From a virus: DNA of 53,393 nucleotides. A program made the position numbers and the translations under genes. How positions within the stretch are numbered: the stretch's first letter is position 1; the number at the start of each line of letters is the position of its first letter. The stretch lies in IMG/VR virus record IMGVR_UViG_3300043775_001487, positions 1 to 53,393 of that record, one strand, 5' to 3'. Below the pieces are notes generated by a model. The model searched no databases. It saw only the letters and a list, made by a program, of their open reading frames with translations, and was not told the origin of the DNA. Of the stretch, positions 1-53,393 are shown one piece after another.

Positions 1-2
1 AA

Positions 3-383
3 TTCCTGCAATCCTTAAAACTAAAGCCTAAGCCAGTTGAACCAATCGAGGTTTACGAGTCTTTGAATATAGAAATTGCACCCAGTCATTACTGTAGGCA
101 ACTGACTTGGGCGGATGCAAAACTTTACGCGTTTGCTTTAAACATAGAAGGTAAGATCGGATGGAGATTACCGTGTGACGAAGAAATGGGTTGCTTACTT
201 GAAAATCATCCAAGATTTAACGGTTTCTGGTATATGCAATACTGGTGTGATGTAATCAAATCCGGCCGTATAACATCTAAAGAGTATACTGCGTGGTTGG
301 AACCCACTGGTCTACATTTCCAAACTCGTAATGGCGAATATGTACATAATACTGTCTTTGTCCGAGATCTAAAAGATGATTGA
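3..383 (+). CDS. DUF1566-like protein, 5' partial
   Basis: The frame is open from the window edge. A TTG at 63 is a possible start, but the upstream codons read as plausible protein, so the gene probably begins outside the window. The product contains the pattern DAKLYAFALN followed by GKIGWRLPCDEEM, which resembles the DUF1566 (Lcl C-terminal) domain, usually written as WRLPT.EEL. That domain occurs in surface and lectin-like proteins, but its biochemical role is not known. It ends in RDLKDD, as does the next gene. The stop overlaps the next start by 8 nt, suggesting translational coupling. Three related domains lie on the minus strand at 40668-41560. Function unknown. Confidence 0.6.
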   Translation, partial: FLQSLKLKPKPVEPIEVYESLNIEIAPSHYCRQLTWADAKLYAFALNIEGKIGWRLPCDEEMGCLLENHPRFNGFWYMQYWCDVIKSGRITSKEYTAWLEPTGLHFQTRNGEYVHNTVFVRDLKDD

Positions 384-651
384 GATATCACCTAAATCAT
401 TCGAAAAGCGTCTAACCCACGACGATGCTAAATTTTACGTATTCTCACTAGGTAATGGTTGGCGATTCCCAACAGTTGAGGAATTGCGAATGATACATGG
501 TTCTGATAATGATTTGGAAAACGAGTTACATTTTACTAATTCCGATACGTTAGTTTCTTTTAGTTATCGGCGTTTCATCAAATGTTTCGAACGGAATGAA
601 TGCGAAGATGATTGTTTTATCAGACCAGTCAGAGATCTAAAAGATGATTAA
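376..651 (+). CDS. DUF1566-like small protein
   Basis: This 91-residue protein is a diverged copy of its upstream neighbour. It has DAKFYVFSLGNGWRFPTVEEL near residues 17-37, the DUF1566-type WR(L/F)PT.EE signature, and the same RDLKDD C-terminus. The ATG lies within the end of the preceding gene, so translation is probably coupled. The last 15 nt (CTAAAAGATGATTAA) match the dispersed CTAAAAGATAATT motif found between genes elsewhere. A hairpin terminator follows at once. Function unknown; a small lectin-like fold is possible by family only. Confidence 0.6.
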   Translation: MIEISPKSFEKRLTHDDAKFYVFSLGNGWRFPTVEELRMIHGSDNDLENELHFTNSDTLVSFSYRRFIKCFERNECEDDCFIRPVRDLKDD

Positions 652-660
652 ATCACCATA

Positions 661-681
661 GGCTACTCAGGTAGCCTTTTT
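661..681 (+). terminator. Rho-independent terminator
   Basis: GGCTAC and GTAGCC form a 6-bp stem around a TCAG loop, followed by five T. It lies 9 nt after the stop of the DUF1566-like gene. Confidence 0.75.
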
Positions 682-732
682 AATATCTAAAATTCACCAT
701 AACATTTCACTATAATACTCCACCATATTATT

Positions 733-755
733 GCGAGTGCCGCTAGGCACGAGCC
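733..755 (-). repeat. Dispersed hairpin family, copy 1
   Basis: Read on the minus strand this is GGCTCG, TGCC, TAGC, GGCA, CTCGC. The flanks and centre are shared with five other intergenic copies; the inner 4-nt arms differ between copies but stay complementary. Confidence 0.7.
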
Positions 756-781
756 ATATCAAAATCAACTGTTTCAAAAGC

Positions 782-789
782 CTAAATAC
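782..789 (+). promoter_or_regulatory. Late promoter box (TAAATA type)
   Basis: CTAAATAC in the intergenic region before the head genes resembles the T4 late promoter TATAAATA recognised by gp55-type sigma. A second copy follows at 816. Confidence 0.5.
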
Positions 790-815
790 CGGTAATACTG
801 CCAAATTACGGAAGG

Positions 816-823
816 CTAAATAC
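816..823 (+). promoter_or_regulatory. Late promoter box touching the gene start
   Basis: AGGCTAAATA is followed by only 5 nt before the ATG at 828. By the T4 rule (box at -13 to -6) transcription would begin at the A of the ATG, giving a leaderless mRNA. Four other genes in the window show the same spacing. Confidence 0.55.
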
Positions 824-827
824 AACC

Positions 828-1067
828 ATGAAACTACTTGAATTCTTTTATTTTAACGACAATTCCGATGGAATGTCTAATGATCGTCGATATGATGCGA
901 CACGGGATAGCTCTGTTCTTACGAAATCAGATACCCGTAAGATTAAATTGACTTTAAGACAAATTAACCAATTGAGATTATCAACCGAAGCCCATGAAGC
1001 TGAAAAGCAAGCAGAAGCAGGGTTTATTTCTCAAATGTATTCCAAACCAGTAGATGCCCAACAATAG
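828..1067 (+). CDS. Small conserved T4-like head-region protein
   Basis: This 79-residue protein is hydrophilic, with LTKSDTRKIKLTLRQINQLR near residues 31-50 and a predicted C-terminal helix. From memory, short proteins with this KSD.RK..LTL.Q.N.LR pattern occur next to head genes in marine T4-like phages, but I cannot assign a function. There is no convincing Shine-Dalgarno at normal distance (a GGAAGG lies 12 nt upstream), and the ATG sits 5 nt after a late promoter box. Its end overlaps the next gene by 14 nt. A small prohead core or portal-associated protein is possible from context. Confidence 0.6.
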   Translation: MKLLEFFYFNDNSDGMSNDRRYDATRDSSVLTKSDTRKIKLTLRQINQLRLSTEAHEAEKQAEAGFISQMYSKPVDAQQ

Positions 1068-1653
1068 TCCCGCTTTCGTCTTAGGGAATGGTCGTAGTCG
1101 CTTGGCTATTGATTGCTCTCAATTATCAACAAATGGAACTGTTTACGGTTGTAATGCAGTTTATAGGGAATTTGACCCAGACTACTTAATTGCAGTCGAT
1201 ACCAAAATGGTCAATGAAATTGTCTCAACTGGATACCAAGAAACCCACCAAGTTTGGACTAATCCCAATAGAGGGATTCATACTAAAAAGAATCTTAACT
1301 TCTTTAGTCCACACAAAGGATGGAGCTCAGGTCCAACTGCTCTTTGGTTTGCCGCATCTAATGGCCATTTGAAAATCTACATCCTTGGTTTTGACTTTCA
1401 AGGCATCGATGGAAAATTCAACAATGTCTACGCGGATACATACAATTATAAGAAGAGTAACGAAGCTGCTACTTATTACGGTAATTGGGTTAACCAAACA
1501 CAACGGATAATCGAAGAGTTTAAGCATATTAAGTTTACCAGAGTTGTTGAAGATAACGCGTTTAATCCTGAAATCTTCGGCAATTTAAAAAACTTAAATA
1601 CAGTTAGTTATAGCGAATTTCACAGCATATTTCCTAATATAACGCGAAATTAA
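1054..1653 (+). CDS. DUF115/MptE-like or glycosyltransferase-fold protein
   Basis: This 199-residue protein begins with FVLGNGRSRLAID, a glycine-rich nucleotide-binding-like turn followed by YGCNAVYREFDPDYLIAVD. That order (GNGxSR, then GCN, then a beta strand ending in D) resembles the Rossmann-like domain of DUF115/MptE and some sialyltransferases. The middle contains SSGPTALWFAASNG and IYILGFDF, also typical of this fold. The ATG overlaps the previous gene by 14 nt, so it is co-translated. Similar genes sit near gp20-gp21 in T4-like marine phages as I recall. The substrate cannot be determined; glycan modification is only a family-level guess. Confidence 0.55.
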   Translation: MPNNSPAFVLGNGRSRLAIDCSQLSTNGTVYGCNAVYREFDPDYLIAVDTKMVNEIVSTGYQETHQVWTNPNRGIHTKKNLNFFSPHKGWSSGPTALWFAASNGHLKIYILGFDFQGIDGKFNNVYADTYNYKKSNEAATYYGNWVNQTQRIIEEFKHIKFTRVVEDNAFNPEIFGNLKNLNTVSYSEFHSIFPNITRN

Positions 1654-1693
1654 GCAAAAAACAAGCATTTTGAATACATTCTTTTCAAGTGCG

Positions 1694-1700
1694 TTAAATA
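1694..1700 (+). promoter_or_regulatory. Late promoter box
   Basis: TTAAATA lies 37 nt upstream of the acidic core-protein gene, which has its own AAAGGAGAA ribosome-binding site. Confidence 0.45.
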
Positions 1701-1737
1701 TCAACACAGACTTATCAAACCCCAAAGGAGAACACTG

Positions 1738-2517
1738 ATGGCAAACTCATCCATTCTTGAAGAGATGTTAGAACATCTCGTTAATGAAAACAGAACACAA
1801 GCGGAAGAATTATTCCACGACTACGTTGTGGCTAAATCACGCGAAATTTACGAATCTTTGTTAGAAGAATCTTATTCTGATGACGAAGCTGGTGATGACG
1901 AATACGAAGAAGCATTCGATTTCGGTAAATCAGCTAACGATGACGACTTCGGCGATGACGAAGAAGAAGGCGAAGACGATGACCAATTCGGCGAAAAAGA
2001 ATTCGGTGACGAAGAAGAAGGCGAAGAAGGTTCTAAAGAAGAAATCTTCCAAAGTTTAGATGAAATCGTTGACGAATTACAAGCTAAATTTGACGAACTT
2101 CGTGGCTTAACTGGTTCAGATGCAGCTAACGATGACGAATTCGGTGGTGATGCAACTGACGAATTGAATACAGAATTCGATGACTCTGAAGACGAAAACG
2201 AATCTTTCGAATTAGAAACAGTTCGTGAATATGTTGAAAAAATCGGTACTGTTAAAGGCGGCGACAACGGCGCAAACGCAAAGTCTATCGTAGCTGGTAA
2301 AAATGACATGGGCGGTACTACTGCCAATTTAAAAGGTGGCACATCTGAAACTGGTGGCACTCAAGGTGGCTTAGTTAACCCTAAAGCACAAGATTTGAAA
2401 TCTGGCAACATCAATGTTCCAGGTGGCAAAGCAGGCGATGCTTTCAAAAAAGCTGCTGCTCCTAAAAAAGCAGACGATGGCGCGAACTCAACTAGCTTAT
2501 TTCGCAACAAACGATAG
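1738..2517 (+). CDS. Acidic prohead core protein (gp67/gp68-like position)
   Basis: This 259-residue protein is strongly acidic. Residues 45-170 are runs of Asp/Glu with repeated (E)FG(D) units, and the C-terminal third is rich in Gly, Ala, Asn and Lys. It sits directly upstream of the protease gene, where T4 carries the small acidic core proteins gp67 and gp68, and it follows a strong AAAGGAGAACACTG site. Known family role: T4 core proteins fill the prohead and are cleaved by gp21. Here the role is inferred from position and charge, not sequence identity. It is much longer than gp67 (80 residues). Confidence 0.6.
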   Translation: MANSSILEEMLEHLVNENRTQAEELFHDYVVAKSREIYESLLEESYSDDEAGDDEYEEAFDFGKSANDDDFGDDEEEGEDDDQFGEKEFGDEEEGEEGSKEEIFQSLDEIVDELQAKFDELRGLTGSDAANDDEFGGDATDELNTEFDDSEDENESFELETVREYVEKIGTVKGGDNGANAKSIVAGKNDMGGTTANLKGGTSETGGTQGGLVNPKAQDLKSGNINVPGGKAGDAFKKAAAPKKADDGANSTSLFRNKR

Positions 2518-2526
2518 GAAGCTAAC

Positions 2527-3153
2527 GTGAGAACTCCCTTAACTGAACATCTGAGTTTTGACCAAGCACATATCGTTCTTGAACACTCAAATGAAGGTGA
2601 CCAAAAATCTTTGCATCTTAACGGTATCTGCATCCAAGGCGATATCAAAAATGCAAATCAACGGGTCTACTCTTCTCAAGAAATCGGTAAAGCTGTTAAA
2701 ACTCTTAACGAACAGATCTCAGGTGGCTACTCAGTTTTAGGCGAAGTTGACCACCCAGCAGACTTACGAATTAACCTCGATAGAGTCAGCCACATGATTA
2801 CCAAAATGTGGATGGACGGTCCCAACGGCTACGGTAAACTTAAAATCTTACCAACTCCAATGGGTAAACTTATCGAATCCATGCTAGAAGCCGGTGTAAA
2901 ACTGGGAGTTTCAAGTAGAGGGTCTGGTGATGTAGATAACAACGGCTATGTCCAAGGTTTTGAAATCATTACCGTAGATGTCGTCGCTCAACCTAGCGCA
3001 CCAGGTGCCTACCCAACTCCCGTTTATGAACATATCATGAACACAGCCGGTGGTAATACCGCTTTACGTATCGCTCAAGAAGTTCAAGGCGACCCAAAAG
3101 CACAGAAATACATCTCAGAGAGCTTGATGCGCATCATCAAGGGCCTGAACTAA
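2527..3153 (+). CDS. 21: Prohead core protease gp21
   Basis: This 208-residue serine protease of the T4 gp21 / herpesvirus assemblin fold matures the prohead by cutting scaffold and capsid proteins. Features seen: IQGDIKNANQRVY near residues 37-49, the catalytic-His region GEVDHPAD (His76) and the nucleophile region GVKLGVSSRGSG (Ser129/Ser130), then EIITVDVVAQPSAPGA. These match the family order His then Ser. The start is a GTG at 2527 after AGGAAG 9 nt after the previous stop. Scaffold and capsid genes follow in the T4 order 21-22-23. Confidence 0.93.
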   Translation: MRTPLTEHLSFDQAHIVLEHSNEGDQKSLHLNGICIQGDIKNANQRVYSSQEIGKAVKTLNEQISGGYSVLGEVDHPADLRINLDRVSHMITKMWMDGPNGYGKLKILPTPMGKLIESMLEAGVKLGVSSRGSGDVDNNGYVQGFEIITVDVVAQPSAPGAYPTPVYEHIMNTAGGNTALRIAQEVQGDPKAQKYISESLMRIIKGLN

Positions 3154-3156
3154 ATA
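3151..3156 (+). promoter_or_regulatory. Late promoter box
   Basis: TAAATA overlaps the gp21 stop codon and lies 22 nt before the scaffold ATG, with an AGAGAGGAG site between. Confidence 0.5.
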
Positions 3157-3177
3157 CACACAAGAGAGGAGAATCAC

Positions 3178-4266
3178 ATGCAGGATTTTGTAAAACAATT
3201 GTTTGAAAACAATGTGATTTCCGAGGATATGAAATCGGAAATTGAAAACGCTTGGGAAAGTCGAATTCAAGAAAACCGTGATCAAGTCACTGCCACTCTA
3301 CGTGAAGAATTTGCTCACAAATATGAGCACGATAAAGCCTCCTTACTAGAAGCTGTCGAAAACATGATTTCAGATAAATTAGCGTCTGAACTTCAAGATT
3401 TCGCTGAAGACCGTCAAGGACTTATCGAAGCAAAAGCAAAATATGCTATGAAAATTGCTAAAGATACCAAAGCCATGGAATCTTTCGTTATGCAAAACCT
3501 TAGCAAAGAACTTGCCGAACTTAATGAAGACCGTAGAGCAGTAGCCGACAACGTATCTAAATTGGAATCTTTTATCGTGGATGCACTAGCGAAAGAAATC
3601 GCAGATTTCCACACAGACAAAAAAGACTTAGCCGAAACTAAAGTTCGTTTAGTTAGAGAAAGTAAAGCTAAGTTCGAAGAAGTCAAAAAAGATTTCATTG
3701 CTCATTCAGCAGCTATCATCGAAAGCACCGTGACCAAAGGTCTTCGTGCAGAAATGACGCAACTGAAAGAAGATATCGAATCAGCTCGCAGAAATGACTT
3801 CGGTCGCAGAATTTTTGAAAGTTTTGCCAGCGAATACGCAGCTAGTCACCTTAACGAGAAATCGGAAACTGTTAAATTGATGCAAGTCATTCAACAAAAA
3901 GAGATCGAGTTGGAAGAAGCAGCAAAAATCGTAGTACAAGCTAAACAACTCGCTGAAAGCAAAGAAGCTCAAGTACGCGTTCTTAAAGAATCAACTCAAC
4001 GCAAAGACGTTCTTAACGAACTTCTCGGCCCATTAGTTGGCGACAAAAGAATCGTTATGAGTGAACTGCTCGAATCGGTACAAACAGATAAACTGTACGC
4101 AGCTTACGACAAATACCTACCTGCCGTCTTAGATAGCGGTGCTAGAACTTCTCGTAAAACTCTTACAGAATCTACAGAGATTACAGGTAACAAACAGGTA
4201 CCGTCTTTCAGTGAAAAGACTGCCGAACTCACAGACATCCGCAGACTTGCGGGATTATCAGCTTAA
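3178..4266 (+). CDS. 22: Prohead scaffolding protein gp22
   Basis: This 362-residue protein is almost entirely predicted alpha-helix and coiled coil, with regularly spaced Glu, Lys, Leu and Ala and no Cys. It lies between protease and capsid genes, as gp22 does in T4, and ends in a short tail with TAELTDIRRLAGL, a C-terminus common to gp22-like proteins of T4-like phages. Role: assembles the core around which gp23 polymerises, then is degraded by gp21. It is longer than T4 gp22 (269 residues). AGGAG precedes the ATG by 7 nt and 11 nt separate it from gp23. Confidence 0.88.
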   Translation: MQDFVKQLFENNVISEDMKSEIENAWESRIQENRDQVTATLREEFAHKYEHDKASLLEAVENMISDKLASELQDFAEDRQGLIEAKAKYAMKIAKDTKAMESFVMQNLSKELAELNEDRRAVADNVSKLESFIVDALAKEIADFHTDKKDLAETKVRLVRESKAKFEEVKKDFIAHSAAIIESTVTKGLRAEMTQLKEDIESARRNDFGRRIFESFASEYAASHLNEKSETVKLMQVIQQKEIELEEAAKIVVQAKQLAESKEAQVRVLKESTQRKDVLNELLGPLVGDKRIVMSELLESVQTDKLYAAYDKYLPAVLDSGARTSRKTLTESTEITGNKQVPSFSEKTAELTDIRRLAGLSA

Positions 4267-4277
4267 GGAGAACATAT

Positions 4278-5447
4278 ATGTCACAATTATTAGAATCACG
4301 TTGGTCAGAAACCAAAGAAGCTCTTTTGGAAGGCTTACAAGGTACCAAAAGAACAGTTATGGCAACTGTCCTTGAAAACACCCGCAAACAATTATCAGAA
4401 TCTGCTACTGCAGGTGCTACTTCTGCTGGTAACGTTGCAACATTAAACCGCGTTATCTTACCAGTTATTCGTCGTGTGATGCCAACTGTTATCGCTAACG
4501 AATTGATTGGTGTACAACCAATGACTGGTCCAGTTGGCCAAATCCACACACTTCGTGTGCGTTATGCTAACTCTTTCACTGGTTCGGCTGGTGGTTCAAC
4601 AACTGCTGGTGACGAAGCATTATCACCATTCAAAATTGCTGAAGGTTACTCTGGTAACACTAATGGTAAAGCCGATGCAACTGCAGCGAAAGAAGCGGTA
4701 GCTGGTAACCAATTAAGCATCCAAATCTTGAAACAAACTGTTGAAGCGAAATCACGTAAATTGTCAGCACGTTGGACTTTCGAAGCTGCACAAGATGCAC
4801 AAGCTCAACAAGGTATTGACATCGAAGCAGAAATCATGGCTGCATTAGCGCAAGAAATCACTGCTGAGATCGATCAAGAAATCTTAACAAGTTTGGCAAC
4901 TTTGGCTGGTACTAACAACCTTATTGCTTGGAACCAAACACAAGTTTCTGGTGTTGCTACTTTCGTTGGTGATGAACACGCTTCCTTGGCTGTTGCTATC
5001 AACCGTGTTGCAAACACTATCGCACAACGTACACGTCGTGGTGCTGGTAACTGGGCTGTTGTTTCACCAACTGCTTTAACTATCTTACAATCAGCTACTA
5101 CTTCAGCATTCGCTCGTACTACTGAAGGTACTTTCGAAGCGCCAACCAATACTAAATTTGTTGGTACATTGAACAGTGCAATGAAAGTTTATGTTAACAC
5201 ATATGCTGCAAATGATGACGTGTTAATTGGTTACAAAGGCCAAAACGAGAGTGACGCAGCGGCTTTCTTTGCGCCCTACATTCCATTGATGTCAAGCGGC
5301 GTTGTACTCGATCCAAATACGTTCGAGCCAACCTGTTCATTTTTAACGCGTTATGGCTACGTAGAATTAACAAACTCGAGTTCGAGTTTGGGCAACGCGG
5401 CCGACTATTTGGGTAAAGTAACTGTTGCACAGGCTTCTTTCTTCTAA
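4278..5447 (+). CDS. 23: Major capsid protein gp23
   Basis: This 389-residue protein has the gp23 signatures NRVILPVIRRVMPTVIANEL (residues 55-74), GVQPMTGPVGQIHTLRVRY, KSRKLSARWTFEAAQDAQAQ and IDIEAEIMAALAQEITAEID. It forms the HK97-fold hexamers of the shell. A site LSE followed by SATAG (after Glu41) fits the gp21 specificity of small hydrophobic-x-Glu, so the first 41 residues are probably removed. It is shorter than T4 gp23 (521), a size seen in far T4 relatives. Codon use changes in the last 200 nt (more GC-rich) but the frame is intact. Strong AAGGAG site; a terminator follows. Confidence 0.95.
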   Translation: MSQLLESRWSETKEALLEGLQGTKRTVMATVLENTRKQLSESATAGATSAGNVATLNRVILPVIRRVMPTVIANELIGVQPMTGPVGQIHTLRVRYANSFTGSAGGSTTAGDEALSPFKIAEGYSGNTNGKADATAAKEAVAGNQLSIQILKQTVEAKSRKLSARWTFEAAQDAQAQQGIDIEAEIMAALAQEITAEIDQEILTSLATLAGTNNLIAWNQTQVSGVATFVGDEHASLAVAINRVANTIAQRTRRGAGNWAVVSPTALTILQSATTSAFARTTEGTFEAPTNTKFVGTLNSAMKVYVNTYAANDDVLIGYKGQNESDAAAFFAPYIPLMSSGVVLDPNTFEPTCSFLTRYGYVELTNSSSSLGNAADYLGKVTVAQASFF

Positions 5448-5472
5448 GTCGAACGTTCTTATACGGCTTACC

Positions 5473-5498
5473 AAAAAAGCACCTTCGGGTGCTTTTTT
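5473..5498 (+). terminator. Rho-independent terminator after gp23
   Basis: AAAAAAGCACC, TTCG loop, GGTGCTTTTTT. A strong tetraloop hairpin flanked by A and T runs, so it could work in both directions. Confidence 0.9.
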
Positions 5499-5532
5499 GT
5501 TGCCTATCGAAAAGATAATTGAAAAATAATAC

Positions 5533-5560
5533 TTGACATCGTTAAAACTACGTGTAAAAT
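5533..5560 (+). promoter_or_regulatory. Host sigma70 promoter
   Basis: TTGACA, 16 nt, TAAAAT, ending 40 nt before the ATG at 5601. The AAAAGATAATTGA motif starts 24 nt upstream of the -35, exactly as at the next promoter (6108). Confidence 0.75.
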
Positions 5561-5600
5561 GTAAACGTAACCTGTAATTTTAACAACAAGAGGAAACCCG

Positions 5601-6047
5601 ATGAAAGAGTTAATTGAAACTTTAATTAATCAACACCCTAAAACGTATTCGGCTATGATAAAAAGTAGACCTGAAATGCACAAGTGGGTAATGGAAAATA
5701 GCACTGCTACAACTGAACATTTACCTACTCACATATTCAGTGCGATTAACGGTGTATCGAACGTATGCCCACACGGTAATCATAAGAAATTGAGTCGTTG
5801 GGGTGACGGTAGATTGACTAATTGTGGTCACGTTAATAACTGTGTATGTACTAAAGCGGAACATTCAGAAAAATCAAAAGCTGGATGGGGAACTTTAACT
5901 GACGACAAAAAGGCCGAGATGAAATCAAATAGAGAGAAAACCATGACAGCAGTGTATGGTTCGGCGTACAATTTACAACGCGATGAAGTTAAAGAAGCAC
6001 GTTTCGGTAAATCGTTTACTTCCGTTGATACGGCAGATAACGATTAG
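5601..6047 (+). CDS. Truncated homing-endonuclease-like protein (N-terminal domains only)
   Basis: This 148-residue protein shares its layout with the N-terminus of the endonuclease gene at 6630. A short helical segment (ETLINQHPKTYSAMI) is followed by a Cys/His cluster VCPHGNH...NCGHVNNCVC, probably zinc-binding, then a Lys-rich helix and VYGSAYNLQ. No nuclease domain follows. AAGAGGAAA precedes the ATG and a sigma70 promoter lies upstream, so expression is likely before late genes. It may be a decayed homing gene or a stand-alone DNA-binding protein. Function unknown. Confidence 0.55.
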   Translation: MKELIETLINQHPKTYSAMIKSRPEMHKWVMENSTATTEHLPTHIFSAINGVSNVCPHGNHKKLSRWGDGRLTNCGHVNNCVCTKAEHSEKSKAGWGTLTDDKKAEMKSNREKTMTAVYGSAYNLQRDEVKEARFGKSFTSVDTADND

Positions 6048-6056
6048 GACTACAAA

Positions 6057-6083
6057 AGACCATGATAAAAGCATGGTCTTTTT
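6057..6083 (+). terminator. Rho-independent terminator
   Basis: AGACCATG and CATGGTCT pair around a 7-nt loop, followed by TTTTT. Confidence 0.85.
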
Positions 6084-6107
6084 CTAAAAGATAATTGAAA
6101 ATAATAG

Positions 6108-6136
6108 TTGACACGTCGCTGCAGTTGATATATACT
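6108..6136 (+). promoter_or_regulatory. Host sigma70 promoter
   Basis: TTGACA, 17 nt, TATACT, 30 nt before the ATG at 6167. CTAAAAGATAATTGA starts 24 nt upstream of the -35, as at the 5533 promoter. Confidence 0.85.
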
Positions 6137-6166
6137 ACGTATACACTAACAAAAACGGAGATTACA

Positions 6167-6643
6167 ATGAATAACATTATAACCACATTGAAAGAAATAG
6201 CAACATATCCATCTAAAACAATTGGCTCTCGTTTACGGAATAAACCGGAGTTGATGGCATATATTACAGAGTTCAGCACACTACACGGTACACGTAAAAT
6301 CAACGAAGCAATGTACTGTATCGCAAATGATACCATACCATCAAGATGTGCGTGTGGTAAAATTGCAAGGTTTGAAACATTTGATACTGGATACGCGACT
6401 TTCTGTTCGTTTAAATGTCCAGAAAAAGGAAAAGCCCATTCCTCTGTTATGAGCAAGGTTTGGGAAGATGAGGAAAAAGTATCTGGTATGCTTGAAACCA
6501 GAGATGCCACAATGTTGGATCGTTATGGGGTGAAAAGTGCGATGAAGCACAAACCATTCCGTGACAAATTCAAGTCAACAATTGCAGCTAAGAAAGCTGC
6601 AGTACTTTCTGAAAAACATGGAGAAATTTATGACAATACGTGA
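6167..6643 (+). CDS. Homing-endonuclease-like N-terminal protein
   Basis: This 158-residue protein starts at the ATG at 6167, which has ACGGAG 6 nt upstream; the longer open frame to 6095 would run across the -35/-10 promoter. It has an N-terminal helical segment, a zinc-binding-like cluster CACGK...FCSFKCP near residues 62-84, then LDRYGVKSAMKHKPFRDKFK, a pattern common in free-standing phage homing endonucleases before the nuclease domain. It has no nuclease domain itself. Its last 14 nt overlap the next gene, which has one, so the pair may be a split or duplicated homing gene. Confidence 0.55.
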   Translation: MNNIITTLKEIATYPSKTIGSRLRNKPELMAYITEFSTLHGTRKINEAMYCIANDTIPSRCACGKIARFETFDTGYATFCSFKCPEKGKAHSSVMSKVWEDEEKVSGMLETRDATMLDRYGVKSAMKHKPFRDKFKSTIAAKKAAVLSEKHGEIYDNT

Positions 6644-8156
6644 AGAACTTGAAGTTCTAATTAAAACAACTGGCGAGCGTCAGTTAGCGGCTAAACTTGG
6701 TAAGATGCCACATATTATGAGTGTGTTGCAACCTTGTCACGGTGCGAAAGTTCCAGAGAAGTTGTACAACTACCTTAACCCTAACGCAGTTAGAGTTTGT
6801 CAATTTGGTAATAACCGCAATTTTGTATCATTCCCTGATGGTTACAAAAACTGTGGTAAAGCTGGTACGTGTAGATGTACTAGAAACTCGGTTAGCAATA
6901 GTGTAATCGCAGCTAAGAAGTTAGTCACACCAGCACAGCAGCAGCTGACTAATGCAATACGTGCAGCTACCAATATCGCTACGTATGGTGTTGCTAATAT
7001 CGGGCAAACGCCACATGCTAGACGAATGCATGCTGCATTTTATGCGGATAAAGGTAAAGTAGCACTTGCAACTGCAAAAGGAAAGGCAACACGTTTAGCA
7101 CGATATGGTGATGAAAATTACTCAAATCGCAAGAAAGCCGCGAAAACATTCAAGAAACGTTATGGTTCTGACTGGTGGGCTAAACGCTTAAACAATCCAC
7201 ATATCGTCACTTTGCATAATAGGGACGAACTTGAAAAATTGTTTGATCAATTCACAATTCAAGAGATTGCAACCATGTTGGATGTAAAACCAAGCACGGT
7301 GTGTAGAAATTTGAATTCAATGGGCTTGCGAGATCCATTTAAGAGTTCTGAGGAAATGGAAGTTGTAAGGTTTCTAACAAATATTGGTGTTACCAAAATC
7401 GTTAGAAACTCAAGAAGTTTACTTGGTAATCGTAAGGAAATCGATATCTTCTTACCAGATTATGGTATTGCAATTGAATACAATGGCGTTCATTGGCATC
7501 ATACTGAAATCGATCACATGTATGATATGTACCACCGAGATAAGTTTCTCGATGCTGAAAACAAAGAAATTAAATTGATTTCACTGTTTTCAAGTGTGTG
7601 GCATGCGAAAAAGCCAACCGTTAAAATGGAATTACTTAACGCGTTGGGTTTGAATGATGACAAGGCTGACTTGGTTGATTGTGAACTGGTTATCGTTACT
7701 GACCAAGATGCCAGTGATTTTCATGAGACCTACAATGTACTTGGTTATGCAGGTGGTACATTGCATTATGGATTAATCAGCAACGATGAAATTATCTCAG
7801 TGATGTCATTCACCGTTACTGGTTCTGTGCTAGAACTTACAAGATATTCATACAATACAGTAGTTGATGGTGGAGCATCAGCTATGCTTGATCAATGTAT
7901 ATTTGATGCAAATCCAAGTACTATATTTTCATATACCGATAATGAATGGTTACGCGGTGATATGATGTCTGAACTTGGATTTACTATGAACGAAGATGTT
8001 GATCCTGTATGTTGGTATTTAAGTGATCGTAGTTCAATTTTGTACAAAACGGAGAGTGAATTCGAAATTGAATTCGAAGCTGCCTCCGCGACCAGTAAAC
8101 CAAAAATGAAATCCGTGTGGAGTTGCGGATCTCGTAAATGGGAACTAGTGATTTAA
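6630..8156 (+). CDS. Vsr-fold (EDxHD-type) homing endonuclease
   Basis: The start is taken as the ATG at 6630, preceded by GGAGAA. The 509-residue product has a Cys cluster VCQFGN...NCGKAGTCRC, a Lys-rich linker with RYGDENYSNRKKAAKTFKKRYG, a helix-turn-helix (FTIQEIATMLDVKPSTVCRN), then a nuclease core: KEIDIFLPDYGIAIEYNGVHWH. That core resembles the Vsr-like family of phage homing enzymes typified by I-Bth0305I. A C-terminal region of about 150 residues (YNVLGYAGGTLHYGLISNDE) looks like an extra beta-rich domain. It presumably cuts a nearby gene in related phages; the target is unknown. A terminator follows. Confidence 0.78.
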   Translation: MTIREELEVLIKTTGERQLAAKLGKMPHIMSVLQPCHGAKVPEKLYNYLNPNAVRVCQFGNNRNFVSFPDGYKNCGKAGTCRCTRNSVSNSVIAAKKLVTPAQQQLTNAIRAATNIATYGVANIGQTPHARRMHAAFYADKGKVALATAKGKATRLARYGDENYSNRKKAAKTFKKRYGSDWWAKRLNNPHIVTLHNRDELEKLFDQFTIQEIATMLDVKPSTVCRNLNSMGLRDPFKSSEEMEVVRFLTNIGVTKIVRNSRSLLGNRKEIDIFLPDYGIAIEYNGVHWHHTEIDHMYDMYHRDKFLDAENKEIKLISLFSSVWHAKKPTVKMELLNALGLNDDKADLVDCELVIVTDQDASDFHETYNVLGYAGGTLHYGLISNDEIISVMSFTVTGSVLELTRYSYNTVVDGGASAMLDQCIFDANPSTIFSYTDNEWLRGDMMSELGFTMNEDVDPVCWYLSDRSSILYKTESEFEIEFEAASATSKPKMKSVWSCGSRKWELVI

Positions 8157-8163
8157 TCTTTTT

Positions 8164-8192
8164 GGTAGGGTGTTAGCGCACCCTACCTTTTT
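8164..8192 (+). terminator. Rho-independent terminator
   Basis: GGTAGGGTG and CACCCTACC form a 9-bp stem around TTAGCG, followed by TTTTT. Confidence 0.9.
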
Positions 8193-8213
8193 CTAACCTT
8201 GGAATTATATTAT

Positions 8214-8945
8214 ATGACAATTCAAACAGAAGTGCCAACCTTTTTTTGGGATGCAGCAACAAAATTAATTGATGACTATCGAGAAAGTGATCAACCACTA
8301 CCAGAATTTGACTGGGTTGATGAGGATGAATGCTTCGAACTTGCAATCGCACACAATGGATACAATATACAATTTGTGAAAGAACAAACTGATGATTTGA
8401 TTTACAATGCACTTATGTCACGACCATATTCGTTGAAGTATATAACAAATCAAACAGAAGAATATTGCAAATTGGCGGTTGAGTGCAATGGATTGGCATT
8501 GAAACATGTTAGAACCCAAACTCGGGAAATCTGCATGATGGCTATTAAGAATAATCCTATGGCGTTAATGTTTGTTCATGACCAAGATCCAAAAATGGTG
8601 GAATATGCGCTTGAACTAGATCCATGCGCGATTGGATATGTGAAACACAAAACTCCTAAGATGTGCATGGATGCGATCGATCGTAACACAGAAGCATTCC
8701 TCAGAATATACAATCCATCACCAGAAATGTGCTTATATGCCATACGGAAAGATTATCGGTTGTTCGGTAACGTTAAATTCGATAAAATACCAGAAGGTAT
8801 TATCAAAGAACATCTGAAAGTGATACTAACACAGGCTTTACTTTCTATCCCCAAAGAATGGACTAGCCATTACAAAGGTAATTGGTGCTTTTATGGTCTT
8901 TCATATGATGCAGGATATGATGTATATCAAGATCATGATATTTAA
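8214..8945 (+). CDS. DUF4116 repeat protein A
   Basis: The start is the ATG at 8214 (an in-frame TTG at 8199 is less likely). The 243-residue product has at least five tandem helical units of about 25-30 residues with the pattern cxxAi..np.al.fv..Q, for example EYCKLAVECNGLALKHVRTQ and EICMMAIKNNPMALMFVHDQ. These are DUF4116 repeats, common in large DNA viruses and some phages and of unknown function, probably forming an alpha-solenoid for protein binding. It is paralogous to the next gene, with which it shares the C-terminal W...G.WCFYGLSYDAG-type end. A terminator separates the two. Confidence 0.75.
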   Translation: MTIQTEVPTFFWDAATKLIDDYRESDQPLPEFDWVDEDECFELAIAHNGYNIQFVKEQTDDLIYNALMSRPYSLKYITNQTEEYCKLAVECNGLALKHVRTQTREICMMAIKNNPMALMFVHDQDPKMVEYALELDPCAIGYVKHKTPKMCMDAIDRNTEAFLRIYNPSPEMCLYAIRKDYRLFGNVKFDKIPEGIIKEHLKVILTQALLSIPKEWTSHYKGNWCFYGLSYDAGYDVYQDHDI

Positions 8946-8958
8946 CACTTCATCCAAA

Positions 8959-8983
8959 AGAAAGCACCCTTCGGGTGCTTTCT
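8959..8983 (+). terminator. Rho-independent terminator
   Basis: AGAAAGCACC paired with GGTGCTTTCT around a TTCG-containing loop. Confidence 0.8.
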
Positions 8984-9041
8984 GCATTCTAATCCCATGA
9001 CAATCCCATGATAAATCCATAAACCCACAATTCCAACCATA

Positions 9042-9048
9042 ATAAATA
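9042..9048 (+). promoter_or_regulatory. Late promoter box
   Basis: ATAAATA lies 30 nt before the ATG of the second DUF4116 gene, with an AGAGGGT site between. Confidence 0.55.
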
Positions 9049-9078
9049 CCAACAACACTAAAACAGAGGGTATATATT

Positions 9079-9771
9079 ATGGATATTGAAGAGATCTTAT
9101 ATTATTATTTTGACGAGAATGAAGACGATGATTTGACAATTGACTTTCATGACTGGAGTGATCCAGAGTTTTGTTATTATGCGATGTTATGGAATGGGAT
9201 GAATTTAAAGTATGCTGAGTATCAGGATGCAGGTATTCGGTATGCGGCGGTAGAGCAGAATGGAATGGCTATACAGTATGCGAAGAAAAAACCGCAGTAT
9301 CTTTGCCATATGGCTGTGCAAGATGATGGTATGGCTTTGCAGTTTATAAAGAAGCAGGAACGGTATATTTGCAAGTCTGCGATTCAGAATGATCCAAGGG
9401 CATTTAGGTTCGTAATTAAACAAGATGAAGAGTTATGTAAGTTAGCTATTGAGTTAGATCCAAGAAATATTAGATTTGTCAAAGAAAAGACACCTTTGTT
9501 ATGTAAGTTAGCGATTGATACAAATCCATTTGCTATTTTTGAGATTGAGATGCCTTCGGTTGAGCTGTGTGCATATGCGGTTATGCAGGATTTGAGAACT
9601 ATAGGTGCTGTGAATAATTATAAATTAGCGAGCCCGTGGAAGGAGTTTTTCGAGCATAATCGATTAATGGCTATGATGAAGTTTGGTGATAAGATGCTTA
9701 AAGATGGTAAAGATACATGGAGTTACAATGGAATGATGTATGCACCTGGCCTTGGCATCCCTGAATATTAA
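9079..9771 (+). CDS. DUF4116 repeat protein B
   Basis: This 230-residue paralogue of the preceding gene has five or six DUF4116 units (RYICKSAIQNDPRAFRFVIK, ELCKLAIELDPRNIRFVKEK, LLCKLAIDTNPFAIFEIEMP) and a closely similar tail (TWSYNGMMYAPG). Its N-terminus is acidic (DENEDDDLTIDFHDW). It has its own late promoter box and ribosome-binding site, so it is expressed separately. Tandem duplication is likely. Function unknown; the solenoid suggests a binding role in the host cell. Confidence 0.75.
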   Translation: MDIEEILYYYFDENEDDDLTIDFHDWSDPEFCYYAMLWNGMNLKYAEYQDAGIRYAAVEQNGMAIQYAKKKPQYLCHMAVQDDGMALQFIKKQERYICKSAIQNDPRAFRFVIKQDEELCKLAIELDPRNIRFVKEKTPLLCKLAIDTNPFAIFEIEMPSVELCAYAVMQDLRTIGAVNNYKLASPWKEFFEHNRLMAMMKFGDKMLKDGKDTWSYNGMMYAPGLGIPEY

Positions 9772-9773
9772 GG

Positions 9774-9780
9774 CTAAATA
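9774..9780 (+). promoter_or_regulatory. Late promoter box for the fibre operon
   Basis: AGGCTAAATA just after the DUF4116 stop and 68 nt before the next ATG. A small hairpin (GCAGA and TCTGC, 9799-9813) lies in the leader, then TAAGGAG. Confidence 0.6.
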
Positions 9781-9848
9781 CCGTATCTAAGTAATTATGC
9801 AGAATCCCTCTGCGTAGACCTAGAACGTCAACTATAAGGAGAAAACAA

Positions 9849-10232
9849 ATGGGACGTCCGTTAAAAAGAGATGTGAATGGTATTTTAGTATTTGGTACAT
9901 ATACCGGTGATGCAGGTATTCGTTGCGAAGCGTATATTGGTGGAAGTAATCAAAATGACGTGTATATTGTACGTCAACGTGGTGTAAGAACTTATTTGGT
10001 ACACGACACCAGTGCGGGTACTGAAGTTATCGCACGATTGGTTGCTGGTACACCTGCTGCGGCTGGTGAAATGAGATTAACTGGCTATATTGATGGTGCT
10101 GATACACCAGTTTACTTGAGAAAGTTAACTAAAAAATCTGCGATTGATTTTAACAACAACAAGTATCGTTGGGAATTGACCAACTATGCGGATTCAACAG
10201 CTGATCAAATCAAATTGACTCCATACGTATAA
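9849..10232 (+). CDS. Small virion structural protein of the fibre operon
   Basis: This 127-residue, beta-rich protein (MGRPLKRDVNGILVFGTYTG, then YIVRQRGVRTYLVHDTSAG and a C-terminal YRWELTNYAD) sits 10 nt ahead of the first fibre gene. It contains no enzyme motif. From memory, small proteins starting MGRPLx(K/R)..NG are found next to fibre or neck genes in T4-like marine phages and are detected in virions, which supports a structural role, perhaps a connector or decoration protein. TAAGGAG precedes the ATG and TAAGGAG follows for the next gene, so the two are probably co-expressed. Confidence 0.55.
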   Translation: MGRPLKRDVNGILVFGTYTGDAGIRCEAYIGGSNQNDVYIVRQRGVRTYLVHDTSAGTEVIARLVAGTPAAAGEMRLTGYIDGADTPVYLRKLTKKSAIDFNNNKYRWELTNYADSTADQIKLTPYV

Positions 10233-10242
10233 GGAGTAAGCC

Positions 10243-13200
10243 ATGGGACAAGTAATACAAATTAATGGTGATTATACCATAAAAGCCAGACGAGCCGGTG
10301 GAGCTAATGTCATGTTTGACACAGGCGAGCAAATTGGTTCAGTAACTGTTACTGGCGATTTGCATGTATTGGGAACAACTCATACATTTAACTCTCAGGT
10401 GATTAGTGATGTAGTGCTTGTCCTAAATCGTGGTGAAACTGGTACTGGTGTTACTTTACGAAGATCTGGACTTGAGATTGATCGTGGATCGTTGGATAGA
10501 GCGGATTTCTTATTTGATGAGGATGTTAACGCGTGGACGGTAACTCATAAATTAACAGATGGGACTTATAGTTATGCAGATAGTAATCTTCAAGTACGCA
10601 AAATATTAACAGATGCTAGTACTGACAATGGCGATTTGACTTTAATTAATACTGGTACTGGTGTGGTTAAAGTTGCTGGTACTAATGCGTATGAAACACG
10701 AGTATTAGATTATACTCGATTAGCTTCGGTAGCAATAACGCACATTGAGCGTAGTTCTACGTTGCACATGATTACGGTAACTACTGCTACACCGCATGGA
10801 TTGGCAATTAATGATTATGTTGATATCCACTGTGCTACGTTTCCTGCGTTTAACGCGTCTGATAAGATCATTCTTGATAGAACTGATACAACGTTTAAGT
10901 ATGCGGATAACGGTGCTACATTTGCTATTACTCCGGTATCTGGTTATGTAATTAAAAATTCGTTGATGTGGATTGATGGGTCATCTTACGTTCCAACAGA
11001 TGATTACATTCCAAGTATGCGAACAGTATCTGATTACTCTCGTTCATTGGTTAATGCTGCTATTAGTAACTTTTCAACTAGCCATATCGAAGATCAGAAC
11101 AGTAATGTTTTAGTATATGATTCAGAAACTGCAGGTGGAACATCGTATGTTAAAGTTACAGTAGATGGTATTGAAAAGATTAGAGTTGTTGGTACTGGTA
11201 TTACAACACCTGCTTCTACATTTGATTTATTGAATGAAAATGCATTGACTGTAAACTTTGCAGGTGCTGGTACATTGATTAATGTTGGTTCTGGTACTAC
11301 TGGTACTACAACTAATTTGAAAAATGCTACCGTTGTTATTGGTAATGGCACGGTTTCAGCCATTACAACACCTGCTGCTACTTTTAATTTAGTTAATGAT
11401 ACAGCAACTACAGTAAACTTTGCTGGTGCTGGTACATTACTCAATATTGGTTCTGATGCAGTTAGTACAACTACTAATTTGAAGAATGCGACTCTTAATG
11501 TTGGCAATGGTATTGTTTCTGCCATTACAACACCAGCCGCTACGTTTAGTTTGGTTAATACCAATGCTGCTACAGTGAACTTTGCTGGTGCTGGTACATT
11601 GATTAATATTGGTTCTGATGCGGTTAGTACAACTACTAATTTGAAGAATGCGGAAGTTAAGATTGGTAATGCGAATGGCAATGCATCATTAACAACTCCA
11701 GCTACTACCTTTAACTTAATTGATGATACCGCAACCACAGTGAACTTTGCTGGTGCTGGTACTGCAATTCGTATCGGTGCTATTACTGGTAAAACTACAG
11801 TTCGTAATCCAGAGTTATCTGTTGGGAATGCGACTGGTGTTGGTAGTTCATCTGCAATAACTACACCATCAGAAACATTCAATTTGATTAATGGTACTGC
11901 ATCCACGATTAACTTTGCGGGTGTTGGTTCAACCATCAATATTGGTTTAGCCACTACTGGTACTATTACAAATTTAAAAAATGCGGAAGTTAAGATTGGT
12001 AATGCGAATGGTGATGCATCATTATCAACCCCAGCTACTACTTTTAATTTGATTGATTCGATTGCAACAACCGTTAATCTTGCTGGTGCTGGTACAACTA
12101 TCAATGTTGGTTCAGGTACTATTGGTACAACCACTAATTTAAAGAATTCAGTTATTGCGGTTGGTAATGGAACTACTTCGTCAATTACAACACCTGCAAC
12201 TACATTTAACTTAGTCAATGACACTGCAACTGCAGTTAATCTTGCTGGTGCTGGTACAACCATTAATGTTGGATCTGCTACGGCTGGTACAACCACTAAT
12301 TTAAAGAATGCGGTTGTTGCGGTTGGTAATGGAACTACGTCGTCAATTACAACACCTGCAACTACATTTAACTTGGTTAATGGCACTGCGACTACTGTGA
12401 ACTTTGCTGGTGCTGCAAACATAATTAATATTGGTGCTGCATTACCTGGTACAACAACAATCAATCACGATTTGGTTGTTGCTGGTACGTTAACGTTTAA
12501 TGGCTCAAATACCATTAATGCATCTACTATTTCGGTAGTAGACCCATTAATTTTCTTAGCTGATGGGAACGCGTATGATTCAGTAGATATCGGACTTTAC
12601 GCAGCCTATAATGTCGGCAGTCCACCAAACCCAACACACCCATACACTGGATTAGTCCGTGATGCGAGTGATGGTATTTGGAAATTATTTAGTGGGGTTA
12701 CCGATGCGCCAGGAATAACAGTTGATTTCACTAATGCAGTTTATGATAAATTAAAAATAGGTGACTTAGCAGCAGTAAAAGGTGTATTCACCGGTGATGT
12801 ATCTGGTGTTAAAGGAACTTTTACTGGTGATTTAGCAGTTGGTAGTACGTTCAAGGCGACTGCAACCACTGGTGATCTTACAGTAAATGATTTAACCGCA
12901 AGAAAAGGTACATTTTCTGGTAATGTTTTGACAACTGGTAATATTACAGGTGTAACAATCACTGGTGCTACAATCTCTGGTACTACATTTACTGGTATTT
13001 TACCTGCGATGATTGGTGGTAATGGTGTTTATGACAGATCGACAACTGATCAAAAAATTGCAGATGTTGCGGCTGGTTTAGCTGCTGGTGATGTAACGGT
13101 GACGATAACGGGAAATACTGGTAGTAGTGTAGATCTCGCGGCGGCAACTGGCATTTTACCAGTACTACATGGCGGAACTGGCGCATCCGCAGCGACAGGT

Positions 13201-13755
13201 ACCGGAAATGTTGTATTGGCTTCTAGTCCAGTATTGACTACCCCAACGATTGGAGTTGCCACAGCAACTTCAATTAACAAGGTAACAATAACACAACCCT
13301 CAGCTAATGCCACACTGACATTATTCAATGGTTCAACGTTAGCTACCAATGGTGCTCATTCGTTAACCCTGAAAACAACATTGGATACAATTGCAACATT
13401 TCCAGCCGGTGATATTACAGTTGGTTACATTGACATGCCACAAGTTATCCAAAATTCGCAAGGTGGTCCAGGCTTAACGGATGTTGGTAAACACTGGTTC
13501 CATACCGATTCTGGTGCAGTAACTTATTACATCGATGGAAATGAACCGTTCCCAATTGGTAGTGTATTGACTTTTATTAATGATAGCGGTGCTGGTGATG
13601 TAACAATTACTGCTACAGGCACATCATTGGTATTAGCTGGGACTGGGTTTGTTGCTAGCTTATCTGTAAAATTAGCAGCTGATGGTATTGCAACTGCTAT
13701 CAAAACTACTACAAGTAAATGGTTAATCAACGGTGTTGGATTGACAGTAGTATAA
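10243..13755 (+). CDS. Tail fibre protein with eight tandem repeats
   Basis: This 1170-residue protein has a beta-rich N-terminal module with GDLHVLGTTHTFNSQVISD, then eight tandem units of about 53 residues, each containing TTPATTFNL...TVNFAGAGT..NIGS..TTTNLKNA. The C-terminal part holds the module VVDPLIFLADGNAYDSVDIG ... GLVRDASDGIWKLFSG, shared with the other two fibres. This Thr/Gly/Asn-rich, low-charge composition is typical of trimeric beta-solenoid fibres that bind host receptors. A late box lies upstream of the operon. No chaperone is visible next to it. Confidence 0.8.
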   Translation: MGQVIQINGDYTIKARRAGGANVMFDTGEQIGSVTVTGDLHVLGTTHTFNSQVISDVVLVLNRGETGTGVTLRRSGLEIDRGSLDRADFLFDEDVNAWTVTHKLTDGTYSYADSNLQVRKILTDASTDNGDLTLINTGTGVVKVAGTNAYETRVLDYTRLASVAITHIERSSTLHMITVTTATPHGLAINDYVDIHCATFPAFNASDKIILDRTDTTFKYADNGATFAITPVSGYVIKNSLMWIDGSSYVPTDDYIPSMRTVSDYSRSLVNAAISNFSTSHIEDQNSNVLVYDSETAGGTSYVKVTVDGIEKIRVVGTGITTPASTFDLLNENALTVNFAGAGTLINVGSGTTGTTTNLKNATVVIGNGTVSAITTPAATFNLVNDTATTVNFAGAGTLLNIGSDAVSTTTNLKNATLNVGNGIVSAITTPAATFSLVNTNAATVNFAGAGTLINIGSDAVSTTTNLKNAEVKIGNANGNASLTTPATTFNLIDDTATTVNFAGAGTAIRIGAITGKTTVRNPELSVGNATGVGSSSAITTPSETFNLINGTASTINFAGVGSTINIGLATTGTITNLKNAEVKIGNANGDASLSTPATTFNLIDSIATTVNLAGAGTTINVGSGTIGTTTNLKNSVIAVGNGTTSSITTPATTFNLVNDTATAVNLAGAGTTINVGSATAGTTTNLKNAVVAVGNGTTSSITTPATTFNLVNGTATTVNFAGAANIINIGAALPGTTTINHDLVVAGTLTFNGSNTINASTISVVDPLIFLADGNAYDSVDIGLYAAYNVGSPPNPTHPYTGLVRDASDGIWKLFSGVTDAPGITVDFTNAVYDKLKIGDLAAVKGVFTGDVSGVKGTFTGDLAVGSTFKATATTGDLTVNDLTARKGTFSGNVLTTGNITGVTITGATISGTTFTGILPAMIGGNGVYDRSTTDQKIADVAAGLAAGDVTVTITGNTGSSVDLAAATGILPVLHGGTGASAATGTGNVVLASSPVLTTPTIGVATATSINKVTITQPSANATLTLFNGSTLATNGAHSLTLKTTLDTIATFPAGDITVGYIDMPQVIQNSQGGPGLTDVGKHWFHTDSGAVTYYIDGNEPFPIGSVLTFINDSGAGDVTITATGTSLVLAGTGFVASLSVKLAADGIATAIKTTTSKWLINGVGLTVV
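11203..12462 (+). repeat. Eight tandem ~53-codon repeats in the first fibre gene
   Basis: Each unit begins with codons for TTPA.TF and is 156-170 nt long. Neighbouring units differ, so the array is not recent throughout, but the last three (from about 12030) are closest to one another, suggesting ongoing unequal recombination that changes fibre length. Confidence 0.85.
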
Positions 13756-13779
13756 CGCGGTAGCATTATCTTTTAGACC

Positions 13780-13785
13780 TAAATA
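13780..13785 (+). promoter_or_regulatory. Late promoter box with upstream ATTATCTTTTAG motif
   Basis: ATTATCTTTTAG (13765-13776) is followed 3 nt later by TAAATA. The same arrangement occurs at 37757 and 41626. A terminator at 13818 follows, so transcripts may be short. Confidence 0.45.
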
Positions 13786-13816
13786 CAATACCGGAATCAC
13801 AAACATGTTGAACTCC

Positions 13817-13844
13817 AAAGCAGCCTTCGGGCTGCTTCTTTTTG
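13817..13844 (+). terminator. Rho-independent terminator
   Basis: GCAGCC, TTCG, GGCTGC and a T-rich tail. An identical copy follows the next fibre gene. Confidence 0.9.
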
Positions 13845-14190
13845 TCCACAAAATATCAAAATACCTCCTAAATATTATCAATGACATACGTCACACTGAG
13901 CTAACGGAGTGCGTTAGTTCTACTACCTATAAAGGAAAGCAAAATGAGTAAAAATTTCGTTGTAAAACATGGACTTGAAATAGCCAGTGGCGGTATTACT
14001 ATTAACCAAGGCGGTCTTAATATTGTTGGTGGTGATATAACATTACCAAGCGTACTGAGAATTGGAACTGCATCTGGTGCTGATAGATTCCCAAATACCG
14101 TAGTTTCTATCTCTAATACTACAATTTCTACAAAACCATCTGAATTACACAACATTGGGTTATTAGCAGAAGGCACCGCTAATAGTTCAG
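13820..14190 (+). repeat. Fibre-gene duplication, copy A
   Basis: The terminator, the CTAAATATTAT box, a CTAACG/CGTTAG leader hairpin (13901-13917), the AAAGGAAAG site and the first ~80 codons are nearly identical to 17260-17630. This is a direct duplication of about 370 bp. Confidence 0.9.
13869..13874 (+). promoter_or_regulatory. Late promoter box of the second fibre gene
   Basis: CTAAATAT lies 69 nt before the ATG; the duplicated copy is at 17309-17314. Confidence 0.5.
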
Positions 14191-17100
14191 ACACTACAGT
14201 GTACGGTGTGGGTGTTTACGGTATTGGATATACAGCAGGCGCCACTCGTTCCGGTGGTGTTGTTGGTGAAGGGCATGTATCCGATACAACAGATACAGGA
14301 TCGGCTATTGGTGTCCGTGGGTATTCATCAGACAATCATGCCAGTGGAATGAATATTGGTTTGTATGGAAGTGCTGCTAATGGTTTAACGAATTATGCAT
14401 TATACATGCCAGCTGGTAATATCTATACCGGGTCATCGCAATCATGGACATTGGGTGGAGATCTAACTTTCTCTGGCGCATATGCTGTTACAATACCAAC
14501 ATTAAGTTTAACGAATGCTTTACCTGTATTGTCTGGTGGCACGGGTGTAACAACTTCCACTGGTTCAGGTAGCGTGGTATTAAGTAACAGTGCAGCATTG
14601 GCTACTATAACAGTTGGGACATCACTAGGGACTCCGAGTACTTCGTTTAATTTAATTAACGCGAATGCCACCACAGTAAACTTTGCCGGTGCTGCATCTG
14701 AATTGAATATATCTTCTGGTACTGGTACTACCACGATCAATAATGATTTAGTTGTTGCCGGTAATATTACGTTTGGTTCTGGTGCTACACAACTAAGTGC
14801 CACCGTGCTTAATATCGAAGATCCATTGATTTACTTAGCAGATAATAATGTCGCTGATACGTTGGATGTTGGTATAATCGGTGCTTATAAAATTAACGAC
14901 GTTCACCTACATACCGGTATAATCAGAGATGCTTCTGATAAAGTATGGAAATTATTCAGTGGGATTACTTCCGAGCCAGTTGGTAATGTACTAGATCTGA
15001 CGGATGCGGTGTACGATGATTTTCAAATAGGTAAATTGTCAACTACTGGTGTTAATAAAGTCACTATCACCGAACCTGATACTTCTGCAGTATTAACATT
15101 AGCAAACGGATCAACCTTGGCGACTTCCGGTGCTCACAGTATTACGTTAACAGCAACCGCTGATTCTGTTATAACTTTACCAACTACTGGTACTTTGGTA
15201 AGTACCACAACAACTGCATTATCTGATTTGTCAACAGTTGGTACTGTTACTACTGGTACTTGGTCCGCTTCATTTGGTGCTGTTTCTGGTGCTAACTTAA
15301 CTGACTTAACAGCAGGTAACTTATCTGGTACTATTCCCAGTACTGTTTTAGCTAATAGTTCAGTGTATATTGGTAATACTACAATCGCACTGAATCGAGA
15401 GTCTGGGGATTTGGCACTCACTGGTGTTAGTATCGATGGTGCTTCAGGTGCTTTAGCAACCACAACTTCTCCAGTAGTTGTTAGTGGTACAGCATCCCCA
15501 GCCGTTGGTCAAGTGCTAACTGCTATATCTGCTACGTCTGCTCAATGGAGTGATATCCCTGAGAGTTTGGGGAGTACTGGAACGGTAACGAGTGTAAGTG
15601 GACAAGGTACGGTTAACGGTATTACCCTATCTGGCGTGGTAACACTCGATGGTCACTTAACATTAGGTGGTACGTTATCGGGAGTCGATTTAACTACACA
15701 AATAACTGGTATATTACCAGTTGTAAATGGTGGTTCTGGGACAACTAGTTCTACTGGAACCGGAAATCTTGTACTAGCAACTAGTCCAGATATTGGCACT
15801 TCGTTAACTACTTCGAGTACTTCGTTTAATTTAATTAACGCGAATGCCACCACAGTAAACTTTGCCGGTGCTGCAACTGCCTTGTCCGTTGGTAGTGCGA
15901 CTGGTAATACAACAGTTAATAATAATCTAGTGGTAAGTGGTGATTTAACTGTTAATGGGACAAATAACATCATTAACACTACTAGTATCAATGTCCAAGA
16001 TCCGATGATTTCAATGGCTAGTGGTAATACAGTTAATTCAGTAGATATTGGTTTTTATGGGTTATACAACTCCAACACTACCAGTAAATATACCGGGTTT
16101 GTTCGGGATGCTAGTGATAGTAATACTTGGAAATTATTCGATAACGTACCAATATTACCTGATACTACTGTCGATTTCACAAGTGCTACTTATTCTCCAA
16201 TTAGAGTCGGTACCATTACAGGTACATCATTAAATAATGTCACGATAACTGCACCAGCAAACGGCGCGACGCTGACACTAGCAAACAATTCCACATTATC
16301 AACCGCTGGTAATTTTACAACGACTGGTGCTTATGCCATAACACTAACCGCTACCGCTGATACCTCTGTAACATTACCAACTACTGGAACATTATTGTCA
16401 TCAGCATCGACGGTGTTTAATAAAGTAACTATCACAACACCGACTAATACCGCAACTCTGACACTAGCAAACAATTCTACACTATCAACTGCTGGTAATT
16501 TCACAACGTCTGGTGCATATCCCATAACACTAACCGCTACCGCTGCTACAACAGTAACATTACCAACTACAGGTGCATTAGTTGCAGATGGTTATACCAC
16601 GACAGCTACCGCTGCTGGTACTACCACGTTAACAAATGCAAGTACATCAATGCAAGTATTCACTGGTACTACTACACAAACTGTTAAGTTACCAGACACA
16701 GCGACTCTATCAATTGGAAAAAGGTTTACCATTACAAATAATAGTACAGGTACTCTTACTATACAGACGTCTGCTGCTGGTGCAGTTGCTACACAAACAG
16801 CTGGTACGACAGCAACGTACACCGTTGCATCAATTGGTGCGCAAACGTGGGTAAGTGCAATTGTTCCGTTGATAAGTTCGGTAAATGGGGTGGATGGTAT
16901 TGTTTCGGATGTTTCTGGTAATTTACGTTCTATTCCACAAGTTTCAAAATCTGCAGCTTACACGTTAGTTGCTGGGGATAATGGTAAAAATATTAACATT
17001 ACGACAGGTGGTATTACTATTCCTACAAGCAGCGTGTTTATTGCAGGTGACGTAATTTCAATCTACAACCGATCGGGATCTGCTCAAAACATTTCTTGGT

Positions 17101-17237
17101 CGGGTGGTACGGTTTACAGTTCTGGAACTTCCGCAGCGAAATCTTCACCGTTGTCATTGGCTGCTCGTGGTATTGCAACGATAATGTTCGTAACCGGGGG
17201 TACTTCGCCTGAAATTGTAGTATCTGGTAACGTGTAA
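13944..17237 (+). CDS. Tail fibre protein B
   Basis: This 1097-residue protein starts MSKNFVVKHGLEIASGGITI, almost identical to the next fibre. Residues 90-150 contain GVVGEGHVSDTTDTGSAIGV and GMNIGLYGSAANG, a module seen in fibre heads. Further on are several copies of the lattice motif SFNLINANATTVNFAGAA..., two copies of the INVQDP/IEDP(L/M)I...VD(I/V)G...RDASD..WKLF module, and T.TLTLANNSTLSTAGNFTT repeats. The C-terminus (SSVNGVDGIVSDVSGN...NISWSGGTVYSS) resembles the distal tip of some fibres. Probable receptor-binding or long tail fibre subunit; which fibre position it occupies cannot be told. Confidence 0.8.
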   Translation: MSKNFVVKHGLEIASGGITINQGGLNIVGGDITLPSVLRIGTASGADRFPNTVVSISNTTISTKPSELHNIGLLAEGTANSSDTTVYGVGVYGIGYTAGATRSGGVVGEGHVSDTTDTGSAIGVRGYSSDNHASGMNIGLYGSAANGLTNYALYMPAGNIYTGSSQSWTLGGDLTFSGAYAVTIPTLSLTNALPVLSGGTGVTTSTGSGSVVLSNSAALATITVGTSLGTPSTSFNLINANATTVNFAGAASELNISSGTGTTTINNDLVVAGNITFGSGATQLSATVLNIEDPLIYLADNNVADTLDVGIIGAYKINDVHLHTGIIRDASDKVWKLFSGITSEPVGNVLDLTDAVYDDFQIGKLSTTGVNKVTITEPDTSAVLTLANGSTLATSGAHSITLTATADSVITLPTTGTLVSTTTTALSDLSTVGTVTTGTWSASFGAVSGANLTDLTAGNLSGTIPSTVLANSSVYIGNTTIALNRESGDLALTGVSIDGASGALATTTSPVVVSGTASPAVGQVLTAISATSAQWSDIPESLGSTGTVTSVSGQGTVNGITLSGVVTLDGHLTLGGTLSGVDLTTQITGILPVVNGGSGTTSSTGTGNLVLATSPDIGTSLTTSSTSFNLINANATTVNFAGAATALSVGSATGNTTVNNNLVVSGDLTVNGTNNIINTTSINVQDPMISMASGNTVNSVDIGFYGLYNSNTTSKYTGFVRDASDSNTWKLFDNVPILPDTTVDFTSATYSPIRVGTITGTSLNNVTITAPANGATLTLANNSTLSTAGNFTTTGAYAITLTATADTSVTLPTTGTLLSSASTVFNKVTITTPTNTATLTLANNSTLSTAGNFTTSGAYPITLTATAATTVTLPTTGALVADGYTTTATAAGTTTLTNASTSMQVFTGTTTQTVKLPDTATLSIGKRFTITNNSTGTLTIQTSAAGAVATQTAGTTATYTVASIGAQTWVSAIVPLISSVNGVDGIVSDVSGNLRSIPQVSKSAAYTLVAGDNGKNINITTGGITIPTSSVFIAGDVISIYNRSGSAQNISWSGGTVYSSGTSAAKSSPLSLAARGIATIMFVTGGTSPEIVVSGNV

Positions 17238-17259
17238 TTAGTAGTTTATATTGATAGTA

Positions 17260-17284
17260 GCAGCCTTCGGGCTGCTTCTTTTTG
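17260..17284 (+). terminator. Rho-independent terminator
   Basis: GCAGCC, TTCG, GGCTGC, then TTCTTTTTG; duplicate of the 13820 terminator. Confidence 0.9.
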
Positions 17285-17630
17285 TCCACGAAATATCAAA
17301 ATACCTCCTAAATATTATGTAATGACATCAGTCAATATGGACTAACGGAGTGCGTTAGTTCTACTACCTATAAAGGAAAGCAAAATGCGTAAAAATTTCG
17401 TTGTAAAACATGGCCTTGAAATAGCCAGTGGCGGTATTACTATTAACCAAGGCGGTCTTAATATTGTTGGTGGTGATATAACATTACCAAGCGTACTGAG
17501 AATTGGAACTGCATCTGGTGCTGATAGATTCCCAAACACAATAGTTTCTATCTCTAATACTACGTTATTTACAAAACCATCTGAATTACACAACATTGGG
17601 TTATTAGCAGAGGGCACTGCAAATGGTTCT
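17260..17630 (+). repeat. Fibre-gene duplication, copy B
   Basis: Near-identical to 13820-14190, covering terminator, late box, leader hairpin (17342-17358), ribosome-binding site and the N-terminal coding part of the third fibre gene. Confidence 0.9.
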
Positions 17631-20600
17631 GATACAACGGTATACGGTATCGGTGTATATGGTGTTGGTTATACGGCCGGTGGTACCAGATCAGGTGGTG
17701 TTGTTGGTGAAGGACACGTATCAGATACAACAGACACCGGTTCATCGATCGGTGTACGTGGCTATGCGTTAGATGCACATGCTGGTGGAATGAATATTGG
17801 TTTGTATGGAAGTGCTGCTAATGGTTCGGGAAATTACGCACTGTACATGGCTTCTGGTGATATCAATTCAGCAACTACACAATCGTGGTTTTTGAATGGT
17901 GATTTAACATTTTCTGGTGCATACACCGTAACTATTCCAACATTAAGTTCTACGACGGTTAATGCGACGTCAGTTAACAATGTGACTATCACCAAACCAG
18001 CAGCCAATTCGACACTTACTATACTTGATGGAAAAACGTTAACCGCAAATAATACATTAACCTTCACTGGTACTGATTCTTCTTCTGTGAATTTTGCTGC
18101 AGGTGGTGATGTAGTTTACAAGGCGAACAAATTATCTGATTTGGCTTCTACTACTTCAACTGAATTAGCGGGTGTTATATCAGACGAAACTGGTACTGGA
18201 TCGTTGGTGTTTGCTAACACTCCAACATTAGTAACACCAGCATTGGGAGTTGCAACAGCTACTAGTATTAATAAAGTTACATTTACTGTACCATTAAATG
18301 GATCAACACTTACAATAGCTGATGGAAAAACGTTAACCGCAAATAATACATTAACCTTCACTGGTACTGATTCTTCTTCTGTGAATTTTGCTGCAGGTGG
18401 TGATGTAGTTTACAAGGCGAACAAATTATCTGATTTGGCTTCTACTACTTCAACTGAATTAGCGGGTGTTATATCAGACGAAACTGGTACTGGATCGTTG
18501 GTGTTTGCTGATACGCCCACTGTAATAACCCCTAATGTCACAACTTCAATCACCACCGATAGTACTACCTTTGCTTTGATAGATACCAATGCTACAACTG
18601 TTCATTTTGCAAGAGCAGCAACTGCGATTGGTATTGGTAGTGGATTACCTGGTATAACCACAATTAATCATGATTTACAGGTTGCTGGAAATATCACGTT
18701 TGGTGCTGGTGCTACACAACTGAGTGCCACTGTTATAAACGTTGAAGATCCGTTAATATACCTGGCAGATAACAACCCAGCTGATATATTAGATATTGGT
18801 ATCGTTGCAGCATATAACAATGGAGTTCATACTCACACCGGGTTAATTCGTGATGCCTCTGATAGTGAATGGAAACTTTTTAGTGGTGTTGTATCAGAGC
18901 CGGTTGATAACGTCATAGATTTAACAGGTGCGGTCTATGATAATTTAAAAATTGGTGGGTTAAATGCAACTACTGGAACTTTTAGTAGTGGGGTTTCTGC
19001 AACACAGTTAACTTCAACTATCGCTGATGGTACAGCACCATTTGTAGTAACATCAACCACGACTGTTGCAAATTTAAAAGCAGCTAAAGTAGAAACAAAT
19101 GCTAATTTGACAGGTGTTATCACTTCAATTGGTAACGCAACGTCTATTGCGAGTCAAACTGGTACTGGTAGTACATTTGTAGTTGATGACACACCAACAT
19201 TAAAAACTCCAGTATTGGGGGTCGCAACAGCAACATCGATTAATAAAGTTGCATTTACTGCACCGACAAATTCGGCAACATTAACGCTTGCAGATGGCTC
19301 TACCTTAGCCACTTCAGGTTCTAATAGTATTACATTAACATCTACTGGAACTACAAACGCCACACTCCCAGCTGGTACTGTGACGTTGGTTGATTCTACA
19401 GTTACTACTCTGTCAAGTTTAGCATCAGTTGGTACTATAACAACTGGTACTTGGTCAGGATCATTTGGGTCGGTTTCTGGTTCAAATTTAACAAATGTTA
19501 ATGCGTATGGTTTAAAAACAGCAACAGGTGTAGTTGCGGTATCCTCAGCAACTGCTCCAACGAACGGCCAAGTATTAATGGCATCTAATGATACAACTGC
19601 TAGTTGGGTTACGCCTGCCCCTAGTGGTGTTACCTCAGTTAGCGGTACTGGTACTGTCAACGGATTATCATTGTCAGGTACTGTAACATCCACTGGTAAT
19701 TTGACGCTTGGTGGTACATTAAGTGTTGATTTATCTACAAGTACGGTCACCGGTACATTACCAGTTACACTGGGTGGTACTGGAGTTACAAATAGTACTG
19801 GTACGGGTAGTGTAGTTTTATCATCAACCCCAACCTTAGTAACACCGGTATTGGGAGTAGCTACTGCTACTTCTATCAACAAAGTTGCATTTACTGCACC
19901 AGAGGTTAGTGCGACATTAACACTGGCAGATGGTTCTGCTTTAGTCACATCAGGTGCTAATAGTATAACGTTAACTTCTACTGATACAACTAATGCAACC
20001 CTACCTGCTGGTACTGTAACATTAGTTGATTCTACCGTTTCTACGCTATCAAGTTTATCATCAGTTGGCACTATAACAACTGGGACATGGTCAGGATCAT
20101 TCGGCTCGGTTTCTGGGGCAACATTAACTGATGTTAATGCGTATGGATTAAAAACAGCAACCGGAGTGATATCGATATCAGGTTCTGATGCACCTACCGC
20201 CGGTCAGGTGTTGGTTGCGATTGGCAACACGAGTGCAACGTGGCAAACTGTTAGCGGTGGGAGTAGTGCAACCGGAACCGTTACCGATGTAACTGGGACT
20301 GGTAACGTGAATGGTATTACTCTTACTGGAACAGTAACAGATTCGGGTAGTTTGACACTAGGTGGAGCATTAACTGGTGTGGATTTAACTACGCAAGTTA
20401 CTGGTATTTTGCCAATCGCAAATGGTGGTACGGGAGCATCAACTGTTAGTGGTACTGGCAATGTTGTAATGAGTACTAGCCCAGCAATAAGTACTTCTAT
20501 AACTACCCCAAGTACAACATTTAGTTTAATAAACACCACTGCGACTAATGTGAATTTTGCAGGCGCTGCTACAACATTATCGGTTGGTGGTAGTACTGGA

Positions 20601-21608
20601 TCGACTACGGTTAATAATAATTTAATTGTTTCTGGTAACTTTACAGTAAATGGAACAAATAACATCATTAATACTAACAATATATCGGTAACTGATTCGA
20701 TTATAACGTTAGCGACTGGTAATACGGAAAACTCTATTGATATTGGTATAATAGGATTATACAATACTAATAATTATACTGGTCTTGTTCGTGATGCGAG
20801 TGATAGTAATACTTGGAAATTATTCGAGGGTATTACAACAGTACCAACAACAACAGTTGATTTCACGTCGGCAACCTATGGATCATTGAAAGTAGGTGCT
20901 CTCAATGCAGCAGCAACCACATTAACGGGGGCATTGAGTGGGACTACTGGTTCTTTTTCATCAACTGTAACTGGAACCCAATTAATATCAAATGTAGCAA
21001 CTGGTACGGCGCCGTTGGTTGTTACCTCAACTACACCAGTGAATAATTTGAATATCAATGGATATGCTGGCGGGTTGAAAACTACTACTGGTTCAGTTAC
21101 AACCACCGCGTCGGCTAATCCAACGACTGGTCAATTTTTAATTGCCACTGGTACAAGTACTGCTACATGGCAAACGTTAGCGGTATCATTAACCTCTCAA
21201 GTGAGCGGTGTATTACCAACAGCTAATGGTGGTACTGGAACAACCACATCATCGGGGACTGGTTCTAATGTTCTTAGTACATCACCTACTATAACTGGAT
21301 TGAAAGAAACTAATGTTACAATGGCTGCAAATGATATCAACTTATCATCTGGTAACTATTTTACAAAGACCATATCAACCGCGACAACATTAACAGTGAG
21401 TAACGTTCCCGATACTGGTACAGTTGGTTCATTTATTTTGAATTTGACCAATGGCGGTGCAGCTGCAATTACTTGGTGGTCAGGTATGAAATGGGCTGCT
21501 GGGACACCGCCAACATTAACTGCATCCGGTAGGGATTCACTTGGATTCTATACATATGATGGTGGTACTACTTGGACTGGCCTCGTACTATCCAAAGATA
21601 TTAAGTAA
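17385..21608 (+). CDS. Tail fibre protein C
   Basis: At 1407 residues this is the largest fibre protein. The N-terminal ~90 residues match fibre B. It continues with two copies of a TLTIADGKTLTANNTLTFTG segment that are identical at DNA level, two near-repeats around KTATGVV(A/I)(V/S), and three copies of a GVATATSINKVAFTAP-type segment. IEDP/VEDPLIYLADNN and SITDS-type modules with RDASD(S)..WKLF occur twice. The C-terminus (GLVLSKDIK) differs from fibre B. It has its own late box and AAAGGAAAG site. Such mosaic repeats indicate shuffling among the three fibre genes. The polyglycine adhesin gene follows. Confidence 0.8.
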   Translation: MRKNFVVKHGLEIASGGITINQGGLNIVGGDITLPSVLRIGTASGADRFPNTIVSISNTTLFTKPSELHNIGLLAEGTANGSDTTVYGIGVYGVGYTAGGTRSGGVVGEGHVSDTTDTGSSIGVRGYALDAHAGGMNIGLYGSAANGSGNYALYMASGDINSATTQSWFLNGDLTFSGAYTVTIPTLSSTTVNATSVNNVTITKPAANSTLTILDGKTLTANNTLTFTGTDSSSVNFAAGGDVVYKANKLSDLASTTSTELAGVISDETGTGSLVFANTPTLVTPALGVATATSINKVTFTVPLNGSTLTIADGKTLTANNTLTFTGTDSSSVNFAAGGDVVYKANKLSDLASTTSTELAGVISDETGTGSLVFADTPTVITPNVTTSITTDSTTFALIDTNATTVHFARAATAIGIGSGLPGITTINHDLQVAGNITFGAGATQLSATVINVEDPLIYLADNNPADILDIGIVAAYNNGVHTHTGLIRDASDSEWKLFSGVVSEPVDNVIDLTGAVYDNLKIGGLNATTGTFSSGVSATQLTSTIADGTAPFVVTSTTTVANLKAAKVETNANLTGVITSIGNATSIASQTGTGSTFVVDDTPTLKTPVLGVATATSINKVAFTAPTNSATLTLADGSTLATSGSNSITLTSTGTTNATLPAGTVTLVDSTVTTLSSLASVGTITTGTWSGSFGSVSGSNLTNVNAYGLKTATGVVAVSSATAPTNGQVLMASNDTTASWVTPAPSGVTSVSGTGTVNGLSLSGTVTSTGNLTLGGTLSVDLSTSTVTGTLPVTLGGTGVTNSTGTGSVVLSSTPTLVTPVLGVATATSINKVAFTAPEVSATLTLADGSALVTSGANSITLTSTDTTNATLPAGTVTLVDSTVSTLSSLSSVGTITTGTWSGSFGSVSGATLTDVNAYGLKTATGVISISGSDAPTAGQVLVAIGNTSATWQTVSGGSSATGTVTDVTGTGNVNGITLTGTVTDSGSLTLGGALTGVDLTTQVTGILPIANGGTGASTVSGTGNVVMSTSPAISTSITTPSTTFSLINTTATNVNFAGAATTLSVGGSTGSTTVNNNLIVSGNFTVNGTNNIINTNNISVTDSIITLATGNTENSIDIGIIGLYNTNNYTGLVRDASDSNTWKLFEGITTVPTTTVDFTSATYGSLKVGALNAAATTLTGALSGTTGSFSSTVTGTQLISNVATGTAPLVVTSTTPVNNLNINGYAGGLKTTTGSVTTTASANPTTGQFLIATGTSTATWQTLAVSLTSQVSGVLPTANGGTGTTTSSGTGSNVLSTSPTITGLKETNVTMAANDINLSSGNYFTKTISTATTLTVSNVPDTGTVGSFILNLTNGGAAAITWWSGMKWAAGTPPTLTASGRDSLGFYTYDGGTTWTGLVLSKDIK
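18027..18215 (+). repeat. Exact 189-bp direct repeat, first copy
   Basis: Base-for-base identical, by eye, to 18321-18509; the offset of 294 bp preserves the reading frame and duplicates 63 codons plus spacer. Confidence 0.93.
18321..18509 (+). repeat. Exact 189-bp direct repeat, second copy
   Basis: Second copy of 18027-18215. Identity over 189 bp, including silent positions, points to a very recent duplication or gene conversion. Confidence 0.93.
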
Positions 21609-21613
21609 TATAT

Positions 21614-21642
21614 ATGGGCGGTTAGCTTTGCTAACCGCCCAT
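21614..21642 (+). terminator. Hairpin, probable terminator
   Basis: ATGGGCGGTTAGC and GCTAACCGCCCAT form a 13-bp stem with a TTT loop, 5 nt after the fibre stop. It lacks a clear T tail, so it may instead protect the mRNA end. Confidence 0.6.
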
Positions 21643-21846
21643 CTCCAATTCTAAGATTGTTTCAATTTTAGTTTTGATGACCGTGTAAACACTGGTAATA
21701 TCGATAATAATATTAGCAGATAGAAGACGCAACACAGTAAACTTTAGTAGGATTGATTTTCCTTCCATCAGATTTAGATAATACCGTGGATGGTTTACAA
21801 TACTGGTAATACATAGAAAATACGAATTTAGTATAAGGAGAAATAA

Positions 21847-22731
21847 ATGAGTAGTTTAATGAAATTCCATAGACGAACAAACACAAAAAATGTAGCTTTA
21901 GTAGACTGGGCGTATACGTTTAATGGTCAAACAACCCCACTAACGATAAATGCGGCCACATTAACTTCTTGGGGGATGCCACCGACTGGTATTGCCAATA
22001 TCACATTGACTTTATCAGGAGCCACAACGAGTGATAGCACATCACCTGCAATAACATTCGCGTCTGATATCGCGGCACCAGGGAGAAAAATAAATTTTAT
22101 CATTAACGCAGTTATCTTCGGTAAAGGTGGTGCAGGTGGTAAAGGTGGTAATCCTTATACAACTGGTTCAGCAGGTGGTGCAGGTGGCACTGCGTTATCC
22201 GTTAACACAGCAATTACTATAACTAATAATAGTATAATTTACGGTGGTGGTGGTGGTGGTGGTGGTGGTGGTGGTAATTATGGATGTGGTGGTGGTGGTG
22301 GTGGTGGTGCTGGTGGTGGCGGTGCTGGTGGTGGCGGTGCTGGTCCTAGTGGTACAACTGGAGCAACTGTAAACAGTGGTGTAGGTATTACTGGTCTAGC
22401 TGGTACAGGTGCTGCTAATGGTAAAGGTGGTCAAGGTGGTCAAGGTGGTTTTGGTGATAGTACTACTTCTGCTCGCTCGTACAATGCTGAGTCTGGTGTA
22501 CGGGGTGATGGTTTTAATCCAGGTAACGGTGGGAGTCCGGGGGTCAACGGATACTATCGAAATGGTGGTGGTGGTGGTGGTGGTGGTGGGCAGGGTGGTG
22601 CTGGTGGTAAAGGTGGTAGTAGTGTTGGTTCTGGTGCTGGTGGTAACGGTGGTAGTGCTGGTGCAGCAGTTACCGGAAATTCTAATATTTCCTGGGCGAC
22701 AACTGGTACTAGATATGGAACTATTTCATAA
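21847..22731 (+). CDS. Polyglycine-rich tail fibre adhesin (gp38-like)
   Basis: This 294-residue protein has a beta-type N-terminal part (residues 1-95) followed by a C-terminal half dominated by glycine tracts: GAGGKGG, an 11-Gly run, GAGGGGAGGGGAG, GGQGGQGG and GGGGGGGGGQGGAGGKGG. This matches the design of the gp38 adhesins of S16-type T-even phages, where stacked polyglycine type II helices form the fibre tip that binds outer-membrane proteins. Position directly after the fibres supports this. The N-terminus (MSSLMKFHRRTNTK) would attach to the fibre. TATAAGGAG precedes the ATG. Codons in the tracts are almost all GGT, prone to slippage. Confidence 0.72.
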   Translation: MSSLMKFHRRTNTKNVALVDWAYTFNGQTTPLTINAATLTSWGMPPTGIANITLTLSGATTSDSTSPAITFASDIAAPGRKINFIINAVIFGKGGAGGKGGNPYTTGSAGGAGGTALSVNTAITITNNSIIYGGGGGGGGGGGNYGCGGGGGGGAGGGGAGGGGAGPSGTTGATVNSGVGITGLAGTGAANGKGGQGGQGGFGDSTTSARSYNAESGVRGDGFNPGNGGSPGVNGYYRNGGGGGGGGGQGGAGGKGGSSVGSGAGGNGGSAGAAVTGNSNISWATTGTRYGTIS

Positions 22732-22763
22732 CTAAGTACAGTTAACATGTGTTGAATATAGTT

Positions 22764-22798
22764 GATACAAAATCACAATATAGTCGTGATTTTGTATC
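22764..22798. terminator. Bidirectional terminator between convergent genes
   Basis: GATACAAAATCAC and GTGATTTTGTATC pair perfectly around a 9-nt loop. It lies between the adhesin (+) and the repeat-protein gene (-). Confidence 0.7.
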
Positions 22799-22801
22799 AG
22801 T

Positions 22802-23542
22802 TCAACAATCAAAATACAGTTTTGCCAGATCTCGAATTTCGTCATCGCGGTCGATTAATGCTTTTTCGGTAAATCCAAGTTGTAGATAGGCGTTTAACCG
22901 GATGGTTCTATCATTATCATAAAAAGCGTTTTCATTATAGCCAAGTTGTTCATACGCTTCTAGCCTAATAGCATTTTCATAATCATCAAACGCGTGTTGG
23001 GTGTATCCAAATTTTCGATAAGCTCCAATTCTTATGTAATAACACGTATCATTTAGACAATCTAATGTATATCCTAATATTTCATACGCATTATATCTAA
23101 TCATGTCATTTGATGACTTTAATGCACGGTGGTTCCAACCAAAGTAAGAATAGTATTTGAATTGAAACGCGTAATCCTCATTATTAACACCGTAGTTAAA
23201 TATTATTGGATTATCTAATGATAATTTTAAAAATGCTTCCCATCTAATTTCTGGAGAAATATCAGTCAGTGCATCATTCCAGCATCCAAAATGACGGTAT
23301 GCTACAATTCTAATTACCATTGCAGTATCCTTTAATGCTTTCTTAGATATTCCAAATCTTTTGTATGCTTCTAGTCTAATTACATCACTAACATCGGTTA
23401 ATGCATCTTTATCAGTTTTATTGTGGAAATAATACGCAGACCTTACATATGGGTTTTGATGCATTTTTGCATCTTCTGTGAAACCATTCTTGGTATAATG
23501 TACCAATACATGAAGTATATTAGTTTCATCGTATTCAATCAT
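22802..23542 (-). CDS. 22-residue alpha-helical repeat protein
   Basis: This 246-residue protein is made of about eight tandem units of 22 residues with consensus D.d..IRL.AY..lGyt..Al, for example AIRLEAYEQLGYNENAFYDN and TIRLNAYLQLGFTEKALIDR. One central unit (near residues 112-140) is degenerate. The period is shorter than HEAT or Armadillo repeats and suggests a compact alpha-solenoid. I do not recognise a named family. It is the last gene of the minus-strand neck group and has its own late box (ATAAATA at 23568-23574). A binding or anti-host role is possible but not shown. Confidence 0.7.
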   Translation of the reverse strand: MIEYDETNILHVLVHYTKNGFTEDAKMHQNPYVRSAYYFHNKTDKDALTDVSDVIRLEAYKRFGISKKALKDTAMVIRIVAYRHFGCWNDALTDISPEIRWEAFLKLSLDNPIIFNYGVNNEDYAFQFKYYSYFGWNHRALKSSNDMIRYNAYEILGYTLDCLNDTCYYIRIGAYRKFGYTQHAFDDYENAIRLEAYEQLGYNENAFYDNDRTIRLNAYLQLGFTEKALIDRDDEIRDLAKLYFDC

Positions 23543-23562
23543 GTTGTATCCTATTAAAGTTT

Positions 23563-23943
23563 TTAAATATTTATGAGTTGTAATATGGTTTCAATCTTCG
23601 TTCGAATGATCGAATCACCCAGTGTAGTTTTCAACCCAGTATGTAAGTGACCTGGTAAACACACCAGGTCACACCATGCAAAAGTTCCAGACGATACAAA
23701 GAACTCGGACTCAACCAAACAAACATAAGTTCCAAATTCAAAACCTTTATCGGAAGAAAGATAAAGTTCGATTGGTACTATCTTACCAGTCGCATACATT
23801 CCCATTAATTCACTGGAATCTTCTAAAAGAGAATTGAGCCGCATAAATGTAGGTAAAGTCCATTTTGAATTCTCTAAAATAAGCATTACTCTACCAGTAC
23901 TTTTTGCCAAGTAGAGCAATCCAGCCCTTTTAGAATTAAGCAT
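23563..23943 (-). CDS. Degenerate NUDIX-like protein
   Basis: This 126-residue protein opens with AGLLYLAKSTGRVMLILEN and KWTLPTF, the first strands of a NUDIX fold (compare the usual AAGxL...G.vLL..R...W.lPGG), and later GTYVCLVESEFFVS...FAWCDLVCLPG. However, the catalytic Nudix box GX5EX7REUXEEXGU is not present, so hydrolase activity is unlikely. NUDIX-fold proteins next to neck genes occur in T4-like marine phages as I recall. It overlaps gp15 by 8 nt and is co-translated with it. Its role may be structural or lost. Confidence 0.45.
   Translation of the reverse strand: MLNSKRAGLLYLAKSTGRVMLILENSKWTLPTFMRLNSLLEDSSELMGMYATGKIVPIELYLSSDKGFEFGTYVCLVESEFFVSSGTFAWCDLVCLPGHLHTGLKTTLGDSIIRTKIETILQLINI
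23568..23574 (-). promoter_or_regulatory. Late promoter box, minus strand
   Basis: ATAAATA on the minus strand, 25 nt before the start of the 22-residue repeat protein; it lies inside the end of the NUDIX-like gene. Confidence 0.5.
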
Positions 23944-25348
23944 CTAGTTTAAATCCCCAGTATTCGTATGCATATTCGCCTTCGAATGCTTTAAGCCATT
24001 GGGTTCCATCCCAGCGATATTTGATACCAGTACGTAGATTTTGAATACAAGGATTACCTGGCGTATTAATATCCCAAACCGTAACCCATGAACTACCATT
24101 CCATTCTATCAGTGAATCGGCATGAATAACTGGATCACTTCCATCTGAATTTTTCCAAGCATCTGGTCCATCGTAGTTTGCAGTTCCAGTGTTAATACTT
24201 GAATTGACGTCATCGAGTATTAAGTAACGAATACCAACTGGGATATCTGATTGACTACCAAATACTTCGAGTGGGTTGAACTTATAAGGGTCGATAATCG
24301 CATCTATAGTTCCACGTGCAGCAACACCATTGACTGTACTCGCAATAATAGTATTAGAGGGAACTGTGTCTTGGTCAAAGGTAACTAAGATAATAGTTGG
24401 GTCGATATCCCAAATTTCAAACGTACCAACCATATCATAACCAGAAGGTTGTGTGAAATGCACTTGGCTTAGTTGAGTCTTTTTACCAATAGCTTCTACT
24501 ATAGCATGCCAGTTTACATGCGAATCAACTGATGTTAGTTCATAAACATTAGGTCCTTTATCAACTGCTTTGAATAAGGCAACTTTAAAGTTAAGAACAT
24601 CAACTCTTTCCCTAACATTAGCAGTAATATGATCAAATATAAGTTGATCAATATTAACCAAATCACCACTTTCAGTAAAGACATTGGCAATAACAGATTG
24701 AACAATACCCATTTTCTTAACTTTGGCAGGTGGAGAAATCCAAATAGGAATAGTAAACTCTAAGCTACAAACATCTATTTCTGATTCTAATCCTTGTGGA
24801 ATTTGACGTGAAGTAAAGGTAATATTCTTCATATTAACAACTGATAAGCTAGCCCAATCAACGAAATTATCATTGGTTTGTAATTCCAAGGTTGGGTTGA
24901 ATAGCATCAAGATTTGTTCAATTAACTGCAATTTTTGGTCAGTATTACTGGTCCATAAATCAGTTTTCATTGTTAACGTATACGGAGATGGCATTAACCG
25001 TTCTACAGTATAGTTACCACCTTGTGTATTTTGATATTCAACAGTAGCACCCGAACCAGTATAACTTCGCTGTCTTATATTGATTTTACTAACAAAAGTA
25101 GAATCAGAAGTTCTATCTCTATCCATTTCCAATCCGGTAATATAGCAACCGAATCTTGGAACTGTTGACATTTTATTTTCTGAGTTGTCTTTGATGATAC
25201 TAGCCACTTGTCGCGTCATATCACCATACATAACTGGGACATGTCTATCTTCTGAATTGGTTCCACCTGTTCTGTACTTGAATCCAATAAAGATTCGCAT
25301 AAACTGGGTAACATATCTTCTTATCTGACCATCGTAGTTGTAGTCCAT
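23936..25348 (-). CDS. 15: Tail sheath stabiliser gp15
   Basis: This 470-residue protein matches the gp15 pattern. The N-terminus has DGQIRRYVTQFMRIF followed by HVPVMYGDMTRQ (T4: RRYATLMGDLF ... RVPITYAS). Next come MPSPYTLTMKTDLWTSN and QLIEQILMLFNPTLEL (T4: NPSPIKMIYELSIFTR, QIVEQILPYFQPHF) and SLEFTIPIWISPP. In T4, gp15 caps the tail and joins it to the neck. T4 gp15 has 272 residues; here about 200 C-terminal residues are extra and end with two W-rich hairpins (WNGSSWV, YRWDGTQWL) also seen in gp14 and gp18. Encoded 3 nt after gp14. Confidence 0.85.
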   Translation of the reverse strand: MDYNYDGQIRRYVTQFMRIFIGFKYRTGGTNSEDRHVPVMYGDMTRQVASIIKDNSENKMSTVPRFGCYITGLEMDRDRTSDSTFVSKINIRQRSYTGSGATVEYQNTQGGNYTVERLMPSPYTLTMKTDLWTSNTDQKLQLIEQILMLFNPTLELQTNDNFVDWASLSVVNMKNITFTSRQIPQGLESEIDVCSLEFTIPIWISPPAKVKKMGIVQSVIANVFTESGDLVNIDQLIFDHITANVRERVDVLNFKVALFKAVDKGPNVYELTSVDSHVNWHAIVEAIGKKTQLSQVHFTQPSGYDMVGTFEIWDIDPTIILVTFDQDTVPSNTIIASTVNGVAARGTIDAIIDPYKFNPLEVFGSQSDIPVGIRYLILDDVNSSINTGTANYDGPDAWKNSDGSDPVIHADSLIEWNGSSWVTVWDINTPGNPCIQNLRTGIKYRWDGTQWLKAFEGEYAYEYWGFKLDA

Positions 25349-25351
25349 AGT

Positions 25352-26653
25352 TTAATCCGCCTCTGGTCTTAATGCTTTAGATAGACTTTGTTTTTCTTTA
25401 ATTACGTGTCCATCAATAGTTGCTACTGTATCATTATTAATAAACGTACCTTTTTGGTTTTGTCTGACTGCTTTACCTTCAAACTCATCACCAACACCAG
25501 TATCGCTATAACCAAAGTTATTAACGTTCATACGTACCGAGTCTTCAATTTTAATCCATCTTAAACCATCAAATTGGAATAATCTTTTTGGTTGGTAATC
25601 TGTTCTTAAACAAAATTGTCCGTTAACAGGTGCGATCGGGAATGAAATACCGGCAGTGAACTGTGCACCGTTGGGTGGTAAACCATCACCAACCAAATAA
25701 CCAGAGTAGCCATTTAACGTATTAGGCTGTAGTGAAGTAGGTGAAACTGTACCAGTATAACCAGACGGACTTTGGAATGCCATTGAAGCTGTTGTTCCAA
25801 CATAGATAGGGTCTCCGTTTGCATCGAATATAACATTACCATGCTCATCAGTAGCTTGCTCTTGTGCAGAAACTGACATGTCATAACTAGCTGACGCAAT
25901 TTCAACTAAGCCATAACGATCTTGTCTCATCACATAGAAGTTTTCAGTAGAATAGCCACTTAGTGGTAAATCAGCATCTGCTTGGTCTAGTACTGCATGG
26001 GTGATTTGCATTTCTTTTTCGTAGGTTGACATAATATCTCTTAGAGTCAAATCACTTTCACCATCTTCATCAGCCAATCCACTTAAGATATCTTTGAATT
26101 CTTGACTATCAACTAATGGTTTGCATTTTGCTCTGTATAAATGTGGATACCAAAGTGCAGAAAATCCTTGACTTGCTCGGCTTACTTCTTCTACTACATA
26201 GAATCGTTTTAGTGCAAATTGTAAATCATTTAACGCATACTCATCTTTAAGATGTGGTAACTCAATAACATCACCTGATATTATCTTTCTTCCTAACTTT
26301 TCGACTGTATCATTGATATGAAAACTAACGAAAATAGTATCGTTCTGTAAGAATAAACCAAACTGACTTAAGTTAAAATCAATATCTTGTACATTGTAAT
26401 GACCTCTTAGAACATAAACAGATGGATCGTACTTTCTATCTCTATTTTCTAAAAAGAGTAAATCTTGAATGTGGGTTGGGTCGTCTGTTGAATATACGGG
26501 TGTGGTTGGTGTGTTTTCAGCTGAATCACCTGGTCCAATATAACGGTGGACAAGCACATCTACTCCACCTACTTGGAACATTTCCCAGATGGTATTGTCT
26601 ATAAACTTGTAATCGCTGCCTTTTTCCGGCCTGTAGAGTGAAAGTCTCGGCAC
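25352..26653 (-). CDS. 14: Neck protein gp14
   Basis: This 433-residue protein aligns by pattern with T4 gp14: YDPSVYVLRGHYNVQDIDFN, FGLFLQNDTIFVSFHINDTV, KIISGDVIELPHLKDEYALN and RFYVVEEVSRA (T4: [40 protein letters not shown]). It forms the neck with gp13 to join head and tail. T4 gp14 has 256 residues; an insert and a W-rich module (GQFCLRTDYQPKRLFQFDGL) enlarge it here. The start is a GTG at 26653 after AGGAG. A minus-strand late box lies at 26675. gp15 follows directly. Confidence 0.85.
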   Translation of the reverse strand: MPRLSLYRPEKGSDYKFIDNTIWEMFQVGGVDVLVHRYIGPGDSAENTPTTPVYSTDDPTHIQDLLFLENRDRKYDPSVYVLRGHYNVQDIDFNLSQFGLFLQNDTIFVSFHINDTVEKLGRKIISGDVIELPHLKDEYALNDLQFALKRFYVVEEVSRASQGFSALWYPHLYRAKCKPLVDSQEFKDILSGLADEDGESDLTLRDIMSTYEKEMQITHAVLDQADADLPLSGYSTENFYVMRQDRYGLVEIASASYDMSVSAQEQATDEHGNVIFDANGDPIYVGTTASMAFQSPSGYTGTVSPTSLQPNTLNGYSGYLVGDGLPPNGAQFTAGISFPIAPVNGQFCLRTDYQPKRLFQFDGLRWIKIEDSVRMNVNNFGYSDTGVGDEFEGKAVRQNQKGTFINNDTVATIDGHVIKEKQSLSKALRPEAD

Positions 26654-26674
26654 TTGAATCTCCTAGTTTAATGA

Positions 26675-26681
26675 TATTTAT
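26675..26681 (-). promoter_or_regulatory. Late promoter box, minus strand, for gp14-gp15
   Basis: ATAAATA on the minus strand, 21 nt before the GTG of gp14 and overlapping the end of the HNH gene. Confidence 0.6.
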
Positions 26682-27463
26682 GGCAAACGATGCTTGCAGT
26701 TGTCACCATGCCATCTTTTGTAATTCGATACATCACACTCTATACCGCAATGACTACATACCTGACGTTCTCTATTTTTTGCTCTAGTTGCCAATTTTAG
26801 CCGAGTTTCGTTAGTGTGGTTCTTTCCTTTATTCCACGGTATACTTCCTTTTTTAGAATCGGACATTTTCTTCTTAGATTCGTCTGTGTGTGCAACTCCA
26901 AACATTGGATTATTTTCACCTGATACACGTCCTTTCTTTGCTTTGGAAATTTTAGCTCTAGTTTCTTTCGATAAGATTTTCCCTTTATTTGCATCACTTA
27001 GTTTACGTCGAATCGCAGCCGATGGTACATAACCGGAATTTTTAATTGCAATTGAAAGTTTCTTGCGAGTTTCTTCCGACACCACTTTTCCGTACATTGG
27101 ATTTTTATCGCCTTTCTGTTGTTCACTAAACAGGTTCGAATAATGTTTTCTAAAACTTTCAAAAGACCTACTAGACACTTTATATCGTGGCTGCCCTGGT
27201 TTTGAAACGTATAACATACAATTAAATGCTTTACCTAATTGGAATCGATGTCTGGTAGAACTTACCATTTTAGTAAGCATGTAATGGCATATAAAATGTT
27301 CCCTAGCCGTTAATCTAACTAAATTGTCTTTTTCATTACTACCACCTAAACATTTTGGAATGATATGATGATTTTCGGTGTATCCATCTATTGATACCCG
27401 CGCTTGTGCTGCTTTGATTATTTTGAAATACGTGTTAGTATACTTATTATTGATAAATACCAT
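26678..27463 (-). CDS. HNH homing endonuclease with NUMOD3 repeats
   Basis: This 261-residue protein has an HNH nuclease at residues 25-60 (ENHHIIPKCLGGSNEKDNLV ... REHFICHYML), then four or five NUMOD3-type DNA-binding segments such as NPMYGKVVSEETRKKLS, SKETRAKISKAKKG and NPMFGVAHTDESKKKMS. It ends in a Cys/His cluster (CSHCGIECDVSNYKRWHGDNC). This is the standard layout of phage free-standing homing endonucleases. It lies between neck genes 13 and 14, which are adjacent in T4, so it invaded that junction. It has a late box (27516-27522) and AAGAGGAC before the ATG. Confidence 0.88.
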   Translation of the reverse strand: MVFINNKYTNTYFKIIKAAQARVSIDGYTENHHIIPKCLGGSNEKDNLVRLTAREHFICHYMLTKMVSSTRHRFQLGKAFNCMLYVSKPGQPRYKVSSRSFESFRKHYSNLFSEQQKGDKNPMYGKVVSEETRKKLSIAIKNSGYVPSAAIRRKLSDANKGKILSKETRAKISKAKKGRVSGENNPMFGVAHTDESKKKMSDSKKGSIPWNKGKNHTNETRLKLATRAKNRERQVCSHCGIECDVSNYKRWHGDNCKHRLP

Positions 27464-27515
27464 AGTTGATGTCCTCTTGAGGCATTGAAGTAGTTAGGAT
27501 TGCGAATTGCAATCG

Positions 27516-27522
27516 TATTTAT
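27516..27522 (-). promoter_or_regulatory. Late promoter box, minus strand, for the HNH gene
   Basis: ATAAATAC on the minus strand, 52 nt before the HNH start and divergent from gp13. Confidence 0.55.
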
Positions 27523-27552
27523 CATAAACATAACGGAGTAATACCTACTTAT

Positions 27553-28314
27553 ATGAGCAACATAGATAAACTAAAACAAGAAGTATATGATTACTGCCGA
27601 GTTATGTTGGGCGATGGCCTCATATCCGTGGAATTGGATCCAATCCATTATGAAACTGCATTAAATCGAGCACTTGCTACATTTAGACAACGCGGTGATA
27701 ATTCCGTGGAGGAAAGTTATGCTTTCTTGACCTTAACAGAAAGTCAAAACACTTACATCCTACCACAAGAAATCCAACAAGTTCGTCAAATCTTTAGACG
27801 TTCAGTTGGTTCTCGTACTGGAAATGGTACAGGTGGTACCGTATTTGAACCATTCAATATGGCTTATACGAATACTTACTTGTTAAGTTCAACTAATATG
27901 GGTGGTTTATTGACCTATGAATTGTTTGCACAATATCAAGAATTAGTTGGTAAGATGTTTGGTTCTTATATCGCATTCACCTGGAATCCACAATCTCGTA
28001 AGTTGTTTATCGAACAACGGCCACGTGGTGAGGAAGAAGTTCTGCTACATGTTTATAATACACGACCTGATAGTGCAATCATTAACGATACCTACGCTGG
28101 TCAATGGATTAAAGATTACACCCTTGCCAATTGCAAGATAATTTTGGGTCAAGCACGTGAGAAGTTTTCAACTATTGCTGGTCCACAAGGTGGTGGTACA
28201 CTCAATGGTGCCCAATTGAAAGCAGAAGGAAATGCTGAGATTGAGAAGTTGATGGTCGATTTGACTACTTCTGTTACAGGTGGTAATGGGAGCTACTCAT
28301 GGATCATTGGATAA
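27553..28314 (+). CDS. 13: Neck protein gp13
   Basis: This 253-residue protein carries gp13 hallmarks: DYCRVMLGDGLISVELDPIH, ALNRALATFRQRGDNSVEES, TYILPQEIQQVRQIFRR and, near the end, IKDYTLANCKIILGQAREKF with GGGTLNG. It forms the portal-proximal neck ring that seals the packaged head. T4 gp13 is 309 residues. ACGGAG precedes the ATG. It is separated from gp14 by the HNH gene and by strand inversion: gp13 is plus, gp14 and gp15 are minus, unlike the T4 order 13-14-15 on one strand. Confidence 0.88.
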   Translation: MSNIDKLKQEVYDYCRVMLGDGLISVELDPIHYETALNRALATFRQRGDNSVEESYAFLTLTESQNTYILPQEIQQVRQIFRRSVGSRTGNGTGGTVFEPFNMAYTNTYLLSSTNMGGLLTYELFAQYQELVGKMFGSYIAFTWNPQSRKLFIEQRPRGEEEVLLHVYNTRPDSAIINDTYAGQWIKDYTLANCKIILGQAREKFSTIAGPQGGGTLNGAQLKAEGNAEIEKLMVDLTTSVTGGNGSYSWIIG

Positions 28315-28340
28315 TTGCTTGATTTATATAAGGTTTTTAC

Positions 28341-28353
28341 CTAAAAGATAATT
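28341..28353 (+). repeat. CTAAAAGATAATT motif copy
   Basis: Intergenic copy 27 nt after the gp13 stop; see the finding on the dispersed motif. Confidence 0.7.
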
Positions 28354-28371
28354 AACCTACATTGTCTATAC

Positions 28372-28394
28372 GGCTCGTCGCTAACGCGACTCGC
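28372..28394 (+). repeat. Dispersed hairpin family, copy 2
   Basis: GGCTCG, TCGC, TAAC, GCGA, CTCGC. Inner arms TCGC and GCGA are complementary. Confidence 0.75.
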
Positions 28395-28419
28395 AAACTA
28401 ATACAAATCACACACAATA

Positions 28420-28441
28420 GCGAGCACCGCTAGGTGCGAGC
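28420..28441 (-). repeat. Dispersed hairpin family, copy 3
   Basis: Minus-strand reading GCTCG, CACC, TAGC, GGTG, CTCGC. It is oriented opposite to copy 2, 26 nt away. Confidence 0.7.
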
Positions 28442-28513
28442 TAATTTTATATACTTCTTTACATCCCTTCCAAAATGCGATATAATAACCTAATATCACA
28501 TTAGGAAATTCAC

Positions 28514-29164
28514 ATGTCAAACAAACTTGTAATCGGTATCGTTGGTAACATTGGTTCTGGTAAAGATACCATAGCGCATTACTTAACTCAATTTCACGAC
28601 TTCAATCAACTTAGTTTTGCTAGTTCACTCAAAGATGCGGTAGCCAATGTATTTGGATGGGATAGAGAACAGTTAGAAGGTCGTACCCAAGAATCCCGTG
28701 AATGGCGTGAAGAAGTAGACTCTTATTGGTCTAAAAGATTATCAATGCCAACCTTAACCCCGAGATGGGTTTTGCAACACTGGGGTACTGAGTTGGCTAG
28801 AAAGAATTTTCATGATGATATTTGGGTTGCTAGTCTTGAAAATAAGATTAACAAATCGAATACAAGTATTGTGATTAGTGATTGCCGATTTCCAAATGAG
28901 ATTCAGGCTATTCGTGATTTAGGTGGTTGGGTTATTCGAGTACAGCGTGGTGAGTTACCTGAATGGTATGCCGATGCTGAATTGGCATTAAAAGGTTCTA
29001 TCGTTGGTATTAATAGTTTACAAGCTAAGAAAATCCATGCAAGTGAATGGTCTTGGTTAGGTACTAAATACGATATACTGATCAATAATGATGGTACTGT
29101 TGATGATTTATACGACAAAGTTGCTGAATTTGTCGAGGAAAAGAGTCAAATTCGTATAGTATAA
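28514..29164 (+). CDS. 1: Deoxynucleoside monophosphate kinase gp1
   Basis: This 216-residue P-loop kinase has Walker A GNIGSGKDT (residues 11-19), a lid/LID-like region around QLEGRTQESREWREEVDSYW, RWVLQHWGTELARKNFHDDIW and VISDCRFPNEIQAI. These match T4 gp1, which phosphorylates dGMP, dTMP and hydroxymethyl-dCMP in DNA precursor synthesis. T4 gp1 has 241 residues. The gene stands alone between gp13 and gp18, with TTAGGAAA before the ATG and a terminator after it. No dCMP hydroxymethylase is in the window, so the substrate set here is unknown. Confidence 0.9.
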   Translation: MSNKLVIGIVGNIGSGKDTIAHYLTQFHDFNQLSFASSLKDAVANVFGWDREQLEGRTQESREWREEVDSYWSKRLSMPTLTPRWVLQHWGTELARKNFHDDIWVASLENKINKSNTSIVISDCRFPNEIQAIRDLGGWVIRVQRGELPEWYADAELALKGSIVGINSLQAKKIHASEWSWLGTKYDILINNDGTVDDLYDKVAEFVEEKSQIRIV

Positions 29165-29199
29165 TTATTTTCATGTTAATTCTCCATTAAAAACCCACT

Positions 29200-29224
29200 A
29201 AAAGCCAGCATCTTGCTGGCTTTT
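29200..29224 (+). terminator. Rho-independent terminator
   Basis: AAAAGCCAGC and GCTGGCTTTT around ATCTT, downstream of gp1. Confidence 0.85.
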
Positions 29225-29273
29225 GCTGTTAAAATACCACTAACTGTTTCGATACCCATTTTTGAAAACCTGC

Positions 29274-29279
29274 TAAATA
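29274..29279 (+). promoter_or_regulatory. Late promoter box for the tail operon
   Basis: GCTAAATAC lies 34 nt before the sheath ATG; TTTAGGAG serves as ribosome-binding site. Confidence 0.6.
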
Positions 29280-29313
29280 CTCCTAGTAAAACTACATTTA
29301 GGAGATTAAAAGT

Positions 29314-32300
29314 ATGGCATTACAATCACCCGGCGTAGAAGTAACGGTTATCGATGAGAGTTTTTACACACCTGCTGCACCAGGTACTACGTCGTTAATC
29401 GTTCTTGCCACAGGACAAAACAAATCAAATGCTTCGGCAACTAACACCGCAACTTATACAACAGCTGCGACTGCCGGTAAAGTATTCAAAATTACAAGCC
29501 AAAAAGAATTATCAGATTACTATGGTACTCCGTATTTCGAAGCGACTTCATCAGCAGCGGTGCATGGCGGTGAAAGAAACGAATATGGTTTACTTGCTGC
29601 TTACAGCATTTTAGAAGTTAGTAACTCTGCATTTATTATTCGTGCTGACGTTGACTTAGACCAATTAGCTGGAAAAGATACTGCACCAGGTGCATTACCG
29701 TCTGACGGTTCTTGGTGGGTTGATACTAAAACTTCGGTTTGGGGTATTCACGAATGGAATGGCAGTGCTGCTAGTGTAACTGGTGGTCAAAAATTCACAA
29801 TTAAAACACCAATCATCTTAAACGATGCAACTGCTAGCAATCTTGATGGTGGAAAACCAAAAGCGATTGGTTCAATCGGCGATTACGCACTTGTATTCGA
29901 AACAGTTAATGGTTCTGGTACGTTTGATGGTACAAAAGAAAACGCAGTACTTTGGTACAAATCTGCTGGTGGCACTTATGCAAACGGTGCTGCGGTTAAT
30001 GCAGGTGACTGGGTTGTTGTTGGCAGCCAAGAATGGACTGCTAGTTTCCCAGCTGTTAAAGGTACAGCACGTGCAATTATCGGAACATTAGCTACAAAAA
30101 CTATCTTCATCAATGATATCGAAGTAACTGTACCAGATACTTCACTTGATAATTTGGTTTCTGCTATCAATGCAGCGAATATCAAAGGCATTACTGCTAA
30201 AAATGTAAACAGTTCATTGTATTTGTACACTGATGGTGCTAACGACAGTAGCCTTGGTGATTCTTCACTAAGCAATGCAATCGTGATTGCTGCTGGTACT
30301 GCAACTGCTCAACAAATCAGTACACAATTGAATTTTACTGTTGGCACTTATTACGGTCCAGCTTTACAACAATCACCACACACAATCGTTCCTGAATGGA
30401 AATTGACTGATACTGCTACTGCTTCAGATTATCCAACTGGCAAACGTCCAAGTGGTTCGGTTTGGGTTAAAACCTCTGCAGTAAACTCTGGTGCTAGATT
30501 ACGAGTAAAACGTTACGATGCAGCAACTACTTCATGGGTAGCACACGATGCTCCGATGTATACTTCAGCTGCGGCAGCATTGTATGGTTTAGACCGCACG
30601 TTGGGTGGTATTAACATTCCAGTAAATGCACTTTTCACACAAGTAAATGCTGATGAAAATACAGGTTGGGATACAACTCCACAAACTGCTAAATTCAGAT
30701 TATGGCGTAGAGCAGCTTCTGGTAATACACTTATCACTTCACCAGTATTAACTGCAACTTCAATTGGTTCAGGTACATTCTCATTTAGTATTGCAGAAAC
30801 TGCAATCGGTGAATCTGCTATTAGACCTGCTAAAACTATTACGCTAACTGCTTCTAATACGTTCCAAGACGCGGTTGATTTAGTTGACGCAATCAACAGT
30901 GCAGGTTTTGATTATGTTCAAGCAGCATTTACTGCTGAAAACAAATTACAAATCTTCCACAAAGCGGGTGGTGATTTCAGAATTACTGATTTCACATCTT
31001 CACCAAACCATTTCATTACTAAATTATTCACACCTGTGGATTTGCAAACTGGTTTAGGTACTGCTAATTTCTATGCTTTACCAGCTGGTGATGATTATCA
31101 CTTTGTTGCATCTAACTGGCAACCATTAGCGGCTAAAAACTTTGAAGCTGCCGATGCAGAACCATTAACTGCTCCAGCTGATCAACAACTTTGGTATGAT
31201 ACAAAAATCTCTGAAGTTGATATCATGGTTCACAATGGTAAAACTTGGGTTGGTTATAGAAGTTCAACTGCTCCTTATTACGATGCAAGTAGAACTACAG
31301 TTGCACCTATCGTAGCTGCTTCAAACCCATACACAATCGATACCAAAACTGGTGATTTGTGGATTTCAACGGCTGATACAGAAAACTACCCAACTATCTA
31401 TCGTTACAACAGTAACTTAGGTGGCGGTGCTGCGGCTGAAAAATGGGAAAAAGTTGATGTAACTGATCAAGAAACTGAATCTGGTATCCTTTTTGCTGAT
31501 GCTCGTTATGGTGATTCAGGTGTGACTGGTAATACACCAGCTTCAATTGAAACTTTACTGTTAAGCAACTACTTAGATCCAGATGCTCCAGATCCAGCCC
31601 TATATCCAAAAGGTATGTTACTTTGGAACTTGCGTAGAAGTGGTGGTAACGTAAAACGTTTCCATAAAAACTACTTCACCGTAGGTGGTGATAACCCACG
31701 TTATGACAAAGATAATTCACCATTAGGTCACACATGGTTGTCAGGTGAAAGTATGGAACTTTATGACTTAGATCGTTGGGTTACTGCAAGTTTAAATCAT
31801 GAAGATGGTTCTGGTACTTTTGGTCGTAAAGCACAACGTAGCGTTGTTGTTCAAGCTCTTTCTGCTGCAATCCAAACTAGTGATGAATTGCGTGATTCAG
31901 AACGTAGAAACTTCAACTTGATGGCATGTCCAGGCTACCCAGAAGTAATGATGGAATTGGTTAACTTAAACATCGAAAGAGGTTTAACTTCATTCATCGT
32001 TGGTGACGTACCTTTAAGATTACCTGCGGATGCAACATCGTTAACTTCGTGGGCAACCAATGAAAAAACTGTGTTGAATAACGGTGATGACGGTATGGTA
32101 ACTTATGATGAATACTTATCAGTATTCTACCCAGTAGGTTATACAACTAACCGTGATGGTGCAAATGTTGTAGTTCCTTCAAGTCACATGATGTTGAAAA
32201 CTATTACCCTAAGCGATAATGTTTCTTATCCTTGGTTTGCTCCAGCTGGTACTCGTCGCGGTGGTATCACAAACGCTTCTTCAGTTGGTTATATTGATGC

Positions 32301-32757
32301 AGCTACTGGTGAATTCCAAACGGTTGCACTAAACGAAGGTCAACGTGATACGCTTTATAACGCACAAGTTAACCCAATTACATTCTTCACTGGTGTTGGT
32401 CATGTTAACTTTGGTCAAAAAACACGTGCGAAAAACGCAAGTGCATTGGATAGAATCAACGTATCTCGTTTGGTTGTTTACTTACGTACACAATTAAATC
32501 GTTTGGCTCGTCCTTATATCTTTGAACCAAATGACAGAATCACCCGTGACGAAATCAAACAAGCATGTGAAAGTTTGTTATTAGAATTGGTTGGTTTAAG
32601 AGCTATCTCTGACTACGTCGTAGTATGCGATACTTCAAACAACACACCATCACGGATCGACCGTAACGAATTATGGGTAGATATTGCGATTGTTCCAATC
32701 AAAGCAGTTGAGTTTATCTATATTCCATTACGTGTTAAAAACACAGGAGCAATCTAA
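29314..32757 (+). CDS. 18: Contractile tail sheath protein gp18
   Basis: At 1147 residues this is far longer than T4 gp18 (659). The N-terminus (MALQSPGVEVTVIDES) and the C-terminal ~330 residues carry the sheath core: WFAPAGTRRGGITNASSVGY, NPITFFTGVGHVNFGQKTR, INVSRLVVYLRTQLNRLARP and ELVGLRAISDYVVVCDTSNN. Between them lie large beta-rich insertions with several W-rich hairpins (GSWWVDTKTSVWGIHEWNG, QQLWYDTKISEVDIMVHNG, TIDTKTGDLWISTADTENY). The core polymerises around the tube and contracts at infection; the insertions should face outward. The stop overlaps the gp19 ATG by one base. Confidence 0.95.
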   Translation: MALQSPGVEVTVIDESFYTPAAPGTTSLIVLATGQNKSNASATNTATYTTAATAGKVFKITSQKELSDYYGTPYFEATSSAAVHGGERNEYGLLAAYSILEVSNSAFIIRADVDLDQLAGKDTAPGALPSDGSWWVDTKTSVWGIHEWNGSAASVTGGQKFTIKTPIILNDATASNLDGGKPKAIGSIGDYALVFETVNGSGTFDGTKENAVLWYKSAGGTYANGAAVNAGDWVVVGSQEWTASFPAVKGTARAIIGTLATKTIFINDIEVTVPDTSLDNLVSAINAANIKGITAKNVNSSLYLYTDGANDSSLGDSSLSNAIVIAAGTATAQQISTQLNFTVGTYYGPALQQSPHTIVPEWKLTDTATASDYPTGKRPSGSVWVKTSAVNSGARLRVKRYDAATTSWVAHDAPMYTSAAAALYGLDRTLGGINIPVNALFTQVNADENTGWDTTPQTAKFRLWRRAASGNTLITSPVLTATSIGSGTFSFSIAETAIGESAIRPAKTITLTASNTFQDAVDLVDAINSAGFDYVQAAFTAENKLQIFHKAGGDFRITDFTSSPNHFITKLFTPVDLQTGLGTANFYALPAGDDYHFVASNWQPLAAKNFEAADAEPLTAPADQQLWYDTKISEVDIMVHNGKTWVGYRSSTAPYYDASRTTVAPIVAASNPYTIDTKTGDLWISTADTENYPTIYRYNSNLGGGAAAEKWEKVDVTDQETESGILFADARYGDSGVTGNTPASIETLLLSNYLDPDAPDPALYPKGMLLWNLRRSGGNVKRFHKNYFTVGGDNPRYDKDNSPLGHTWLSGESMELYDLDRWVTASLNHEDGSGTFGRKAQRSVVVQALSAAIQTSDELRDSERRNFNLMACPGYPEVMMELVNLNIERGLTSFIVGDVPLRLPADATSLTSWATNEKTVLNNGDDGMVTYDEYLSVFYPVGYTTNRDGANVVVPSSHMMLKTITLSDNVSYPWFAPAGTRRGGITNASSVGYIDAATGEFQTVALNEGQRDTLYNAQVNPITFFTGVGHVNFGQKTRAKNASALDRINVSRLVVYLRTQLNRLARPYIFEPNDRITRDEIKQACESLLLELVGLRAISDYVVVCDTSNNTPSRIDRNELWVDIAIVPIKAVEFIYIPLRVKNTGAI

Positions 32758-33419
32758 TGTCAATTTCATCTTTACAGAATTTTTCGGTAAAACCGTTTTC
32801 GGGGTCTAATACAACCCTGTTGATGCCAAAACAAAAGTACCGCTTCAGAGTCAACATGCTCGGTTTCGGTATTGACTCTTCAGTTGAAGTGTCTAAACAA
32901 GTGGTTAGCGTCACACGTCCTTCATTTGATTTTGAAGAAACTGTGCTTGACGTTTACAACTCAAAAGTTTATTTGTCAGGTAAACCAACTTTCAAACCAG
33001 TTACTCTTGTAGTACGCGATGACGTTGGTGGTGTTTTACAAGCTCTTGTTGGTCAACAAGTTCAGAAACAATTTGACTTTCAAGAACAAGCGGCTGCACG
33101 AAGCGGTATCGACTACAAATTCACTACTCGTATCGAAGTATTGGATGGCGGTAACGGTGCGTATGAAGCACAAATTCTTGAAACAACCGTACTTTACGGT
33201 TGCTTCATCCAGTCAGTTGATTACGGAAGTTTAGAATACAAATCATCTGATGCAGTTGAAGTATCAATGTCCATTCGTTTTGATAATATGGAACAATGGA
33301 AAGAAGGTGATTCCGATACATCATTAACTGGTGGTATCGGTGCTGCGGTTGGAAGAAGTCTTACTTCTAATGCTTCTACTGGTGCTGGCACAGAGCTTAC
33401 ATCAGAATCACAGGGCTAA
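32757..33419 (+). CDS. 19: Tail tube protein gp19
   Basis: This 220-residue protein begins with MSISSLQNFSVKP and contains VVSVTRPSFDFEETVLDVYN, KVYLSGKPTFKPVTLVVRDD and YGCFIQSVDYGSLEYKSSDA, the beta-barrel pattern of gp19 tube subunits. The C-terminal ~40 residues are Gly/Ser/Thr-rich. It polymerises into the inner tube through which DNA passes. Translationally coupled to gp18 by the TAATG overlap. T4 gp19 has 163 residues. A strong terminator follows. Confidence 0.92.
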   Translation: MSISSLQNFSVKPFSGSNTTLLMPKQKYRFRVNMLGFGIDSSVEVSKQVVSVTRPSFDFEETVLDVYNSKVYLSGKPTFKPVTLVVRDDVGGVLQALVGQQVQKQFDFQEQAAARSGIDYKFTTRIEVLDGGNGAYEAQILETTVLYGCFIQSVDYGSLEYKSSDAVEVSMSIRFDNMEQWKEGDSDTSLTGGIGAAVGRSLTSNASTGAGTELTSESQG

Positions 33420-33445
33420 ATTTAGTTTTACTACTAGCTTTACTG

Positions 33446-33475
33446 AAAAACCCGCAATTGCGGGTTTTTCTTTTT
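33446..33475 (+). terminator. Rho-independent terminator after gp19
   Basis: AAAAACCCGCAATTGCGGGT stem followed by TTTTCTTTTTG. Confidence 0.92.
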
Positions 33476-33490
33476 GTACTAGTTGTTAGT

Positions 33491-33513
33491 GGCTCGGCAC
33501 TAACGTGCCTCGC
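33491..33513 (+). repeat. Dispersed hairpin family, copy 4
   Basis: GGCTCG, GCAC, TAAC, GTGC, CTCGC. Lies 16 nt after the gp19 terminator. Confidence 0.75.
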
Positions 33514-33528
33514 GTTCTACTGCAAATC

Positions 33529-33562
33529 AATTATCTTTTAGCCATTCTAGATAGGCTAAATA
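33529..33562 (+). promoter_or_regulatory. AATTATCTTTTAG motif plus late promoter box
   Basis: The motif at 33529-33541 is followed by AGGCTAAATA with TAAATA at 33557-33562. The next ATG is only 5 nt after the box, predicting a leaderless transcript. Confidence 0.55.
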
Positions 33563-33567
33563 TAAGT

Positions 33568-34626
33568 ATGTCAAATCCATTTACTAGATACTTATCAGAT
33601 TTTGCCAACGGATTCGTCCAAGGTATAACTCAACCAAAAGGCATTTGTGCCGATTGGAGACACGCGTCCAATTTATTTGTAGCAGATACATTTAGACTTG
33701 CGCCAAGGCATCGATTTGCCTTTTATGTTAAGTTTGAAATTGACAAACACGCGTTGGATGCGCCTGCTTTTACAAATAAAAATGCCAATGAAGTTGGTAT
33801 GTTAGTCAAATCGACTGATATGCCAAAGGTAACATTTGATACTGTTACTAAAAATCAATATAATAGAAAGAAAGTAGTTTATACTGGATATAATTACGAA
33901 CCAATAACAATCAAATTACACGATGACGCGGATGGTATTACAAATGCAATGTGGGCTCAGTATTACGGGTATTACATTGCTGATAGACATACTGGAACTG
34001 CAACACCAGCATATAGTGAGACCAAGTATGATCCACATGCAATGCCAATGCAAAACTACAGATACGGTTTAGATAATAACATAACTGTACCATTTTTTAA
34101 GTCAGTTACTATCTATTCAATGAGCCGTGGTAGATTCTTAGGTTATACCCTAATAAACCCAAGAATCAAGTATTGGGCACATGGTACCCTTGACCATGCC
34201 TCTGGTGAACATTTAGAAAGCACGATGCAATTAGAATATGAATCCGTTGTTTATTCAGGTGGTACGGTAACACAAGATACACCAAAAGGGTTTGCTACCT
34301 TACATTATGATTTAATCCCATCACCACTTTCAGTCGCAGGTGGTGGCACTAGTACTATTGGTGGGCCCGGTGGTTTACTGGCTGGTATGGAAACTATATT
34401 TGGTAATGTCGCTAGTGGAGATATCTTTACAATAGGTGGTTTAGTACGAACAGTTGGTGCTGGTTTGAATTTGGCGAGAAACGCCAATAATATTGATTTT
34501 GGTACTGCAATTCCAAATACTGCGATGCAAATGTTTGGAAATGCTGTGATAATGCCAACCCTAACAAAAACGGCAACAACTATAGCAAGACCTCGTAATT
34601 TTAACAATGATGGTACTAATTTATGA
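33568..34626 (+). CDS. Tail-tube-like protein (second tube paralogue or baseplate tube initiator)
   Basis: The start is the ATG at 33568; the open frame runs further to a GTG at 33505 but that crosses the hairpin repeat and promoter. The 352-residue product has tube-like features: FRLAPRHRFAFYVKFEID, MLVKSTDMPKVTFDTVTKNQ, KVVYTGYNYEPITIKLHDDA and ESTMQLEYESVVYSGG, which parallel gp19 and the gp48/gp54 group of T4. The C-terminal ~90 residues are Gly/Ala-rich. Its place between gp19 and the head-completion genes suggests a tail terminator, tube initiator or second tube. Which of these cannot be decided. It overlaps the next gene by ATGA. Confidence 0.65.
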   Translation: MSNPFTRYLSDFANGFVQGITQPKGICADWRHASNLFVADTFRLAPRHRFAFYVKFEIDKHALDAPAFTNKNANEVGMLVKSTDMPKVTFDTVTKNQYNRKKVVYTGYNYEPITIKLHDDADGITNAMWAQYYGYYIADRHTGTATPAYSETKYDPHAMPMQNYRYGLDNNITVPFFKSVTIYSMSRGRFLGYTLINPRIKYWAHGTLDHASGEHLESTMQLEYESVVYSGGTVTQDTPKGFATLHYDLIPSPLSVAGGGTSTIGGPGGLLAGMETIFGNVASGDIFTIGGLVRTVGAGLNLARNANNIDFGTAIPNTAMQMFGNAVIMPTLTKTATTIARPRNFNNDGTNL

Positions 34627-35276
34627 CATCTAATTTACCAACCAGTACAACTACCGATAGTGCGAATTACACTAAGGTTCTATTCAACAACTATGGTACT
34701 ACTCCATTAGAATTCGCAGCCAATGAATACGAATTTGCGATTGGCTTTTTTGAAAGCTATGGTTTTGCAGAAGATGCAGCAAGTGTTGTTGCGAATGCTT
34801 TATTAACACAAGCAAAGAAAGGCTATATCTACACGCTATCTGCGAATGGCGATTTAGTTATTACTCAAGGTAACACTCAAACCCCCATCTTTAAGATATT
34901 AGATACTTTAAAACGAGTTGCTTTATCGGTTGATAATGTAAATGCAGTAGTCGATTCTAGATTATTTCGTGGTAAAGTTTCGGTTACAAATAACTCACAA
35001 ACTGCTACTGAAGACGTTATCACCTTTACGTTTACCCTAGATCAACCAAGTGACTTATTTACCACTGACGTAATCACGGTTACTGGTGGTGAAAAAGGAT
35101 TATTTAAACAGTATACAAATAAGATTTATGCACTAGAAGTTAAATCAACTTCGCATTCACTTCAATTAAGTACCTTAGTTGGTGGTATTCTTAATAGTGA
35201 TAGAAGTCCAACTTCAACCCTAGGGTTTAAACAGGTGTATAACGCACAATACATAACCCGGAATGTGGCAGCATAA
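34623..35276 (+). CDS. Conserved T4-like virion-cluster protein
   Basis: This 217-residue protein has an N-terminal helical domain (FAANEYEFAIGFFESYGFAE, VVANALLTQAKKGYIYTL) and IFKILDTLKRVA. A beta-rich insert of about 90 residues (VSVTNNSQTATEDVITFTFT) follows, then the helical end LQLSTLVGGILNSDRSPTSTLGF. From memory, marine T4-like phages encode a shorter protein with the same order (AIxFF, a helix, then a LNxxR..TS.LG ending) beside the tail genes, so the beta part looks like an insertion. Function unknown. It is coupled at both ends by ATGA and TAATG overlaps. Confidence 0.6.
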   Translation: MTSNLPTSTTTDSANYTKVLFNNYGTTPLEFAANEYEFAIGFFESYGFAEDAASVVANALLTQAKKGYIYTLSANGDLVITQGNTQTPIFKILDTLKRVALSVDNVNAVVDSRLFRGKVSVTNNSQTATEDVITFTFTLDQPSDLFTTDVITVTGGEKGLFKQYTNKIYALEVKSTSHSLQLSTLVGGILNSDRSPTSTLGFKQVYNAQYITRNVAA

Positions 35277-35719
35277 TGGCAAGGGGACCTAAGTTCGCAC
35301 AAGGTAAATTTGAGATGAAGAACCCAGAAAAATACATTGGGACTTCTACTCCTTTAGCTCGTTCTAGCTGGGAATTTGTATTCATGAAAATGCTCGATGA
35401 ACACCAAAGTGTTCAAAACTGGGCTAGTGAAAGTATCAAAATTCCATATAGAAATCCATTTACCGGTAAACAAACCGTTTATGTTCCAGACTTTTTCGTT
35501 GTATACATAGATAAGAATGGTAAAACACATGCTGAATTGATTGAAGTAAAACCAGCCAACCAAACCTTTGTTGAACAGGTTGGTAAAGGTCAATACAACA
35601 AACAACAGTATGTTAAAAACCTAGCTAAATGGGAAGCCGCTAGAGCTTATTGTAATAACAAGAATATCACCTTTCGTGTTGTAACCGAAAATGATATCTT
35701 TCATTCAGGAAAGAAGTAA
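35276..35719 (+). CDS. 4: Head completion nuclease gp4
   Basis: This 147-residue protein has a PD-(D/E)XK nuclease core: SSWEFVFMKMLDEHQSVQNW, then YVPDFFVVYIDKNGKTHAEL and LIEVKPANQ. The Asp of VPDF and the Glu and Lys of IEVKP are the expected catalytic residues. It matches T4 gp4 (also listed as gp50), which trims or processes the head end before tail joining. It is translationally coupled to neighbours on both sides by one-base overlaps. Confidence 0.88.
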   Translation: MARGPKFAQGKFEMKNPEKYIGTSTPLARSSWEFVFMKMLDEHQSVQNWASESIKIPYRNPFTGKQTVYVPDFFVVYIDKNGKTHAELIEVKPANQTFVEQVGKGQYNKQQYVKNLAKWEAARAYCNNKNITFRVVTENDIFHSGKK

Positions 35720-36186
35720 TGACTAAAAAACTTGAAACTCTGCTTAATATCGAAGAAAAAGCACCACTTAAAATCAAGTCAAACGAAGAAACACAAGCTG
35801 AAGTTGCTAGTATTCAACAAAGCTATAATGAAATCACCGAGATGGCTAAGGGATTACCTAGAATCCGTGAGTTAGAAAACTTAGGTGAAAGAGAACTTGA
35901 AAAACTTGCAAAGAAAGCAGAAGCTGCATACGATGACCTAATGGACTTGGGTATGAATGTAGAAGTCAGATATGCAAGTAGAATCTTTGAAGTAGCAAGT
36001 AGTATGTTAGGGCACTCAATCTCAGCGAATACCGCTAAGATTGATAAGAAATTAAAAGCAGTTGATATGCAACTCAAGAAACTTAAGATGGAAAACAGAG
36101 CACCAGAAGATGATATGATCGATGGTACTGCTTATGTTACCCTAGATAGAAACGAGTTGATGTCCAAACTTTCTGGTAAAGGCTAA
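35719..36186 (+). CDS. 16: Terminase small subunit gp16
   Basis: This 155-residue, largely helical protein has a charged coiled-coil centre (IRELENLGERELEKLAKKAE, YDDLMDLGMNVEVRYASRIF) and the C-terminal DDMIDGTAYVTLDRNELMSK, a tail found in gp16-type small terminases of T4-like phages as I recall. Length is close to T4 gp16 (164). Role: ring-forming regulator that recognises concatemeric DNA and stimulates gp17. It lies upstream of the large subunit, separated by two genes, a small antisense gene and repeats. Confidence 0.72.
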   Translation: MTKKLETLLNIEEKAPLKIKSNEETQAEVASIQQSYNEITEMAKGLPRIRELENLGERELEKLAKKAEAAYDDLMDLGMNVEVRYASRIFEVASSMLGHSISANTAKIDKKLKAVDMQLKKLKMENRAPEDDMIDGTAYVTLDRNELMSKLSGKG

Positions 36187-36189
36187 ATA
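36184..36189 (+). promoter_or_regulatory. Late promoter box overlapping the gp16 stop
   Basis: AGGCTAAATA includes the gp16 TAA stop; the next ATG (36195) is 5 nt after the box. Confidence 0.5.
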
Positions 36190-36194
36190 TAATC

Positions 36195-36761
36195 ATGAAA
36201 ACACTACATCAATATCTCGCAGAATCGAAAAAAGACTACAACTTTGTTGTTAAGATTGCTGGTCCGCTACCTGATGAATTTGAAGGTACCTTGAAATCTA
36301 AACTAGAACAATTCAAAGTGTTGCATTTCGATAAAACAACGACAACACCAATTCAAAAGCAACCTATTGACTTCCCAAATAAAGCAAATTGCGAAGTTCA
36401 TGTGTTTGCTATTACTTGTGATTACCCAGTGATTCCACCTGAAATCGCACAGCGTATCAAATCAACCGGTGTTGATGAATCGTCTATTCGAGTTCATAAC
36501 GCAGAAGACCCTTCACTTGATTACATCCCAGTTGGTGAACAAGTTCCTTCTGGTCATGCGTTATTATCAGACCCACATTACAAAGAAGCCCCTGCTATTA
36601 ATCAAAAAGACCACTACGGTCCAGAATATAACAAAGGTTTCTTAAAAGGTTTGGCTGCTCAAGCCAAAGACCGTAAAAAAGAATTTGGTCAAAACGTCGA
36701 ATACAAGATTGCAAAACAGAAAATAGATAAGACTGGCCTTAATAGCGCCATCGGGAGTTAA
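36195..36761 (+). CDS. Conserved T4-like protein of the head/terminase cluster
   Basis: This 188-residue protein opens with MKTLHQYLAESKKDYNFVVKIAGPLPD, then TPIQKQPIDFPNKANCEVHV and TCDYPVIPPEIAQ. From memory, this order (MKTxxQYLxES, KIAG, TPIQxxPxDFP, then NCEV) is shared by an uncharacterised family next to head genes of marine T4-like phages. The C-terminal third (GPEYNKGFLKGLAAQAKDRK) is basic. It contains no enzyme motif. Late expression and position suggest a virion or assembly role. The ATG is 5 nt after a TAAATA box; an AAAGG lies 12-13 nt upstream. Confidence 0.6.
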   Translation: MKTLHQYLAESKKDYNFVVKIAGPLPDEFEGTLKSKLEQFKVLHFDKTTTTPIQKQPIDFPNKANCEVHVFAITCDYPVIPPEIAQRIKSTGVDESSIRVHNAEDPSLDYIPVGEQVPSGHALLSDPHYKEAPAINQKDHYGPEYNKGFLKGLAAQAKDRKKEFGQNVEYKIAKQKIDKTGLNSAIGS

Positions 36762-36763
36762 AC

Positions 36764-37471
36764 ATGGATTTCCACAGCCTAGTGGCAAAAATGGGTGAGT
36801 TAAGCAAACCCTTAACAGAAAGCGAAGTTAAAATTGGTGAATGCGGAATGGATACAACTACTCCACACAACCCACCTACAATGACAGTTAGCTTGAATGC
36901 AAATGGCTTAGATGATATCTCTAGCCTAATGCGATTACTGGTTAAAGTTAACCCAGATATGATGCCTAAAGATGACAAAGGTCCTACTTTATCAGCAGAT
37001 CCAAATATCTTAACCATTTCTAACAATCACCCAGAACCCCTTAAAATGCTTCCAGAACCAGCAGATTTAGATGGTGATGAAGACGGTGATTTAGATAATG
37101 ACGAAGATGAAGGAATGGCTGGTTCTATCGCAGGCGGTATTGCCGGTGGAATTGCCACTAAATCTTTGGCAGGTGCTTCTACTGGTGCTAAAATCGGATC
37201 AGAAATTCAAGATAAATTCTTTGGTGATGAAGAAGAAACCGAAGAAGATTTAGATGGTGGCTTCCAATCAGCTAACACATCGAATAAAGATACTAAAACC
37301 TTTGATACTGACAAACTAGTTGGTAAAAGTAATGGCATCGATAAAGAAAAAGATATGGTAAAACATAGTTACAAGCAAGGTGATAACCCAATGGCTATGA
37401 AAGATCGTGACTTTAAAGAATCAATCAAACTTGATTTACAACAACGGTTGGCTGAAATCAAAGCACGTTAA
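36764..37471 (+). CDS. Conserved acidic head-cluster protein
   Basis: This 235-residue protein begins 2 nt after the previous stop. It has ANGLDDISSLMRLLVKVNPD near residues 45-64, an acidic stretch (DGDEDGDLDNDEDEG), a Gly/Ala segment (GSIAGGIAGGIATKSLAGAS) that could be a short glycine-zipper, and a C-terminal helix FKESIKLDLQQRLAEIKAR. Its companion upstream gene is usually its neighbour in related phages as far as I recall. No function is known. A glycine zipper of this kind can cross a membrane or pack helices; which applies here is not clear. Confidence 0.55.
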   Translation: MDFHSLVAKMGELSKPLTESEVKIGECGMDTTTPHNPPTMTVSLNANGLDDISSLMRLLVKVNPDMMPKDDKGPTLSADPNILTISNNHPEPLKMLPEPADLDGDEDGDLDNDEDEGMAGSIAGGIAGGIATKSLAGASTGAKIGSEIQDKFFGDEEETEEDLDGGFQSANTSNKDTKTFDTDKLVGKSNGIDKEKDMVKHSYKQGDNPMAMKDRDFKESIKLDLQQRLAEIKAR

Positions 37472-37491
37472 TCTTTCGATTAACCAAAAAG

Positions 37492-37515
37492 AAAGGCACC
37501 TACTCGGTGCCTTTT
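37492..37515. terminator. Terminator between convergent genes
   Basis: AAAGGCACC, TACTC, GGTGCCTTT. It ends the plus-strand operon; the antisense small gene's stop lies within the same hairpin. Confidence 0.8.
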
Positions 37516-37664
37516 CTGTTTAAGATGTTATAGATTTCAAACTGGCGATTCAAGTTTTCCAATGCCTTCTTAGTATAGTAGCATTCACCTAGTTCACTTT
37601 GAAGTTTTTCATACCCAATTTTGAATTGATTATAAACCGTCAATTGTTGTTCTGCTTGTGTCAT
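37500..37664 (-). CDS. Small antisense protein, 54 residues
   Basis: On the minus strand an ATG at 37664 is preceded by AAAGGAGAACGCT, a near-perfect ribosome-binding site, and opens a 54-codon frame ending TAG at 37500. The product starts MTQAEQQLTVYNQFKIGYEK and is mainly a single predicted helix with many Gln, Glu and Lys, ending NRKGTE. Its stop lies inside the terminator of the opposing operon. No family is recognised. The strong start signal and normal codon use support a real gene. Confidence 0.65.
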   Translation of the reverse strand: MTQAEQQLTVYNQFKIGYEKLQSELGECYYTKKALENLNRQFEIYNILNRKGTE

Positions 37665-37691
37665 AGCGTTCTCCTTTCTTGTATTTACATT

Positions 37692-37714
37692 GGCTCGCTC
37701 CTAGCGGAGCTCGC
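37692..37714 (+). repeat. Dispersed hairpin family, copy 5
   Basis: GGCTCG, CTCC, TAGC, GGAG, CTCGC. Lies upstream of the terminase promoter. Confidence 0.75.
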
Positions 37715-37756
37715 AACATCTATTATAGGTTTTTAGCACATAATCCACGATAAGTC

Positions 37757-37777
37757 AATTATCTTTTAGGGTAAATA
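37757..37777 (+). promoter_or_regulatory. AATTATCTTTTAG motif plus late box before the large terminase
   Basis: The motif (37757-37769) is separated by GG from TAAATAC. The terminase ATG lies 34 nt further, with ATAAGGAAATAA between. Confidence 0.55.
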
Positions 37778-37811
37778 CAACTAATTAAACCACATAAGGA
37801 AATAACCAAAG

Positions 37812-39431
37812 ATGGCAAACAGAAACCTAGATGGCGTTCAAATCTTAAGAGCACATCAAAAACAACAATACACACTTGAACAAGTACAACACTTAGAGAA
37901 ATGTATGGATCCAGTTACTGGTCCACTTTACTTCTGCAAAAACTTCTTGAAAATCCAGCATCCAACTAGAGGTGCTATCCCATTTGAACCATACGAATAT
38001 CAAGAAAGATTGATTCAAGCATATAACGATAATACTTATACAATCGCTATGCTACCACGTCAGATGGGTAAAGCCATCTGCAACGAAACTCCAATTTTAA
38101 CACCAACCGGTTTCAAACGAATGGGTGATATCCAAGTCGGTGATACTATCTATACACCTAAAGGTACACCAACCGAAGTAACTTTCATTACCGAAACAAT
38201 GAAAAATCGTACTTGCTATACTATCGAATTCTCACATGGCGAAAAGATCATTGCCGATGCTCATCACCTATGGACTTGGTATGATCCAGGCTACGAAGAC
38301 TTGATCACCGAAAATACAGAATACTTAATTAAACGATTCACCAAGTTTAAAACGGCTAATGTTAAAATTAGTATGGATCATACCAAACTCATTGAATTCG
38401 AAAAGAAACCAATGAAACTAGATCCATATCTGGTTGGTCTTTGGATGGGTAATGACCCTGAAGTAAACCAATTAAGATGTTACACCCATGAATATACCAG
38501 ATACAACGAGATGTTCAAATCCCATGGTCTTACCATGTCAGAATTAACCCTAAGACGACATAGTAAACGATTGGGTATGTACTCTGTTAATAACCTAGAA
38601 TTCATGGTAAAACCTGTTCTAAACAAAGATAATACCCTTCCAGATGAAATGTTAATTAATGATTCTGAAACTCGTTTACAACTTATTCAAGGTATTATGG
38701 ACGTGTGCGGTAGTGTAACCGATACAGGATACTGTACATTTAAACATAACAACGAAAAGATAACGGAACAAGTACGATTTATCCTATCTACACTAGGTGT
38801 TAAAACACATTTGAAAGTCGAAGTCTGTAAGTTTAAAACCAATTACTTCCTTACTTTCTCAACCAAACACCTGAAACTCTTTACCTTATCTGAAAAATTG
38901 GATAAAGCACGATTAAGTACTCACTTCCCAAATAATGAACGGGTGTATATTAAAAATATCACCAAATCAAAATCTGTACCAGTTAGATGCTTACAAGTGG
39001 CAGATAAGAAACATCTATTTTTAGTGGGTAAAACTCTAGTACCAACACATAACACTACTTGTGCTAGTGGCTATCTACTTTGGTATACCATGTTCGTACC
39101 CGAAGCCCAAGTACTGATTGCTGCTCATCTATATGCCGGTGCACAAGATATTATGAACAGATATCGGTATGCCTATGAGAACTTACCAGACTTTATTCGT
39201 GCTGGTGTTTATTCATATAACAGGAATACAATCGAATTTGATAATGGTGCTCGTATCCAAGCAACCACCACTACTGAAAATACAGGTCGAGGTAAGTCGC
39301 TTTCTTTGATTTATTGCTTAGATGGCGATACTACTGTTCGTATCAGACACAAGGAAACTCTTGTAGAAGAAGAGATTTCACTCGCTGCGTTATATCAACG
39401 TCTTGACCCAGAGGTTCGGGTTATTGCTTAA
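37812..39431 (+). CDS. 17: Large terminase gp17, N-terminal part with two intein segments
   Basis: This 539-residue product has four parts. Residues 1-87 are the N-terminal ATPase region ending in Walker A PRQMGK. Residues 88-414 are an intein. Residues 415-501 continue the ATPase (TTCASGYLLWY ... ENTGRGKSLSLIY). Residues 502-539 start with CLDGDTTVRI, the N-terminal fragment of a second, split intein. The rest of the ATPase and the nuclease come from the gene at 41670. The joined exteins read PRQMGK-TTCASG (Walker A) and LSLIY-CDE (Walker B), as in T4 gp17 (SRQLGKTT, MIYIDE). gp17 is the packaging motor. AAGGAAAT precedes the ATG. Confidence 0.92.
   Translation: MANRNLDGVQILRAHQKQQYTLEQVQHLEKCMDPVTGPLYFCKNFLKIQHPTRGAIPFEPYEYQERLIQAYNDNTYTIAMLPRQMGKAICNETPILTPTGFKRMGDIQVGDTIYTPKGTPTEVTFITETMKNRTCYTIEFSHGEKIIADAHHLWTWYDPGYEDLITENTEYLIKRFTKFKTANVKISMDHTKLIEFEKKPMKLDPYLVGLWMGNDPEVNQLRCYTHEYTRYNEMFKSHGLTMSELTLRRHSKRLGMYSVNNLEFMVKPVLNKDNTLPDEMLINDSETRLQLIQGIMDVCGSVTDTGYCTFKHNNEKITEQVRFILSTLGVKTHLKVEVCKFKTNYFLTFSTKHLKLFTLSEKLDKARLSTHFPNNERVYIKNITKSKSVPVRCLQVADKKHLFLVGKTLVPTHNTTCASGYLLWYTMFVPEAQVLIAAHLYAGAQDIMNRYRYAYENLPDFIRAGVYSYNRNTIEFDNGARIQATTTTENTGRGKSLSLIYCLDGDTTVRIRHKETLVEEEISLAALYQRLDPEVRVIA
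38073..39053 (+). other. Class 3 intein in Walker A of gp17
   Basis: This 327-residue in-frame insert begins AICNETPILTPTGF and ends LVPTHN before Thr. It lacks an N-terminal Cys or Ser. Block B is GEKIIADAHHLWTW with Trp at position 12 and His at 10; block F has Cys in VRCLQV where class 1 inteins have Asp; block G has Thr before HN. Trp, Cys and Thr together define class 3 inteins. The middle holds a LAGLIDADG-like domain with altered motifs (YLVGLWMGND and QGIMDVCGSV), so the endonuclease is probably dead. Confidence 0.88.
39315..39431 (+). other. Split intein N-fragment at Walker B of gp17
   Basis: These are the last 38 codons of the first terminase gene. They begin with Cys (CLDGDTTVRIRHKE) and end with a normal stop. 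The segment covers only intein block A, much shorter than the ~100 residues of usual split inteins, and it directly follows LSLIY. It matches the design of AceL-TerL-type atypically split inteins. Confidence 0.87.
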
Positions 39432-39432
39432 T

Positions 39433-39449
39433 GGCTCGCTGACGCTCGC
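39433..39449 (+). repeat. Dispersed hairpin family, copy 6 (shortest)
   Basis: GGCTCG, C, TGAC, G, CTCGC: the inner stem is reduced to 1 bp. It starts 1 nt after the stop of the split terminase N-gene. Confidence 0.6.
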
Positions 39450-39495
39450 ACATATAATATGAAACTAAAAGACGTAACTATCCATTAATAGAATA

Positions 39496-39836
39496 CTAAA
39501 AGATGATTGTCTTAATAGGTATATTATCTTTTAGTTATGATGTTCTTATTGATGTTTTATATGTGATGTTATTATTAATGATATTATAGATGATCTTATA
39601 GATGATGTTTATTACTGATGTTATTAATGATCTTATTGATGTGAGTTATTAATGAATTATCTTTTAGTTTAAAATGTATGTGTTCGAATAGATATAAAAT
39701 GTACGTGTGCATCTGGTAAAAAGCTAAAATGTATGTGCGCGAATGGAAACAGCTATAAGGCAATTATCTTTTAGGTTCAAAATGTGCGTGCGCGTGGCTT
39801 AAGCAGGTAGGATATAATGGATCTATTATCTTTTAG
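39496..39836. repeat. Cluster of CTAAAAGATAATT motifs and AAAATGTRYGTG repeats
   Basis: Five motif copies lie at 39496 (GATGATT variant), 39523, 39655, 39762 and 39825, the last four inverted. Between 39671 and 39794 are four imperfect units beginning AAAATGTRYGTGY (starts 39671, 39696, 39726, 39779). The stretch 39536-39655 is degenerate GATGTTATTA-like low complexity. No open frame of note. It lies between the two halves of the split terminase. Confidence 0.65.
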
Positions 39837-39849
39837 GATTATCTAATAT

Positions 39850-40385
39850 GCTCCTACAACTATAGATTTAAGATAGAATCATTAATAGCTTTATTATAGA
39901 GGCTTTTAATACTGCGGTATGTGGAGCGGAACATCTTAACCCGAAAAACTCGGGTTAATTCAAAGCATTCTCAATTGGGTTTAAAGTAATTGAAAAGTTC
40001 TGCGTACAAGTATCGCATCACAGCAGCAGTAGAGCATTACAGAGGCGGTCAGCCGGTACCTCGAGCTCAGTCTTATTAATCTGACGGTGGCCACATAAAC
40101 AACTGCTACCTCATTTATGTGACGTGGGTTTTCTCAACCCATCTTTAGCCTTTGTATATCTTTTTGCTATAACACAAATGGGTTGTATGAAGGCATATCC
40201 CATAACTCATCTGGTGGGGTAGTGTGTTATATCTCCGTTGCTAACTTCGGAACTTCCATCCCTTGTGATCAAGTAGTCCAAGGTTTAAGGGCACGTAATG
40301 GTCGCCTGTGCGCGGCTTTCTTAGCAATTCTCTCGTCTTTCTATGTTCTATCTAGTAATTCGACGAGCAAGGTTTGGCTGGTGCC
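39850..40385 (+). ncRNA. Candidate structured RNA between terminase halves
   Basis: No convincing gene is present over about 540 nt, and base composition is less AT-rich than the flanks. Perfect local hairpins occur in series: TTAACCCG/CGGGTTAA (39936-39958), CAATT/AATTG (39972-39992), TGCG/CGCA (40001-40017), GTCAG/CTGAC (40048-40085), CACATAAA/TTTATGTG (40092-40121), TGGGTT/AACCCA (40125-40141) and CCTTG/CAAGG (40261-40283). This suggests a large folded RNA, strand inferred as plus. I cannot match it to a family by eye; GOLLD-type phage RNAs are one class to compare. It could also be a decayed insertion. Confidence 0.35.
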
Positions 40386-40465
40386 TAAAAGATAATAGAG
40401 TAATTGCTTTTGTGTAAGTAGACTTTGTGTCGGTACTGATTTGAGATGGTCTCTAAAAGATAATT
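40385..40465 (+). repeat. Two CTAAAAGATAAT motif copies
   Basis: Copies at 40385-40396 and 40453-40465, in the opposite orientation to the cluster at 39523-39836. The segment to 40660 holds repeated words (GCTTTTGTGTAA, GAGATGGTCTCT, GTGTCGGTA) but no gene. Confidence 0.6.
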
Positions 40466-40667
40466 GAGTAATAGACTTGGTGTCGGTAATGATTGAGATG
40501 GTCTCTGCAAACTGCTTTTGTGTAACTGCTTTTGTATAAGTATGATTAATTATAACTTAGATTATGGGGACTGTCAACCTATTTTTCAAGGTATCTCGGG
40601 TAATTCTTTAGTATAGTTAATTGTAATCTATTTGGATTGGGTTGTCAAGGGCTTTTTCGATTATCTT

Positions 40668-40946
40668 TTAGACATCACGAACAGCAAGCACACTCCATTT
40701 ACAACTTTTCAAATCAGTGTCATGTTCAACAAGATCTGGAAATGGGTACAAACTTTTAGCATGTCGATCACCTTGCTCTTCACTCGACCAATACCAGTGA
40801 ATTCCTGTAAATGCTCTAAACTTCCTAAACTCTTCTTCAGTCGGTAATCTCCACCCAATTCTACCATCTACATTTAATGCAAAGCAGTAAAATTTGGCAG
40901 TATCCCAGTCCATACTTAATTTGGTTTCGTAGAATTCTAGGGTCAT
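40668..40946 (-). CDS. DUF1566-like protein
   Basis: This 92-residue protein contains WDTAKFYCFALNVDGRIGWR and LPTEEEFRKFRAF, the DUF1566-type signature, then IHWYWSSEEQ and a C-terminal VLAVRDV. It is closely related to the two genes at the window start. Its TAA stop is part of the dispersed motif (CTAAAAGATAAT on the minus strand). Its ATG overlaps the upstream gene's stop by ATGA. It lies antisense inside the gap between the split terminase halves. Function unknown. Confidence 0.65.
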   Translation of the reverse strand: MTLEFYETKLSMDWDTAKFYCFALNVDGRIGWRLPTEEEFRKFRAFTGIHWYWSSEEQGDRHAKSLYPFPDLVEHDTDLKSCKWSVLAVRDV

Positions 40947-41560
40947 TTGATATCTCTTACTGGGTGAATTAAATACATTTCATTTGGGTCATCACCGATA
41001 TCATCAGAATGCCAATACATTCCATGCATGAAGTTAAAGTGATAGCATTCTTTAGGAGTAGGAAACCGCCAGCCAATCTTTCCATCAATGGTAAGTGAAA
41101 AACAATACAACTGTGCTTCTTCTAATGTAACGTCTTTGATATAAGATCGTGGTGCTAATTCAACTGGAATACTGTTGAACGGTTCTTTTGTTCTAACAGC
41201 TCTAACATGTAATTCCCAATCATCAAACGCAATATCATGAACCTCGGTTAGAAAATCATAGGTTTGAATCACCGCATAAGGTTCCACGCCATCGTCATCT
41301 TTGTCAGGATCGGTAATATCATAATCGCAAGTCCAATAATCTGGGGTCTCAACTGAACCATCAACATACGCATCACATAACTTAGTATCTAATCTAACTT
41401 CTTGTAAGTATTGCTCCCGTACAACTAACAACTCTTCATATGTTGGTAATCTCCAGTCGTATTTCCCGTCTACTTCTAGGTTATTGCAGTAATCAATTGC
41501 ATCTTCCCAAGTCGTTATAATCTCAGTTTTTTTCGGTGCTAATTCTAAGTTAAAGTTCAT
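40943..41560 (-). CDS. Two-domain DUF1566-like protein
   Basis: This 205-residue protein has two DUF1566-type units: residues 15-120 (WEDAIDYCNNLEVDGKYDWR, LPTYEELLVV ... ELHVRAVR) and residues 135-205 (LEEAQLYCFSLTIDGKIGWR, FPTPKE ... YLIHPVRDIK). The second unit resembles the neighbouring gene and the genes at 1-651, so the family has expanded by duplication and fusion within this phage. No signal peptide is visible. Role unknown; related domains occur in bacterial surface proteins. Confidence 0.65.
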   Translation of the reverse strand: MNFNLELAPKKTEIITTWEDAIDYCNNLEVDGKYDWRLPTYEELLVVREQYLQEVRLDTKLCDAYVDGSVETPDYWTCDYDITDPDKDDDGVEPYAVIQTYDFLTEVHDIAFDDWELHVRAVRTKEPFNSIPVELAPRSYIKDVTLEEAQLYCFSLTIDGKIGWRFPTPKECYHFNFMHGMYWHSDDIGDDPNEMYLIHPVRDIK

Positions 41561-41625
41561 GCAGATATGAAAATGTAAGTTATTGGTATGGTAACTATAT
41601 CATATATGTATACGTTATGCAACTA

Positions 41626-43158
<1,533 letters not shown>

Positions 43159-43186
43159 CTATAACAAAAAGGACAACCAATGGAAC

Positions 43187-43260
43187 TCGGCAAGGAAGCC
43201 GAGTGACCCCCTAGGACGGGTTGCGACGCGCTAGCGGAGCAGAGGACGCGAGGGTCATTT
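43187..43260 (+). other. Structured left part of the TnpB element
   Basis: CTCGG and CCGAG (43187-43204, loop CAAGGAAG) form one hairpin; GACCC (from 43205) pairs with GGGTC near 43252-43257 across a GC-rich stretch containing CGCGCTAGCG. The GC content is far above the flanks, as at IS200/IS605-type ends. Confidence 0.45.
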
Positions 43261-43333
43261 AATTGGCATGAGCGGCTACTGTCTTACCCGTTATTATACA
43301 GATATCGCTTACCAAGTCAATTTTTAATTTAAC

Positions 43334-43339
43334 TAAATA
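43334..43339 (+). promoter_or_regulatory. Late promoter box before tnpB
   Basis: ACTAAATAG is followed by 5 nt and the tnpB ATG, giving a predicted leaderless late transcript under phage control. Confidence 0.5.
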
Positions 43340-43344
43340 GAGAT

Positions 43345-44616
43345 ATGAGCACATCTACTAAAATCACTGGATACAAAACGAAATGCCTGTTGAATCAGGT
43401 ACAGATCGCTTTGTTCGATAAATCAGTAGATGGTTGTGTATTCGCATATAACGAATTTCTTGCATTGGTGAATGCCGAATATGCCATAACTGGTAAGATT
43501 TCTACCAAATGCTGCAGTGTTAAAGAATTAAGAAATAACAACCCGTGGTTAAAAGAGCTATCTAATCGAGTAATCGATGGAGCTCGTCTTAATCTATTGG
43601 ATGCATTTAACCGGTTCTTTACGAAGCAAAATGACTTTCCTACATTTAAAAATCGATATAGCAAGAGATCACTAAGACATGCCGGTGATTGCTATTTGTA
43701 TATGAAAAATGGGTATATGTACGCATTTATTCCAAAAATTGGTCATGTAAAGCTATTAACTGATTTTGCGGATTCACCTAATAAATTTGATTATACAACC
43801 GTTAGCGGTGTAACATTATCGCAGGATAGTCTTGGAAACTTTTATGTCTCATTTCATGCGAAATCAACAACGGCTCATTTACCGAAAACCTATAAAACTG
43901 TTGGTATTGATCCAGGTCTTACTACTTTTGCAACCTTAAGTACTGGTAAAAAGATCAAGAATCCAAGATTCCGTGAAAGAACTGAAGACCGTATGAAAGC
44001 GCTTCAGCGTAAACTCGCGAAATGCACCAAGAACTCAAGAAGATACAACAAATACAAGAAACAAATAGCCGCACTTCATCAGAAATCGGCAAATCAATTA
44101 AATGACTTTCATAAGAAAGCAGCAAATAAAATAACTAAAGGCTACGACCACATCTGTATCGAAAAGACACAAACGAAGAACATGATGTCTCGTGGTAAAA
44201 AGAAAACAAAAAGCCCTAGACGCCTAGGGAAATCATTCGCTCAAGTCGGAATCAGTGCATTCCGTGAAATCTTGATAAAAAAGGCGGAGCTTGTTGGTAA
44301 ACAAGTACATCTTGTACCAGCACGCAATACAACAAAAACTTGTAGTAGTTGTGGTCATATCCACAACGATTTAACTCTTAAAGATCGGACATGGATTTGC
44401 CCCGTTTGCGGTATTGATCATGATCGAGACATAAATGCTGCCCGTAATATTTTACAAAAAGGGCAAGCTATTCGGTTTACCGGAGGTGGACTTGTTGCAC
44501 TGGGCAACAACACCGGGTTACCTAAACAAAAAAGGATGCCGCAAAGCGGGACACGTCCCGTTAGCAAAAGTACCAGTTCAGCTACTAGTAGTACCAGTAG
44601 CCTACCTGTTATTTAA
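43345..44616 (+). CDS. tnpB: TnpB RNA-guided nuclease
   Basis: This 423-residue protein has the OrfB/TnpB layout: a helical N-terminal region (residues 1-110), a beta region, then a RuvC domain with catalytic Asp189 (VGIDPGLTTFATLS), Glu273 (HICIEKTQTKNM) and Asp362 (DHDRDINAARNIL). A four-Cys zinc ribbon (C333, C336, C352, C355: CSSCG ... CPVCG) is inserted between the last two, and KSFAQVGISAFREIL is typical. All catalytic residues are present, so it is probably active. The last ~40 residues are Ser/Thr-rich, as expected where the coding end overlaps the omega RNA. No usual ribosome-binding site precedes the ATG. Confidence 0.92.
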   Translation: MSTSTKITGYKTKCLLNQVQIALFDKSVDGCVFAYNEFLALVNAEYAITGKISTKCCSVKELRNNNPWLKELSNRVIDGARLNLLDAFNRFFTKQNDFPTFKNRYSKRSLRHAGDCYLYMKNGYMYAFIPKIGHVKLLTDFADSPNKFDYTTVSGVTLSQDSLGNFYVSFHAKSTTAHLPKTYKTVGIDPGLTTFATLSTGKKIKNPRFRERTEDRMKALQRKLAKCTKNSRRYNKYKKQIAALHQKSANQLNDFHKKAANKITKGYDHICIEKTQTKNMMSRGKKKTKSPRRLGKSFAQVGISAFREILIKKAELVGKQVHLVPARNTTKTCSSCGHIHNDLTLKDRTWICPVCGIDHDRDINAARNILQKGQAIRFTGGGLVALGNNTGLPKQKRMPQSGTRPVSKSTSSATSSTSSLPVI

Positions 44617-44672
44617 ACGTCTATTCACGGTTATCCCGTGAACCGAGGACACGACGTCCGAAGTTCTCAGGG
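44480..44672 (+). ncRNA. Probable omega (reRNA) guide RNA scaffold of TnpB
   Basis: The 3' end of tnpB and following bases contain GGGAC/GTCCC (44549-44561), TTCACGG/CCGTGAA (44624-44642) and GGAC/GTCC (44647-44659) hairpins, then the element end near 44665-44672. In TnpB elements the guide RNA covers this position, with its variable guide lying just past the right end. Boundaries are inferred. Confidence 0.5.
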
Positions 44673-44699
44673 ATGCCGCGAAATACCGAGAGAGAAACA

Positions 44700-45095
44700 A
44701 TGGACGAAATACACAACTTAAAATACGAAGAACACGACAAATTGAATGAAAATGCTATAGACGATGCAATCGTATTCCTACAGCAATTACTACCTGGGAC
44801 TAAACAACCAACCGTAGAAGTTCAGTTTGATGGTGAGATAGAATTGTATTGGATAACGGATTACTTGGAATTGCAGGTTGGGTTCTATGGCGATGGCACG
44901 TATTCGTTCTATGCTAAAAACAACAAACTCGATGACACTATCTCAGGTGATAACATCCCAGTAAATATCATTAGTCAGCGAATCGTACCTTATATTAATC
45001 CAAGAAAGGTCTTTGGATTAGAAGGATTATCAACAGAAGACATGAAACGACTAGATGGCATCAGTCAATTGAATGACCAAAGTCCCACCGAATAG
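44700..45095 (+). CDS. Hypothetical protein
   Basis: The start is taken as the ATG at 44700, preceded by GAGAGAGAAAC; an in-frame ATG at 44673 would lie in the TnpB element end. The 131-residue acidic product has AIDDAIVFLQQLLPG, then a beta pattern (VEVQFDGEIELYWITDYLEL, VGFYGDGTYSFYAKN) and ends LSTEDMKRLDGISQLNDQ. No family recognised. The TnpB element ends immediately before it, so the native promoter and start may have been displaced. Confidence 0.6.
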   Translation: MDEIHNLKYEEHDKLNENAIDDAIVFLQQLLPGTKQPTVEVQFDGEIELYWITDYLELQVGFYGDGTYSFYAKNNKLDDTISGDNIPVNIISQRIVPYINPRKVFGLEGLSTEDMKRLDGISQLNDQSPTE

Positions 45096-45097
45096 GC

Positions 45098-45103
45098 TAA
45101 ATA
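45098..45103 (+). promoter_or_regulatory. Late promoter box
   Basis: AGGCTAAATA overlaps the end of the previous gene and lies 6 nt before the ATG at 45110. Confidence 0.5.
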
Positions 45104-45109
45104 CCGATT

Positions 45110-46828
45110 ATGGATACACGAAATAACATTGCAACAGATTTATTTTACAAAATACGTAGCAGATTCTCTGGTCTAAAATTAGGAACAGAGTCTGGTGAGA
45201 TAACTATTATCCCAGAGGATGCACGTTTCTTCGATTTTGATTATATGGAAGGTGAAACCGCTATTGGTCATGTGAGTATTAGTTTGGCTGAACAGAATTC
45301 CATGAAGGTATATTTCTCACATGGAATTACCGAAACCATGGATACAAATCAAAAGAACAACTGGTATGGGTTTTTAAAGGAGTTAAGGATATTTGCAAAA
45401 CGCAGGCTGTTAAACTTCGATCCTAGAGACATTGCCAAAGACAACCTAGATCAAAGAGACTATTCGTTCTTGAGCCAAAATGCAAAATCTGCAACACCAG
45501 CACCAATTGGAGAAAGTATAATGAGTGAAAGTAACCTTTATGGTACTAAAAACGTAAGCTATCAGAAGTTGATGGATACACGATTAATTATCAAGCACAG
45601 TAAAACCTTGAATGATGATATGGCACCTGGGTCTCGTTCACGCAACATCTCAGCCCTATTCGTAGAGAATAGTGATGGTGAAAGATTCAAATACCCATTC
45701 AAACACTTGGCTGGTGCTAGAGCTATGCAACGCCATGTTGCTAATGGTGGGTTGCCTTATGATGAACTTGGTAAATCTATTACTGGTATGAGTGAAGAAA
45801 TTGCACAGTTGAAAAGTTTTGGTAACTATGTTGTTAGAAACGATTTGATGAATTCAGATACTAATAATATGGTAGAACGTAGTACTGCCCAATTGGACCA
45901 CCTACGCGAAACTTTACACAAATTGGCAAAACAACATCACTACGAATCATACAAAGAAAACTTCAAAGCTGCCGCACCAATGGAAATGCCGCAATCTGTA
46001 GTTGAAGAATACAAAGATAAGTTCACTGTACGTAACTTCAAAGAAGATATCGCATCCGTGTTCCCTGTTATCTATAGATTGATGCAAGAAAACGGCATCG
46101 AGTATTCTGATATTGTTAGTATGACTTCTTCAGATGAACCTGTTTCTGAAGAAATCTCGGCTATTGACCCAATGTCTAAATTTGAACAATGGGCTATGAA
46201 CTTAGGTGAAGAAGATGCTATTGTTAGCACTGACCCAGAAAATCAAAAGTCTGCTATTGCTGAACTACAAGACTTGGTTAAAGAACCTTTACCTGCTGGT
46301 ATCGATGGGTTGAATGCCATTGAAAGCCTAAAAGGTATTATCGATGAACCCGCTTTGAATAGAGCAATCGTTAAATCTGCAAACGAAGATCCTGAAAAAT
46401 GCGTGATTCCTTTGATTCAATCTTTCTTGCAACAACGAGCACCTGAAGTAGTTGATCAAATCGATTGGGAACATGGTCATGAATCGGAACATTCGGATAC
46501 TGGTGAAACTGAAGTTGAAAAACTTGAGAAAGAAGACGTAGCCTCTGAATGCGGTGATTCCGATGAAGAAGAACGTGGTCACGGTAACGTAGATATGAAT
46601 GAACTATTCGAATACGTTAAATCTTTCTACGACCACATGGAAAACAAATTCCCATTAGGTCCAGAAAAAGTAACCATCATGGTTGGTAAGAAGTTCGGTG
46701 AATCAGCAGCTAATGCAGTTAAGAAGTTGATTGAACGTATGGCTCCTGAACAAGCTAGTGTTGGTATCCACGCTGCCCCCGAAGAATCTTCTGAAATCGC
46801 TCGCTTTAAGCAGTTAGCTGGAATTTAA
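45110..46828 (+). CDS. Conserved large phage protein, possibly virion-associated
   Basis: This 572-residue protein opens with RNNIATDLFYKIRSRFSGLK, then GEITIIPEDARFFDFDYMEG and IGHVSISLAEQNSMKVYF, a conserved beta domain. A middle region has MDTRLIIKHSKTLNDDMAPG SRSRNISALFVEN, and FKYPFKHLAGARAMQRHV. The second half is helical and acidic and ends EIARFKQLAGI, similar to the gp22 tail (DIRRLAGL). From memory, similar proteins occur in large T4-like phages with no assigned role. Late expression (TAAATA 6 nt before ATG) fits a structural or assembly part. The RFKQLAGI end may be a shared incorporation signal. Confidence 0.6.
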   Translation: MDTRNNIATDLFYKIRSRFSGLKLGTESGEITIIPEDARFFDFDYMEGETAIGHVSISLAEQNSMKVYFSHGITETMDTNQKNNWYGFLKELRIFAKRRLLNFDPRDIAKDNLDQRDYSFLSQNAKSATPAPIGESIMSESNLYGTKNVSYQKLMDTRLIIKHSKTLNDDMAPGSRSRNISALFVENSDGERFKYPFKHLAGARAMQRHVANGGLPYDELGKSITGMSEEIAQLKSFGNYVVRNDLMNSDTNNMVERSTAQLDHLRETLHKLAKQHHYESYKENFKAAAPMEMPQSVVEEYKDKFTVRNFKEDIASVFPVIYRLMQENGIEYSDIVSMTSSDEPVSEEISAIDPMSKFEQWAMNLGEEDAIVSTDPENQKSAIAELQDLVKEPLPAGIDGLNAIESLKGIIDEPALNRAIVKSANEDPEKCVIPLIQSFLQQRAPEVVDQIDWEHGHESEHSDTGETEVEKLEKEDVASECGDSDEEERGHGNVDMNELFEYVKSFYDHMENKFPLGPEKVTIMVGKKFGESAANAVKKLIERMAPEQASVGIHAAPEESSEIARFKQLAGI

Positions 46829-46884
46829 AAGGTTGACTTTGTACCCTTTGGTTGATAAGATTAGAGGGTACTTGGAGAGCTACT

Positions 46885-47199
46885 ATGACCTTAACAGAAA
46901 TATTCAACTTAGATCCACCCGAAGATGAATGGGATTTACCACAGATCGAATTCGTCATGTTCGAAATCGGTTCTGGTAAGTTGTACATCTCAAGTAAAAT
47001 AGCAGGTCGGGTATGTGCAGTTCAGTACTTAATTGATGGTAATAATATACGGGTTGAATACCCATTTTCAGATGTAGAAGGTAAGTTAGCCGATTTCTTA
47101 GTTAAGAATCGATCTACTATCTTAGAGTTTTGGGAATGTGGTGGTTCATTCATGTTATGTGAGTTGGTTAATTTCGTTGAGAATAGGTTTGATAATTGA
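46885..47199 (+). CDS. Hypothetical protein
   Basis: The start is the ATG at 46885 with TTGGAGAG upstream; the frame extends to a TTG at 46852. The 104-residue product (MTLTEIFNLDPPEDEWDLPQ, then FEIGSGKLYISSKIAGRV and LVKNRSTILEFWECGGSFML) is a mixed alpha/beta acidic protein. No family recognised. It is convergent with the homing endonuclease gene and ends just before a shared hairpin. Confidence 0.6.
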   Translation: MTLTEIFNLDPPEDEWDLPQIEFVMFEIGSGKLYISSKIAGRVCAVQYLIDGNNIRVEYPFSDVEGKLADFLVKNRSTILEFWECGGSFMLCELVNFVENRFDN

Positions 47200-47224
47200 T
47201 GCACCGATTGGTTAGACCGGTGCA
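47200..47224. terminator. Hairpin between convergent genes
   Basis: TGCACCG and CGGTGCA pair around an 11-nt loop. It lacks a T tail on the plus strand. Confidence 0.5.
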
Positions 47225-47241
47225 TGCTGGATGCTTATCTT

Positions 47242-48054
47242 TTAGAGCAGTTCTTGAATAGCTGCCCAAGAAAGTTGATCCTTAGTCAAGATATGAATAA
47301 TAACATTATTATCTTTCATAGCTTGATTGATTTTCGGGATATCTTTTGGGATAAGCCAATCGTTCTTTGGGTCTAAGTAGATATCCTGTTCAGTTAGATA
47401 AAAGTCAGCAAAATACTTTTTCTTTTTACCACCTAGGAAGTAATACATGTGCGGTGGTCGTATCCAAGGGATTTGATTTACATCCAAATCAAAGGCAACT
47501 CGATACTCATAAGATGATTCTAACCAAACACGACCAGCGAATGGTGAATCATACCAGCCATATGCATGATTGTTCCGATTACCACCAAACAATGGGTTGT
47601 TTTTGGCAGTTCGAGATATGATCTCTTTGTAACAGTCATCCGAACATGTGCGACGATCACCTACTTTATGGTACCATTTACCACATTCCATACATTGTGC
47701 TACTCTAGTGTAGGGTGGTTTTGGATTAAGTTCGAGATTCTTGCGAATGGACGCACTTGTTTTTGCACGGTGTTTGGCAGTTGTTTTACGACCAACATTG
47801 TTATGTGATGCAGCGCAGCTAGTTGAACAAAACTTGTTATACGCCCTACTTGTGATTTTACCGCAATGTTTGCATCTACTTAAACCAGCGATATGAGTTT
47901 CAAGGTAAGAAACTAGTACTACCTTTTTGGAATAAATACAGGAGCACTTGGTAGTATCTTTTCTACCATTAACGCCACCATGAACGTGGTAGTGTGCATC
48001 CAATGAACGACTGTTGTCGAATTCTTTACCGCATATTTTACATTTATAAGTCAT
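47242..48054 (-). CDS. Homing endonuclease-like protein with zinc fingers
   Basis: The start is taken at the ATG at 48054; the open frame runs on across the tRNA region to 48171. The 270-residue product begins MTYKCKICGKEFDNSRSLDA HYHVH, a C2H2 zinc finger, followed by more Cys clusters (CSCIYS, CKHCGK...FCSTSC, CMECGKWYH...TCSDDC) and an NPLFGGNRNNHAYGW segment. The C-terminal nuclease-like core is LESSYEYRVAFDLDV ... KYFADFYLTEQDIYLDPKND, similar to Vsr/PD-type phage homing enzymes. Its TAA stop is part of a dispersed motif (47234-47245). It sits beside a tRNA gene. Confidence 0.72.
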   Translation of the reverse strand: MTYKCKICGKEFDNSRSLDAHYHVHGGVNGRKDTTKCSCIYSKKVVLVSYLETHIAGLSRCKHCGKITSRAYNKFCSTSCAASHNNVGRKTTAKHRAKTSASIRKNLELNPKPPYTRVAQCMECGKWYHKVGDRRTCSDDCYKEIISRTAKNNPLFGGNRNNHAYGWYDSPFAGRVWLESSYEYRVAFDLDVNQIPWIRPPHMYYFLGGKKKKYFADFYLTEQDIYLDPKNDWLIPKDIPKINQAMKDNNVIIHILTKDQLSWAAIQELL

Positions 48055-48109
48055 AATATTATATTGAAAGTTAGGTTGATAGGATGTACATGTGGGCCAT
48101 GCACATCCA

Positions 48110-48116
48110 TATTTAT
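48110..48116 (-). promoter_or_regulatory. Late promoter box, minus strand
   Basis: ATAAATA on the minus strand, 55 nt before the homing endonuclease ATG. Confidence 0.5.
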
Positions 48117-48140
48117 AAAGTTGGAAAATGTTGAGTTTTA

Positions 48141-48148
48141 TATAAATA
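48141..48148 (+). promoter_or_regulatory. Late promoter with exact T4 consensus before the tRNA
   Basis: TATAAATA lies 18 nt before the tRNA 5' end, the only full T4 consensus noted in the window. Confidence 0.6.
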
Positions 48149-48166
48149 CATTGTAAGTTAAAACAA

Positions 48167-48255
48167 GCCATCTTCGCATAGCGGCTATTGCACCGGTCTA
48201 GTAATCCGGCGAGGTTAAAAACTCATCATCGGTTCGAGTCCGATAGATGGCTCCA
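48167..48255 (+). tRNA. Atypical tRNA, long variable arm, anticodon AGU by position
   Basis: Acceptor arms GCCATCT and AGATGGC pair fully; T arm is ATCGG, TTCGAGT, CCGAT; CCA is encoded. The D arm has GCA/TGC, A14 and GG. The anticodon arm is CCGGT, CTAGTAA, TCCGG with one T-T mismatch at 31-39. With T33 and A37 the anticodon is AGU (Thr). The variable region is 18 nt with GAG/CTC stem, typical of Leu, Ser or Tyr tRNAs, not Thr. Charging identity is therefore uncertain. Confidence 0.85.
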
Positions 48256-48286
48256 AAATAACAGATTAAAATCAACAACTTACACA

Positions 48287-48299
48287 CTAAAAGATAATT
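48287..48299 (+). repeat. CTAAAAGATAATT motif copy
   Basis: Intergenic copy 31 nt after the tRNA and 73 nt before the first gp32 promoter. Confidence 0.65.
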
Positions 48300-48372
48300 A
48301 ACCCATATTTGAAAAAAGTTCCCTAATAGCGAGATTACAGACTTACGATATTTCAATGATGGAAAATAAAGA

Positions 48373-48401
48373 TTGACATACTAAAACAAAACAACTATAC
48401 T
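48373..48401 (+). promoter_or_regulatory. Sigma70 promoter P1 of gp32
   Basis: GATTGACA, 17 nt, TATACTTAACAAA. Perfect -35, five-of-six -10 and optimal spacing. Confidence 0.88.
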
Positions 48402-48442
48402 TAACAAATGACGTCAAGTCTCAAGTTAAACAGAAATAAAGA

Positions 48443-48471
48443 TTGACAACACCGAACAAACACTATATACT
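48443..48471 (+). promoter_or_regulatory. Sigma70 promoter P2 of gp32
   Basis: GATTGACA, 17 nt, TATACTTAACAAA: a tandem near-copy of P1 70 bp downstream, also preceded by AAATAAA. Confidence 0.88.
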
Positions 48472-48480
48472 TAACAAACT

Positions 48481-48501
48481 GGGCTAAGAAACCCTTAGCC
48501 C
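48481..48501 (+). promoter_or_regulatory. Leader hairpin of gp32 mRNA
   Basis: GGGCTAAG and CTTAGCCC pair around AAACC in a ~130-nt leader. It forms at the very 5' end of P2 transcripts. In T4 the gp32 leader carries a pseudoknot for autoregulation; this hairpin may be a counterpart or an mRNA stabiliser. Confidence 0.55.
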
Positions 48502-48608
48502 AAACTTTCAAAAGCAACCTAGGACGGCATTATGATTTAGATATACTTACAACAGCGTTACAATTCACAAGAGCAGTACAAACTTTTACTTTTTATAGGA
48601 ATACACAA

Positions 48609-49631
48609 ATGGCATCTTTAGCTGAAATCCGCGCAAAACTTCAAGCATCACAAAACAACCAATCTAACAGTGGTTCTAATGGCGAACCAAGCGTTATCTA
48701 TCCACACTGGAACATTGCTGACGGCAATGAAACAACAATCCGATTCTTACCGGATGCAGACACAACCAATGATTTCTTCTGGGTTGAAAAACAAATGATT
48801 AGACTTCCCTTCGCTGGCATTAAAGGCGAGGCAGATTCACGTCCAGTTGTTGTTCAAGTTCCATGTATTGAAATGTATGATGCAAAAGCATACTGCCCAA
48901 TTTTAACCGAGGTTCGTGGTTGGTTCAAAGACAAATCTTTGGAAGAAATGGGTCGTAAGTATTGGAAAAAACGTACATTCTTAGCACAAGGCTTTGTTGT
49001 TGAAGATGGCTTGAAAGAAGAAAACCCACCTGAAAACAAAATCCGTAGATTCATTATCAGTCCACAAATCTTTGGTTTGATTAAATCTGCTTTATTAGAT
49101 CCAGAATTGGATGAATTACCAACTGATTACTTGCGTGGTCTTGACTTCCGTATTTGCAAAACCTCAAAAGGTGGATTTGCTGATTACTCAACTTCTAAAT
49201 GGAGCCGTCGTGAACGTGCTTTAAATGAAGAAGAATTACAAGCAATTGCTGACCATGGGTTATTCAACTTAGCTGACTTCTTACCTAAACGTCCTGGTGA
49301 AGTTGAGTTGAAAGTTATCAAAGAAATGTTCGAAGCATCGGTTGATGGTGAAGCCTATGATGTTGAAAGATGGGGTCAATACTATCGTCCAAATGGCATT
49401 CAAGCACCTACTACTGAATCTCGTGTAGTTGCAGCACCTGCTTCTCCAGTACCTGCGTTAGTTGCTGACCCAGTTGTTTCTGCTCCTTTATCGGCTGCTG
49501 ATGATTTACCATGGGAAACTCCTGCAGCGGCTTCTTATGCTGCACCAGCGGTTGCACCTGAAACGTCAGGTGAAGGCGCAAGTCGTGCACAAGACATTCT
49601 TAAAATGATTCGTGACCGTCAAACGGCTTAA
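48609..49631 (+). CDS. 32: Single-stranded DNA-binding protein gp32
   Basis: This 340-residue protein begins with the gp32-type segment MASLAEIRAKLQ, followed by a Ser/Asn linker. The OB-fold core has VIYPHWNIADGNETTIRFLP, PCIEMYDAKAYCPIL, YWKKRTFLAQGFVVED and GFADYSTSKWSRRERALNEE. The C-terminal tail is Ala/Pro-rich then DDLPWETP and a short helix SRAQDILKMIRDRQ. It binds ssDNA cooperatively in replication, recombination and repair. The T4 Cys-rich zinc finger is reduced to two Cys. TATAGGAAT precedes the ATG; two strong sigma70 promoters drive it, fitting high early expression. Confidence 0.9.
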   Translation: MASLAEIRAKLQASQNNQSNSGSNGEPSVIYPHWNIADGNETTIRFLPDADTTNDFFWVEKQMIRLPFAGIKGEADSRPVVVQVPCIEMYDAKAYCPILTEVRGWFKDKSLEEMGRKYWKKRTFLAQGFVVEDGLKEENPPENKIRRFIISPQIFGLIKSALLDPELDELPTDYLRGLDFRICKTSKGGFADYSTSKWSRRERALNEEELQAIADHGLFNLADFLPKRPGEVELKVIKEMFEASVDGEAYDVERWGQYYRPNGIQAPTTESRVVAAPASPVPALVADPVVSAPLSAADDLPWETPAAASYAAPAVAPETSGEGASRAQDILKMIRDRQTA

Positions 49632-49642
49632 TCAGTAGTATT

Positions 49643-49676
49643 GGGTGTGTAGGATAGGTCCTGCACACCCTTTTTT
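49643..49676 (+). terminator. Rho-independent terminator after gp32
   Basis: GGGTGTG and CACACCC (with inner AGGA/TCCT) followed by TTTTTT. Confidence 0.88.
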
Positions 49677-49695
49677 CGTTTAAAGAGGAGAGACA

Positions 49696-51192
49696 ATGAA
49701 AGCATTTGACGTAAGTAAATTTCGTAAAACATTAACCAAGTCCATTGAAGGTCTTGGTGTTGGTTTCAATGACCCAACTGATTGGATTAGTTGTGGTAAT
49801 TATGCACTTAACTATTTGATTAGTGGTGATTTCAATAAAGGTATTCCATTAGGTAAGGTTACCGTGTTTGCTGGTGAATCTGGTTGCTTACCAGCATTGG
49901 CTAAGGTCGATGTCAAATACACGATTGATGGTGTTGAGGTTGCTGAAACAGTGACTGTTTCTAAACTTCGTTCTTTAGTTCACGATGACGCGGTTTTGAG
50001 TTTAAGTATTGCTACACCAGATGATTATCAACTCGTTGGTCAGTGGTTCGACAAAGGTTCATTAGCTGTTGTTCGTATTTCAACTGCTACTAGAAGTGCA
50101 GAATCAGCAACAAATCACTTGTATCAGTTGGAAGATGGTGAATGGGTTACTGCGGGTGCATTGACCATCGGTGATTCAGTTATGACGGTTGATGGTGCTG
50201 AAGAAATCGTTAGTAAAGAATTCTTGGCAGATGCTGAGTGTTATGATTTCGAAGTGTTACATCCAAACCACCGTTATTGGAGTGATGGATTCTCAAGTCA
50301 TAACAGTGGTAAGTCATATATTTGTTCTGGTAACATTGTTAAAAATGCACAGGAACAAGGTATCTTTGTTGTATTGATTGATACAGAAAACGCGTTGGAT
50401 GAGGCGTGGCTTCATGCGTTGGGCGTTGATACATCTGAAGACAAGTTGATTAGATTGAGTATGTCAATGATCGATGACGTTGCTAAGACTATTTCAGAGT
50501 TCATGAAAGAGATCAAAGCAATGGATGAAGCCGATAGACCTAAAGTTTTATTTGTTATCGACTCACTGGGTATGTTATTAACACCAACTGACGTAAACCA
50601 GTTTGACAGCGGTGAGTTGAAAGGTGATATGGGTCGTAAACCCAAAGCGTTATTTGCATTGGTTCGTAACTGCGTTAATATGTTCGGTAATTACAACGTT
50701 GGTATGGTGTGTACTAACCACACCTATGACTCGCAAGACCCCTACAATCCTGATCAAAAAGTAAGTGGGGGTAATTCTGCAGTGTATGCTTCTAGTATCT
50801 TAGTTGCAATGAAAAAGTTGAAACTAAAAGAGGATGAAGAGGGTAATAAAACATCTACAGTTCAAGGTATTCGATCTGGTTGTAAGATTATGAAAACTCG
50901 TTACGCACAACCATTCACTGATATCGAGGTTCACATTCCATATAACGAAGGTATGAGTTTGTACAGTGGTATGTTTAGCTTATTGGAAAATAAGAAACTA
51001 ATCCAAAAAGAGGGTAATCGGTACAGCTATTTGGATACCAATGGTGTTACTCACAAGTACTTCCGTAAAGAGTGGAATAAAAATGAGAATGGCATCTTAG
51101 ATTTGGTTATCTCGGAATTTGCTACTAAGTTGGCAGCGTCTGAACTAAAAGATAATGTAATCGAAGAAGTGGATGAGAATGAACTAGATTAG
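49696..51192 (+). CDS. uvsX: RecA-like recombinase UvsX with mini-intein
   Basis: This 498-residue product holds UvsX exteins of about 358 residues. Residues 1-63 end in VTVFAGESG; residues 64-203 are an intein; residues 204-498 resume with SGKSYICSGN, so the joined Walker A reads GESGSGKS. Later motifs are VVLIDTENALDEAWLHALGV, KVLFVIDSLGMLLTPTD (Walker B) and VCTNHTYDSQDPYNPDQKVS GGN. It catalyses strand exchange with UvsY and gp32, both encoded nearby. The coding end contains CTAAAAGATAATG. AAAGAGGAGAG precedes the ATG. Confidence 0.93.
   Translation: MKAFDVSKFRKTLTKSIEGLGVGFNDPTDWISCGNYALNYLISGDFNKGIPLGKVTVFAGESGCLPALAKVDVKYTIDGVEVAETVTVSKLRSLVHDDAVLSLSIATPDDYQLVGQWFDKGSLAVVRISTATRSAESATNHLYQLEDGEWVTAGALTIGDSVMTVDGAEEIVSKEFLADAECYDFEVLHPNHRYWSDGFSSHNSGKSYICSGNIVKNAQEQGIFVVLIDTENALDEAWLHALGVDTSEDKLIRLSMSMIDDVAKTISEFMKEIKAMDEADRPKVLFVIDSLGMLLTPTDVNQFDSGELKGDMGRKPKALFALVRNCVNMFGNYNVGMVCTNHTYDSQDPYNPDQKVSGGNSAVYASSILVAMKKLKLKEDEEGNKTSTVQGIRSGCKIMKTRYAQPFTDIEVHIPYNEGMSLYSGMFSLLENKKLIQKEGNRYSYLDTNGVTHKYFRKEWNKNENGILDLVISEFATKLAASELKDNVIEEVDENELD
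49885..50304 (+). other. Class 1 mini-intein in UvsX Walker A
   Basis: This 140-residue in-frame insert starts with Cys (CLPALAKVDVKYTIDG) and ends GFSSHN before Ser. Block B-like SATNHLYQL and block F-like YDFEVLHPNHRYWSDG are present. It has no endonuclease domain. Confidence 0.9.
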
Positions 51193-51201
51193 TCTAGTAT
51201 T

Positions 51202-51228
51202 GGGTGGTTCACTGCGAGTGAACCACCC
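51202..51228 (+). terminator. Hairpin after uvsX
   Basis: GGGTGGTTCACT and AGTGAACCACCC form a 12-bp stem with a GCG loop, followed by GTTTAT. Possibly a weak terminator or stabiliser before the homing gene. Confidence 0.6.
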
Positions 51229-51246
51229 GTTTATCGTGAGGTTAAT

Positions 51247-52305
51247 ATGAAGGAATGTGTAGTATGTGGTAAAATGATTAAGAAAGTTGATAGTGTGATG
51301 ACCATTGATTATGTATGTTCTATCGCGTGTAAAGATGAACGACAGAAGACGATACCAAAAAAAGTATCCATTACCAGTAAAAGCTATTGGATTGATCAAG
51401 GATATACCGAGGAAGATGCGAAAACAAAGGTATCTGAATTACAATCTCAACGAAGCCCACGACATCCATTATATTGGACTTCTCGTGGTTTTACCGATCA
51501 AGAAGCTACCGATAAAGTTTCTGAAATTCAACGTGCTAATGGTAAGAGAAATTCTGAACTATACACCAAAGAGGAATTACAAGCCAGAACTGCATTTTCA
51601 CCAGTCTATTGGGTGAATCTAGGTTATTCTGAGGAAGAAGCGATTGCTATCACCAAAGCGAATAGTGATTCAATTTCGATCGATGCTTTTATTAAAAGGA
51701 ATGGTGAAGAAGAGGGTACAAGGTTGTACAATGAGCATTGTGAAAAAATGAAACATTCTAATTCATTTGATGGATTTATCGAACGATATGGTGAAGAAGA
51801 AGGTGAACGGATGTGGATGAGCAAATATGTAAGCCGAGTAGATTCCAAGGTAGCAAAAAACTTCTTCGATGCAGTAATTGCAGAAATCCCAACTGGGTTT
51901 AATGTTTATGTAGGTGGTGAAGGTAAAAAGGAATTTGGTGTTCGTAACCTTGAAAACAACAAGTATTATCTTTACGATTTCGTTATACCAAAGTTAAAAG
52001 TCTGTGTTGAGTTTAACGGAGATTATTGGCATTGTAATCCTACGAAATACCAACCCGACTATTATCACACGCAAGCCAATAAGTACGCTACTGATATATG
52101 GGCTTACGACCAACTGAAAATCGATACGATGACTAAGTACCGAGGATATGATACTACGGTTGTATGGGAATCTGAAGCTAAGGCTATGTTACCAGAAGTT
52201 ATTAGTATGATTAATGAACGATATGCGATAGTTAAAGCTGAGTCACCGCATTTGTTTGAAGATGACGTATCTGCCACAGAACCCATTTCTGAAAATGATA
52301 CATAA
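51247..52305 (+). CDS. Vsr-fold homing endonuclease beside uvsX
   Basis: This 352-residue protein starts with a zinc-binding cluster (CVVCGKMIK...CSIACKD). Three repeats of the pattern SYWIDQGYTEEDAKTKVSE, PLYWTSRGFTDQEATDKVSE and PVYWVNLGYSEEEA follow, then two FIKRNGEEEGTRLY-type repeats. The nuclease core is YYLYDFVIPKLKVCVEFNGD YWH with CNP, the Vsr-like (EDxHD) homing family that Dassa and colleagues linked to fractured, split-intein genes. It lies 55 bp downstream of the intein-bearing uvsX. GTGAGG is a weak ribosome-binding site. It may cut intein-less uvsX alleles. Confidence 0.8.
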   Translation: MKECVVCGKMIKKVDSVMTIDYVCSIACKDERQKTIPKKVSITSKSYWIDQGYTEEDAKTKVSELQSQRSPRHPLYWTSRGFTDQEATDKVSEIQRANGKRNSELYTKEELQARTAFSPVYWVNLGYSEEEAIAITKANSDSISIDAFIKRNGEEEGTRLYNEHCEKMKHSNSFDGFIERYGEEEGERMWMSKYVSRVDSKVAKNFFDAVIAEIPTGFNVYVGGEGKKEFGVRNLENNKYYLYDFVIPKLKVCVEFNGDYWHCNPTKYQPDYYHTQANKYATDIWAYDQLKIDTMTKYRGYDTTVVWESEAKAMLPEVISMINERYAIVKAESPHLFEDDVSATEPISENDT

Positions 52306-52342
52306 GGTCAGTTAACATTTTTAATTAAGGAGAAAACAACCC

Positions 52343-52558
52343 ATGAAAGAAGCATTAATCACTGACATTTGGACTGTATTAGTTGAGCACTTATCGGAAA
52401 GACAACGCAAGAACGCGGCAGTTGAGTATGTAAATGTATTACAAGACCACGGGATTAAAGAAACGACGTTAGAAAGTTTAGTAGGTGTAGACCCATACTT
52501 AGACTTTGCATTAGAAGCAGTTATGGATGACGAAGACGAAGATTACGACGACGAATAA
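52343..52558 (+). CDS. Small acidic conserved protein upstream of uvsY
   Basis: This 71-residue protein (ALITDIWTVLVEHLSERQRK NAAVEYVNVLQDHGI) is helical and ends in an acidic tail (DDEDEDYDDE). From memory, a similar small protein (IW..L..H.....K..AA...+N.L.D.G) is found in T4-like marine phages near recombination genes. Function unknown. TAAGGAGAA precedes the ATG, and uvsY starts 9 nt after it, so the two are co-expressed. Confidence 0.65.
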   Translation: MKEALITDIWTVLVEHLSERQRKNAAVEYVNVLQDHGIKETTLESLVGVDPYLDFALEAVMDDEDEDYDDE

Positions 52559-52567
52559 GAGGCAGAA

Positions 52568-53026
52568 ATGACCAACTGGTACGACAAGGTTTCACGGGAT
52601 ATAACGAATGTTCCACACGCAATTGCCCATTATCGGTCAGAATTAGGTTCTGCCAAGGTAGACGTTAAGATTTCTGGTAGTATTGAACGTGCGGCAGCTG
52701 CAATGCCAGGGATTGTTGAAACACGTTTTTGCCAGTTACAAGAGATTGAGGCTATATTGGAATACTTGAACATTTGTTTGAAGCAGATGAAAAGTCAACA
52801 TTTCCAAAAGTATCTTGAAACATATCAACGTTCTTTGAGTAGTAGAGATTGTGATAGATATGTAGATGGAGAACAAGACGTGGTTGATTTTGAGATTTTA
52901 ATCAATGACGTTGCCTTACTCAGAAATCAGTATCTTGGTGTTATCAAAGGATTGGATATTAAGCAATGGCAGTTATCCAATATTGTTAAGTTAAGAACTG
53001 CTGGATTGGATGATGCGTCTATCTAA
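52568..53026 (+). CDS. uvsY: Recombination mediator UvsY
   Basis: This 152-residue helical protein has YDKVSRDITNVPHAIAHYRS, KISGSIERAAAAMPGIVETRF and EAILEYLNICLKQMKSQHFQ KYLE, then RSLSSRDCDRYVDGE and a C-terminal helix (QWQLSNIVKLRTAGLDDA). The order and spacing resemble UvsY of T4-like phages (T4: 137 residues), which loads UvsX onto gp32-coated ssDNA. Position next to uvsX and gp32 supports it. Its TAA stop is part of CTAAAAGATAATTGA. Confidence 0.8.
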   Translation: MTNWYDKVSRDITNVPHAIAHYRSELGSAKVDVKISGSIERAAAAMPGIVETRFCQLQEIEAILEYLNICLKQMKSQHFQKYLETYQRSLSSRDCDRYVDGEQDVVDFEILINDVALLRNQYLGVIKGLDIKQWQLSNIVKLRTAGLDDASI

Positions 53027-53037
53027 AAGATAATTGA
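53023..53037 (+). repeat. CTAAAAGATAATTGA motif at the uvsY stop
   Basis: The stop codon TAA (53024-53026) is bases 2-4 of the motif, as in three other genes. Confidence 0.75.
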
Positions 53038-53057
53038 TGCACTGTAGTTCAACGGAA

Positions 53058-53080
53058 GCCCACTCTCGAGTGGGCTTTTT
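53058..53080 (+). terminator. Rho-independent terminator after uvsY
   Basis: GCCCACT, CTCG, AGTGGGC and TTTTT. Confidence 0.92.
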
Positions 53081-53097
53081 GTTATCTCAAAATTACA

Positions 53098-53104
53098 ATA
53101 AATA
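53098..53104 (+). promoter_or_regulatory. Late promoter box
   Basis: ATAAATA lies 24 nt before the last ATG, with AAGAGG between. Confidence 0.55.
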
Positions 53105-53128
53105 TAGGAAAACTAAGAGGTTAAATCC

Positions 53129-53393
53129 ATGAGAATAACAGACATCATCGGCGAATCAGCAATCGATGAAGCACCACTCCCACCAGATTGGGATAAATCG
53201 GTATACACGCCACAAACATCATACAAGAAAAGAATTGAATATGCGGTCGCACGTGCCCAAAAGATGGGCAAGGGATCATCGAGAACTGCTTTTGATATTG
53301 AATACGAAGGTAGACCAACTGTTCTTAAAGTTGCGCATAATGTAAAAGGAATGGCACAGAACAAAGAAGAAGCAGAAATACTAGATGATGGTT
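53129..53393 (+). CDS. Protein-kinase-like phage protein, 3' partial
   Basis: The ATG at 53129 opens a frame running off the window (88 residues visible). It starts MRITDIIGESAIDEAPLPPD, then YAVARAQKMGKGSSRTAFDI and GRPTVLKVAHNVKGMAQNKE EAE. The glycine-rich turn GKGSSRTAF, the lysine strand VLKVA and the following Glu-containing helix match the N-lobe of protein-kinase-like folds (G-loop, Lys of VAIK, alpha-C Glu). The MRI..II.E start is common to late proteins of large T4-like phages as I recall. Catalytic loops would lie beyond the window, so activity cannot be judged. Confidence 0.6.
   Translation, partial: MRITDIIGESAIDEAPLPPDWDKSVYTPQTSYKKRIEYAVARAQKMGKGSSRTAFDIEYEGRPTVLKVAHNVKGMAQNKEEAEILDDG

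What the first reader, a model, noticed from the sequence alone, without database searches (positions are those of the whole stretch)
43187..44672. Solo TnpB element in a phage with a putative omega RNA and phage late promoter
All RuvC residues and the zinc ribbon are intact, the Ser/Thr-rich tail overlaps hairpins of a guide scaffold, and no transposase is present. The ATG is 5 nt after a phage-type TAAATA box, suggesting recruitment into late expression. Guide sequence (bases just after the right end, about 44673 onward) would target the insertion site region of intein- and endonuclease-rich terminase relatives, acting like a homing nuclease.
Basis: partly seen in the sequence, partly recalled or inferred. 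Interest (0 to 1): 0.75.

Follow-up and report, generated by a model that had tools for sequence, protein, structure and literature searches.

The report
Phage TnpB element with empty-site guide
A 1.5-kb selfish DNA element in a large freshwater-type phage carries an intact RNA-guided DNA cutter (TnpB), has no transposase of its own, and carries a guide that matches the same spot in related phages that lack it, so it probably spreads between phages by cutting the empty copy, as homing endonucleases do.

Summary
The element is window 43182-44689 (1508 bp, +/-1). Two related phages carry the empty site, ACCAAT^GAGAGAAACAATAGACG, interrupted with no target duplication. The 20 nt after the right end match both empty alleles 19/20, next to a putative TAM (C[A/C]AT). 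TnpB has its RuvC D-E-D residues and zinc-ribbon cysteines. The 3' region folds better than shuffles (z -3.7), with one compensatory pair. No Y1 transposase or serine recombinase was found in the window or in the 327-kb relative that carries two further copies.

Same-site copies in two phages are nearly identical (tnpB dS 0.018) although neighbouring genes differ (dS 0.18 and 0.61). Different-site copies within one phage differ by dS 0.28. That fits site-specific spread with rare jumps, but phage mosaicism is not excluded.

One extra copy sits beside a ~2.9-kb deletion whose edge lies 15-18 nt from the TAM, where TnpB is known to cut: perhaps a natural cut scar.

The guide targets the start of the gene after terL, not terminase. 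The TAAATA box is a real phage motif, but it travels inside the element. New member of a known kind; cleavage and homing are not shown experimentally.

The parts
43182..44689 (+). Whole TnpB element, 1508 bp
   Evidence: Boundaries from empty alleles L009 and L010 and from copies at other sites L003, L004; no target-site duplication; +/-1 nt because of a shared G
43177..43181 (+). Putative TAM / target motif CCAAT left of the insertion (CTAAT in L009, TCAAT at the L004 site, TCCAT at the L003 site)
43182..43204 (+). Left-end hairpin ACTCGGC-AAGGAA-GCCGAGT; paired change to ACTCGGT-ATGGAA-ACCGAGT in L004
43333..43339 (+). CTAAATA box, 5 nt before the tnpB ATG; the phage's intergenic promoter-like motif
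   Evidence: 11 of 13 + strand copies intergenic against a mean of 2.4 for the 105 permuted 7-mers; inside all four element copies
43345..44616 (+). tnpB, 423 aa, intact RuvC and zinc ribbon; dN/dS 0.12-0.20 between copies
44530..44689 (+). Right-end region predicted to give the omega (reRNA) scaffold; overlaps the tnpB 3' end
   Evidence: z -3.72 against shuffles; one pair changed on both sides, two or three on one side
44690..44709 (+). Predicted guide GAGAGAAACAATGGACGAAA; 19/20 match to the empty alleles (mismatch at position 13)
44673..45095 (+). Interrupted downstream gene (original start MRETIDEIHNL at the empty site); now starts from the right-end ATG (MPRNTE-RETM...) or from the ATA->ATG change at 44700

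Best explanation
This is a transposase-less IS200/IS605-type TnpB element living in jumbo-phage relatives. Its 3' transcript is expected to give an omega RNA whose guide is the ~16-20 nt flanking the right end. TnpB loaded with this RNA would cut the empty allele of a co-infecting relative next to a C[A/C]AT TAM, about 15-21 bp downstream. Phage recombination would then repair the break by copying the element in, so it behaves like an RNA-guided homing endonuclease. Jumps to new sites (three are seen) are rare and would need a transposase supplied in trans or an ectopic repair event. Shown: anatomy, empty sites, guide-target match, absence of a transposase in the records searched, and purifying selection. 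Inferred: expression, cleavage, homing.
For: Exact empty alleles with no target duplication. Guide matches 19/20 in two phages beside CTAAT/CCAAT; the second-site guide matches 17/18 in L024 and L026 beside TCAAT. Intact catalytic and zinc residues and dN/dS 0.12-0.20. No PF01797 or PF00239 in the window or in the 327-kb phage G001, with positive controls. Same-site copies window/L002: tnpB dS 0.018 against 0.179 (next gene) and 0.609 (terL C part), while the two copies inside G001 differ by dS 0.276. Substitutions in the element about 8/kb against 82/kb in the 500 bp on the left and 42/kb in the 500 bp on the right (p 5e-16 and 2e-6). TnpB biochemistry (TAM, guide from the right flank, cut at 15-21 bp) is from PMC8612924; gene-drive behaviour of TnpB in plasmids is from PMC11870625.
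Against: The low-divergence block is one pair of phages, and a stretch further right (45191-46190) is also very similar (2-10 per kb), so ordinary mosaic exchange could explain it. The 20-nt guide of the window differs from both known empty alleles at position 13. G001 and the other records may be incomplete, so a transposase could be missed. RNA covariation rests on three distinct sequences. TAM inference rests on three sites.
Confidence: 0.7

Rival explanations
1. A defective IS605-type insertion that is inherited vertically and moves only when a host TnpA acts on its ends; TnpB serves retention after excision, not homing between phages.
For: Insertion without target duplication next to a short motif and hairpins near both ends fit Y1 transposition; three sites occupied.
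Against: No TnpA in the phages searched. The right-end sequence has no match in genome contigs beyond chance (6 hits, about 7 expected; none shows further resemblance to the right end). Same-site copies are far more alike than their flanks, while same-genome copies are old.
Confidence: 0.22
2. A domesticated phage TnpB gene (regulator or anti-competitor weapon) that no longer moves.
For: Phage-type CTAAATA box in all copies; purifying selection.
Against: Nuclease residues are intact; three insertion sites and empty alleles show mobility; the guide targets the empty site rather than an unrelated gene.
Confidence: 0.06

Closest known systems
ISDra2 TnpB / reRNA (IS200/IS605 family, Deinococcus radiodurans)
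   Same: RuvC D-E-D, zinc ribbon, right-end RNA scaffold overlapping the tnpB 3' end, guide from the right flank, insertion after a pentanucleotide ending in AT, no target duplication (PMC8612924)
   Different: No tnpA; distant in sequence (phmmer 4.9e-30 over residues 14-373); TAM appears to be C[A/C]AT rather than TTGAT; left-end hairpin begins only 3 nt from the end; lives in a phage
Solo TnpB genes of other phages (e.g. Bacillus phage BSP21, Aeromonas phage phiA009, Klebsiella phage vB_KpM_FBKp34)
   Same: Stand-alone tnpB between phage genes
   Different: 31-34% identity; their ends and empty sites were not mapped here
TnpB gene drive of IS605 in plasmids (PMC11870625)
   Same: Cutting of empty alleles would bias inheritance in a multi-copy setting
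   Different: There a TnpA is present and the setting is plasmids; here phage co-infection is inferred only
Phage homing endonucleases (e.g. intron-encoded endonuclease of phage PhiPA3, PMC11620839, abstract only)
   Same: Expected outcome: interference with a co-infecting phage that lacks the element
   Different: RNA-guided and reprogrammed at each new insertion, not protein-specified

Membership tests
IS200/IS605-type TnpB (RNA-guided nuclease) | OrfB_IS605 / TNB domains with RuvC D-E-D and zinc ribbon | tested here: met
IS200/IS605-type TnpB (RNA-guided nuclease) | Right-end structured RNA overlapping the tnpB 3' end, guide from the right flank | tested here: met
   Structure z -3.72 with one compensatory pair; guide match to empty alleles; expression not tested
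IS200/IS605 insertion sequence | Insertion without target duplication, 3' of a short conserved motif | tested here: met
   Empty alleles L009, L010 for the window site; L024, L026 for the right junction of the second site; reading frame for the third
IS200/IS605 insertion sequence | Y1 (HUH) TnpA transposase present | tested here: not met
   No PF01797 in G000-G004, positive controls ring; so it is a solo or non-autonomous element
IS607 element | Serine recombinase TnpA | tested here: not met
   No PF00239 in the records searched
IStron (group I intron + TnpB) | Group I intron in the element | tested here: not met
   No Rfam intron match in the window; only 163 bp before tnpB, and shorter in L004
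RNA-guided homing endonuclease | Cuts the empty allele and is copied into it | not testable with these tools
   Only indirect: divergence pattern

The most novel reading that the evidence does not exclude
The copy L004 in the 327-kb phage may be a natural scar of TnpB cutting. The target sulfotransferase gene keeps only 15-18 nt after the insertion point, then joins the tail of an APS-kinase-like gene normally ~2.9 kb away, and the left junction lies at a 5-bp microhomology (GAACT) with ~20 bp of target lost. The break edge coincides with the 15-21 bp cut distance of TnpB. If true, TnpB cutting in phages both spreads the element and deletes the target module, leaving no empty allele to restore, and offers a way to jump by end joining without a transposase.
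Probability: 0.3. Interest if true: 0.65.

Novelty: new member of a known kind. Interest (0 to 1): 0.5.

Why it matters
Solo TnpB genes are common in phages, but what maintains them without a transposase is open. Here the exact ends, the empty alleles, the guide-target match and three different insertion sites are all in hand for one small family, so RNA-guided homing between phages becomes directly testable. The possible cut-site scar would be in vivo evidence of TnpB activity in nature.

Tried and rejected
Terminase as guide target: rejected, because the guide matches the start of the gene after terL. Site-specific recruitment of a late promoter: rejected, because the box is inside all copies. 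IStron or intron: no Rfam match and too little space. Host source of the element: no TnpB relative by tblastn in genome contigs, right-end pattern hits there at chance level, and best phage and plasmid TnpBs only ~35% identical. Genome-wide excess of CTAAATA by plain count is not significant (14 against 13 expected); only its position is unusual. A search for other cut scars among 80 sulfotransferase loci found only the one in G001. The third site (L003) has no empty relative in IMG/VR; its empty site is inferred from the reading frame. Literature searches found no paper that describes TnpB homing between phages, but the library holds only open-licence papers.

Full report
Observation. The window is a 53,393-base virus record. 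ORF 43345-44616 (+) encodes a 423-aa TnpB. D189, E273, D362 and the four cysteines C333, C336, C352 and C355 are invariant among the phage TnpBs aligned and match ISDra2 TnpB. Four relatives at >=91% protein identity exist in IMG/VR: L001 (identical region), L002 (99%, same site), and L003 and L004, two copies at other sites of one 327-kb phage, G001. No other relative above ~35% was found in viral contigs, phages or plasmids, and none by tblastn in genome contigs.

Ends and empty sites. The site is empty in G001 (L009) and in another phage (L010): GGACAACCAAT^GAGAGAAACAATAGACGAAATAC in L010. The window reads ACCAAT|GGAACTCGG...AAATACCGA|GAGAGAAACAATGGACG, so the element is 43182-44689, one G being shared. 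There is no target duplication. The insertion separates the original ATG of the small downstream gene from its body. The right end supplies a new in-frame ATG, and an ATA->ATG change at 44700, seen in both filled alleles and not in the two empty ones, supplies another with a GAGAG ribosome-binding-like stretch (functional meaning inferred).

Guide. The 20 nt after the right end match both empty alleles with one mismatch at position 13. At the L004 site, L024 and L026 show the empty target ATCAAT^GAGAGGTCTTATCGACTC, 17/18 to the L004 flank. At the L003 site the flanks join in frame across TTCCAT^CGGTTTC. The three sites suggest a TAM near C[A/C]AT; this rests on three sites only.

RNA. The 160 nt before the right end fold at -51.3 kcal/mol against a shuffle mean of -37.2 (z -3.72). 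The consensus fold of the four copies has one pair changed on both sides (G-C to A-U in L004) and a few one-sided changes. The left-end hairpin also changes on both sides in L004. This is modest support, with three distinct sequences.

Promoter claim. CTAAATA is not in excess by count, but 11 of 13 + strand copies are intergenic and 5 lie within 60 nt of a start, against means of 2.4 and 0.7 for the 105 permutations of the same letters. It is therefore a plausible phage promoter motif. It lies inside every copy of the element, so the element is phage-adapted rather than recruited at this place.

Mobility without a transposase. No Y1 transposase and no serine recombinase were found in the window or in G001, while control genomes were positive. 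G001 carries two further, distant TnpB genes.

Homing test. Between the window and L002, tnpB has dS 0.018, the next gene 0.179 and the terL C part 0.609. Between the two copies inside G001 dS is 0.276, about the same as between either of them and the window (0.25-0.30). Substitutions per kb are 82 on the left (500 bp), about 8 in the element and 42 on the right (500 bp). So copies at one site in different phages are alike and copies at different sites in one phage are old: the pattern expected of site-specific homing, and the reverse of recent transposition within a genome. The caveat is that 45191-46190 is also very similar between these phages, so mosaic exchange of a larger patch is not excluded.

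A possible cut scar. In G001 the sulfotransferase-like gene ends at the element: only residues 1-66 are found anywhere in the record, and it is the only one of 80 loci truncated there. The right flank keeps 15 exact nt (17 of 18) of the target and then continues in the tail of an APS-kinase-like gene. In relative L192 that gene lies downstream of the sulfotransferase gene, about 2.9 kb from the target if L024 and L192 are laid end to end. The left junction falls at GAACT, shared by target and element end, with ~20 bp of target lost. TnpB cuts 15-21 bp from the TAM (PMC8612924). The coincidence fits a TnpB break repaired by joining, but it is one event, read from a metagenome assembly and noticed after the fact.

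Verdict. A genuine solo TnpB element with a guide to its own empty site: a known kind, in a new and distant subfamily with unusually complete natural evidence. Homing is the most likely mode of spread and is not proven.

Noticed in passing
window 37812-43073: The terminase large subunit looks fractured: ORF 37812-39431 carries the N part with an intein and the start of a second intein; ORF 41670-43073 carries an intein C half plus the terminase C part. About 2.2 kb of other sequence lies between, including an Lcl_C-domain ORF (40943-41560, -).
   Followed up: no
window 40167-40316 (-): Rfam Polynucleobacter-1 RNA (75 bits, gathering 37) inside the gap of the fractured terminase gene; RNA of unknown function in a possible mobile context.
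   Followed up: no
window 9779-9851 (+): Rfam freshwater-2 RNA just above the gathering score, overlapping a CTAAATA box that starts at 9774.
   Followed up: no
window 49696-51192: RecA/UvsX-like gene with an apparent intein inserted at the Walker A motif (GESG|CLPAL...HN|SGKS).
   Followed up: no
L009 1580-3184: Relative to the window, the terL C part of the 327-kb phage carries an extra ~1.6-kb insert, perhaps another intein.
   Followed up: no
window 47242-48171 (-): C2H2-like ORF (Pfam zf-C2H2 below its cut-off) overlapping tRNA-Thr 48167-48255; strongly diverged in L009/L010 (71-74% nucleotide identity) while neighbouring stretches are close; possible freestanding endonuclease.
   Followed up: no
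G001 (L228, L233): Two more distant TnpB genes in the same 327-kb phage, one beside a tail-fibre-like gene.
   Followed up: partly
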